Shown piece by piece: positions 1 to 40,501 of a DNA stretch of 40,501 bases (position 1 is its first letter; each line of letters starts with the position of its first letter). The notes beneath the pieces are model-generated. The model was not told the origin of the DNA. It saw nothing but the letters and a program-made list of their open reading frames with translations, and did no database searches. The DNA comes from Candidatus Dorea gallistercoris (GTDB taxonomy: Bacteria; Bacillota; Clostridia; Lachnospirales; Lachnospiraceae), in assembly GCA_019114065.1 (NCBI GenBank), contig DXGF01000132.1, forward strand, positions 1 through 40,501, in the 5' to 3' direction. The position numbers and the translations under genes are program-made.

Positions 1-1151
1 TCCTATATTCCTCCAGGCTGCCGGAGCATTTCAAGAAATACGCGGCGTTGATCTCGGTGACGACCAGTTCAATCCAGTATGAAAATGATGAGGTGATGCG
101 TCCGGTATGGGGCGATGATTACTCGATCTGCTGCTGTGTATCCGCCACTCAGACGGGGAAAGAGATGCAGTTCTTCGGAGCCAGGGCAAATCTGGCGAAA
201 TGCCTGTTGTACGCGATCAACGGAGGCATCGATGTGAAGACAAAAGAGCAGGTAGGTCCTGCCTTTCGCCCGATCATTTCGGAGTACCTGGATTATGACG
301 AAGTGATGGAACGCTATGATGCTATGATGGAATGGCTGTCCAAACTCTATGTGGATACTCTGAACATGATCCACTATATGCATGATAAATATAATTATGA
401 GGCGGTGGAGATGGCGCTGATCGATACAGATGTGCGCCGGACCTTTGCCACTGGCATCGCTGGGTTCTCCCATGTGGTGGATTCTCTGAGCGCCATCAAG
501 TACGCAAGGGTGAAGGTGATCCGGGATGGGGACGGGATCGCGGTGGATTTCCAGACAGAGGGAGATTTCCCAAGATATGGAAATGATGATGACAGAGCCG
601 ATGATATTGCGGTGTGGCTTCTGAAAACCTTTATGCATAAGCTGAAAAAATGCCATACCTACCGAAATTCCGAACCGACTACGTCTATTTTGACGATCAC
701 CTCCAATGTGGTCTACGGCAAAGCAACAGGATCCCTGCCAGATGGAAGAAAAGCAGGCGAACCGCTGGCACCCGGAGCCAATCCCTCTTATGGGGCGGAA
801 AAAAGCGGTCTGCTGGCATCGCTGAACTCGGTGGCCAAGCTGCCTTACGAACTGGCGCTGGACGGAATCTCCAATACGCAGACGATCAGCCCCGGGGCCC
901 TGGGGCACAGTGAAGAAGAGCAGAAAGATCATCTGGTCCGGATCCTGGACGGGTATTTTGATCAGGGGGCTCACCATCTAAATGTCAATGTATTTGGAAC
1001 GGAGAAACTAAAAGATGCGATGGAACACCCGGAGAAACCGGAGTACGCCAATTTTACCGTCCGTGTATCTGGCTATGCGGTAAAATTCATCGATCTGACC
1101 AGAGAGCAGCAGATGGATGTGATATCCAGAACCTGCCATGACAGGATGTGA
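1..1151 (+). CDS. pflB: Formate acetyltransferase (pyruvate formate-lyase), C-terminal part
   Basis: Converts pyruvate and CoA to acetyl-CoA and formate in anaerobic fermentation; a cytosolic glycyl-radical enzyme. The 5' end lies outside the window: the frame is open from base 3 and runs through the TTG at 48, which is therefore not a real start. The catalytic cysteine pair followed by Val-Ser is visible in the ICCCVSAT stretch (codons about 129-140), and the glycyl-radical motif RVSGYA has its glycine codon at 1071-1073, near the C-terminus as in the family. About half of the usual ~750 residues are present. The activase gene pflA follows 129 bp downstream, the normal arrangement. No terminator was seen between the two genes, so co-transcription is likely. 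Confidence 0.96.
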
Positions 1152-1212
1152 CGGAACGCAGGCAGAGCCGCCCGTGAAAAGCAGCGGGAAGAATCATCCA
1201 TGAAAGTGGGAC

Positions 1213-1250
1213 TGTAAAAGGAGATACAACCATGGTATCATAGGGAAAGA
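1213..1250 (+). other. Ribosome site followed by a three-codon minimal ORF in the pflB-pflA gap
   Basis: An AAGGAG at about 1218-1223 stands 8 bases before ATG GTA TCA TAG at 1232-1243. This is a well-formed initiation site on a three-residue ORF (Met-Val-Ser). It may be chance, the remains of a lost gene start, or a small leader. The TATCAT inside it also resembles a -10 element, but only a poor -35 (TGTAAA, 17 bp upstream) accompanies it. Confidence 0.2.
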
Positions 1251-1280
1251 TCATATAGGAGAAAGGGAGTTGGAGACGGG

Positions 1281-2003
1281 ATGGAAGGATACATTCATTC
1301 GTTGGAGAGTTTTGGCTCAGTGGATGGTCCGGGCGTCCGGTATGTGATCTTTTTCGCCGGCTGTCCTATGCGCTGCCAGTTCTGCCACAATCCGGACACC
1401 TGGAAGATGGAGTCGGGAACCAAGTATACGGCGGAGGAACTGATCCGGAAGGCTCTTCGGTACCAGTCTTACTGGGGAGCGGACGGAGGGATCACCGTCA
1501 GCGGGGGTGAACCGCTTCTGCAGATTGATTTTCTGACAGAATTATTTCAAAAGGCGAAGGAAGAGAAGATCCATACTGTCCTGGATACCAGCGGCAGTCC
1601 ATTTGTCAGGGAAGATCCCTTCTTTGAGACTTTTCAGAAATTGATGGAGGCGACGGATCTGATCCTTCTGGATATCAAGCACATAGACGAGGAACAGCAC
1701 CGGCGGCTGACGGGGCGCAACAATCAAAATATCCTGGACCTGGCGAGGTATCTTTCAGAGATCGGGAAACCGGTGTGGATCCGCCATGTGCTGGTGCCGG
1801 AGAGAAACGACGAGGATGTGTATCTGGAAAGACTCAAGGCGTTCCTGGACACCTTGGACAATGTGGAGAAGATCGAAGTCCTTCCCTACCATACCCTGGG
1901 CGTCTACAAATGGAAGGAGCTGGGGCTTGCGTATCCTTTGGAGGGGATCGAGCCGCCGTCCAGGCAGAGGGTGGAAAACGCAAGAGATATACTAGGCTTC
2001 TGA
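1281..2003 (+). CDS. pflA: Pyruvate formate-lyase activating enzyme (radical SAM)
   Basis: Installs the glycyl radical on pyruvate formate-lyase using S-adenosylmethionine and a [4Fe-4S] cluster. The protein has 240 residues, typical for the family. The N-terminus carries the radical SAM motif CX3CX2C at Cys28, Cys32 and Cys35, within the FAGCPMRCQFCHNPDTW context characteristic of PflA. The SAM-binding GGEP motif lies at 75-78. The ATG at 1281 follows a purine-rich GGGAG stretch. It lies just downstream of its substrate gene pflB and is closed by a strong terminator at 2006-2035, so pflB-pflA appears to be a complete transcription unit. Its identity is clear from motif, length and neighbour. 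Confidence 0.97.
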   Translation: MEGYIHSLESFGSVDGPGVRYVIFFAGCPMRCQFCHNPDTWKMESGTKYTAEELIRKALRYQSYWGADGGITVSGGEPLLQIDFLTELFQKAKEEKIHTVLDTSGSPFVREDPFFETFQKLMEATDLILLDIKHIDEEQHRRLTGRNNQNILDLARYLSEIGKPVWIRHVLVPERNDEDVYLERLKAFLDTLDNVEKIEVLPYHTLGVYKWKELGLAYPLEGIEPPSRQRVENARDILGF

Positions 2004-2005
2004 CA

Positions 2006-2035
2006 GGGGCTGCGCAGGAAAGCGCAGCCCCTTTT
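2006..2035 (+). terminator. Intrinsic terminator after pflA
   Basis: A perfect 10-bp GC-rich stem, GGGGCTGCGC (2006-2015) with GCGCAGCCCC (2022-2031), closes a 6-base loop and is followed by TTTT. It starts three bases after the pflA stop codon. Confidence 0.92.
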
Positions 2036-2069
2036 CCAAAAGCTTTCACCGAACCCTTCGCCCCGCATA

Positions 2070-2078
2070 TGCTATCAT
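2070..2078 (+). promoter_or_regulatory. Possible extended -10 promoter for feoB
   Basis: TG-C-TATCAT at 2070-2078 matches an extended -10 element, 34 bases before the feoB start and just after the pflA terminator, so a promoter is expected here. No convincing -35 lies 17 bp upstream. I could not identify a Fur or DtxR-type operator with confidence. Confidence 0.4.
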
Positions 2079-2111
2079 AAGGCACTCCAAGAGCGGGAAA
2101 GGAATGGGAGC

Positions 2112-4439
2112 ATGGAGAAACCGAGCATGGCAGATCTGAGACCGGGAGACAAGGCGGCAGTGGAATCTATAGAGACAGAGCAGGACAAAGGCCGGCGGTT
2201 GAGGGAACTTGGGCTGATCGAAGGGACCCTGGTGGAATGTGTGGCGGTGAGCCCCCTGGGAGACCCTCGCGCCTATCGGATACGTGGAGCGGTATTCGCG
2301 CTCCGGCAGACTGAGGCGGAGACAGTGAAAGTCAGAGTGACCGAGACGGGGAGGGAACACAGGGCGGAACCAAGAGCAGATAAAAAGAAAGCGGGAAGAA
2401 GGATCGCCCTGGCCGGAAACCCGAATGTGGGGAAGAGCACCCTTTTTAACGCTCTGACAGGCAGCAGGCAGCATACCGGAAACTGGGCGGGGAAGACGGT
2501 AGAATACGCCAGAGGATATAGTACATATGGAGGGAGGGACTACGAATGGATCGATCTGCCCGGATGCTATTCTCTGTCCTACTGCTCCAAAGAAGAGGAG
2601 GCGGCCAGAGATTATCTGTATTTCAGAGCGTATGACGGGGTTCTGGTGATCTGTGACGGCGTGTGCCTGGAGCGGAATCTGGTTCTGGCGCTCTCGATCC
2701 TGGAGACTACAGACCGGGTGGTCTTATGTGTAAATCTCCAGGACGAGGCGGCGAAGAAGGGAATCCATACAGATCTGAAAAAGCTGGAGGAGTATCTGAA
2801 GATCCCAGTGGTGGGGATAGCCGCCAGGGAGAAAACCGGCATAAGAGAGGTCTATCAGGCGCTGGAGCGGATGTTTGAGAAGAAGCCGGAACCGGCAGCA
2901 GCTGCTTATCCAAAATGGCTGGAAGAGAAAGTAAAGCCCTTAGAGACCGCGATCCGGGAGGAAGGAGTGGGAGCAAGACGGGCAAGATGGCTTGCCCTGC
3001 GGCTCCTGGAGGGAGACGAGAAGCTGACCCATCTTCTGGAAGAGGCATATCCTCTACTGGAGGAGGAAAGAATCCAGAACATACTGGAACGGACTCGAGA
3101 TCAGATCAAAGAAGGCGGGCCGGATCAGAATGTACGGCGGGAGATTGCCGAAAGCTGGGTGAAACAGGCGGAAGCTCTTGCCGGGAAAGTGGTTTCCTGT
3201 CAGACAGAAGATCACGACCGGGCAGACCGGAGGCTGGACGGCATCTTCACGGGAAAATGGACGGGACTGCCCCTGATGGCCGCAGGATTGTTTGTGATTT
3301 TCTGGCTGACTATCTGCGGCGCCAATTATCCGTCAGAACTGCTCTCTTCCGGGTTGTCCTGGCTGGAAGGAAAGCTGGTGGAAGGCGCGCTTGCGGCCGG
3401 GATTCCAGAGATGGTCTATGAACCACTGATCTATGGCGTATATCGGGTGACCGCCTGGGTGGTTTCTGTCATGCTTCCGCCTATGGCTGTTTTCTTCCCG
3501 CTCTTTACGCTGCTGGAGGATCTGGGCTATCTGCCGAGAGCCGCTTTTAATCTGGACCGGTGTTTCTGTAAATGCCGCTCCTGTGGGAAGCAGGCGCTGA
3601 CCATGTGTATGGGGCTTGGCTGCAACGCCGTAGGTGTGATGGGCTGCAGGATCATCGATTCCCCAAGAGAGCGGATGATCGCGGTGTTGACGAACAGTTT
3701 TGTCCCTTGTAATGGAAGATTTTCTATGATGGCGGCGGTCATTTCCATGTTTCTTGTGGGAAATGGAAAGGGGCCTGGGAAAACGCTGGGGTCAGCCGCG
3801 CTCCTGGCGCTGGTGATCATGCTGGGGATCCTGATGACCTTCCTGGCCTCTGCCGGCCTTTCCGCCACCATCCTAAAAGGAATGCCCTCTTCTTTTGTGC
3901 TGGAACTCCCGCCTTATCGGAGGCCACAGGTGGGAAAGGTGGTGCTCCGATCGGTTCTGGACCGGACGGTCTTTGTACTGGGAAGAGCGGTGCTGACCGC
4001 CGCTCCGGCGGGGCTTCTGATCTGGGGGATGGCAAACATAAGCGTGGGGGAGGTTTCATTCCTGGATCGGTGCGCCGCGTTTCTGGACCCTGTGGGGAAG
4101 GTGATGGGTCTGGACGGAATGATTCTGCTGGCGTTTCTCCTGGGACTGCCCGCCAATGAGATCGTGCTTCCCATCATTCTGATGGGATACCTTTCCCAGG
4201 GGAATCTGACAGAGATCGGAAACCTGGGAGAAGTGCGGCAGATTCTGATCCAGAACGGATGGACCTGGACAACAGCAGTCAGTACGCTTTTGTTTTCCCT
4301 GCTGCACTGGCCCTGCGCGACCACCTGTCTGACCATCCGCAGGGAGACCGGAAGCTGGAGATGGACAGCGGCCGCGGTCCTGCTCCCGGCAGCTCTGGGG
4401 GTGGCCTTGTGCGCAGGATTTACAGCCATTGCCGGGTGA
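2112..4439 (+). CDS. feoB: Ferrous iron transporter B with fused N-terminal FeoA domain
   Basis: Imports Fe(II) across the cytoplasmic membrane. Residues about 1-78 form a FeoA (SH3-like) domain, normally a separate protein. After a basic linker comes the FeoB G domain, with P-loop GNPNVGKST at 102-110, a DLPGCYSL G3 region near 149 and NLQD as the G4 element. The membrane part follows, with several hydrophobic segments and the Gate regions. It contains a cysteine-rich stretch (CFCKCRSCGK, then GLGCN) and VPCNGR where many FeoB proteins have CGAR. The total of 775 residues fits a FeoA-FeoB fusion. The ATG at 2112 has AAAGGA 8 bases upstream. It stands alone between the pfl unit and the nucleoside genes. 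Iron regulation is likely but not visible. Confidence 0.94.
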   Translation: MEKPSMADLRPGDKAAVESIETEQDKGRRLRELGLIEGTLVECVAVSPLGDPRAYRIRGAVFALRQTEAETVKVRVTETGREHRAEPRADKKKAGRRIALAGNPNVGKSTLFNALTGSRQHTGNWAGKTVEYARGYSTYGGRDYEWIDLPGCYSLSYCSKEEEAARDYLYFRAYDGVLVICDGVCLERNLVLALSILETTDRVVLCVNLQDEAAKKGIHTDLKKLEEYLKIPVVGIAAREKTGIREVYQALERMFEKKPEPAAAAYPKWLEEKVKPLETAIREEGVGARRARWLALRLLEGDEKLTHLLEEAYPLLEEERIQNILERTRDQIKEGGPDQNVRREIAESWVKQAEALAGKVVSCQTEDHDRADRRLDGIFTGKWTGLPLMAAGLFVIFWLTICGANYPSELLSSGLSWLEGKLVEGALAAGIPEMVYEPLIYGVYRVTAWVVSVMLPPMAVFFPLFTLLEDLGYLPRAAFNLDRCFCKCRSCGKQALTMCMGLGCNAVGVMGCRIIDSPRERMIAVLTNSFVPCNGRFSMMAAVISMFLVGNGKGPGKTLGSAALLALVIMLGILMTFLASAGLSATILKGMPSSFVLELPPYRRPQVGKVVLRSVLDRTVFVLGRAVLTAAPAGLLIWGMANISVGEVSFLDRCAAFLDPVGKVMGLDGMILLAFLLGLPANEIVLPIILMGYLSQGNLTEIGNLGEVRQILIQNGWTWTTAVSTLLFSLLHWPCATTCLTIRRETGSWRWTAAAVLLPAALGVALCAGFTAIAG

Positions 4440-4456
4440 TCAGCAAGAAATGTGTA

Positions 4457-4476
4457 CTGTGAGCAACTGTGAGCAA
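4457..4476 (+). repeat. Tandem 10-bp repeat upstream of udp
   Basis: The decamer CTGTGAGCAA occurs twice head to tail (4457-4466, 4467-4476), between the end of feoB and the putative udp promoter. The one-helical-turn spacing would suit a regulator binding one DNA face, but two copies may be chance. Confidence 0.45.
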
Positions 4477-4507
4477 AAAAGAATCACTGGTACATCCGCC
4501 GCCAGAA

Positions 4508-4516
4508 TGGTATGAT
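4508..4516 (+). promoter_or_regulatory. Possible extended -10 promoter for udp-deoD-cdd
   Basis: TG-G-TATGAT at 4508-4516 matches an extended -10 element. It lies 34 bases before the preferred udp start, leaving a short leader with the AAGGAG ribosome site. The -35 position is not recognisable. Confidence 0.4.
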
Positions 4517-4549
4517 AAAGGTAATCTTCAGTACAAGGAGGCGAAAGGG

Positions 4550-5335
4550 ATGATCAACTATTCAGAGGATAAAGACAGACAGTATCATATCCAGGTGGCG
4601 AAAGGAGAAGTGGGAAGATATGTGATCCTGCCCGGCGACCCCAAGCGTTGCGAGAAGATCGCGGCACACTTTGAAAATCCCAGACTGATCGCGGACAGCC
4701 GGGAATATGTGACCTACACGGGATATCTGGAGGGGGAGAAGGTGAGTGTGACATCCACTGGCATCGGAGGCCCCTCCGCCGCCATTGCCATGGAAGAACT
4801 GTCCAGAGTTGGAGCGGACACATTTATCCGAGTAGGGACCAGCGGGGGGATGGCACTGGAAGTAAAAAGCGGAGACGTGGTGATCGCTTCCGGAGCCATC
4901 CGGATGGAAGGGACAAGCAGAGAATACGCGCCCATTGAATTTCCGGCAGTGGCAGATGTAGAAGTGACCCAGGCGCTCATCCAGGCGGCGAAGAAGCTGG
5001 GGCAGGAGTATCATGTGGGAGTGGTCCAGTGCAAGGATTCTTTCTATGGGCAGCATTCTCCGGAGACGAAACCGGTAGGCTATGAACTTCTGAATAAATG
5101 GGATGCCTGGGTGAAATGTGGATGTCTGGCATCAGAAATGGAGTCGGCGGCCCTTTTTGTAGTGGGAAACTGGCTCAAGGCCCGGGTGGGGACGGTGCTC
5201 CTTACTATGGCAAACCAGGAGCGGGCCAAAGAGGGGCTTCCCAATCCTATCGTCCATGATACGGAGGCGCCTATCCAGACAGCGATCGAGGCCATCCGTT
5301 CCCTGATCCGCCAGGACCGGGAGAAGAATCAGTGA
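4550..5335 (+). CDS. udp: Uridine phosphorylase
   Basis: Cleaves uridine with phosphate to uracil and ribose-1-phosphate in pyrimidine salvage. The protein is a 261-residue member of the NP-I nucleoside phosphorylase family: LPGDPKR near 28-34 (phosphate loop), GTSGG at 96-100, the [11 protein letters not shown] stretch near 162-172 typical of uridine phosphorylases, and EMESAALF at 196-203 for ribose binding. The frame opens 27 codons earlier at a GTG (4469), but the ATG at 4550 has AAGGAG nine bases before it and begins where homologues begin, so I chose it. deoD follows after 15 bp and then cdd, making a nucleoside salvage operon. Confidence 0.92.
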
Positions 5336-5350
5336 AAGGAGAGAATAGTT

Positions 5351-6052
5351 ATGAGTACACCACACAATGAAGCGGGAAAAGGAGAGATCGCCGGCACGGT
5401 CCTGATGCCGGGAGATCCTCTGCGGGCCAAATATATCGCGGATCATTACCTGGAAGGAGCCAGATGCTTTAATACGGTGAGGAATATGCTGGGCTACACC
5501 GGCACCTATCAGGGGAGAAAGATTTCCGTCATGGGAGGCGGGATGGGGATGCCTTCCATCGGGATCTATAGCTATGAGCTGTATCATTTCTACGATGTGG
5601 AGGCGATTATCCGTATTGGTTCCGCAGGGGCGCTACAGGACGATCTGAACGCAAGGGATATTGTGATCGGCATGGGAGCCTGTACCAATTCGGACTATGC
5701 CAGCCAGTATCGTCTGCCGGGCATATTTGCCCCCATCGCGGATTATGGTCTCTTGAAAAGAGCGGTGGAAGCGGCGGAGAGAAAAGAGATTCCTGTGAAA
5801 GTGGGAAATATCCTCTCCTCAGACATTTTCTATAACGATGATGACAGTGTCAATGAGAAATGGCGGAGAATGGGTGTCCTGGCAGTGGAGATGGAAGCGG
5901 CCGCCTTGTATATGAACGCGGCCAGGGCCGGAAGGAAAGCACTATGTATCCTGACGATCTCAGATCATCTGTTCAAGGAACAGAATTTAAGCGCCAGGGA
6001 TCGGGAGACCAGCTTTACCCAGATGATGGAGATCGCGCTGGAGCTATCGTAA
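5351..6052 (+). CDS. deoD: Purine-nucleoside phosphorylase, DeoD type
   Basis: Phosphorolysis of purine (deoxy)nucleosides to free base and (deoxy)ribose-1-phosphate. The 233 residues match the hexameric bacterial type. Visible features are the N-terminal MSTPHNEA with the family's conserved His at 5, phosphate-binding MPGDPLRAK at 19-27, RIGSAGA near 88-94, EMEAAALY near 178-185, and SDHLF with the catalytic Asp at 205. The start follows a GGAGAG ribosome site. It lies between udp and cdd, so the three enzymes together release bases and pentose phosphate from ribonucleosides. Confidence 0.96.
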   Translation: MSTPHNEAGKGEIAGTVLMPGDPLRAKYIADHYLEGARCFNTVRNMLGYTGTYQGRKISVMGGGMGMPSIGIYSYELYHFYDVEAIIRIGSAGALQDDLNARDIVIGMGACTNSDYASQYRLPGIFAPIADYGLLKRAVEAAERKEIPVKVGNILSSDIFYNDDDSVNEKWRRMGVLAVEMEAAALYMNAARAGRKALCILTISDHLFKEQNLSARDRETSFTQMMEIALELS

Positions 6053-6086
6053 AGGCAGCGGATATTGTTAGGGAGGAAATGATGGA

Positions 6087-6530
6087 ATGGAAGAACGAAA
6101 AGACATTGCCGGGGCAATTTTGGCGGAGACTTTGATCCAGCACGCGTTCGACGGGCTGGATCATGCCTACGCGCCGTATTCTCATTTCAAGGTAGGGGCC
6201 GCTCTTTTGACAAAGAGCGGCAGAATTTTTACTGGCTGTAATGTGGAGAACGCGGCCTACAGCCCGGGAAACTGCGCGGAGCGGACTGCGGTGTTCAAGG
6301 CTGTGAGTGAGGGGGAGAGGGATTACGCGGCGATCTGTATTGTCAATGAGGACGAAGAAGGGCGCCATGGCCTGTGCCCGCCCTGTGGCGTCTGCCGGCA
6401 GGTATTGATGGAATTCTGCGATCCGGAAACGTTTCAGATCATTCTGGCGGACAGTATGGAGAACTGGGAAATCCATACCCTGGGGGAACTCCTGCCTCTG
6501 GGATTTGGCCCTGGAAATCTGAAAAAATAG
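6087..6530 (+). CDS. cdd: Cytidine deaminase
   Basis: Hydrolytic deamination of cytidine and deoxycytidine to uridine and deoxyuridine, feeding the neighbouring uridine phosphorylase. The zinc site is visible as CAE at 63-65 (Cys ligand and proton-shuttling Glu65) and PCGVC at 99-103 (Cys100 and Cys103), the three-cysteine pattern of the small tetrameric enzymes. NVENAAY at 52-58 is the nucleoside-binding segment. The protein has 147 residues, slightly longer than the usual ~130-136, with the extra length at the C-terminus. GGGAGG stands 10 bases before ATG 6087; the ATG at 6082 is out of frame. The gap after deoD is 34 bp, consistent with the same operon. Confidence 0.95.
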   Translation: MEERKDIAGAILAETLIQHAFDGLDHAYAPYSHFKVGAALLTKSGRIFTGCNVENAAYSPGNCAERTAVFKAVSEGERDYAAICIVNEDEEGRHGLCPPCGVCRQVLMEFCDPETFQIILADSMENWEIHTLGELLPLGFGPGNLKK

Positions 6531-6575
6531 ACAAAAACCGCCGAGTTTCAGGAAATATTTTAGTAGATTAAAGTC

Positions 6576-6604
6576 TTGAAACCTATAAAAAAATAGGATA
6601 TCAT
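6576..6604 (+). promoter_or_regulatory. Sigma-A type promoter for leuB-ilvD-ilvB
   Basis: TTGAAA (6576-6581), a 17-bp spacer and TATCAT (6599-6604) closely match the housekeeping consensus. The predicted transcript starts near 6611 and leaves a ~65-base leader before leuB, too short for a T-box riboswitch. Confidence 0.75.
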
Positions 6605-6675
6605 AAAATTTATAGATTTTTGTCTGAAAAGAGCGAAACTCTCTGAACAGGTGGGGAAAAGGAAGGAAGAGGACT

Positions 6676-7758
6676 ATGAACTTGAATATCGGAGTGATCA
6701 AGGGGGACGGGATCGGCCCGGAGATCGTGACAGAGGCCATGAAGGTCTTGGATCAGGTGGCCGAAATATACGGTCATACCTGTGATTATACACAGCTTTT
6801 GATGGGGGGAGCTTCCATCGACGTACACGGGATCCCTTTGACGGATGAGACGATCCGTCAGGCCAAAGCTTGTGATGCCATACTGATGGGATCCATCGGC
6901 GGAGATGCCAGGACTTCTCCCTGGTATCAGCTGGATCCATCCAAAAGGCCGGAGGCGGGCCTTCTGAAGATCCGCAAGGAACTGAATCTGTTCGCCAACT
7001 TACGGCCCGCTATTCTGTATGAAGAATTAAAAGGAGCCTGCCCGCTGAAAGAAGAGATCACAGAAGGCGGCTTCGACATGATGATCATGCGGGAACTGAC
7101 GGGAGGATTGTATTTCGGAGAGCGGGGTACAGTGGAAAAAGACGGCGTAGTGACCGCTTACGATACTTTGACATATAATGAAGAGGAGATCCGCCGGATC
7201 GCGAAGAGAGGCTTTGACATCGCCCGGAAGCGGAGGAAGAAATTGACCAGCGTAGACAAGGCGAATGTGCTGGATTCCTCCAGGCTTTGGCGTAAGGTCG
7301 TGGAAGAAGTGGCGGCGGATTACCCAGAAGTAACATTGGAACATATGCTGGTGGACAATTGCGCTATGCAGCTGGTCAAGGCCCCCAGGCAATTTGATGT
7401 GATCCTGACGGAAAATATGTTTGGCGATATTTTGTCTGACGAGGCAAGTATGGTCACAGGCTCCATCGGGATGCTCTCAAGCGCCAGCTTAAACGAGACC
7501 AAATTCGGCCTGTATGAACCAAGCGGAGGCTCCGCGCCGGATATCGCCGGCAAAGGGATCGCCAATCCGATCGCGACGATCCTGTCGGCGGCCATGATGC
7601 TGCGGTTCAGCTTCGACTTAGACCAGGAGGCGGACGCTATCGAGAAGGCGGTCATTCAGGCATTAAAGGAAGGCTATCGGACCATCGATATCATGTCCGA
7701 GGGAAAGAAGCAGATTGGAACAAAAGAGATGGGCGACCGGATCGCCAGCTTTATATAA
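6676..7758 (+). CDS. leuB: 3-isopropylmalate dehydrogenase
   Basis: Third step of leucine synthesis: NAD-dependent oxidative decarboxylation of 3-isopropylmalate to 2-ketoisocaproate. The 360 residues match the family. Lys195 lies in the [12 protein letters not shown] segment, where the catalytic lysine of the family sits. [12 protein letters not shown] from residue 247 is the metal-binding family signature. [16 protein letters not shown] near the C-terminus binds the adenine part of NAD and separates it from NADP-isocitrate dehydrogenases. The start has a GGAAGAGG ribosome site. No leuA, leuC or leuD lies in the window. ilvD begins 13 bp after the stop, so the promoter at 6576-6604 probably drives the branched-chain run. 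Confidence 0.95.
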
Positions 7759-7771
7759 AGGAGGAACTACT

Positions 7772-9445
7772 ATGAGAAGCGATACAGTGACGAAAGGGAA
7801 ACAGCAGGCGCCCCACCGCTCGTTATTCAACGCGCTGGGGCTTACACAGGAGGAGATGGACCGGCCGCTGGTGGGCATCGTCAGCTCTTACAACGAGATC
7901 GTCCCGGGGCATATGAACCTGGATAAGATCGTGGAGGCGGTCAAGCAGGGAGTTGCTATGGCAGGCGGCACCCCCATCGTTTTCCCAGCGATCGCGGTCT
8001 GTGACGGGATCGCCATGGGACATATCGGTATGAAATATTCTCTGGTGACCAGAGATCTGATCGCGGATTCTACGGAAGCGATGGCGATGGCTCATCAGTT
8101 TGACGCATTGGTGATGGTTCCTAACTGTGACAAGAATGTGCCGGGACTTCTGATGGCGGCGGCCCGGATCAATGTGCCGACGATCTTCGTCAGCGGCGGT
8201 CCTATGCTGGCCGGCCATGTGAAGGGGAAGAAGACCAGTCTGTCCAGTATGTTTGAGGCGGTAGGCGCCAACGCGGCCGGGCTTATCACCGATGAAGATT
8301 TGTGTGAGTTTGAGAATAAAACCTGTCCCACCTGTGGATCTTGTTCCGGAATGTACACCGCCAACAGTATGAACTGTCTGACGGAAGTGCTGGGTATGGG
8401 ACTTCAGGGAAATGGAACGATCCCGGCGGTCTACTCCGCGAGGATCCGTCTGGCGAAGCAAGCGGGGATGCAGGTCATGAAGCTGTGGGAACAGAACATC
8501 CGTCCCAGAGATATCATGACGAAGGAAGCAATCTTAAATGCCCTGACCGTGGATATGGCTCTGGGCTGTTCCACCAACAGTATGCTGCATCTACCAGCCA
8601 TCGCCCATGAGGTGGGTATGGATTTTGAGATAGATTTTGCCAACGGGATCAGTGAAAAGACCCCGAATCTCTGTCATCTGGCGCCAGCAGGGCCGACCTA
8701 TATCGAGGACCTGAATGAGGCCGGCGGCGTGTATGCGGTGATGGCGGAGCTGAACAAAAAGGGACTGCTGTATACAAACTGCATGACGGTGACCGGCAAG
8801 ACGGTGGGAGAAAATATCGCGGGAGCGGTAAACAAGAACCCGGAGGTCATCCGTCCTATCGATCATCCCTACAGTGAAACGGGCGGTCTGGCTGTCTTAA
8901 AAGGCAATCTGGCGCCGGACGGAAGCGTGGTCAAACGCTCGGCCGTGGTATCGGAGATGCTGGTACATGAGGGACCGGCCAGAGTCTTTGACTGTGAGGA
9001 AGACGCCATTGAGGCCATCAAAGGCGGCAAGATCAAAGAAGGAGATGTGGTGGTCATCCGCTATGTGGGACCCAAAGGCGGCCCGGGAATGCCGGAGATG
9101 CTCAACCCCACTTCCGCTATTGCCGGGATGGGACTTGGCTCCAGCGTGGCCTTGATCACAGACGGACGATTCAGCGGCGCTTCCAGGGGCGCTTCCATCG
9201 GTCATGTTTCCCCGGAAGCGGCGATAGGAGGCCCCATCGCCCTGGTGGAAGAAGGAGATATCATCAGGATTGATATTCCGGGTCTGAAGCTTGAACTGGA
9301 TGTGCCAGAAGAAGACCTGGATCGGAGAAGGAAAGCGTGGAAGCCGAGACAGCCGGAAGTGACTACAGGCTATCTGGCAAGATACGCGTCCATGGTAACT
9401 TCCGGCAACCGGGGAGCGATCCTGGAGGTACCAAAGGCAGAATAA
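7772..9445 (+). CDS. ilvD: Dihydroxy-acid dehydratase
   Basis: Dehydrates dihydroxyisovalerate and dihydroxymethylvalerate to the keto acids for valine, leucine and isoleucine. The protein has 557 residues. Iron-sulfur cysteines are visible in PNCDKN (Cys119) and CPTCGSCSG (Cys185, 188, 191). The segment VPGHMNL near 42-48 has Gly-His where the [2Fe-2S] enzymes usually carry a third cysteine, so an oxygen-labile [4Fe-4S] enzyme like that of E. coli is expected, in keeping with an anaerobe; the cluster type is inferred. The frame stays open upstream to 7715 inside leuB, but ATG 7772 is preceded by a perfect AAGGAGG and is preferred. Confidence 0.96.
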
Positions 9446-9459
9446 AGGAGAGATCAGAT

Positions 9460-11139
9460 ATGCAGTTGACAGGAGCAGAAATCGTAATTGAGTGTTTGAA
9501 AGAGCAGGGCGTGGATACCGTCTTTGGCTATCCGGGCGGGGCGATCTTAAATGTATATGATGAGTTATATAAGCACAGCGATGAGATCCGCCATATCCTG
9601 ACCTCCCACGAACAGGGGGCGGCCCACGCGGCAGACGGATACGCCAGGGCCACCGGCAAGGTGGGGGTATGTTTCGCCACCAGCGGCCCCGGGGCGACCA
9701 ATCTGGTGACCGGGATTGCCACCGCTTATATGGATTCCATCCCGATCGTGGCTATCACCTGTAATGTAGGGGTCTCTCTGCTTGGAAAAGACAGTTTTCA
9801 GGAAATCGATATCGCGGGGATCACCATGCCGATCACCAAGCATAATTTTATCGTCAAGGATGTGAAAGACCTGGCAGATACGATACGGAAGGCATTCGTG
9901 ATCGCCAGATCCGGACGTCCGGCACCCGTTCTGATCGACATTCCCAAGGATGTGACCGCAAACCAGGCCGAGTATGAGCCAAAGCCGGCTCAGTCCGTGG
10001 AACCTTCCAGAGATCTTTGCGAGGAAGACCTGCAGACAGCGGCAGCGCTGATCCAGAAGTCCAAGAAACCTTATATTTTCGTGGGAGGAGGCGCCGTTCT
10101 GTCCGGGGCCAGTGAAGCGCTCTGTGAATTTGTGAGGAAGGTGGATGCGCCGGTAACAGACACCCTGATGGGGAAAGGCGCGTTTCCGGGGACGGATCCG
10201 CTTTATACGGGGATGCTGGGAATGCACGGGACGAAGACTTCCAACTATGGAGTCAGTGAATGTGATCTTCTGATCGTCATCGGAGCCAGATTCAGCGACC
10301 GTGTCACCGGCAACGCGAAGAAATTCGCCAAAAACGCAAAAATTCTGCAATTTGACATCGATGCGGCAGAAATGAATAAAAATGTACTGATCACCGAAGG
10401 CGTGGTGGGGGACATCAAAGTGATCCTTGAGACCTTAAACCAGCGCCTGGAGCAACAGGATCACTCAGAATGGCTCCAGAAGATCATGGAGTACAAAGAG
10501 AGATATCCCCTGGTATATCCTCAGGATCATCTGACCGGGCCCTATGTGGTGGAGGAGATCTACCGGCAGACGAAAGGGGACGCTCTGGTGGTGACAGAGG
10601 TGGGGCAGCATCAGATGTGGGCCGCCCAGTTCTACCGCTTTACCAAGCCCAGGACTCTGATCACCTCCGGCGGCCTGGGTACGATGGGATATGGGCTGGG
10701 AGCATCTATCGGGGCGAAAATAGGAAGGCCGGAAAAGACGGTGGTCAACATCGCGGGGGACGGATGTTTCCGCATGAATATGAACGAGATCGCCACTGCG
10801 GCCAGATACAATATCCCGGTGATCCAGGTGGTGATCAACAACCACGTGCTGGGCATGGTGCGCCAGTGGCAGGATCTGTTCTATGGGAAACGGTATTCCG
10901 CCACCGTGCTGAACGATCAGGTGGATTTTGTGAAACTGGCAGAAGCGCTGGGAGCAGAAGGTGTGCGCGTCACGACCAGGGAGGAGTTTCAAGAGGCATT
11001 TGCCAGAGCGCTGACCCTGGGACGCCCCATCGTGATCGACTGTCAGATCGACTGCGATGATAAGGTCTGGCCTATGGTGGCGCCGGGGGCGGCTATCAGC
11101 GAAGCTTTTGACGGCAAAGATTTGGAACAGAAAAAATAA
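9460..11139 (+). CDS. ilvB: Acetolactate synthase, large (catalytic) subunit
   Basis: ThDP-dependent condensation of pyruvate with pyruvate or 2-ketobutyrate, the first common step of branched-chain synthesis. The 559 residues contain the catalytic Glu51 (SHEQGAAHAADGYAR), SGPGATNL near 73-80, and the ThDP-magnesium motif from GDG at 433-435 to NN at 460-461. The full three-domain length and the biosynthetic neighbours favour the anabolic enzyme over the fermentative acetolactate synthase. The frame opens upstream inside ilvD (9337), but ATG 9460 has AAAGGAGA before it and gives the standard N-terminus. No ilvN (regulatory subunit) or ilvC follows; serC comes next after 26 bp. Confidence 0.95.
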   Translation: MQLTGAEIVIECLKEQGVDTVFGYPGGAILNVYDELYKHSDEIRHILTSHEQGAAHAADGYARATGKVGVCFATSGPGATNLVTGIATAYMDSIPIVAITCNVGVSLLGKDSFQEIDIAGITMPITKHNFIVKDVKDLADTIRKAFVIARSGRPAPVLIDIPKDVTANQAEYEPKPAQSVEPSRDLCEEDLQTAAALIQKSKKPYIFVGGGAVLSGASEALCEFVRKVDAPVTDTLMGKGAFPGTDPLYTGMLGMHGTKTSNYGVSECDLLIVIGARFSDRVTGNAKKFAKNAKILQFDIDAAEMNKNVLITEGVVGDIKVILETLNQRLEQQDHSEWLQKIMEYKERYPLVYPQDHLTGPYVVEEIYRQTKGDALVVTEVGQHQMWAAQFYRFTKPRTLITSGGLGTMGYGLGASIGAKIGRPEKTVVNIAGDGCFRMNMNEIATAARYNIPVIQVVINNHVLGMVRQWQDLFYGKRYSATVLNDQVDFVKLAEALGAEGVRVTTREEFQEAFARALTLGRPIVIDCQIDCDDKVWPMVAPGAAISEAFDGKDLEQKK

Positions 11140-11165
11140 GCAGAAAAGAAGTGGAGGAATGAGAA

Positions 11166-12248
11166 ATGAGCAGAGTGTATAATTTTTCAGCGGGACCGGC
11201 AGTACTGCCGGAGGAAGTGCTGCGGGAAGCATCCGAAGAGATGCTGGACTACAAGGGAACTGGCATGTCCGTGATGGAGATGAGTCACCGCTCCCATTCC
11301 TTCCATGAGATCATCGATCAGGCGGAGGCTGATCTCCGGGAATTGGCGGGGATTCCGGAGAATTACAAAGTATTGTTCCTGCAGGGAGGCGCTTCCCTGC
11401 AGTTCGCCATGATCCCCATGAACCTGATGAAGAACCGGAAGGCGGATTTCATCCTGACGGGACAGTGGTCCAAGAAGGCTTACGCCGAAGCGAAGCGGTA
11501 TGGAGACGCAAGGGTAGTGGCTTCTTCCGAGGATCAGACTTTTTCTTATATTCCGGACTGCTCCGATCTGGATATCTCGCCAGATGTGGATTACGTATAT
11601 ATCTGTGAGAATAACACCATCTACGGGACCAAGTTCAAGGAACTCCCTGATACCAAGGGGAAACTTCTGGTGGCGGATGTGTCTTCCTGTTTCCTCTCGG
11701 AACCCTTAGATGTGACCCGATATGGGATTGTCTATGGAGGAGTGCAGAAAAATATCGGACCCGCAGGCGTGGTGATCGTGATCATCCGGGAGGATCTGAT
11801 CACGGATGAAGTCCTGCCGGGAACGCCCACGATGATGAAATACAAGACCCACGCGGATGCGGGTTCCTTATATAATACGCCCAATACTTACGGGATCTAC
11901 ATCTGCGGCAAAGTCTTCCAGTGGCTGAAGAAACGAGGCGGCCTGTCTGCCATGAAAGAGTATAACGAGAAAAAGGCGAAGATTCTCTATGATCACCTGG
12001 ATCAGAGCCGGCTGTTCAAGGGGACGGTCGCGCCGAAAGACCGGTCCCTGATGAACGTGCCTTTTGTCACGGGAAACGAGGAGCTGGACGCGAAATTTGT
12101 AAAAGAAGCAGCCGCGTCAGGGCTTGTGAACCTGAAAGGCCATCGTACCGTGGGAGGGATGCGGGCCAGCATATACAACGCGATGCCCATAGAGGGCGTA
12201 GAAGCGCTGACAGCATTTATGAAAAAATTTGAAGAGGAGAACGTATAG
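11166..12248 (+). CDS. serC: Phosphoserine aminotransferase
   Basis: PLP-dependent conversion of 3-phosphohydroxypyruvate and glutamate to phosphoserine, the second step of serine synthesis. The 360 residues match the family. The N-terminus YNFSAGPAVLPEEVL and GMSVMEMSHRS are diagnostic of SerC. The PLP-binding lysine is Lys195 in GGVQKNIGPAG. The start has a GGAGGAATGAGAA leader. serA starts two bases after the stop, so the two enzymes are almost certainly translated from one message. The 26-bp gap to ilvB without a terminator suggests that the leuB-ilvD-ilvB transcript may run into serC. Confidence 0.96.
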   Translation: MSRVYNFSAGPAVLPEEVLREASEEMLDYKGTGMSVMEMSHRSHSFHEIIDQAEADLRELAGIPENYKVLFLQGGASLQFAMIPMNLMKNRKADFILTGQWSKKAYAEAKRYGDARVVASSEDQTFSYIPDCSDLDISPDVDYVYICENNTIYGTKFKELPDTKGKLLVADVSSCFLSEPLDVTRYGIVYGGVQKNIGPAGVVIVIIREDLITDEVLPGTPTMMKYKTHADAGSLYNTPNTYGIYICGKVFQWLKKRGGLSAMKEYNEKKAKILYDHLDQSRLFKGTVAPKDRSLMNVPFVTGNEELDAKFVKEAAASGLVNLKGHRTVGGMRASIYNAMPIEGVEALTAFMKKFEEENV

Positions 12249-12250
12249 CC

Positions 12251-13414
12251 ATGTTTGATTATCACTGCATGAATCCGATCTCTGACGTAGGATTGGAAGA
12301 ATTTACAGAAGAATACGTTCCGGTGAGCACGCCGGATAACGCGGATGCAATCCTCGTGCGCAGCGCTTCTCTGCACGAGATGGAGTTTGGGCCGGAACTG
12401 AAAGCCATCGCGAGAGCAGGGGCCGGCGTCAACAACATCCCACTGGATCGCTGCACAGAGAAAGGGATTGTTGTGTTTAATACGCCGGGAGCCAACGCCA
12501 ATGGCGTCAAGGAACTGGTGATCGCGGGGATGCTCCTGGCTTCCCGGGATATCATCGGCGGCATCAACTGGGTGGAAGAGAATGAAGAAGACGGAAATAT
12601 CGCCAAGGATGCGGAGAAGGCCAAGAAACAGTTCGCCGGATGTGAACTGGACGGGAAGAAACTGGGAGTCATCGGCCTTGGAGCCATCGGCGTTCTGGTG
12701 GCCAACGCGGCGATCCATCTGGGGATGGAAGTCTATGGCTATGACCCTTATATCTCTGTAAAATCTGCCTGGAACCTGTCCCGGAATATCCGCCATGCCT
12801 CCACGGTGGATGAACTGTATAAGGAGTGTGACTATATCACTGTCCATGTGCCGGCTGCGGAGGACACCAGAGGAATGATTGACCAGGACGCCATCAGCCT
12901 GATGAAGAAGGGGGTGGTCCTTTTAAACTTCGCAAGGGATGTGCTGGTGGACGAGGAGGCGGTGATCGATGCTCTGGTATCCGGCCAGGTCAAGCACTAT
13001 GTGACGGACTTCCCGACACCGGTGATCGCCGGAGTGAAGGGAGCCATCGTGATCCCTCATCTGGGGGCTTCCACCGAGGAGTCGGAGGACAACTGCGCCA
13101 AGATGGCGGTGGCCCAGCTCAGGGATTATCTGGAGAACGGAAATATCAAGAATTCGGTGAACTATCCCAACTGTGAGATGGGCAGACAGGCCAACACGAC
13201 CCGAATCGTACTGCTGCACCACAATGTGCCCAATATGATCGGCCAGTTTACCAAGATTCTTGCCCGGGATAATATGAACATCGCGGATCTGACCAACAAG
13301 AGCAAAGGAGAATACGCTTACACCATGATCGACATTGATGATCATGTGCCGGAAAATGTGGCGGATGATCTGCGGAAGGTGGGAGAAGTGCTGCGGGTCC
13401 GTGTGATTCATTAA
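12251..13414 (+). CDS. serA: D-3-phosphoglycerate dehydrogenase with ACT domain
   Basis: NAD-dependent oxidation of 3-phosphoglycerate, the entry step of serine synthesis. The 387 residues hold a substrate-binding half, the NAD-binding GLGAIG at 142-147, the NFARD arginine and IPHLGAST histidine of the active site, and a C-terminal ACT domain of about 70 residues (RIVLLHHNVPNMIGQ onward), the usual site for serine feedback inhibition. It lacks the extra ~130-residue domain of the long SerA forms. The ribosome site GAGGAG lies in the last codons of serC, indicating translational coupling. No phosphoserine phosphatase is nearby. Confidence 0.95.
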   Translation: MFDYHCMNPISDVGLEEFTEEYVPVSTPDNADAILVRSASLHEMEFGPELKAIARAGAGVNNIPLDRCTEKGIVVFNTPGANANGVKELVIAGMLLASRDIIGGINWVEENEEDGNIAKDAEKAKKQFAGCELDGKKLGVIGLGAIGVLVANAAIHLGMEVYGYDPYISVKSAWNLSRNIRHASTVDELYKECDYITVHVPAAEDTRGMIDQDAISLMKKGVVLLNFARDVLVDEEAVIDALVSGQVKHYVTDFPTPVIAGVKGAIVIPHLGASTEESEDNCAKMAVAQLRDYLENGNIKNSVNYPNCEMGRQANTTRIVLLHHNVPNMIGQFTKILARDNMNIADLTNKSKGEYAYTMIDIDDHVPENVADDLRKVGEVLRVRVIH

Positions 13415-13415
13415 A

Positions 13416-13455
13416 TCTTAATAAATAGTAATAAAACTTAATAAAATCTAAATGG
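13416..13455 (+). repeat. 10-bp phased AT-rich direct repeats upstream of the deacetylase promoter
   Basis: Three consecutive decamers, TCTTAATAAA (13416-13425), TAGTAATAAA (13426-13435) and ACTTAATAAA (13436-13445), then a weaker fourth unit, sit just upstream of the -35 at 13464. The period equals one helical turn. Possible roles are a bent or UP-like activating element, or stacked half-sites of a response regulator. Confidence 0.7.
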
Positions 13456-13463
13456 AACCTTTC

Positions 13464-13492
13464 TTGCGAAATCTGTCGAAAAAAGCTATACT
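13464..13492 (+). promoter_or_regulatory. Sigma-A type promoter for the polysaccharide deacetylase
   Basis: TTGCGA (13464-13469), a 17-bp spacer and TATACT (13487-13492), 33 bases before the start codon. The message would start near 13499 and contain the AGGGGAG ribosome site. Confidence 0.75.
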
Positions 13493-13525
13493 GGTTTTAT
13501 CATAAGACAGGGGAGAATACTACAG

Positions 13526-14959
13526 ATGGAACAGGGGAGAAGACAAGGGATCAGAAACAGAAGGAGACAAGGGAGAGTGAGAACGCTGGCAAAGGTTTTT
13601 GCTCTTCTTTTGTTGTGTTGCTCTATGCCGTTTTTGCTGAGGACGGCTTCCGCATCCTCGCCGGGGGCGGTGATCAGGATTTCCGTAAAGGACACAGCGA
13701 TCCTCCAGGGGGAGGAGATGCCAGCTCTTACGGCAGAGGCGGCGGTCCAGGGAGATGAAGATCAGAAGCTGGACAAGGATGGAGGTACCGTCCAGGATCT
13801 TCTGGAGCGGTTCCGGAAGGGTGAGGGATATACCATCGTTTGCCAGGCAGACCCAAATATAGAGGGAGAATATCCGGCAGAGATCGTGCTGAATGATGAG
13901 ATCACCCAGAAGCTGGAGAAAGACTGGATCGGACTGGTGCAGATCCAGACACAGGACGGAACCTTTCAGGTGAAGAATCCGGTAGGTGAGTGGGACGGAA
14001 ATAAATTCAAAAAATACGACGGAACCTATGTGACAAATGATTTCGTAGTGTCTATGGGAAATACCTATTATTTTGGGGAAGAGGGAGAGAAAGCGACCTC
14101 CTGGCAGACCATCGGCGGCCGGCTGTATGATTTTGACGAAGACGGTGTTATGCAGACGGGATGGAAGGAGAAGGAGGGCGCCACCTATTATCTGGGAGAA
14201 GATGGAGCGGCCGTCACCGGATGGCAGGAGCTGGAAGGCAGTACATATTATTTCCATCCGGATGGGAGGATGGCCACAGGAACCCTGTATCTGGGTACCA
14301 TGCTTTGCAAATTTGGAGATGACGGAAAGCTGCTCTCCAAGGAGGAGAGCACAGTAGATCCCAGCCGTCCCATGGTCGCCCTGACCTTTGACGACGGGCC
14401 GGGAGACCGGACGGTGGAGCTGCTGGAGCATTTGCGGCAATATGGGGCCAGAGCCACCTTCTTTATGCTGGGACAGAAGGCCGTTTCTCACGCGGACGCG
14501 GTCAAGCTGATGAAGGAGATCGGCTGTGAACTGGGGAATCACTCCTATGACCACGCGAATCTGGCGAAGCTGGACGCCAATGGAGTGAAGAAACAGATCG
14601 AGGATACAAACCTTAAGATTAAGGAGATCATCGGAGAAGGGGCGACTGTCATGCGTCCGCCCTATGGGGCCATCAGTTCCACCTTAAAGGAGAACGCTGG
14701 GATGCCTCTGATCTTGTGGAATATTGATACGCTGGACTGGAAGACCAGGAACGCCAAGGCGACGGTGGATATGGTCATGAACAATGTGAAAGACGGAGAT
14801 ATCATCCTGATGCATGATATCCATACAGAAACAGTGGATGCGGCCATCGAACTGATTCCAAAACTTTTGGAAGAAGGATACCAGCTTGTGACGGTTTCTG
14901 AGCTGGCGGCTTATAAGAATGTGCCTTTGGAGAATGGGCAGAAGTATACAGATTTTTAA
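13526..14959 (+). CDS. Secreted polysaccharide deacetylase with cell-wall-binding repeats
   Basis: Probably removes acetyl groups from peptidoglycan or another surface glycan; the substrate is inferred. A basic N-terminus is followed by a hydrophobic segment at about 22-41 (signal peptide or anchor). A region of no clear family leads into aromatic, Gly-rich repeats at about 175-260 (YYFGEEG, GWKEKEGATYYL, GWQELEGSTYYF) of the choline/glucan-binding type. The C-terminal NodB domain shows TFDDGP with Asp289-Asp290, the metal-binding HSYDH (His339, His343), RPPYG and LMHDIH. The total of 477 residues suits a modular exported enzyme. It has its own promoter and terminator, so it is monocistronic. 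Confidence 0.9.
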   Translation: MEQGRRQGIRNRRRQGRVRTLAKVFALLLLCCSMPFLLRTASASSPGAVIRISVKDTAILQGEEMPALTAEAAVQGDEDQKLDKDGGTVQDLLERFRKGEGYTIVCQADPNIEGEYPAEIVLNDEITQKLEKDWIGLVQIQTQDGTFQVKNPVGEWDGNKFKKYDGTYVTNDFVVSMGNTYYFGEEGEKATSWQTIGGRLYDFDEDGVMQTGWKEKEGATYYLGEDGAAVTGWQELEGSTYYFHPDGRMATGTLYLGTMLCKFGDDGKLLSKEESTVDPSRPMVALTFDDGPGDRTVELLEHLRQYGARATFFMLGQKAVSHADAVKLMKEIGCELGNHSYDHANLAKLDANGVKKQIEDTNLKIKEIIGEGATVMRPPYGAISSTLKENAGMPLILWNIDTLDWKTRNAKATVDMVMNNVKDGDIILMHDIHTETVDAAIELIPKLLEEGYQLVTVSELAAYKNVPLENGQKYTDF

Positions 14960-14977
14960 GTTCAGCAGAAGAGAAAA

Positions 14978-15017
14978 ACAGCGGACCGCTTTCTGTGATC
15001 TCAGAGCGGTCCGCTGT
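14978..15017. terminator. Bidirectional terminator between the deacetylase gene and prs
   Basis: A perfect 13-bp stem, ACAGCGGACCGCT (14978-14990) with AGCGGTCCGCTGT (15005-15017), has a T-rich tract on the plus side (15018-15033) and an A-rich tract on the other side (14972-14978) that reads as T on the minus strand. It therefore serves both convergent genes. Confidence 0.93.
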
Positions 15018-15031
15018 TGTGTCTTGTCTTT

Positions 15032-16210
15032 TTATGGAGAAATAGACCTGCGCTTCTCCAGCAGCGCGTGGATCTTGTCCGTCGGATTCAATACATGGCT
15101 CATGGTGATGTCATGATTGAAAGAGTCGATGATCAGAGCGATAAACTTGCTCATATCCGCCACCACAAAATAAGGCTTCTCCTGGGTGGCGGGAGGAAGA
15201 TAGGTCAGATTGGTGGTGATGACCCGGTCAATGTAGCCTTTCTCATAGTATTCGTCGAATTTATCAAAGCCATTGGTGAAAAGTCCGAACGTGGTACATA
15301 CGAACACCCGGCTGGCGCCCCGGTCTTTCATCTGTCTGGCCACATCCAGCATACTCTCCCCGGAGGAGATCATGTCGTCTACTACGATCACATATTTCCC
15401 CTTGATGTCTTCCCCCAGGAATTCGTGGGCCACAATGGGATTCCTTCCGCCTACGATGGTAGAGTAATCCCGCCGCTTATAGAACATTCCCATATTGACG
15501 CCCAGGACATTGGAGAAATAGACAGCCCGGTGCATGGCCCCCTCGTCCGGGCTTACGATCATCAGATGCTCCTTGTCAACAGGAAGATCCGGCTCCGCCC
15601 GCAGCAACGCTTTGATAAACTGATAGGGCGGGTTGAAGTTGTCGAAGCCGTGGAGCGGGATTGAATTCTGCACCCTTGGGTCGTGGGCGTCAAAGGTGAT
15701 GATGTTGCTGACGCCCATGTCCACCAATTCCTGAAGGGCCAGGGCGCAGTCTAGAGATTCCCGCTTGGTCCGCTTGTGCTGACGGCTTTCGTACAGAAAC
15801 GGCATGATCACATTGAGACGATGGGCCTTGCCGTTGGCGGCGGAAATGACCCTTTTCAGGTCCTGATAGTGATCATCCGGGGACATATGGTTCAGATGCC
15901 CATTGACGGTATAGGTAAGACTGTAGTTGCAGACGTCCACCATGATGAATAGATCCTTGCCACGGATGGATTCCTCCAGAACACCTTTGGCCTCGCCGGT
16001 CCCGAATCGGGGGCAGTGAAATTTCAGCAGATAGTTGTCCAGCTGGTAATTGTAGAAAAGAGGAGATTCCAGGGGATCCCTTACGGTATCCCCGCGAAAT
16101 CCGACAATGTAGTCATTTACCTTTTTCCCTAATTCCCGACAGCTTTCCAAAGCGGCAATCTTGAGAGGAGCTACCGGGAGCGCCTCTTCTATGAGTTTTA
16201 TATTCGACAT
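15032..16210 (-). CDS. prs: Ribose-phosphate pyrophosphokinase (PRPP synthetase), long form
   Basis: Makes PRPP from ribose-5-phosphate and ATP for nucleotide, histidine and tryptophan synthesis. At 392 residues it is longer than the classical ~315-residue enzyme; the extra length is N-terminal and internal. Recognisable parts are the YESRQHKRTKRESL loop (ATP-binding region), ITFDAHDP, and the PRPP-binding VVDDMISSGESM motif. Longer Prs-like proteins of this kind are common in clostridia, but the canonical N-terminus is missing, so some functional divergence cannot be ruled out. It has its own divergent promoter and shares a bidirectional terminator with the deacetylase gene. Confidence 0.88.
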   Translation of the reverse strand: MSNIKLIEEALPVAPLKIAALESCRELGKKVNDYIVGFRGDTVRDPLESPLFYNYQLDNYLLKFHCPRFGTGEAKGVLEESIRGKDLFIMVDVCNYSLTYTVNGHLNHMSPDDHYQDLKRVISAANGKAHRLNVIMPFLYESRQHKRTKRESLDCALALQELVDMGVSNIITFDAHDPRVQNSIPLHGFDNFNPPYQFIKALLRAEPDLPVDKEHLMIVSPDEGAMHRAVYFSNVLGVNMGMFYKRRDYSTIVGGRNPIVAHEFLGEDIKGKYVIVVDDMISSGESMLDVARQMKDRGASRVFVCTTFGLFTNGFDKFDEYYEKGYIDRVITTNLTYLPPATQEKPYFVVADMSKFIALIIDSFNHDITMSHVLNPTDKIHALLEKRRSISP

Positions 16211-16244
16211 GGCAATCTCCTAAACGATATGATCTATACTTCTA

Positions 16245-16274
16245 TTTATATCATTATTTCCTCTGTAAGGTCAA
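16245..16274 (-). promoter_or_regulatory. Sigma-A type promoter for prs
   Basis: Read on the minus strand: TTGACC (16269-16274), an 18-bp spacer and TATAAA (16245-16250), about 35 bases before the prs start. Confidence 0.65.
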
Positions 16275-16283
16275 TGATTTACA

Positions 16284-16312
16284 TAGACTATTTTTGGAGG
16301 GTACGTTATAAT
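16284..16312 (+). promoter_or_regulatory. Promoter for the DUF512-der-plsY-gpsA cluster
   Basis: A perfect TATAAT at 16307-16312 lies 33 bases before the gene start. The -35 at 17 bp is a poor TAGACT (16284-16289); a better TTTACA (16278-16283) is spaced too far. It is divergent from the prs promoter. Confidence 0.6.
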
Positions 16313-16344
16313 GGGAGCGTAATGGAGAAAGGAAATCTTGTTGT

Positions 16345-17652
16345 ATGAAGCATGGACATAAGATCAGAGAGGTAAAGAAAGGCAGCATCGCGGAGGAACT
16401 GGAACTTCTGCCCGGAGACCGGCTGCTTACGATCAACGGGCAGGAGATCGAGGATGTGTTTGACTACCACTACTGTGTCAATGATGAGTTCCTGACCCTT
16501 CTGGTGGAAAAGGAGGACGGGGAAACATGGGAACTGGAGATCGAGAAGGATTATGAGGAAGATCTGGGACTGGAGTTCGAGCAGGGACTGATGGATGAAT
16601 ACCGTTCCTGCAGGAATCAGTGTATCTTCTGCTTTATCGACCAAATGCCAAAAGGAATGCGGGATACGCTGTATTTTAAGGATGATGATTCCCGGCTTTC
16701 TTTTCTGCAGGGGAATTATGTGACACTGACCAATATGAGCGACCACGACATTGATCGGATTGTCCGATATCATCTGGAGCCCATCAATATTTCGTTCCAT
16801 ACCACGAACCCCGCCCTTCGCTGTCAGATGCTCCACAATCGGTTCGCCGGGGAGGCGTTGGAGAAGGTGGATACTCTTTATGAGCACGGCATCCGCATGA
16901 ATGGCCAGATTGTGTTGTGCAGAGGGATCAATGACGGGGAGGAACTGGAGCGCAGCATCCGGGATCTGTCCCGCTATCTTCCGGCGCTGGAGAGCGTGTC
17001 GGTGGTGCCGGCGGGGCTTACCAAATACCGGGAGGGACTGTATCCTCTGGAAACATTCACGGAGGCGGATGCAGAGAAAGTTCTGGAGGCGATCCACCGG
17101 TGGCAGGAGAAATTTTTCCGGGAGCAGGGGGTCCATTTCATCCACGCAAGCGATGAGTGGTATCTGCTGGCCGGAAGGGAGCTGCCGGAGGAAGAACGGT
17201 ACGACGGCTATCTCCAGCTGGAAAATGGAGTGGGGATGCTGCGGCTTTTGGAGGAGGAGTTTGCGGAAGGATTGCGAAAGCTTCCCGGAGATGAGAGGGA
17301 GAGGCTTGTTTCCATCGCCACGGGAGAACTGGCCGGTCCCTACATCAGGAAGCTGACGGGACAGCTCCGGGAGAAATATCCGGGCGTCCGGGTCAATGTC
17401 TACCCCATCCGCAATGAGTTCTTCGGGGAGAAGATCACGGTGTCGGGCCTGATCACCGGCGGGGATCTGATCGCCCAGTTAAAGGATAGGTCGCTGGGAG
17501 ATAGGCTTTTGCTGCCCTGCAATATGTTCCGCAGCGGGGAGGAGATATTTCTGGACGATGTCACCCTGTCTCAGGTGGAAGAGGCTTTACAAGTGCGGGC
17601 AGATATTGTAAAATCAAGCGGACAGGATCTGATCGACGCGGTCCTTGGATAA
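16345..17652 (+). CDS. DUF512 family protein with PDZ-like and radical SAM-like domains
   Basis: A 435-residue protein of the conserved DUF512 group; the reaction is unknown. Residues about 5-40 resemble a PDZ domain (GSIAEELELLPGDRLLTINGQ). Cys89, Cys93 and Cys96 form a CX3CX2C motif (SCRNQCIFCFID) like that of radical SAM enzymes. A TIM-barrel-like middle and the DUF512 C-terminal half (LITGGDLI, LPCNMFR) follow. der starts 28 bp downstream, an association seen in other clostridia, so a link to ribosome or membrane biogenesis is possible but only inferred. The start has GGAGAAAGGA upstream. Confidence 0.88.
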   Translation: MKHGHKIREVKKGSIAEELELLPGDRLLTINGQEIEDVFDYHYCVNDEFLTLLVEKEDGETWELEIEKDYEEDLGLEFEQGLMDEYRSCRNQCIFCFIDQMPKGMRDTLYFKDDDSRLSFLQGNYVTLTNMSDHDIDRIVRYHLEPINISFHTTNPALRCQMLHNRFAGEALEKVDTLYEHGIRMNGQIVLCRGINDGEELERSIRDLSRYLPALESVSVVPAGLTKYREGLYPLETFTEADAEKVLEAIHRWQEKFFREQGVHFIHASDEWYLLAGRELPEEERYDGYLQLENGVGMLRLLEEEFAEGLRKLPGDERERLVSIATGELAGPYIRKLTGQLREKYPGVRVNVYPIRNEFFGEKITVSGLITGGDLIAQLKDRSLGDRLLLPCNMFRSGEEIFLDDVTLSQVEEALQVRADIVKSSGQDLIDAVLG

Positions 17653-17680
17653 GGGCCTTCCATAGAATAGGAGAGAAAAC

Positions 17681-19009
17681 ATGAGTAAACCGATCGTAGC
17701 TATCGTGGGCCGGCCCAATGTGGGGAAGTCCACGCTGTTTAACGCGCTGGCGGGGGAGAAGATCTCCATCGTCAAAGATACACCAGGAGTGACAAGAGAC
17801 CGGATCTACGCGGATGTGAACTGGCTGGACCGGGAGTTTACCCTGATCGATACGGGAGGGATCGAGCCGGAGAGTAAGGATGTCATCCTTTCCCAGATGC
17901 GAGAACAGGCGCAGATCGCCATCGATACGGCGGATGTGATCATCTTCATCACCGATGTGCGCCAGGGATTGGTGGACGCGGACTCCAAGGTGGCGGACAT
18001 GCTGCGCCGCTCCGGGAAACCGGTGGTCCTGACGGTCAATAAAGTAGACAGCATACAGAAATTCATAGCGGATGTATATGAATTCTATAATCTGGGGATC
18101 GGCGATCCTATGCCGATCTCGGCTTCCGGCAAGATCGGCCTGGGGGATATGCTGGATGCGGTCATCGCTCATTTCCCGAAAGCGGAAGAAGGAGAAGGGG
18201 AAGATGAGCGTCCCCGGGTGGCTATCGTGGGGAAACCCAATGTGGGGAAATCCTCGATCATCAATAAGCTGCTGGGACAGCAGCGGGTGATCGTGTCAGA
18301 GGTGGCCGGAACCACAAGGGACGCGGTGGATACGGAGGTCGTGCACGACGGCAGGGAGTATGTCTTTATCGACACAGCGGGCCTGCGCCGAAAGAGTAAG
18401 ATCAAAGAAGAGCTGGAGCGCTACAGCATCATCCGCACAGTATCAGCGGTAGAGCGGGCGGATGTGGTCCTGGTGGTGATCGATGCCACAGAAGGGGTCA
18501 CAGAACAGGACGCCAAGATCACAGGAATCGCCCATGAGAGAGGAAAGGGCATCGTGATCGTGGTCAATAAATGGGACGCCATTGAGAAAAACGACCGGAC
18601 CATGCGGGAGTATGAGCAGGAGATCCGGCGTGTACTTTCCTTTGTGCCCTATGCGGAGATCATGTATATTTCCGCCCAGACAGGGCAGAGGTTAAAGCAG
18701 ATCTATGACCGGATCGATATGGTCATTGAGAATCAGAATCTCAGAGTGGCCACCGGCGTTTTGAACGAGATCATCATGGAGGCGGTGGCGATGCAGCAGC
18801 CTCCCTCGGATAAAGGGAAGCGGCTGAAACTGTACTATGCCACTCAGGTGGCGGTGAAGCCGCCAAGCTTTGTGTTGTTTGTCAATGACAAGGAATTGAT
18901 GCATTTTTCTTATATCAGATATCTGGAGAACAAGATCCGGGAGGCATTTGGCTTTCGGGGAACTTCTTTGAAGTTCTTTGTGCGAGAAAGAAAGGGGAAA
19001 GAGAAGTAA
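17681..19009 (+). CDS. der: Ribosome biogenesis GTPase Der (EngA)
   Basis: Tandem-G-domain GTPase needed for 50S ribosomal subunit assembly. First G domain: GRPNVGKS at 10-17, DTGG at 57-60, NKVD at 120-123. Second G domain: GKPNVGKS at 184-191, DTAG, NKWD. The C-terminal KH-like domain covers roughly the last 90 residues. The 442 residues are normal for the family. GGAGAG precedes the ATG. plsY begins two bases after the stop, so translation is probably coupled. Confidence 0.97.
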
Positions 19010-19011
19010 GG

Positions 19012-19671
19012 ATGGAACGGCTGGTTTGTGTGATCATTGGATATGCTTTTGGCCTGATCGAGACAGGGTATTTTTATGGCAGACTGCACCACATAGACAT
19101 CCGCAAGCAGGGCAGCGGCAACGTGGGGACCACCAACGCCCTGCGCACGCTTGGATGGAAGGCGGGACTTGTCACGTTCCTGGGGGACTCTTTCAAGTGT
19201 ATCTTCGCGGTACTCCTGGTGCGGTTCCTTTACCGGAACGCTTACGCGGATACGGATATGCTTTCCCTGCTGTCCATGTACGCGGGACTGGGAGCGGTGC
19301 TGGGGCATAATTATCCATTTTATATGAAATTCAAAGGAGGAAAGGGGATCGCTGTGACGGCGGGTCTGATCGCCAGTACCACCAATATCTGGATGGTTCT
19401 GATCTGCGTCGTAGTGTTTGCTGGGACGGTGGCGGCGACCAGATATGTGTCTGTGGGGTCCCTTTTGGTTGTTATCGTCTATCTGATCGAGGTGATCGTA
19501 TATGGTCAGATGGGCGGCTACGGCCTGGATGGACCTTATCTCTATGAAATGTATGGGATAGCTGTCTTCCTGGTGCTTTCCGCTTTCATCAAGCATTGGG
19601 CCAATATCAAGCGGCTATTGAACGGGACGGAAAATAAACTCAGTGTGGGAAAACAATCTAAGAAGTCATAA
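19012..19671 (+). CDS. plsY: Acyl-phosphate:glycerol-3-phosphate acyltransferase
   Basis: Integral membrane enzyme that transfers an acyl group from acyl-phosphate to glycerol-3-phosphate, the first acylation of phospholipid synthesis. The 219 residues contain several hydrophobic segments, the GSGNVGTTN motif (34-42; the family usually has SGNxGATN) and KGGKGIAV. The protein is slightly long for the family because of a polar C-terminal tail. It sits between der and gpsA; GpsA supplies its substrate, glycerol-3-phosphate, so the pair forms a lipid-entry module. Confidence 0.93.
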   Translation: MERLVCVIIGYAFGLIETGYFYGRLHHIDIRKQGSGNVGTTNALRTLGWKAGLVTFLGDSFKCIFAVLLVRFLYRNAYADTDMLSLLSMYAGLGAVLGHNYPFYMKFKGGKGIAVTAGLIASTTNIWMVLICVVVFAGTVAATRYVSVGSLLVVIVYLIEVIVYGQMGGYGLDGPYLYEMYGIAVFLVLSAFIKHWANIKRLLNGTENKLSVGKQSKKS

Positions 19672-19685
19672 AGGAGGAGATTTAC

Positions 19686-20699
19686 ATGGCCAACGCAGGT
19701 ATCATGGGCGCGGGAAGCTGGGGAACTGCCCTTGCGCTTCTGCTCTGCAGGAATGGACATCAGGTCACAGTCTGGTCCATCGATGAGAAGGAGGTGGAGA
19801 TGCTCTCCAAAGAGCGGGAGCATAAGAGTAAGCTGCCGGGAGTGAAACTGCCAGAGGATATGGAATTTACCACTGATCTTGAGAAAGCGGTGGCGGGCAG
19901 AGACTTTATCGTGATGGCGGTGCCATCCACCTTTACCAGAGGGACAGCCCGGAATATGGAACCTTATGTCAAGGAAGGGCAGATCATCGTGGATGTGGCC
20001 AAAGGCATCGAGGAAGATACGCTGATGACCCTTTCCCAGCAGATCGAGGAGGAGATCCCCCACGCGGATGTGGCGGTCCTGTCCGGGCCGAGCCACGCGG
20101 AGGAAGTGGGGAGGGGCCTTCCCACCACAGTCGTGATCGGCGCTAAGACTAAGGAGACCGCGGAGTATCTCCAGAGCATGTTTATGAATGAAGTGTTCCG
20201 GGTGTACACAAGCCCGGATATCCTGGGGATGGAGCTGGGGGGATCGTTGAAGAACGTGATCGCCCTGGCGGCAGGAATCGCCGATGGCATGGGATATGGG
20301 GACAATACCAAGGCAGCCCTGATCACCCGAGGGATCGCAGAGATCGCCAGACTGGGCGTGAAGATGGGCGGATCTATTGAAAGCTTTACCGGACTTACCG
20401 GGATCGGGGATCTGATCGTTACCTGCGCCAGCGTCCACAGCCGGAACCGGAAGGCGGGATATCTCATGGGCCAGGGGAAATCCATGGAAGAGGCCATGAA
20501 GGAGGTCAACATGGTGGTGGAAGGCGTGTACTCCACGAAAGCGGCGGTCAAGCTGGGCGAGAAATACGGCGTTTCCCTGCCTATCATCAACAAAGTCAAT
20601 GAAGTCCTCTTTGAAGGCAAAGACCCAAGGGAGGCGGTCAACGAACTGATGCTCCGGGACAGCAAGGCGGAGAACAGTTCCCTGACGTGGAAAGAGTAA
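19686..20699 (+). CDS. gpsA: Glycerol-3-phosphate dehydrogenase [NAD(P)+]
   Basis: Reduces dihydroxyacetone phosphate to sn-glycerol-3-phosphate, the backbone for phospholipids. The 337 residues show the N-terminal GAGSWGTALA nucleotide-binding motif (8-17), Lys189 in GGSLKNVIALAAG as the likely catalytic lysine, and GLTGIGDL with the conserved C-terminal pattern. The start has a strong AAGGAGGAGAT. It is the last gene of the DUF512-der-plsY-gpsA unit. No strong terminator separates it from spoIVA; only a weak hairpin without a T-run (20730-20749) is seen. Confidence 0.96.
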   Translation: MANAGIMGAGSWGTALALLLCRNGHQVTVWSIDEKEVEMLSKEREHKSKLPGVKLPEDMEFTTDLEKAVAGRDFIVMAVPSTFTRGTARNMEPYVKEGQIIVDVAKGIEEDTLMTLSQQIEEEIPHADVAVLSGPSHAEEVGRGLPTTVVIGAKTKETAEYLQSMFMNEVFRVYTSPDILGMELGGSLKNVIALAAGIADGMGYGDNTKAALITRGIAEIARLGVKMGGSIESFTGLTGIGDLIVTCASVHSRNRKAGYLMGQGKSMEEAMKEVNMVVEGVYSTKAAVKLGEKYGVSLPIINKVNEVLFEGKDPREAVNELMLRDSKAENSSLTWKE

Positions 20700-20753
20700 C
20701 ACTGCCGGCGGAAAACGGAAGAGTTTCACCCGCTTCAGTTCTAAAGCGGTCAG

Positions 20754-20788
20754 CCCCCTCATACACTGTTATCAGCATAACAAGGGGG
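20754..20788 (+). promoter_or_regulatory. Composite hairpin that can pair with the spoIVA ribosome site
   Basis: CCCCCT (20754-20759) can pair with AGGGGG (20783-20788), the core of the spoIVA ribosome site. An inner stem, GTTAT (20768-20772) with ATAAC (20777-20781), closes the CAGC loop. Any transcript starting upstream of 20754 could fold this structure. Confidence 0.6.
20760..20767 (+). promoter_or_regulatory. Sigma-E type -10 element for spoIVA
   Basis: CATACACT at 20760-20767 matches the sporulation sigma-E -10 consensus (CATACA-T), 28 bases before the spoIVA start. The -35 region (around 20738-20746, TTCTAA) is weak. spoIVA is a mother-cell sigma-E gene in Bacillus, so the match fits. 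Confidence 0.55.
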
Positions 20789-20795
20789 TATTAGA

Positions 20796-22268
20796 ATGAA
20801 TACGTTCCAACTCTACAAAGATATACAGGCCAGAACAAAGGGAGAGATATACATAGGAGTGGTGGGGCCGGTGCGTACCGGGAAATCCACCCTGATCAAG
20901 AGATTCATGGATGTATTGGTACTCCCGCACATGGAGGATGACCATGAGAGATCTCAGACCCGGGATGAACTGCCTCAGTCCGCATCCGGCCGGACGATCA
21001 TGACGACAGAACCAAAATTTGTGCCGAAAGAGGCGGCGAATGTCCGCCTTTCGGAGGAGACGGAGGTCAAGGTCCGGCTGATCGACTGTGTTGGATATAT
21101 GGTGGAAGGGGCGTCGGGACATATTGAGGGAGGGCAGGAGCGGCAGGTGAAGACGCCCTGGTTTGATTATGAGATCCCGTTTACCAAGGCGGCGGAGATC
21201 GGAACACGCAAGGTCATCCATGAACACGCCACCATTGGGCTCGTAGTGACCACAGACGGGAGCATCGGGGAGATCCCCCGGGAGAACTACCGAGAGGCGG
21301 AAAGCAGGACTATCCGGGAATTACAGGAGATCGGCAAGCCCTTTGTGGTTCTGGTGAATTCCCGAAAGCCGCTGGGAGAAGAGGCGGCCAGGATGGCAGA
21401 GGAGCTGGAAGAGACCTATGGAGTGAGGGCCTTGCCTGTGAACTGCGAGCAGCTCAAAGAGGAAGATATCTGCCGGATTATGGAGGCGGTGCTCTATGAG
21501 TTTCCGGTTTCCGAGGTACAGTTCTTCATTCCCAAGTGGGTGGAGATGCTTCCCAGAGACCACAAGATCAAGCAGGATCTGGTGGAACATGTGCGGCGCA
21601 TCCTGGACGGCCTGGGAGAGATCAAGGATGCGGCGGAGGGGCTTGAGACGCCGGAGAGCCTGTACATAGAAGATCTGCGGATCGAGCATATTGAGATGGA
21701 TACGGGGTGTGTGCAGATCCGGGTGCGGATTGGAGAGCAGTTCTATTATGAAACCCTCAGTGAGCTGACCGGGCTGCCCATCGCCGGCCAGTACGAACTG
21801 ATCGAGGCGATGAAGGATCTGTCAGCCTTAAAGGCGGAATATGAGGAAGTCAAAGATGCCTTTACCGCTGTGAAGATGAAGGGGTATGGGGTGGTGAGCC
21901 CCCGCAGGGAGGAGATCACTCTGGAGGATCCGGTGATCATCAAGCAGGGCAACAAGTTTGGAGTCCGCATCCACTCAGAGGCACCGTCCATCCATCTGAT
22001 CCGGGCTAATATTGAGACAGAGATCGCGCCGATCGTAGGAAATGAGCAGCAGGCCCAGGATCTGGTAGATTATATCAAGGAACGGAAAGAAAGTGAGGGC
22101 GGAATCTGGGAGACCAACATTTTTGGCAAATCTGTAGAAGAACTGGTCATGGATGGGATGCGCAATAAGATTTCCATGATTGGGGATGCCAGTCAGGAGA
22201 AGCTGCAGGATACCATGCAGAAGATCGTCAATGACAGCAACGGGGGACTGGTCTGCATTATTATCTAG
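20796..22268 (+). CDS. spoIVA: Stage IV sporulation protein A (spore coat morphogenetic ATPase)
   Basis: Polymerises on the outer forespore membrane using ATP hydrolysis and forms the base layer on which the coat assembles. The 490 residues are close to the Bacillus protein. The Walker A GPVRTGKST lies at 24-32, followed by a GTPase-like core (IDCVGYMVEGA, later VLVNSRKP), a middle region, and a C-terminal domain ending in NGGLVCIII; the hydrophobic C-terminus is the family's membrane-targeting end. Ribosome site AAGGGGGT is 7 bases before ATG 20796. This is the clearest sign in the window that the organism makes spores. Confidence 0.97.
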   Translation: MNTFQLYKDIQARTKGEIYIGVVGPVRTGKSTLIKRFMDVLVLPHMEDDHERSQTRDELPQSASGRTIMTTEPKFVPKEAANVRLSEETEVKVRLIDCVGYMVEGASGHIEGGQERQVKTPWFDYEIPFTKAAEIGTRKVIHEHATIGLVVTTDGSIGEIPRENYREAESRTIRELQEIGKPFVVLVNSRKPLGEEAARMAEELEETYGVRALPVNCEQLKEEDICRIMEAVLYEFPVSEVQFFIPKWVEMLPRDHKIKQDLVEHVRRILDGLGEIKDAAEGLETPESLYIEDLRIEHIEMDTGCVQIRVRIGEQFYYETLSELTGLPIAGQYELIEAMKDLSALKAEYEEVKDAFTAVKMKGYGVVSPRREEITLEDPVIIKQGNKFGVRIHSEAPSIHLIRANIETEIAPIVGNEQQAQDLVDYIKERKESEGGIWETNIFGKSVEELVMDGMRNKISMIGDASQEKLQDTMQKIVNDSNGGLVCIII

Positions 22269-22274
22269 TTTTCA

Positions 22275-22303
22275 TTGCATTCCTGGATCAAAAGCGTTAA
22301 AAT
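22275..22303 (+). promoter_or_regulatory. Sigma-A type promoter for the MogA-like gene
   Basis: TTGCAT (22275-22280), a 17-bp spacer and TAAAAT (22298-22303), 43 bases before the start of the MogA/MoaB-like gene. Confidence 0.65.
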
Positions 22304-22346
22304 GCTACTATGCGGGATACGTTAAGAGAAAAGATGGAGGTACGAT

Positions 22347-22817
22347 ATGAAGATCGCGATTCTTACAGCGAATACAGACATTTACAGAGAAAAAGAAGAA
22401 GATAAAGCGGGCATCGAGATCCGAAAGCTGGTGGAAGATGCGGGCAATCACGTAGTATTTCAGAAGGCGCTTCCTACGGATCGCAAGGTTCTGGCGACGG
22501 TGATGCAGAGAATGGCGGACAATCGTCTGGCCGATCTTATCCTGACTACCGGGGGAGCCGGCTGCGCGCCTGTGGATTGTACGCCGGAGGCGACGATGGA
22601 TGTGACGGAACGGCTGATCCCCGGAATCCCGGAAGTGATGCGGATCCACATGATGAAGCTTACCAGGCGTTCCATGCTGAACCGCGGGGTTGCGGGGATC
22701 CGGGGAGAGACGGTGATCGTAAATCTCCCGGGGAAGGCCGGAGCGGCAAAAGAGTGTCTTTCCTATCTGCTGGAAGAGATTACCCATGCTGTGGAAGTTG
22801 TGAAGGGAGAAGCATAG
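22347..22817 (+). CDS. MogA/MoaB-like molybdopterin-binding domain protein
   Basis: A 156-residue single-domain protein of the MoCF-binding family, whose members act in molybdopterin adenylylation. The hallmark strand-loop is ILTTGGAG at 65-72 (usual TTGGTG), followed by PVDCTPEAT at 75-83, where the family usually has PRDxTPEAT; the conserved Arg is replaced by Val76. The second motif NLPGKAGAAKECL is normal. No other molybdenum cofactor gene lies in the window, so a role in cofactor synthesis is plausible but unproven. It has its own promoter, and the MBL-fold gene follows after four bases, suggesting a small operon. Confidence 0.8.
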   Translation: MKIAILTANTDIYREKEEDKAGIEIRKLVEDAGNHVVFQKALPTDRKVLATVMQRMADNRLADLILTTGGAGCAPVDCTPEATMDVTERLIPGIPEVMRIHMMKLTRRSMLNRGVAGIRGETVIVNLPGKAGAAKECLSYLLEEITHAVEVVKGEA

Positions 22818-22821
22818 AGGA

Positions 22822-23517
22822 ATGAAAGTGACTTACCTGGATCACAGTGGGTTTGTGGTGGATTTGGGAGAGAATATGTTGGTCTTTGATTATTACAAGG
22901 GGGAGCTTCCTGCCAGGGCAGTTGACAGGAAGCTTTATGTTTTTTCCAGCCACGCTCACTACGATCATTTTCAGAAGAAAATTTTTGACTGGGCGGAAGA
23001 TCTTGATGTGACCTACATTTTATCTGACGATATCCAAGTGTCAGCGGCAGAGAGGCAGAAAGCCGAGGGGAAGGTGCACCGCATTGCGCCACGGCAGACC
23101 TTTCGGACAGAAGGGCTTTCGATCCAGACTCTGCGGTCCACAGATGAAGGCGTGGCGTTTCTTGCCCAGGTGGACGGCAGGACCATCTATCACGCGGGGG
23201 ATCTGAACTGGTGGCACTGGGAGGAAGAGAGCCGGGCTTATAACGAGATGATGAAGCGCAATTATCAGTATGAGATCGGCAAGATCGAGGGACAGGCTGT
23301 CGATGTGGCTTTTGTGCCGCTGGATGCCAGGCAGGAAAATCAGTATTACTGGGGGATGGACTATTTCATGAAGCATACCGATACAAAGGTGGTATTCCCC
23401 ATGCATATGTGGGAACATTATGAAGTGTACGACTGGCTGATGGACGAGACTGAGGCCATTTCCTACAAGGACAAAGTCATGCACATCACCCGGGCGCCCC
23501 AGGAATTCGAAGTGTGA
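22822..23517 (+). CDS. Metallo-beta-lactamase fold hydrolase
   Basis: A 231-residue protein with the metal-binding motif SSHAHYDHF (His44, His46, Asp48, His49), HAGDLN (His124, Asp127) as the next ligands, and a C-terminal FPMHMWEHY histidine near 190. The pattern YLDHSGFVVDLG at the start resembles the UlaG/RomA-like branch rather than antibiotic-hydrolysing lactamases. The substrate cannot be told. It lies four bases downstream of the MogA-like gene and 36 bp upstream of rnhA, so it is probably co-transcribed with both. Confidence 0.82.
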   Translation: MKVTYLDHSGFVVDLGENMLVFDYYKGELPARAVDRKLYVFSSHAHYDHFQKKIFDWAEDLDVTYILSDDIQVSAAERQKAEGKVHRIAPRQTFRTEGLSIQTLRSTDEGVAFLAQVDGRTIYHAGDLNWWHWEEESRAYNEMMKRNYQYEIGKIEGQAVDVAFVPLDARQENQYYWGMDYFMKHTDTKVVFPMHMWEHYEVYDWLMDETEAISYKDKVMHITRAPQEFEV

Positions 23518-23553
23518 AGAAGCCTTGGAGATGGGAGAAATAGGAGGAAGATC

Positions 23554-24027
23554 ATGCATGTAGATATCTATACAGACGGAGCGGCCAGGGGCAACCCGGA
23601 TGGACCAGGAGGTTACGGGACCGTTCTGGAATACCGGGATTCCAGGGGAGAACTCCATACCAAAGAAATTTCCCAAGGCTACCAGAAGACCACCAATAAC
23701 CGGATGGAACTGATGGCTGCCATAGCCGGACTGGAAGCTTTGAACCGGCCCTGCCAGGTAGATCTGTATTCCGATTCCAAATACCTGGTAGACGCCTTCA
23801 ATCAGAATTGGATCCAGGGCTGGGTCAAGAAAGACTGGAAAAGAGGGAAAAACGAACCGGTCAAAAATATTGATCTCTGGAAACGGCTTCTGAAAGCCAA
23901 AGAGCCCCATCAGGTGACCTTTATCTGGGTCAAAGGCCACGACGGCCATCCGCAGAATGAGCGCTGCGATGAGCTGGCGACAACCGCGGCGGATGGAGAG
24001 GAGCTGATTGAGGACGTAGTAAAATGA
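23554..24027 (+). CDS. rnhA: Ribonuclease HI
   Basis: Degrades the RNA strand of RNA-DNA hybrids such as primers and R-loops. The four catalytic acids are visible: Asp8 ([10 protein letters not shown]), Glu52 (NNRMELMA), Asp74 (YSDSKY) and Asp139 (NERCDELA), with the flexible-loop histidine at 129 ([10 protein letters not shown]). The 157 residues and the [14 protein letters not shown] basic handle are typical. AGGAGG precedes the start. The gene ends just before the odd 22-bp repeats and rnpB, so two RNA-processing genes are neighbours, probably by chance. Confidence 0.96.
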
Positions 24028-24034
24028 AAAAAGG

Positions 24035-24100
24035 CTACGTCCCAAATTGACCTCAAGGGTGTACCAAAATGAAAAATGGGGTGTACCCGATTGATTATTC
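24035..24100 (+). repeat. Three imperfect 22-bp tandem units (possible transposon-end remnant)
   Basis: Units start at 24035, 24057 and 24079. The second and third share GGGTGTACC, and all three share a following A-rich/ATTGA-type segment (AAATTGA, AAAATGA, GATTGA). Multiple short repeats of this kind occur at IS21-family ends, but only one end is seen and no transposase. The third unit overlaps the rnpB -35. Confidence 0.4.
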
Positions 24101-24119
24101 TTTGATTTTGTGATACAAT
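24091..24119 (+). promoter_or_regulatory. Sigma-A type promoter for rnpB
   Basis: TTGATT (24091-24096), a 17-bp spacer and TACAAT (24114-24119), ending about 8 bases before the predicted 5' end of RNase P RNA. Confidence 0.75.
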
Positions 24120-24126
24120 CTAAAAC

Positions 24127-24480
24127 CGCGAGTAAGACAGGTAATCGCAGCTGCATGTGCCGAAAGGCCGCAGGTGAGGAAAGTCCGGGCTTCACAGGGC
24201 AGGATGCCGGATAACGTCCGGTGGAGGCGACTCCAAGGAAAGTGCAACAGAAATGTACCGCCTTCTCTAAAGGGAGGTAAGGGTGGAAGGGCAGTGTAAG
24301 AGACTACCGCCCTGCCGGTAACGGCGGGGGCACATGTAAACCCCATCCGAAGCAAGGCTGAATAAAGACGATGTGGCGGCCCGTCACGTCTTAGGTAGGC
24401 TGCTGGAGCCTGCCGGCAACGGCAGGCCTAGATAGATGATTACCCACGACATAACCCGGCTTATCGTCTTGCTCGCAAGT
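24127..24480 (+). ncRNA. rnpB: RNase P RNA, bacterial class A
   Basis: Catalytic RNA that removes 5' leaders from tRNA precursors. The universal 5' core GAGGAAAGTCCGGGC is at 24176-24190 and the matching 3' core ACATAACCCGGCTTAT at 24449-24464; together they form P4. The helix P1 pairs GCGAGTAAGAC (24128-24138) with GTCTTGCTCGC near 24466-24476. The central AGGGTGGAAGGGCAGTGTAAGAGACTACCGC-like region is the conserved specificity-domain core. The total of ~354 nt is typical. No separate terminator is obvious: CTTGC-TC-GCAAG followed by TTTATT at the very end may serve, and it abuts the stop codon of the convergent acetyltransferase gene. Confidence 0.95.
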
Positions 24481-24984
24481 TTATTCTAATGCTTTATCAT
24501 AGGCTAGTTTTCCGCTTCCCTGGAAAACGATCACTCCACGTTTGACAAATCCGTTTTTTTCTAAAATATGCTGCATCCGTTTGTTTGGAAAATCTGTGTC
24601 AACCCGAATGCTTGCGATCTGATTGTCAAGGCAAAGTTTCTCGATCAGGCGGAAAGCGACATCAGCCAGACCCCTCCCTCTGAAATCTCCATGGAATGCC
24701 ATCCGGTGTACGACGGCATAGGGGGCTTTCGTGTGCCATTCTCCTTCGATATTATTATAAGCAGGTTCCCCGTCAAAATCGACACACATGTAGCCGGCGA
24801 TCCGGCCGTCCGCCTTGATCACATACCCTTTCTGTGCCTCAATATCATCCCGGATCGTATCCGGATTAGGATAGTCTTCGGTCCATTGTGTGAATCCCTG
24901 TTCTTTCTGAAAATTTCGTCCCATCGCTATGATCTCCCAGCAGGTTTGCAGCTCATCCGGGCGCGCCAGTTCTAAGGTATACAT
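24481..24984 (-). CDS. GNAT family N-acetyltransferase
   Basis: A 167-residue acetyltransferase of the GNAT fold; substrate unknown. The acetyl-CoA loop is visible as DFRGRGLADVAF in the third quarter, preceded by the conserved VHRMAF strand and followed by IRVDTDFPNKRMQHILEKNGF, typical of small-molecule or N-terminal acetyltransferases. The frame can start at 25002, but the ATG at 24984 has AAGGAG at a good distance and the upstream one has none. It is divergent from the LysR regulator 129 bp away, an arrangement that often means the regulator controls it. Its stop codon directly abuts rnpB. Confidence 0.85.
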   Translation of the reverse strand: MYTLELARPDELQTCWEIIAMGRNFQKEQGFTQWTEDYPNPDTIRDDIEAQKGYVIKADGRIAGYMCVDFDGEPAYNNIEGEWHTKAPYAVVHRMAFHGDFRGRGLADVAFRLIEKLCLDNQIASIRVDTDFPNKRMQHILEKNGFVKRGVIVFQGSGKLAYDKALE

Positions 24985-25113
24985 GTTTCGTTCTCCTTCC
25001 ATAAATATCTTGCAGAATTTCTTTCTTCTACATATAATAGCATTATATAATAATTAAAAACAATTTAAAGATAAATGAGTAACAATTAAAAGAAATTTAA
25101 GTATGGAGGAAAA
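24985..25113. promoter_or_regulatory. AT-rich divergent promoter region between the GNAT and LysR genes
   Basis: Very AT-rich, with several TATAAT-like words on both strands (for example TATAAT near 25034 and 25046, and on the minus strand TATTAT with a distant TTGTTT). It probably carries both promoters and a LysR (T-N11-A) operator, but I cannot assign exact elements. Confidence 0.45.
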
Positions 25114-25998
25114 ATGGAATTAAAGTATCTGAATACATTCCGCACGGTGGTGGAGACGGGAAGTTTTAGAGCTGCCGCGGAAAAGCTGAATTATACCCAA
25201 TCGGCCATCACTTTCCAGATGGGTCAGTTGGAGCAGGAATTATCTGTGAAATTGTTCGAGAAATCCGGGAGAAACATGGTCCTGACCCAGGCGGGGGAAC
25301 TGTTGGTCCCTTATGTGGATGAGGTGTTTCAGTCGGTAGAAAAACTGCGGTATTTTGAAAATGATCTGGCCGATTGCCAGGGGAGCATCCATATTGGAGT
25401 AGGAGAGACACTGCTGTGTTACAAGATTCCCACCGCGCTGAAAAAGTTTTGTCAGCAGGCGCCAAAGGCCCAGATCTATCTGCGCTCCATGAACTGTTAC
25501 GATATCCGGAATGAATTACTGCGGGGAAGTTTGGATCTGGGGATTTTCTATGAAGATATCGGCGGTTTTGGTTCTAGCCTGATCACCTATCCGATTGGTG
25601 ATTTTCCGTTGGTGCTGGTGGCCTCGCCGGAGACCAGGCGCAGATTCCCGGATTTTGTGACGCCGGACCAGACGCTTTCGGTCCCTTTGGTCATTAATGA
25701 GCCAACCTGTGTGTTTCGGCAGATTTTTGAAGAGTATTTAAGGAGAAAATCTATCACCCTGGATCATACGATCGAGATGTGGAGCATCCCCACGATCAAG
25801 AATCTGGTGAAAAGTGATGTGGGGATTTCCTATCTTCCTGAATTCACGGTGCGGGAAGAGTTAGAAGCAGGTGAACTGGAGATCGTCCCAACAGAGATCT
25901 CACACAATAGGATCACAGCCGTCTGCGCCCATAACAAGAATAAATGGATCAGCCCCCTGATGCGGATGATGATCGGGCTTTCCGGCTCGATCGCGTAA
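25114..25998 (+). CDS. LysR-family transcriptional regulator
   Basis: A 294-residue DNA-binding regulator. The N-terminal winged helix-turn-helix (1-60) is classical: YLNTFRTVVETGSFRAAAEKL, then TQSAITFQMGQLEQEL and LFEKSGRNMVLTQAGE. The C-terminal two-lobed effector domain begins near residue 90 (IHIGVGETLL). The effector is not identifiable. The start has TATGGAGGAAAA upstream. It is divergent from the GNAT gene, the likely target. The broken DUF2812 gene follows on the same strand. Confidence 0.93.
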   Translation: MELKYLNTFRTVVETGSFRAAAEKLNYTQSAITFQMGQLEQELSVKLFEKSGRNMVLTQAGELLVPYVDEVFQSVEKLRYFENDLADCQGSIHIGVGETLLCYKIPTALKKFCQQAPKAQIYLRSMNCYDIRNELLRGSLDLGIFYEDIGGFGSSLITYPIGDFPLVLVASPETRRRFPDFVTPDQTLSVPLVINEPTCVFRQIFEEYLRRKSITLDHTIEMWSIPTIKNLVKSDVGISYLPEFTVREELEAGELEIVPTEISHNRITAVCAHNKNKWISPLMRMMIGLSGSIA

Positions 25999-26024
25999 AA
26001 AAATCTGGATTGTGTAAAAAATCT

Positions 26025-26530
26025 AGAGATATTTCAGTATATTTGAGTATGAAAAGGAACAGGAATATCTCTGTAATATGCTCAGATCCGGCTGGAGATT
26101 TGTAAGAGTCTAGCGGCATAGGGACCTATTACTTTGAGAAATGTGCGCCGGAAGATGTAGTCTATCAGCTTGACTATAATCAGGAGGGCCGCAGGAACAA
26201 AGAAGAATATGTGCAGATGTTCCAGGACCGCGGTTGGGAATATCTGCAGGATCATGTGGACTACAGCTACTTCCGCAAGAAGGTTTCTGAAATGACAGGG
26301 CCGGAAGAGATTTTCTGCGATATGAATCAAGAATTCAGATGATGAACTGGGTCTCCAAGGGAAGGATGATCCCTTTGCTGCTGATCTTCTTCTGCTGTCC
26401 GATTCCTCAGCTGTTAAACACGCTCTTTTACTTACACGACAATTTTGGCGCGATTCTGGTCAGCGCCGTCTTGGCGCTGTATGTGGCTGTCTTTACCATT
26501 TTCATGATGAAATATAACGCCTATTGAAGA
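26025..26530 (+). pseudogene. Degraded DUF2812 membrane protein gene
   Basis: The gene can be read across three frame segments. First: RYFSIFEYEKEQEYL to SGWRFVRV (from about 26027), ending at TAG 26111. Middle: SGIGTYYFEKCAPEDVVYQLDYN to YSYFRKK (from about 26112), ending at TGA 26340. Last: from ATG 26339, a 62-codon stretch with two hydrophobic segments (LLLIFF, ALYVAVFTIFMM). The layout matches DUF2812 proteins with a C-terminal membrane part, often partners of PadR regulators. One extra T at 26111 and one missing A near 26339 explain both breaks and cancel out. The start codon is also lost: a TAG lies at 26024 with no ribosome site. It is probably dead. Confidence 0.8.
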
Positions 26531-26548
26531 AACGCGGAAAAGTAAAAG

Positions 26549-26586
26549 AAAAGCACGGCCGCCTGCTGTCTGACGGCCGTGCTTTT
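26549..26586. terminator. Bidirectional terminator between the DUF2812 remnant and pyrI
   Basis: A perfect 13-bp stem, AAAAGCACGGCCG (26549-26561) with CGGCCGTGCTTTT (26574-26586), and a 12-base loop. T-rich on the plus side and A-rich (T on the minus strand) at the other side, it can stop transcription from both directions. Confidence 0.92.
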
Positions 26587-26599
26587 CCTTTATGATCAA

Positions 26600-27040
26600 T
26601 TATCTTCTGTGGTATTTCTCTTCGCAGTATTTGCAGCGGTATACTTCATTCTCCGGATCTGTCAGTACAAAGACATGATCCAGCCCCTGCTCGATGGAAG
26701 TGATGCACCGGGGGTTCTTACAGCGGATCACATTGGTGATCTCCTTGGGAAGGTGGAGACATTTCTTGTCTACGATCTCGCTGTCCTTGATGATATTGAC
26801 GGTGATATCATGATCGATGAAGCCCAGAATATCCAGATCCATGAAATCAATGGGACATTCGATCTTCATAATGTCTTTGCGTCCCATCTTGCTGCTCCTG
26901 GCGTTCTTGATGATAGCCACACAGCAGTCCAGTTTATCCAGATGCAGATATTTGTAGATGTCCATGCTGCGGCCCGCCTGGATGTGATCCAGGACGAAGC
27001 CCTCCTCGATTCGTCCGACGGTCAGTGTATTTTTTACCAT
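26600..27040 (-). CDS. pyrI: Aspartate carbamoyltransferase regulatory subunit
   Basis: Binds nucleotides (CTP/ATP) and gives allosteric control to the catalytic PyrB trimers. The 146 residues contain an N-terminal allosteric domain and a C-terminal zinc domain with Cys107, Cys112, Cys136 and Cys139 (CKNPRC and CKYC), which bridges to PyrB. The ribosome site AAGGAGG precedes the start. It lies 18 bp downstream of pyrB, the standard pyrBI order, and ends at the bidirectional terminator. Confidence 0.96.
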   Translation of the reverse strand: MVKNTLTVGRIEEGFVLDHIQAGRSMDIYKYLHLDKLDCCVAIIKNARSSKMGRKDIMKIECPIDFMDLDILGFIDHDITVNIIKDSEIVDKKCLHLPKEITNVIRCKNPRCITSIEQGLDHVFVLTDPENEVYRCKYCEEKYHRR

Positions 27041-27058
27041 GATCTCTTGGCCTCCTTC

Positions 27059-27976
27059 TTATACTTCAATCTCCAACAGTGTCAGGATCAGCGCCATTCT
27101 TATGTAAACGCCGTATTGGGCCTGTTTAAAATAAGCGGCTCGTGGATCGTCGTCCACTTCCACGGAGATCTCATTGACCCTGGGAAGGGGATGGAGCACG
27201 TACATGTCCTCAGGAGCAAGCTCCATTTTCTTGCGATCCAGGATGTAGAAATCCTTCATGCGCACATAATCTTCCTCATTGAAGAAACGTTCCTTCTGCA
27301 CCCGGGTCATGTAGAGCAGGTCCAGGTTGGGAAGAGCATCCTCCAGCCGGACTACTTCTTCATAAGGAATGTCCTGCTGATCCAGCACATCGGAACGGAT
27401 GTAGCTGGGAAGCCGCAGCTCCTCCGGGGAGATCAGCACGAAACGAATCCCTGGATAGCGGACCAGAGCGTGGATCAGAGAGTGGACGGTACGGCCAAAT
27501 TTCAGATCCCCGCACAGACCGATGGTCATGTTCTCCAGCCGGCCTTTCAGACCGCGGATGGTCAGGAGATCGGTCAGGGTCTGGGTGGGATGCTGATGGC
27601 CTCCGTCCCCCGCGTTGATGACCGGGATTCTGGAATGCTTGGCGGCAACCATGGGAGCCCCCTCTTTGTGATGCCGCATAGCGCAGATATCCGCGTAGCA
27701 GGAAATGGTGCGGATGGTGTCAGCCACACTTTCTCCTTTGGCGGCGGAACTGGAGTCGGCAGTGGAAAATCCCAGCACGCTGCCTCCCAGGTTGAGCATG
27801 GCCGCCTCGTGGCTGAGACGGGTCCTGGTGCTTGGCTCATAGAAGAGGGTGGCCAGCTTCTTCCCCGCGCAGGCATGGGCGTATTTCCCCGGATCTGCCT
27901 CAATGTCGGATGCCAGATTCATCAGATAATCCAATTCTTCCACGGAAAAATCCAGTGGACTCATTAAATGTCTCAT
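27059..27976 (-). CDS. pyrB: Aspartate carbamoyltransferase catalytic subunit
   Basis: Carbamoylates aspartate, the first committed step of pyrimidine synthesis. The 305 residues include the carbamoyl-phosphate loop [11 protein letters not shown] (45-55), the SSSAAKGES loop with the active-site Ser and Lys borrowed by the neighbouring chain, HPTQTL near 128, and HPLPRVNEI in the C-terminal half. AAGGAGG lies seven bases before the ATG. The start overlaps the stop of an upstream 60-codon ORF (ATGA overlap), so translation may be coupled. A promoter with a flanking inverted repeat lies upstream. pyrI follows; other pyr genes are not in the window. Confidence 0.97.
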
Positions 27977-28155
27977 AGAAACCTCCTTTGAAGATGTATC
28001 AATATTCCGTTGGTATTCTGGGATATTGTGAGTTTGGAATAAAAATAGAAAATAAAAGATCCTAATTGAAAGAACAGGGAAAAGAACGGGCGATCCTCGC
28101 GGACAAGAACAGGAACAGCGGCCTGCCTGGCTATTCTATATTCATACTGGCGCAT
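27973..28155 (-). CDS. Possible pyrB leader ORF (60 codons, phenylalanine and U-rich)
   Basis: Starts with ATG 28155 behind a very strong GGAGGTGGG ribosome site, just downstream of the predicted pyrB promoter, and ends by ATGA overlap with pyrB. The 60-residue product is not recognised. Its middle is rich in UUC, UUU, UAU and UCC codons (PFFSLFFQL, then FIFYFY), so the RNA is a long U-rich pyrimidine stretch. Enteric pyrBI operons use a leader peptide over such a tract to sense UTP. I see no intrinsic terminator in this leader, so the same attenuation mechanism is not shown; translational coupling or a UTP-sensitive pause are alternatives. Confidence 0.5.
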
Positions 28156-28170
28156 CTCTTTCCCACCTCC

Positions 28171-28218
28171 ATTGAAAATCTTTCATACATCATATACTAA
28201 ATGCGGAAGATTTTCAAT
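28171..28218. repeat. Perfect 12-bp inverted repeat bracketing the pyrB promoter
   Basis: ATTGAAAATCTT (28171-28182) and AAGATTTTCAAT (28207-28218) are exact reverse complements separated by 24 bp. One arm contains the -35 of the pyrB promoter; the other begins at about the transcription start. A two-site operator or a looped repressor complex would fit. Confidence 0.8.
28189..28217 (-). promoter_or_regulatory. Sigma-A type promoter for the pyrB leader-pyrB-pyrI
   Basis: Minus strand: TTGAAA (28212-28217), a 17-bp spacer and TATGAT (28189-28194). The start is predicted near 28182, about 27 bases before the leader ORF. Confidence 0.75.
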
Positions 28219-28597
28219 GTCTGCAGAGAATTTTTTCAAAGACAAGTCCGGCGCCGAACCACAGAGGCGCGTAATCCAGGCGGATCAGCCCGTTGATGTT
28301 ATAGGGGGTGCCGCTGTAGTTCCAGGGGCAGGCGTCAAACTTACGGAGAAAGGAACCGGTGAGATATTCGCAAAAGAAGATACAACAGGTATACACACCT
28401 CCTCTGAGTATCAGGTTCCGGCCTTTCAGGAGTCTGCAGATGGGGGAGAGAAAGCTTGCCATCCCGTAGATGGGAAACATCCAGATGGAAGTGCTTCCCG
28501 TCAGTGTGTGGTTTTTGCTGTGGAGGGAGTGCAGGCCGGTGAAAAGGATCTCCATGCACCAGCCGGTCGTCCCGCAGGTCAAAAAATCATGTCTCAT
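28214..28597 (-). CDS. Small membrane protein of the CmpB-like 'putative ABC transporter' family
   Basis: A 127-residue hydrophobic protein with about four membrane segments. Patterns such as CGTTGWCMEILF at the start, GSTSIWMFPIYGMA, and NYSGTPYNINGLIRLDYAPLWF match a widespread family of predicted clostridial membrane proteins annotated as type IV ABC permease-like; the function is unknown. No good ribosome site precedes ATG 28597 (only TAAAGAT), so the start is uncertain. Its 3' end overlaps the -35 region of the downstream pyrB promoter, and its own promoter may use the minus-strand TATAAT at 28643-28648 shared with pheA. Confidence 0.65.
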   Translation of the reverse strand: MRHDFLTCGTTGWCMEILFTGLHSLHSKNHTLTGSTSIWMFPIYGMASFLSPICRLLKGRNLILRGGVYTCCIFFCEYLTGSFLRKFDACPWNYSGTPYNINGLIRLDYAPLWFGAGLVFEKILCRH

Positions 28598-28640
28598 ATC
28601 TTTAAGTATGGCTTGGAAAGGTAGATTTTATGCGGAAAAT

Positions 28641-28652
28641 GTATTATAATAC
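28641..28652. promoter_or_regulatory. Palindromic GTATTATAATAC providing -10 elements on both strands
   Basis: A perfect 12-bp palindrome between divergent genes. It contains TATAAT on the plus strand (28645-28650, 31 bases before pheA) and TATAAT on the minus strand (28643-28648, upstream of the small membrane protein). Neither -35 is good, so strength or a regulator cannot be judged. Confidence 0.55.
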
Positions 28653-28680
28653 ACTTTAACTTGCGAAAAGGAGATAGAAC

Positions 28681-29811
28681 ATGGCGTCATTGGAAGAATT
28701 GAGGGCACAGTTAGACAAGGTAGACGATCAGATTGTAGCGCTTTATGAGGAGCGGATGCGGATTTGCCAGGAAGTGGGAGAATATAAAGTCCATGCCGGG
28801 ACGAAGGTATTTGACAGTCAGAGAGAAAAGGAAAAGCTGGCGGATGTGGCAGGGAAGGCTGCCACAGAGTTTAATAAAAAGGGGATCCAGGAGTTGTATC
28901 AGCAGCTCATGTCCATGAGCCGTAAGCTCCAGTACCAGAAGCTGGTACAGGCGGGCGCTCTTGGAAGGCTTCCCTTTATCCAGATCGATTCTCTGGATAA
29001 GAAGAATGCCAGGATCGTGTTCCAGGGGACAGAAGGAGCTTACAGCCAGGCCGCTATGCAGGCGTACTTTGGAGAGGACTGCAACGGCTTCCATGTCAGG
29101 ACCTTCCGGGATGCCATGTATGCCATCGAGGAGGGGGCGGCGGATTACGCGGTCCTTCCCATCGAGAATTCCACGGCGGGAGCCGTAGCTGAGATGTATG
29201 ATCTTCTGGTGGAGTTTGAGAACTATATCGTGGGGGAGACGATCATCCCGATCACCCACACGCTGGCTGGACTGCCGGGAACAGATATCCGCGGGATCAA
29301 GCGGGTCTATTCCAAGGCGGAAGCCCTGATGCAGACATCCCGATTCCTTGACGAGCATGGCGACTGGCAGCAGATCAGCGTATCCAACACGGCCATTGCG
29401 GCTCAGAAGATTCTGGAAGATGGGGACAAGAGCCAGGCGGCGGTGTGCAGCGCTTACGCGGCCAAGATCCACGGTCTGTCTGTGCTAAAAGATGCCATCA
29501 ATGATGACGAGAACAATTCCACCAGATTTATTGTGGTCACCAACCAGAAAGTGTTTTTGAAAGAAGCCGGCAAGATCAGCCTTTGTCTGGAACTGCCTCA
29601 TGAGAGCGGTTCTCTGTATCATCTACTGTCTCACTTTATTTACAATGACCTGAACATGACGAAGATCGAGTCCAGGCCCATTGAGGGAAGAAGCTGGGAA
29701 TATCGGTTTTTCATTGATTTTGAAGGAAATCTGGCGCAGGCCGCGGTGAAAAACGCGCTCCGGGGATTAAGAGAGGAAAGCCGCGGCTTAAAGATACTGG
29801 GGAACTACTAA
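28681..29811 (+). CDS. pheA: Bifunctional chorismate mutase / prephenate dehydratase
   Basis: Converts chorismate through prephenate to phenylpyruvate for phenylalanine synthesis. Domains in order: AroQ chorismate mutase (about 1-88; LRAQLDKVDDQIVALYEERM with the conserved Arg and Lys), prephenate dehydratase (about 108-285; FQGTEGAYSQAA, LPIENSTAGAV, and NNSTRF with the catalytic Thr), and a C-terminal ACT domain with the phenylalanine-binding ESRP at 330-333. The 376 residues match the fused P-protein. The start has AAAAGGAGATAG before it. The DUF815 ATPase follows after 19 bp. Confidence 0.96.
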   Translation: MASLEELRAQLDKVDDQIVALYEERMRICQEVGEYKVHAGTKVFDSQREKEKLADVAGKAATEFNKKGIQELYQQLMSMSRKLQYQKLVQAGALGRLPFIQIDSLDKKNARIVFQGTEGAYSQAAMQAYFGEDCNGFHVRTFRDAMYAIEEGAADYAVLPIENSTAGAVAEMYDLLVEFENYIVGETIIPITHTLAGLPGTDIRGIKRVYSKAEALMQTSRFLDEHGDWQQISVSNTAIAAQKILEDGDKSQAAVCSAYAAKIHGLSVLKDAINDDENNSTRFIVVTNQKVFLKEAGKISLCLELPHESGSLYHLLSHFIYNDLNMTKIESRPIEGRSWEYRFFIDFEGNLAQAAVKNALRGLREESRGLKILGNY

Positions 29812-29830
29812 GGTGAGAGGAAGACAGACA

Positions 29831-31126
29831 ATGAGAGTGAACGAACTGATGATCTACAAAAATATGGAGAGGGATCAGGTCCTGAAAGATATGGTCTTCC
29901 TGATGGAGCACTACGACAGCGACTATTATAACCGGGAAGATTTAAAAAGCCTGTTCTTCGACACGGCCAACCCGATCCTGGAACTGTCGGTCAGTCACGG
30001 ATTTGAGGGGAACCTGTGGCATACCTATCTGACGTATCTTCTGGCGAACCATGAGAACGCCTACAGCACTTCCTGTGAGATCGTAGGTGAGGTGGAGGGG
30101 ACCATCAATGAAGTGGCGCTCCACGATTTTGCTATTTTCAAGGAACTGTTTGACTATGATTTCCGGGCCATGGAAGAGAAACTGGGAGCGGAATGTCTTT
30201 CCATGCTGTCGCGTTATCAGGGGATTGACAGCCTGGGCAAGGTGTTCAACCAGAGGATCCGGGACCGGATCTGCCAGCTTGCGGCACATCTGGGAGAGGC
30301 TGGGACGGCGAGGGAGTTTAAGACGACTCTGACCCAGTTCTACAAGGAAGTGGGAGTCGGCAAGCTGGGCCTGCACAAGGCGTTCCGCATCGAACATACA
30401 GAAGAAGGGGCACAGATTCTGCCGATCACCAAGATCGCCCATGTCCATCTGGACGATCTGGTGGGATATGAGATCGCCAAGAAAAAACTGATAGATAATA
30501 CGGAGGCTTTTGTGGAAGGACGAAAGGCCAACAACTGCCTGCTCTTTGGAGATGCGGGGACGGGGAAATCCTCCTCCATCAAAGCGGTCCTCAATAAATA
30601 TTATGATAAGGGACTGCGGATGATCGAAGTCTATAAGCATCAATTCCAGTACCTGAATTCTGTGATCGCCCAGGTGAAAAACCGAAATTATAAGTTTATC
30701 ATTTATATGGATGACCTATCCTTCGAGGAATTTGAGATCGAATATAAATATCTGAAGGCGGTGATCGAGGGGGGACTGGAGAGGAAGCCGGACAATATCC
30801 TGATCTACGCCACCTCCAACCGGCGGCATCTCATCCGCGAGACTTTCCGGGATAAAGAAGAACGGGATGAGGAGCTCCACACCAGTGATACAGTCCAGGA
30901 GAAGCTGTCCCTGGTGGCCAGATTTGGTGTGACGATCTATTTCGGGAAGCCGGACAAAAAGGAATTCCAAGAGATCGTGCGGCAGCTGGCAAAAAGGAAC
31001 GAGATCCGGATGCCGGAAGAGGAGCTGCTGAAGGAGGCAAACAAATGGGAACTGAGCCACGGTGGTCTGTCAGGCAGAACGGCACAGCAGTTCATTGATT
31101 ACCTGGCGGGGACGATAGAGGCGTAA
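29831..31126 (+). CDS. DUF815 family AAA+ ATPase
   Basis: A 431-residue predicted ATPase of unknown function. The Walker A GDAGTGKS is at 240-247. The Walker B-like strand FIIYMDDLSFEEFE follows near 289-302, and ATSNRRHLIRETF near 328-340 acts as the sensor-1 region. The N-terminal ~190 residues have no recognisable domain. The start at the GTG 29813 is possible, but ATG 29831 has GAGAGGAAG upstream and is preferred. It lies just downstream of pheA, probably co-transcribed, without evident functional link. Confidence 0.86.
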   Translation: MRVNELMIYKNMERDQVLKDMVFLMEHYDSDYYNREDLKSLFFDTANPILELSVSHGFEGNLWHTYLTYLLANHENAYSTSCEIVGEVEGTINEVALHDFAIFKELFDYDFRAMEEKLGAECLSMLSRYQGIDSLGKVFNQRIRDRICQLAAHLGEAGTAREFKTTLTQFYKEVGVGKLGLHKAFRIEHTEEGAQILPITKIAHVHLDDLVGYEIAKKKLIDNTEAFVEGRKANNCLLFGDAGTGKSSSIKAVLNKYYDKGLRMIEVYKHQFQYLNSVIAQVKNRNYKFIIYMDDLSFEEFEIEYKYLKAVIEGGLERKPDNILIYATSNRRHLIRETFRDKEERDEELHTSDTVQEKLSLVARFGVTIYFGKPDKKEFQEIVRQLAKRNEIRMPEEELLKEANKWELSHGGLSGRTAQQFIDYLAGTIEA

Positions 31127-31154
31127 AAGTACGAGAGACAGAGGGATGAGGTCT

Positions 31155-31424
31155 ATGGAACCAAGAGAAGGAGTCTGGGAAAGGGTAACGGCCCATCAGG
31201 GCGAGCAGTTCTATACGATGAAAAAACTGCCCTTTGTGTACGAGATCAAAGGAGGGGAGTGTTTCATCGACCGGCGCAAGAAATCAATCACACGGGCCAC
31301 TTTTGAGAAGGCATACGAGAAGATACGCAAAGAAGGGAAAGAAAATATCAAAGGCCCCAAACAGCTTGGCGTGTTTGGAGCCCCTTATATCTGGGCCATT
31401 TTCCGGCAGCTGGAGATGATCTAG
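31155..31424 (+). CDS. Small conserved-looking protein of unknown function
   Basis: I do not recognise this 89-residue protein (92 if started at ATG 31146). It is basic, without membrane segments; the pattern FVYEIKGGECFIDRRKKSITRATFEKAYEKI suggests a compact beta-then-helix fold. I prefer ATG 31155, because GAGGG (31141-31145) touches the first ATG but stands nine bases from the second. It follows the DUF815 gene after a 28-bp gap and may be its partner. Its stop codon overlaps the stop of the convergent rqcH by four bases, and no terminator lies between. Confidence 0.7.
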   Translation: MEPREGVWERVTAHQGEQFYTMKKLPFVYEIKGGECFIDRRKKSITRATFEKAYEKIRKEGKENIKGPKQLGVFGAPYIWAIFRQLEMI

Positions 31425-33166
31425 CTGTCAGCAGAAGCCTCTTTGATCTGGGAGATATCGGAGTCAATGACCAGGGAGTAGTTGGTGTAGTAGACTACGA
31501 AACCGGGCTTGGCTCCGTTTGGCTTTTTCACATGCTTTTTCTCTACATAGTCGACCTCCACCTTGTCGCTTCCCCGGTTTTTGGAGTAGTAGGCAGCCAG
31601 GCGGGAGGCCTCCTCAAAGGTTCGATCCGGCAGCTCGTCCCCGTTGGTCTTTACGATCACATGGGAGCCGGGGGCGCCTTTGGCGTGGAACCACCAGTCA
31701 TTTCCGGAGGCGAAGGAGAAGGTCAGTTCCTCATTCTGAACATTATTTTTCCCCACATACATGTGATATCCGTCGCTGGAAATATAGTGGAGCGGCCGGC
31801 TTGCGCCCCGGGCTTTCCTGCGCCCCGGCCTGTGCCGGATGAAACCGCTTTCTGCCAGTTCTTCTTTGATCTGAGACAGGTCGTCCTCATTCTCCGCGAT
31901 TTCCAGAGCGTTCTCTACAGATTCCAGATAGCGGATCTCCTCGGCGGTCTCCTGAATCAAACCGTTCAAAGCCTCATAGGTACGCTTCAGCTTGTTGTAC
32001 CGCGCGAAATACCGCTGGGCGTTCTCCTGGGGAGTCTGTGCTGGATCCAATGGGATGGTGATCTCTTTCCCGTCATAGTAGTTCAGAGCCTTAAGCTCTT
32101 TTGCGTTTCCCGGGAGGCTGTATCCGTAGGTGTTGATCAGTTCCCCATAGACGCGGTACCGATCCCGGCCTTCGGTATCCTTTAGCTGGCGAAACTGCAG
32201 GTCATATTTCTTCCGGTTCCGTTCCAGGGCAGTGTGGACAATATGGCGCAGATCCACGCTCTTCTGCCGGATGCGCGTCAGCGTGTTCCGGGCGGAATAG
32301 TAGGAGGAAAGCATCATGGAGACGGAAGGAAACTCCTTCCTGGTGTAATCCCCATAATGGGTCATAGGAAGGACGGAGAAATCTTTCGGCATAAGACCGT
32401 CATAATAGATGGCGGGGTGAAAGCTGCCGGATCTCACATCATCCATATAATAAGAAAACTGCCGGAACAGATGGATGAGCACATCCTGGGACAGCCCCCT
32501 GGGGGTGACGTCAGGATCGACCCCTGAAAGAGCGCAGATCTCCCGGGCGATAGCAGGGCCAAGGCCGGTGAATCCGGTATAGATGGCTTTTTCCAGAGGA
32601 ACAGGCTTGGACACCAGGGTTTGGATAAACTGGCTCTGGTCCGCAGTCAGAGGATCCTCCTTGGACATGGTATCCGGTATAAAATAAGTCCGTCCTGGCA
32701 ATACTTCCCGTACCGAGCTCATCTGGGCGGACACATGCTTGATGCTGTCGATAATCCGGCCTTTGTCATCGCAGAAGATGATATTGCTGTGTTTTCCCAT
32801 GATCTCTACGATCAGCGTCTTCCGGCAGGGATCCCCCAGATCATCCAGGTGCTCGATCTTAAGGTGGATGATCCGCTCCAGCCCCGGCTGGGCCACGTCC
32901 GTAATCCGGCCATTGCCGATGTGTTTGCGCAGAAGCATACAGAAATTGGGAGCCGTCATGGGGCTTGGTTTATTCTCATCTGTCAGATAGATGAGGGGCA
33001 GAGAAGCGCTGGCAGAGAGATAGAGCCTCTGCTGTCCCTTAGGTGTCTTGATCGTCAGGAGCAGCTCATCCGCCTCCGGCTGGGCGATCTTGGCGATGCG
33101 GCCCTGGGTGAGTGTCTCTTTTAATTCCCGCGCAAGGGCGGCTACAGTGATTCCGTCAAATGCCAT
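31421..33166 (-). CDS. rqcH: RqcH, NFACT-family ribosome quality control factor
   Basis: Binds stalled 50S-peptidyl-tRNA complexes and directs C-terminal alanine tailing of the stuck peptide for degradation; older annotations call it fibronectin-binding protein. The 581 residues have the NFACT-N domain (MAFDGITVAALARELKETL, GRIAKIAQP), a central helical coiled-coil region at roughly 290-430, and the NFACT-R domain near 445-560 (DWWFHAKGAPGSHVIVK). The N-terminus is the usual one, with AAAGGA upstream. It is transcribed alone from a promoter interlocked with that of the divergent small membrane gene. Confidence 0.93.
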   Translation of the reverse strand: MAFDGITVAALARELKETLTQGRIAKIAQPEADELLLTIKTPKGQQRLYLSASASLPLIYLTDENKPSPMTAPNFCMLLRKHIGNGRITDVAQPGLERIIHLKIEHLDDLGDPCRKTLIVEIMGKHSNIIFCDDKGRIIDSIKHVSAQMSSVREVLPGRTYFIPDTMSKEDPLTADQSQFIQTLVSKPVPLEKAIYTGFTGLGPAIAREICALSGVDPDVTPRGLSQDVLIHLFRQFSYYMDDVRSGSFHPAIYYDGLMPKDFSVLPMTHYGDYTRKEFPSVSMMLSSYYSARNTLTRIRQKSVDLRHIVHTALERNRKKYDLQFRQLKDTEGRDRYRVYGELINTYGYSLPGNAKELKALNYYDGKEITIPLDPAQTPQENAQRYFARYNKLKRTYEALNGLIQETAEEIRYLESVENALEIAENEDDLSQIKEELAESGFIRHRPGRRKARGASRPLHYISSDGYHMYVGKNNVQNEELTFSFASGNDWWFHAKGAPGSHVIVKTNGDELPDRTFEEASRLAAYYSKNRGSDKVEVDYVEKKHVKKPNGAKPGFVVYYTNYSLVIDSDISQIKEASADS

Positions 33167-33224
33167 TTTATGTCATTCCTTTCCTAAATATTTAAGGGAT
33201 GGATTCTATTGAGTTCCGGCTATC

Positions 33225-33253
33225 AGTATACCATGGTTGACGGGAATTGCCAA
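33225..33253 (-). promoter_or_regulatory. Sigma-A type promoter for rqcH
   Basis: Minus strand: TTGGCA (33248-33253), a 17-bp spacer and TATACT (33225-33230). It overlaps the plus-strand promoter at 33237-33265. Confidence 0.75.
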
Positions 33254-33265
33254 ATAGCTTATAAT
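33237..33265 (+). promoter_or_regulatory. Sigma-A type promoter for the 57-residue membrane protein
   Basis: TTGACG (33237-33242), a 17-bp spacer and TATAAT (33260-33265), nearly consensus. Each promoter's -35 lies inside the spacer of the opposite one, so polymerase could occupy only one at a time. Confidence 0.8.
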
Positions 33266-33318
33266 AAGAAGACAGACCTGCGGTCAAAAGCAGAGACGAA
33301 CGGGAGAGAGAAAGCGCT

Positions 33319-33492
33319 ATGAAACCATGGAAACGGGCGGTCCTGAATGAGGTTTTATATATCCTGGTTTATTTGGGAGTTCTGTTGGTGACGGGCCATT
33401 CGGTTGACTGGAAACTCCTTGCTATTTTGGCGGCAGTATATTTTGTGCTAAATTTTGTGCTCTACTCTATTTTGGATCGGGTGTCGAAATAG
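33319..33492 (+). CDS. Small two-span membrane protein, 57 residues
   Basis: A short gene with all the signs of being real: a near-consensus promoter, GGGAGAG 10 bases before ATG 33319, and a 57-residue product with basic start (MKPWKR) and two hydrophobic spans (VLYILVYLGVLLV and LLAILAAVYFVLNFVLY) separated by a polar turn GHSVDW. The ending DRVSK is basic, suggesting both ends in the cytoplasm. I do not recognise a family. It lies alone between rqcH and yicC; a toxin, a regulator of a membrane enzyme, or a structural peptide are all possible. Confidence 0.7.
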   Translation: MKPWKRAVLNEVLYILVYLGVLLVTGHSVDWKLLAILAAVYFVLNFVLYSILDRVSK

Positions 33493-33582
33493 AGCCGGTT
33501 GTGATCAAAGGATATGGACGGACATGCAAGAGATCGGAAGGGATAATCTCTAATTACAATAAAGGAATGGAGTATCAAGAAC

Positions 33583-34464
33583 ATGATAAAAAGTATGACG
33601 GGCTTCGGGCGCTGCGAGGTGTCTGACGGAGATCGAAAATTCGCGGTTGAGATGAAGGGTGTCAATCACCGGTACCTGGATGTGAACATCCGAATGCCGA
33701 AGAAACTGAATTTTTTCGAGACTTCCATACGAAGTCTGCTGAAGCAGAGAATCCAGAGGGGGAAGGTAGACCTTTTTATCACCTATGAGGATCTGTCGGA
33801 GGGGCAGATTTCCCTGAAATACAACGAAGAGCTGGCCAAGGAGTATGTGGCCTGTTTTCGGAAGATGGAAGAACAGTTTGAGTTGGAAAATGATGTGCGG
33901 ACTTCTGTCCTGCTGCGATGCCCGGAAGTGCTGACTATGGAAGAGCAGGCTCTGGATGAGAAAGAGCTCTGGAATGGCCTGGAGAAAGCGCTGAATGGCG
34001 CGGCTGACCAGTTTATCGAAACCCGCTCTCTGGAGGGAGAGAATTTAAAAAGGGACATCTTGGAGAAGCTGGAGGGGATGCTGGAACTGGTAGGCCATAT
34101 CGAAGAGCGGGCGCCCAAGATCATGGAGGAGTACCGGGAGAAGCTGGAGACGAAGGTGCAGGAACTCCTCTCTGACACCCAGATCGAGGAGAGCAGGATT
34201 GCCGCGGAGGTGGTGATCTTCGCGGACAAGATCTGTACAGATGAAGAACTGGTGCGCTTAAGGAGCCACATCATACATATGAAGGAGACCCTGGAGGCTT
34301 CTGAGAGCGGGGTCGGGAGAAAGCTGGACTTTATCGCCCAGGAAATGAACCGGGAGGCCAACACGATCCTGTCCAAAGCCAATGATCTGGAGGTTTCAAA
34401 CGTGGGGATCGACTTAAAGACGGAGATCGAGAAGGTAAGGGAGCAGATCCAGAATATTGAGTAA
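33583..34464 (+). CDS. YicC/YloC-family endoribonuclease
   Basis: A 293-residue protein of the YicC family, whose members are endoribonucleases acting on small RNAs and mRNA. The N-terminus MIKSMTGFGR and the NHRYLDVNIRMPK segment are diagnostic, and the C-terminal GRKLDFIAQEMNREANTI is the conserved DUF1732 end. Acidic helical middle. GGAATGGAG lies upstream of the start. The end overlaps the region upstream of gmk, the usual yicC-gmk-rpoZ order of Firmicutes. Confidence 0.93.
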   Translation: MIKSMTGFGRCEVSDGDRKFAVEMKGVNHRYLDVNIRMPKKLNFFETSIRSLLKQRIQRGKVDLFITYEDLSEGQISLKYNEELAKEYVACFRKMEEQFELENDVRTSVLLRCPEVLTMEEQALDEKELWNGLEKALNGAADQFIETRSLEGENLKRDILEKLEGMLELVGHIEERAPKIMEEYREKLETKVQELLSDTQIEESRIAAEVVIFADKICTDEELVRLRSHIIHMKETLEASESGVGRKLDFIAQEMNREANTILSKANDLEVSNVGIDLKTEIEKVREQIQNIE

Positions 34465-34495
34465 AGACGATTTGACAGGAAAAGGGAGGAGACCT

Positions 34496-35116
34496 GTGGG
34501 CAGAAAAGGAATTTTGACGGTGGTGTCCGGATTCTCCGGCGCGGGAAAAGGGACGATCATGAAGGAACTGGTAAGACAGTATGACGATTACGCGCTCTCT
34601 GTTTCCGCCACTACCAGAGAACCCCGGCCGGGAGAGGCTGAGGGAAGAGAATATTTCTTCCGGAAAGTGGAAGAATTTGAAAAAATGATTGCGAAAGAAG
34701 AATTGATAGAGTATGCTAAATACGTGGACAATTATTACGGAACGCCACGGGCATACGTGGAAGAACAGCTTGAGGCGGGAAAAGATGTGATCCTGGAGAT
34801 TGAGATCCAGGGCGCTCTGAAGGTAAAAGAGAAGTTTCCGGAGACGCTGCTTTTGTTCGTGACGCCTCCATCGGCGGAGGAATTGAAGCGGCGGCTGGTC
34901 AAGCGGGGCACCGAGACCATGGAAGTGATCGCCTCTCGGATGGAAAGGGCCAGGGAAGAGGCGGAAGGAATGGAGCAGTACGATTATCTGATCGTCAACG
35001 ATGTGCTCCAGGACTGTGTGGAGGAAGTCCATCAGATCATCCAGGGGGAACACAGGAGAAGTTTCCGTAATAGGGATTTTATAGAGAAGATGAGGAAGGA
35101 ATTGAAAGGAGATTAG
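34496..35116 (+). CDS. gmk: Guanylate kinase
   Basis: Phosphorylates GMP to GDP. With the GTG start at 34496 the protein has 206 residues, the normal length. The P-loop is GFSGAGKG at 12-19 (usually GPSGAGKG; Pro is Phe here). SVSATTREPRPGE binds GMP, and the EYAKYVDNYYGTP and ILEIEIQGA segments are typical. The frame is open to TTG 34457 inside yicC, but GTG 34496 follows GGGAGGA by five bases and matches the usual N-terminus. It lies between yicC and rpoZ. Confidence 0.95.
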   Translation: MGRKGILTVVSGFSGAGKGTIMKELVRQYDDYALSVSATTREPRPGEAEGREYFFRKVEEFEKMIAKEELIEYAKYVDNYYGTPRAYVEEQLEAGKDVILEIEIQGALKVKEKFPETLLLFVTPPSAEELKRRLVKRGTETMEVIASRMERAREEAEGMEQYDYLIVNDVLQDCVEEVHQIIQGEHRRSFRNRDFIEKMRKELKGD

Positions 35117-35122
35117 AAGTAT

Positions 35123-35362
35123 ATGCTGCATCCATCTTACACCGATTTAATGAAGGTCGTAAACAAAGACGTAGAGGAGGGAGAGACACGGGTGGTCAAC
35201 AGCCGCTACTCCATCGTCATGGCAACGGCGAAGCGGGCCAGAGAGATCATCAACGGGGCGGAGCCACTGGTACGTACCAGGGAGGGAGAGAAACCACTTT
35301 CGATCGCGATCGCCGAACTGAACCAGGGGAAGGTCAAGATCGTGGGAGAAGAAGAGGATTAA
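35123..35362 (+). CDS. rpoZ: RNA polymerase omega subunit
   Basis: Small subunit that supports RNA polymerase assembly. The 79 residues start MLHPSYTDLMK and contain NSRYSIVMATAKRAREI, the conserved omega core that clamps the beta-prime subunit, followed by KPLSIAIAELNQGKVKI. AAGGAGATTAGAAG is the ribosome site six bases after gmk, so the two are co-translated. A hairpin follows. Confidence 0.95.
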   Translation: MLHPSYTDLMKVVNKDVEEGETRVVNSRYSIVMATAKRAREIINGAEPLVRTREGEKPLSIAIAELNQGKVKIVGEEED

Positions 35363-35384
35363 CAGACATAGATGTGGACAAGAG

Positions 35385-35412
35385 GGCAGATGCCGGCAGG
35401 TATCTGCCTTTC
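35385..35412 (+). terminator. Hairpin, possible terminator after rpoZ
   Basis: GGCAGAT (35385-35391) pairs with ATCTGCC (35402-35408) around a 10-base loop, followed by TTTCTTCT. The modest T-tract and the close rimO start suggest partial termination rather than a full stop. Confidence 0.5.
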
Positions 35413-35433
35413 TTCTAAAAGAAGGAGGAAGCA

Positions 35434-36759
35434 ATGAAGCTGTTGTTTATTTCCCTGGGCTGTGACAAGAATCTGGTGGATTCGGAGATTATGCTGGGGA
35501 TCCTGGATGGTAAAGGCTGGCAGATCGTGGATGACGAGGCCCAGGCCGATGTGATCGTCATCAATACCTGCTGCTTTATCCATGACGCGAAGGAAGAAAG
35601 CATCCAGGCGATCCTGGAGATGGCGGAATATAAGAAGACCGGGCGGCTGAAGGTGCTGGTCGTTACCGGGTGTCTGGCACAGCGCTACCAGGAAGAAATC
35701 TTAGAAGAAATCCCGGAGGTGGACGTGGTCCTTGGAACCACCTCCTATGACAAGATCGCAGAGGCAGTGGAGCAGGCACTGAAAAAGAGCGGTTTTGTCC
35801 AGGCGGATGATGTCAACGCCCTGCCTCTGCCGGACACAAAACGTCTGGTCACCACAGGCGGCCATTACGCCTATCTGAAGATCGCGGAGGGCTGTGACAA
35901 GCACTGTACCTACTGCATCATCCCGAAGCTCAGGGGAAGCTACCGGAGTGTCCCCATGGAGCGGCTTCTGAGAGAGGCGGAGGGCCTGGTGGAGCAGGGA
36001 GTCAGGGAACTGATCCTGGTGGCCCAGGAGACCACGATCTACGGGAAGGACCTCTATGGTGAGAAAGCGCTTCCCAAACTGCTGCGTGAGCTGTGCAGGA
36101 TCCCGGGACTCTATTGGATCCGGGTGCTCTACTGTTACCCGGAAGAGGTGGATGATGAGTTGATCCGGGTGATGAAAGAAGAGCCGAAGATCTGTCACTA
36201 TATCGACCTTCCCATCCAGCACGCCTCAGATGAGATCTTAAGGCGGATGGGCCGGCGGACTTCCAGAGAGCAGCTTTGTGAGACCATTGAGAAACTAAGA
36301 AAAGAAATTCCCGACATTGCAATTCGGACCACGCTGATCACAGGTTTTCCGGGAGAGACGGAAGATCAGCAGGAAGAGCTGATGGATTTTGTGGACGAGA
36401 TGGAATTTGACCGGCTGGGAGTCTTCACTTATTCTCCGGAAGAGGATACGCCGGCGGCACAGATGGAAGGCCAGATCCCGGAAGAAGTCAAGGAGGAGCG
36501 GAAAGCCCAGATCATGGAACTGCAGCAGGAGATTGCCTTTGATCAGGCGGAAGGGATGAAAGGCCGCAAAATGCTGGCCATGATCGAGGGGAAAGTGGCC
36601 GATGAGAACGCTTATGTGGGAAGGACCTACAAAGATGCGCCCGGTGTGGACGGGCTGATCTTCATCAATACGGATGAGGAACTGATGACCGGAGATTTTG
36701 TGAAAGTCAAAGTGACCGGCGCGCTAGAATATGATTTGATAGGAGAGTTGATAGAATGA
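35434..36759 (+). CDS. rimO: Ribosomal protein S12 methylthiotransferase
   Basis: Radical SAM enzyme that adds a methylthio group to an aspartate of ribosomal protein S12. N-terminal UPF0004 domain with Cys10, Cys46 and Cys80 for the auxiliary cluster. The radical SAM motif is at Cys154, Cys158 and Cys161 (GCDKHCTYC). The C-terminal TRAM domain starts near 372. The 441 residues and the start LFISLGCDKNLVDSE separate RimO from the tRNA enzyme MiaB. GAAGGAGGAAGC precedes the ATG. pgsA overlaps its stop by ATGA. Confidence 0.95.
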   Translation: MKLLFISLGCDKNLVDSEIMLGILDGKGWQIVDDEAQADVIVINTCCFIHDAKEESIQAILEMAEYKKTGRLKVLVVTGCLAQRYQEEILEEIPEVDVVLGTTSYDKIAEAVEQALKKSGFVQADDVNALPLPDTKRLVTTGGHYAYLKIAEGCDKHCTYCIIPKLRGSYRSVPMERLLREAEGLVEQGVRELILVAQETTIYGKDLYGEKALPKLLRELCRIPGLYWIRVLYCYPEEVDDELIRVMKEEPKICHYIDLPIQHASDEILRRMGRRTSREQLCETIEKLRKEIPDIAIRTTLITGFPGETEDQQEELMDFVDEMEFDRLGVFTYSPEEDTPAAQMEGQIPEEVKEERKAQIMELQQEIAFDQAEGMKGRKMLAMIEGKVADENAYVGRTYKDAPGVDGLIFINTDEELMTGDFVKVKVTGALEYDLIGELIE

Positions 36760-37298
36760 ATCTGCCGAATAAACTGACCGTGCTGCGGGTGATCATGGTA
36801 CCCTTTTTTGTTTTCTTTATGCTGACGGATGTGGGAGGGGCGGCTAACAAATGGATCGCGCTAGTGCTGTTCTGTGTGGCCAGCCTTACCGATATGCTGG
36901 ATGGAAAGATCGCCAGATCCCGGAACCTGGTGACGAATTTTGGAAAGTTCATGGATCCTCTGGCGGACAAACTGCTGGTCTGCTCCGCCATGATCTGTAT
37001 GATCCCGGACGGCACTCTTGCCGCCTGGTTTGTGATCGTGATCATCGCCAGGGAATTTATCATCAGCGGGTTCCGGCTGGTGGCTTCCGACAGCGGGATC
37101 GTGATCGCTGCCAGCTACTGGGGGAAATTCAAGACGGTCTCCCAGATGTTCATGATCATCGTGCTGATCGCGGACCTGGGCGGCATCTTTGACGGGATCG
37201 GAACGATCCTGATGTGGCTGTCTCTGATCCTGACGGTGGTATCCCTGATCGATTATGTGGCCAAGAATGTACAGGTGCTGACAAAAGGAGGAATGTAA
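36756..37298 (+). CDS. pgsA: CDP-diacylglycerol-glycerol-3-phosphate 3-phosphatidyltransferase
   Basis: Makes phosphatidylglycerol phosphate, the precursor of phosphatidylglycerol, in the membrane. The CDP-alcohol phosphotransferase motif is complete: Asp46-x2-Asp49-Gly50-x2-Ala53-Arg54-x8-Gly63-x3-Asp67-x3-Asp71. The 180 residues have about four to five hydrophobic spans. The start ATG at 36756 overlaps the rimO stop (ATGA), indicating translational coupling. cinA follows after three bases. Confidence 0.96.
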   Translation: MNLPNKLTVLRVIMVPFFVFFMLTDVGGAANKWIALVLFCVASLTDMLDGKIARSRNLVTNFGKFMDPLADKLLVCSAMICMIPDGTLAAWFVIVIIAREFIISGFRLVASDSGIVIAASYWGKFKTVSQMFMIIVLIADLGGIFDGIGTILMWLSLILTVVSLIDYVAKNVQVLTKGGM

Positions 37299-37301
37299 GA
37301 C

Positions 37302-38546
37302 ATGACGGTGGAACTGATCTCGGTGGGGACGGAACTCCTTCTCGGGAATATCATCAATACTAACGCCTCTTATCTGGCGGAGCACTGCGCGCTTCTGGGG
37401 CTCTCCTGCTATCATCAGAGTGTGGTGGGGGACAACGAGGAAAGGCTGGAGGAGGAACTGCGCAGGGCCTTGTCTCGGTCAGATATCGTGATCTTAAGCG
37501 GCGGCTTGGGTCCCACCAAGGACGATCTGACCAAGGAAGTGACGGCCAGGGTCTTTGGCTGGGAGTTAAAAGAAGATGCCCATACAAGGGCCAGGATCCA
37601 GGAATATTTTGAGCGGAACCGCAGGCGGAAGATCACATCCAACAATTGGAAGCAGGCATTGGTGCCGGAAGGCGCCACTGTGGTGGATAATCATAACGGG
37701 ACGGCGCCGGGGCTGATCCTGGAGAAGGATGGGAAGACAGCCGTGCTGCTGCCGGGGCCCCCCAATGAGCTCCGGCCTATGTTTGAGCGGGATATCGCCC
37801 CCTATCTGAACAAACGGGAACCGGAGGGGATCTATTCCCGTATGATCAAGATCTGCGGGATGGGAGAGAGTCAGGTGGAGTCCCAGATCACAGATCTGAT
37901 GGACCGGGAGAACCCCACGCTGGCGCCCTACGCCAAGACCGGGGAGGTCCACCTCAGGGTGACAGCGAAAGCGGGAGATGAGGAACAGGCAGAGGCCCTG
38001 ATCCGTCCGGTGGAAGAGGAGTTGTATCAAAGATTTGGAAAGCTGATCTACACGGATCGGGAAGAGGTGACACTGGAAGCGGCTGTCGTGAGCCTGCTGG
38101 AGGAGCGAGGAATGACGCTCACCACGGCGGAATCCTGTACCGGAGGCCTTCTGGCCGGAAGGATCATGAATGTGCCGGGGGTTTCGAATGTATATCAGGA
38201 AGGTCATATTACCTATTCTAATGAGGCCAAGGAAAAGATTCTGGGCGTGAAGCATGGGACCCTGGCAACCTACGGCGCGGTCAGTCCCCAGACGGCGGCG
38301 GAGATGGCGGCGGGGGCGGCAGCAGCGGCCGGGGCTTCCGCCGCGCTCTCTGTGACCGGGATCGCCGGACCAGGAGGCGGGACCAGGGAAAAACCGGTAG
38401 GACTGGTCTACATTGGCTGCCAGGTGGATGGCCGTGTCCGGGTGGAGGAATATCATTTTACCGGCAGCCGGGAGAAGAACCGGGAATTCGCAGTGGTAAA
38501 CGCGCTGACGATTCTCAGGGAGGAACTGCTGAAAGCTTCAGAGTAA
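37302..38546 (+). CDS. cinA: CinA-family protein (nicotinamide-nucleotide amidase)
   Basis: Competence/damage-inducible protein CinA. Residues about 1-170 form the MoaB-like COG1058 domain (VGTELLLGNIINTNA, SGGLGPTKDDLTKE, GTAPGL, LPGPPNEL), which can hydrolyse ADP-ribose or NMN-type substrates. The C-terminal ~160 residues form the PncC amidase (TTAESCTGGLLAGRI, VTGIAGPGGG, KPVGLVYIG). The total of 414 residues is the normal full length. AGGAGGAATG precedes the start. No competence genes or recA follow here; the next gene is the GNAT fusion. Confidence 0.95.
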   Translation: MTVELISVGTELLLGNIINTNASYLAEHCALLGLSCYHQSVVGDNEERLEEELRRALSRSDIVILSGGLGPTKDDLTKEVTARVFGWELKEDAHTRARIQEYFERNRRRKITSNNWKQALVPEGATVVDNHNGTAPGLILEKDGKTAVLLPGPPNELRPMFERDIAPYLNKREPEGIYSRMIKICGMGESQVESQITDLMDRENPTLAPYAKTGEVHLRVTAKAGDEEQAEALIRPVEEELYQRFGKLIYTDREEVTLEAAVVSLLEERGMTLTTAESCTGGLLAGRIMNVPGVSNVYQEGHITYSNEAKEKILGVKHGTLATYGAVSPQTAAEMAAGAAAAAGASAALSVTGIAGPGGGTREKPVGLVYIGCQVDGRVRVEEYHFTGSREKNREFAVVNALTILREELLKASE

Positions 38547-38558
38547 GGAGGGATGACT

Positions 38559-40022
38559 ATGGAAATCAGACGGTTGGAGTATCAGGAACTGCTACCGGCC
38601 CTTCATCTGGTATGGGAAGTGTTTGCCCAGGATGTGGCAACCTCCTATACGCCGGAGGGAGTGGCAGAATTTCAGGACTTCATTAAATACGAAAATATCA
38701 GTCCCCTGTTCCAGAAGCAGGAACAGATCTTCTTTGGAGCCTTTGACAACGGACAGATGTGCGGAGTGATCGCATCTGGCGGAAATGGGCACATCAGCCT
38801 GTTTTTTGTGAAAAAAGAATATCAGAGGCAGGGCATAGGGAGGATGCTTTTCCAGACAGTCTACAATTACTGCGCCCAGCGGCTCATGGTCCGGGAACTT
38901 ACGGTACACGCGGCCCCCGCGGCAGTACCGGTCTATGAGCGGCTTGGGATGCGCGCGGCCGGCCCGGAGAGGGAAGAACATGGCATCCGATATGTGCCCA
39001 TGTCTGTGTATGTCAGCCCGGGGCTGGTACAGCCGGTGAAGCCAAGATCCAAAGCGCCGCTGATCATCGCGGCGGTGGCGGGAGTTGTGCTGCTGATCGC
39101 GCTCATCCTGGCGGGAGTGTTCTTTGTCCGCAATTTCCAACGGGCGATGCGGCTGACTGACGAGTATCTGGAAGAGCAGCCGGAGAACGGCTGGGATTCC
39201 GGAGGCGGCTGGGATTCCGGAGGCGGCTGGGATTCTGGCGGCGGCTGGGATTCTGGCGGCGGAAGCCAGGAGTCAAGCGGTCTTAACGCGATCCCTGCCT
39301 ATGAGGCGGAAGGACTTTCTTATGAAATCCGGGAAGAAACTTACAACTTCATTGACGATGAGAAACAGTCCACGATCATCCAGTTCGATGTCCGGTATCC
39401 GGTGCTGGAGGGGCTGGATTCTCAGACGACAGCCAAGATCAATGAGGCGATCAAAAACTGCGCCATGGCGACGGTGGATAAGATCTACACCAATCCGTCC
39501 CAGGAGATCAAAGAAAAGGTCCTGGGAGAAGAGGTTCCCATCTTGGCAAGTTATGTGACCTATAAAGTCTGCTACGCGGGAGAGGATCTCATCAGCATCG
39601 CTTTCGAGGATTACAGCTATCAGGGGAGCCAGGATAGCTTTGGGGCGGATCTTCGGACGATCAATATCGGTCTGAAGGACGGGAAGGTCTATCAGGTCCA
39701 GGATATCGTGGATCTGGACGAAGCTTTTGTGGAGGACTGGCTGGAAGTCATGCGGGCAGAGGCGGAGAATCAAGCGTTCCTGTCCGAATTGGACACAGAG
39801 CAGATGATCGGGACACTGGGAGGAGATACACAGGATGGCGTATATACGCCCAACTTTTTCGTGTACGCGGATGGGATCGAGATCGGATATGACCTCAACT
39901 ATCCTCAGGGGGATTCCCATGATCTGGGCTATGTCTGGGTGACGGCGCCTTTTACCTTCGAAGAACTGGAGGCATATGCCTCAGACAGTGATTTCTGGAA
40001 CTGTCTCGATGCCGCGCCGTAA
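38559..40022 (+). CDS. GNAT acetyltransferase - transmembrane - DUF3298 fusion protein
   Basis: A 487-residue modular protein. Residues 1-150 form a GNAT acetyltransferase (KKEYQRQGIGRMLF acetyl-CoA loop). A single membrane span lies at about 167-190, followed by a short acidic linker and four GWDSGG repeats (211-234). Residues about 240-475 match the DUF4163/DUF3298 type found in RsiV-like anti-sigma factors and deacetylase PdaC (FDVRYPVLEGLD, then ADGIEIGYDLNYPQGDSHD), probably extracellular. An intracellular acetyltransferase joined to an outside domain could act as a sensor, but this is inference. ATG 38559 is six bases from AAGGAGGG; the earlier ATG 38553 is adjacent to it. Confidence 0.82.
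   Translation: MEIRRLEYQELLPALHLVWEVFAQDVATSYTPEGVAEFQDFIKYENISPLFQKQEQIFFGAFDNGQMCGVIASGGNGHISLFFVKKEYQRQGIGRMLFQTVYNYCAQRLMVRELTVHAAPAAVPVYERLGMRAAGPEREEHGIRYVPMSVYVSPGLVQPVKPRSKAPLIIAAVAGVVLLIALILAGVFFVRNFQRAMRLTDEYLEEQPENGWDSGGGWDSGGGWDSGGGWDSGGGSQESSGLNAIPAYEAEGLSYEIREETYNFIDDEKQSTIIQFDVRYPVLEGLDSQTTAKINEAIKNCAMATVDKIYTNPSQEIKEKVLGEEVPILASYVTYKVCYAGEDLISIAFEDYSYQGSQDSFGADLRTINIGLKDGKVYQVQDIVDLDEAFVEDWLEVMRAEAENQAFLSELDTEQMIGTLGGDTQDGVYTPNFFVYADGIEIGYDLNYPQGDSHDLGYVWVTAPFTFEELEAYASDSDFWNCLDAAP
39189..39260 (+). repeat. 18-bp minisatellite, four copies, encoding GWDSGG
   Basis: GGCTGGGATTCCGGAGGC at 39189-39206 and 39207-39224, then GGCTGGGATTCTGGCGGC at 39225-39242 and 39243-39260. Copies 1-2 and copies 3-4 are identical pairs, differing by two silent-type changes, so recent unit duplication is likely. 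In-frame units would let the linker change length by slippage. Confidence 0.93.
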
Positions 40023-40048
40023 GAGATGGGAGGGAAAAAAGAGAGCGT

Positions 40049-40501
40049 ATGGAAATTCGAGTGTTGAGAGAAACTGAGATCCATGAGGCGCTGGAAATGT
40101 CTGCCGGAATCTTTAGCGGATTGGAGCAGGAAGAGGAGATCACCCATCAGGCAGAGGAAGGGAACCTTATCCTGGCTGGATGCTTTGGAGACGGCCCGGT
40201 CAGCGGCCTTTTGGGCTGGGGGATGGTAGACAGCGGCGGACAGATCCTGTTTGTGTATGTCCGGGAGGAACACCGCCGGCATGGCATGGGTACGGCGATC
40301 ACGGGGTTGCTCTGTCAGGTGTGCAGTCAGAACTATTCGGTCCTCAGGATCATGGCGGAAGTCCCACCGGAACTGGTTCCCTTTTTCGGGCACTGTGGCC
40401 TTCGGCCCTACGGTCCGGAGCAGCAGAGGGATGGAAGAAGCTTTCTTCCTATGGAATTGATGATCTCCCCGGTGCAGGTAAAGCCTCATAAGAACGGCTT
40501 T
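40049..40501 (+). CDS. GNAT acetyltransferase, paralogue of the preceding gene, cut by the window edge
   Basis: The frame is open from ATG 40049 (26 bp after the previous stop, with GGGAGGG upstream) to the last base, 151 codons. It begins MEIRVLRETEIHEAL, carries the acetyl-CoA loop REEHRRHGMGTAITGLL and ends with SPVQVKPHKNGF. That ending aligns with the SPGLVQPVKPRSKAP that precedes the membrane span in the upstream fusion protein, so this is probably a second GNAT-TM-DUF3298 gene whose rest lies outside the window. Only the GNAT part is seen. Confidence 0.8.
   Translation, partial: MEIRVLRETEIHEALEMSAGIFSGLEQEEEITHQAEEGNLILAGCFGDGPVSGLLGWGMVDSGGQILFVYVREEHRRHGMGTAITGLLCQVCSQNYSVLRIMAEVPPELVPFFGHCGLRPYGPEQQRDGRSFLPMELMISPVQVKPHKNGF

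Follow-up and report, generated by a model that had tools for sequence, protein, structure and literature searches.

That a hairpin can hide a ribosome site on read-through RNA, and yet be unable to form on RNA made from the gene's own promoter, is an already known principle. In phage T4 the long early RNA of gene e (and likewise of soc, 49 and I-TevI) carries a hairpin hiding the ribosome site, while late promoters located inside the hairpin give rise to RNA that lacks the 5' arm and is translated, with a measured effect of about 100-fold (PMC3014915). In B. subtilis a large hairpin has been proposed to block translation of sigG on RNA reading through from PspoIIG, and this hairpin cannot arise on RNA that starts at the promoter of sigG itself (PMC5942855). 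Intrinsic (Rho-independent) terminators, consisting of a G+C-rich stem directly followed by a U-run, are a further structure of relevance.

The hairpin described here, upstream of spoIVA in Lachnospiraceae, resembles that of T4 gene e in its nested promoter and hidden ribosome site. As in gene e and sigG, the ribosome site is complementary to a segment upstream of it, and RNA from the predicted promoter, given its position, would not include the 5' arm. However, gene e belongs to a phage, depends on a phage late sigma factor and is subject to a translational block for which the relevant part of the report mentions no fused terminator; moreover, its effect was measured, whereas that at spoIVA is predicted from sequence. 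Like spoIVA, sigG is a sporulation gene with a hairpin on read-through RNA that is absent on own-promoter RNA, but it is another gene with another sigma factor, it comes from Bacilli and its stem has 20+ pairs, and the sections of the report devoted to it describe neither a fused terminator nor family-wide covariation. With intrinsic terminators most hairpin-bearing relatives share the stem and subsequent U-run; unlike these, the spoIVA hairpin encloses a promoter within the loop and has a ribosome site as part of the 3' arm, and in the window (the whole 40,501-nt stretch of Candidatus Dorea gallistercoris DNA that was analysed) the U-run is weak. Searches of an open-access library turned up no report of such a hairpin at spoIVA, nor of its fusion with a terminator at spoIVA or tepA family-wide.

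The spore coat is built on a base of SpoIVA. In the window its gene is separated by 96 nt from the co-directional growth gene gpsA, which itself follows plsY and der. The features of the locus are as follows.

19686-20699, forward strand: gpsA, NAD(P)H-dependent glycerol-3-phosphate dehydrogenase (open reading frame; NCBIfam PRK00094 family, equivalog model, E 2.3e-130)
20740-20745, forward strand: -35-like TCTAAA, 14 nt before the -10; it recurs in relatives, and its assignment to sigma-E is putative
20753-20759, forward strand: 5' arm of the outer stem, GCCCCCT, within the promoter spacer (fold; helix p=0.03; covariation with the ribosome site in relatives)
20760-20767, forward strand: sigma-E-type -10, CATACACT, within the hairpin (CATAnAnT conserved in relatives)
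20767-20772, forward strand: 5' half of the inner stem, TGTTAT (fold)
20773-20776, forward strand: apical loop CAGC with the predicted transcription start region (about 20774, from a spacing of 6-8 nt after the -10)
20777-20782, forward strand: 3' half of the inner stem, ATAACA (fold)
20783-20789, forward strand: 3' arm of the outer stem, AGGGGGT, containing the spoIVA Shine-Dalgarno sequence 7 nt before the ATG (fold; opening energies)
20789-20795, forward strand: spacer TATTAGA, a weak U-run remnant (3 T in 7)
20796-22268, forward strand: spoIVA, stage IV sporulation protein A (TIGR02836, E 1.4e-189)

Folding of positions 20750-20800 gave a single hairpin of -14.8 kcal/mol (z -2.9; equalled by 3 of 200 shuffles). 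Its outer stem comprises seven pairs, one of them G-U, between GCCCCCU (20753-20759) and AGGGGGU (20783-20789), its inner stem six pairs between UGUUAU (20767-20772) and AUAACA (20777-20782), and the 7-nt bulge (20760-20766) is made up of most of the -10. The pairing of CCCCCT (20754-20759) with AGGGGG (20783-20788) named in the original prediction was found exactly there; the accompanying GTTAT/ATAAC stem was also present, albeit one pair longer than claimed. A scan of the gpsA-spoIVA gap detected no intrinsic terminator, in agreement with the claim that none is clearly seen after gpsA, and Rfam models matched nothing in 20600-20900 at E<=1. A second inverted repeat, CCGCTT/AAGCGG (20730-20749), was rejected as a terminator: it has no U-run and is absent in the same-genus loci L082 and L083. 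This repeat overlaps the -35 region and is not conserved in the genus.

In the window and in relatives the -10 motif lies inside the hairpin. CATAnAnT is conserved at this place, TCTAAA or TCATAA stands about 14-16 nt upstream, and most relatives, hairpin-bearing or not, have one of these two elements at similar spacing. The -10 matches the sigma-E consensus CATACAnT; on the other hand the -35 is TCTAAA in the window and TCATAA in many relatives, as compared with an ATA-type -35. A sigma-E promoter has been mapped at spoIVA of C. difficile, a species whose sigma-E -35 elements carry ATA (PMC3789822). Judged by spacing, transcription would start about 7 nt after the -10, within the hairpin loop and downstream of the 5' arm, where (T/C)AGCA is conserved in relatives, and sigma-E is the factor that would probably be used. 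The expectation that a sigma-E-like RNA would be devoid of the CCCCCT arm fits these positions, in that the arm is upstream of the predicted start and RNA from 20774 is predicted to be without the hairpin.

Folding was also computed with and without the first arm, as recommended along with the original prediction. To open the ribosome site in the window, a predicted 7-12 kcal/mol was required on read-through RNA versus 3.5 kcal/mol on the short RNA. The corresponding predictions for hairpin-bearing relatives were 13-21 versus 0.5-5.6 kcal/mol, and in species where spoIVA has been relocated the cost was nearly equal for the two RNAs.

We regard it as probable that the spoIVA hairpin is an insulator with a nested promoter, which silences spoIVA on read-through RNA. 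RNA entering from gpsA would contain both arms and fold, so that the spoIVA ribosome site would be hidden, and RNA from the sigma-E-type promoter would start in the loop, lack the 5' arm and be translatable. Together with the U-run, the hairpin would also terminate much read-through RNA in most hairpin-bearing Lachnospiraceae; with the weak U-run of the window it would mainly hide the ribosome site. The gene is often situated directly behind growth genes, and a hairpin built into the gap would account for how leakage is avoided when there is no terminator besides it. Read-through is presumed to occur in growing cells, and the hairpin may influence the SpoIVA level.

From the window alone one might suspect a chance match between a C-rich promoter spacer and a G-rich ribosome site. 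The complementarity between 5' arm and ribosome site is modest (duplex p=0.07, longest-helix p=0.03), and most hairpin-bearing relatives have a longer outer stem. We compared upstream regions of spoIVA, 171 of them from Lachnospiraceae and 40 from other families, with p-values calculated against dinucleotide-shuffled upstream regions. Complementarity to the own ribosome site at p<=0.01 was found in 87 of the 171. The ribosome sites vary (e.g. CAAGGGGGU, CAGGAGGU, GAAAGGGUGU, AGCGGGGUA and AAUCGGAGGUUUU), and the upstream arms vary to match. When ribosome sites were swapped between 134 dereplicated species the pairing became weaker by 16 standard deviations (own -17.7 versus permuted -13.6 kcal/mol, sd 0.25), and none of 20,000 permutations reached the own value. 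The same test with the 29 species lacking GGGG in the ribosome site gave -15.9 versus -12.0 kcal/mol (sd 0.5).

An alignment of 34 hairpins, made from sequence only and with members selected for having the hairpin, so that it measures covariation and not prevalence, exhibited changes on both sides in eight of nine pairs. Double-changed cells numbered 40 versus 14.9 in shuffles, the observed covariation score was reached by 0 of 500, and covariation was clearly lost when the partner was slid along. The compensatory changes to be looked for in relatives thus exist, and covariation of the arms across the family is strong. Modest in the single sequence, the evidence for the hairpin is strong, indeed compelling, in the comparison of relatives. 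A chance match is contradicted at family level by this covariation, which includes ribosome sites that are not G-rich, and a C-rich spacer is missing from the relocated species whose promoter is similar; we consider a chance match very improbable. Covariation also makes the hairpin directly testable in culturable relatives.

Among the 40 regions from other families the hairpin was mostly absent, with clear cases in L185 (same order) and in L190 and L206 (other families), whose hairpins have the same layout as in Lachnospiraceae. In L170 the spoIVA ribosome site appears to be GCAAGCGGGG, an unusual Shine-Dalgarno sequence, and the 5' arm CCCCGTTGC matches it. A covariance model of the spoIVA hairpins found no convincing extra copy beyond the spoIVA loci in 1.24 Mb; its one non-spoIVA region lies upstream of a tRNA-like sequence (E 0.13).

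At least five T among the seven nucleotides after the 3' arm were counted in 51 of 61 hairpin-bearing species, versus 7 of 44 hairpin-less species and, in one relative, 24 of 487 ordinary genes. As most hairpin-bearing species thus have a U-run next to the 3' arm, the hairpin should also terminate read-through RNA there. The proposal that such RNA is silenced by its hidden ribosome site is accordingly to be modified: the predicted energetics speak for it, but in most relatives the RNA is likely also terminated. One may go further and regard the hairpin as a plain intrinsic terminator of the upstream gene in a short gap, with hiding of the ribosome site as a by-product, a reading favoured by the compact gaps, by these U-runs, which follow the stem as in intrinsic terminators, and by the loss of the hairpin where another terminator exists. 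However, the hairpins of the window and L082, followed by only 3 T in seven nucleotides, would terminate poorly, and in the window the terminator scan was negative. Moreover, the 3' arm sits on the ribosome site although any position in the gap would serve termination, and the big loops (median 17 nt) are atypical of efficient terminators. Plain termination is in our judgement unlikely, and in the window and L082 the hairpin more likely acts mainly by hiding the ribosome site.

The link between the upstream neighbour and the hairpin is suggestive. With upstream-gene orientation assigned heuristically for many loci, a hairpin by the strict criterion was present in 51 of 94 dereplicated species with a co-directional, unterminated neighbour versus 1 of 27 with a divergent or terminated one (Fisher p 1e-6). 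These counts follow inspection of upstream reading frames, by which one locus was reassigned and one dropped; uncorrected they are 50 of 93 versus 3 of 29 (p 3e-5). The helix score was 12.9 versus 6.3 in shuffles behind co-directional neighbours, and 3.6 versus 3.0 behind divergent ones. In matched sets, L083 has a terminator after gpsA and no hairpin, whereas L001 and L082 show the reverse; L022 and L019 differ in the same way, and L032 and L073 combine a terminator with the lack of a clear hairpin. No terminator was found in the window or the same-genus L082, both of which bear the hairpin. Loss of the pairing in a close relative, set beforehand as evidence against the original prediction, does occur in the same-genus L083, but fits insulation because a strong terminator follows gpsA there. 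On the other hand, context and hairpin showed no significant association in a conservative phylogenetic-pairs test (11 pairs, about 3.5 agreeing and 1.5 disagreeing). There is no hairpin despite a co-directional neighbour in L005, L034, L037 and L038, the arms are kept behind a divergent gene in L044 and L060, and at L063 a terminator and the hairpin occur together.

Many species have spoIVA apart from gpsA, with a divergent gene upstream that by eye is aroD-, aroE- or LysR-like, namely at L004, L006-L008, L010, L012-L016, L018, L020, L024, L030, L031, L033, L035, L066, L075 and L085; most of these loci combine a CATATATTCTAACAGCA promoter with a GGAAGGGG ribosome site. That L004-type loci are spoIVA paralogues was considered and rejected, as nearly all matching genomes have one spoIVA copy; they are taken to be relocated spoIVA genes.

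An inverted repeat that surrounds a promoter could also act at the DNA level, as an operator. A candidate regulator would be SpoIIID, a repressor of spoIVA in B. subtilis and C. difficile (PMC3789822) that in B. subtilis binds the spoIVA upstream region (PMC517825). The 61 hairpin-bearing species have 53 distinct 3' arms and loops of 3 to 64 nt, though, and no protein site is conserved in this manner. Substitutions facing the G-run are for the most part C to T and keep G-U pairing in 20 of 26 cases, a preference that transition bias could explain (p=0.19). As an operator would also leave the U-run and the dependence on the neighbouring gene unexplained, we give this reading hardly any credence beside an insulating hairpin.

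For other short gaps the spoIVA hairpin suggests a rule, to seek a promoter within a hairpin that contains the next ribosome site. In 1.2 Mb of one relative, genes that begin 50-90 nt downstream of a co-directional neighbour were enriched in ribosome-site complementarity (p<=0.05 in 16 of 88), whereas genes behind divergent neighbours in the same 1.2 Mb had no such enrichment (11 of 198 at p<=0.05). Pattern counts in the window's own genome were mixed (43 versus 19 for one pattern, 31 versus 27 for the other). Tentatively, and with slightly more doubt than confidence, we suggest that Lachnospiraceae recurrently use a three-in-one element (terminator of the upstream gene, promoter in the loop, next ribosome site in the 3' arm), which would insulate spoIVA, tepA and some growth genes that follow an unrelated gene at a distance of a few tens of bases.

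At tepA, a ClpP-like protease gene named by eye (L272, at G000:C59:11744-11784, minus strand; L273-L275, L278, L300 and L301), the ribosome site was seen to lie in the 3' arm of a conserved terminator-like hairpin, and in the window's genome and several relatives the 5' arm contains a CATACTAAT -10-like motif. Three growth-type genes, by eye an EF-G-like GTPase, an AI-2E-type permease and a membrane protein, likewise have their ribosome site in the 3' arm of a hairpin, which encloses a -10-like TATGAT or TATAAT (L351, G000:C157:7173-7234; L329, G000:C145:2939-2998; L335, G000:C68:14591-14635).
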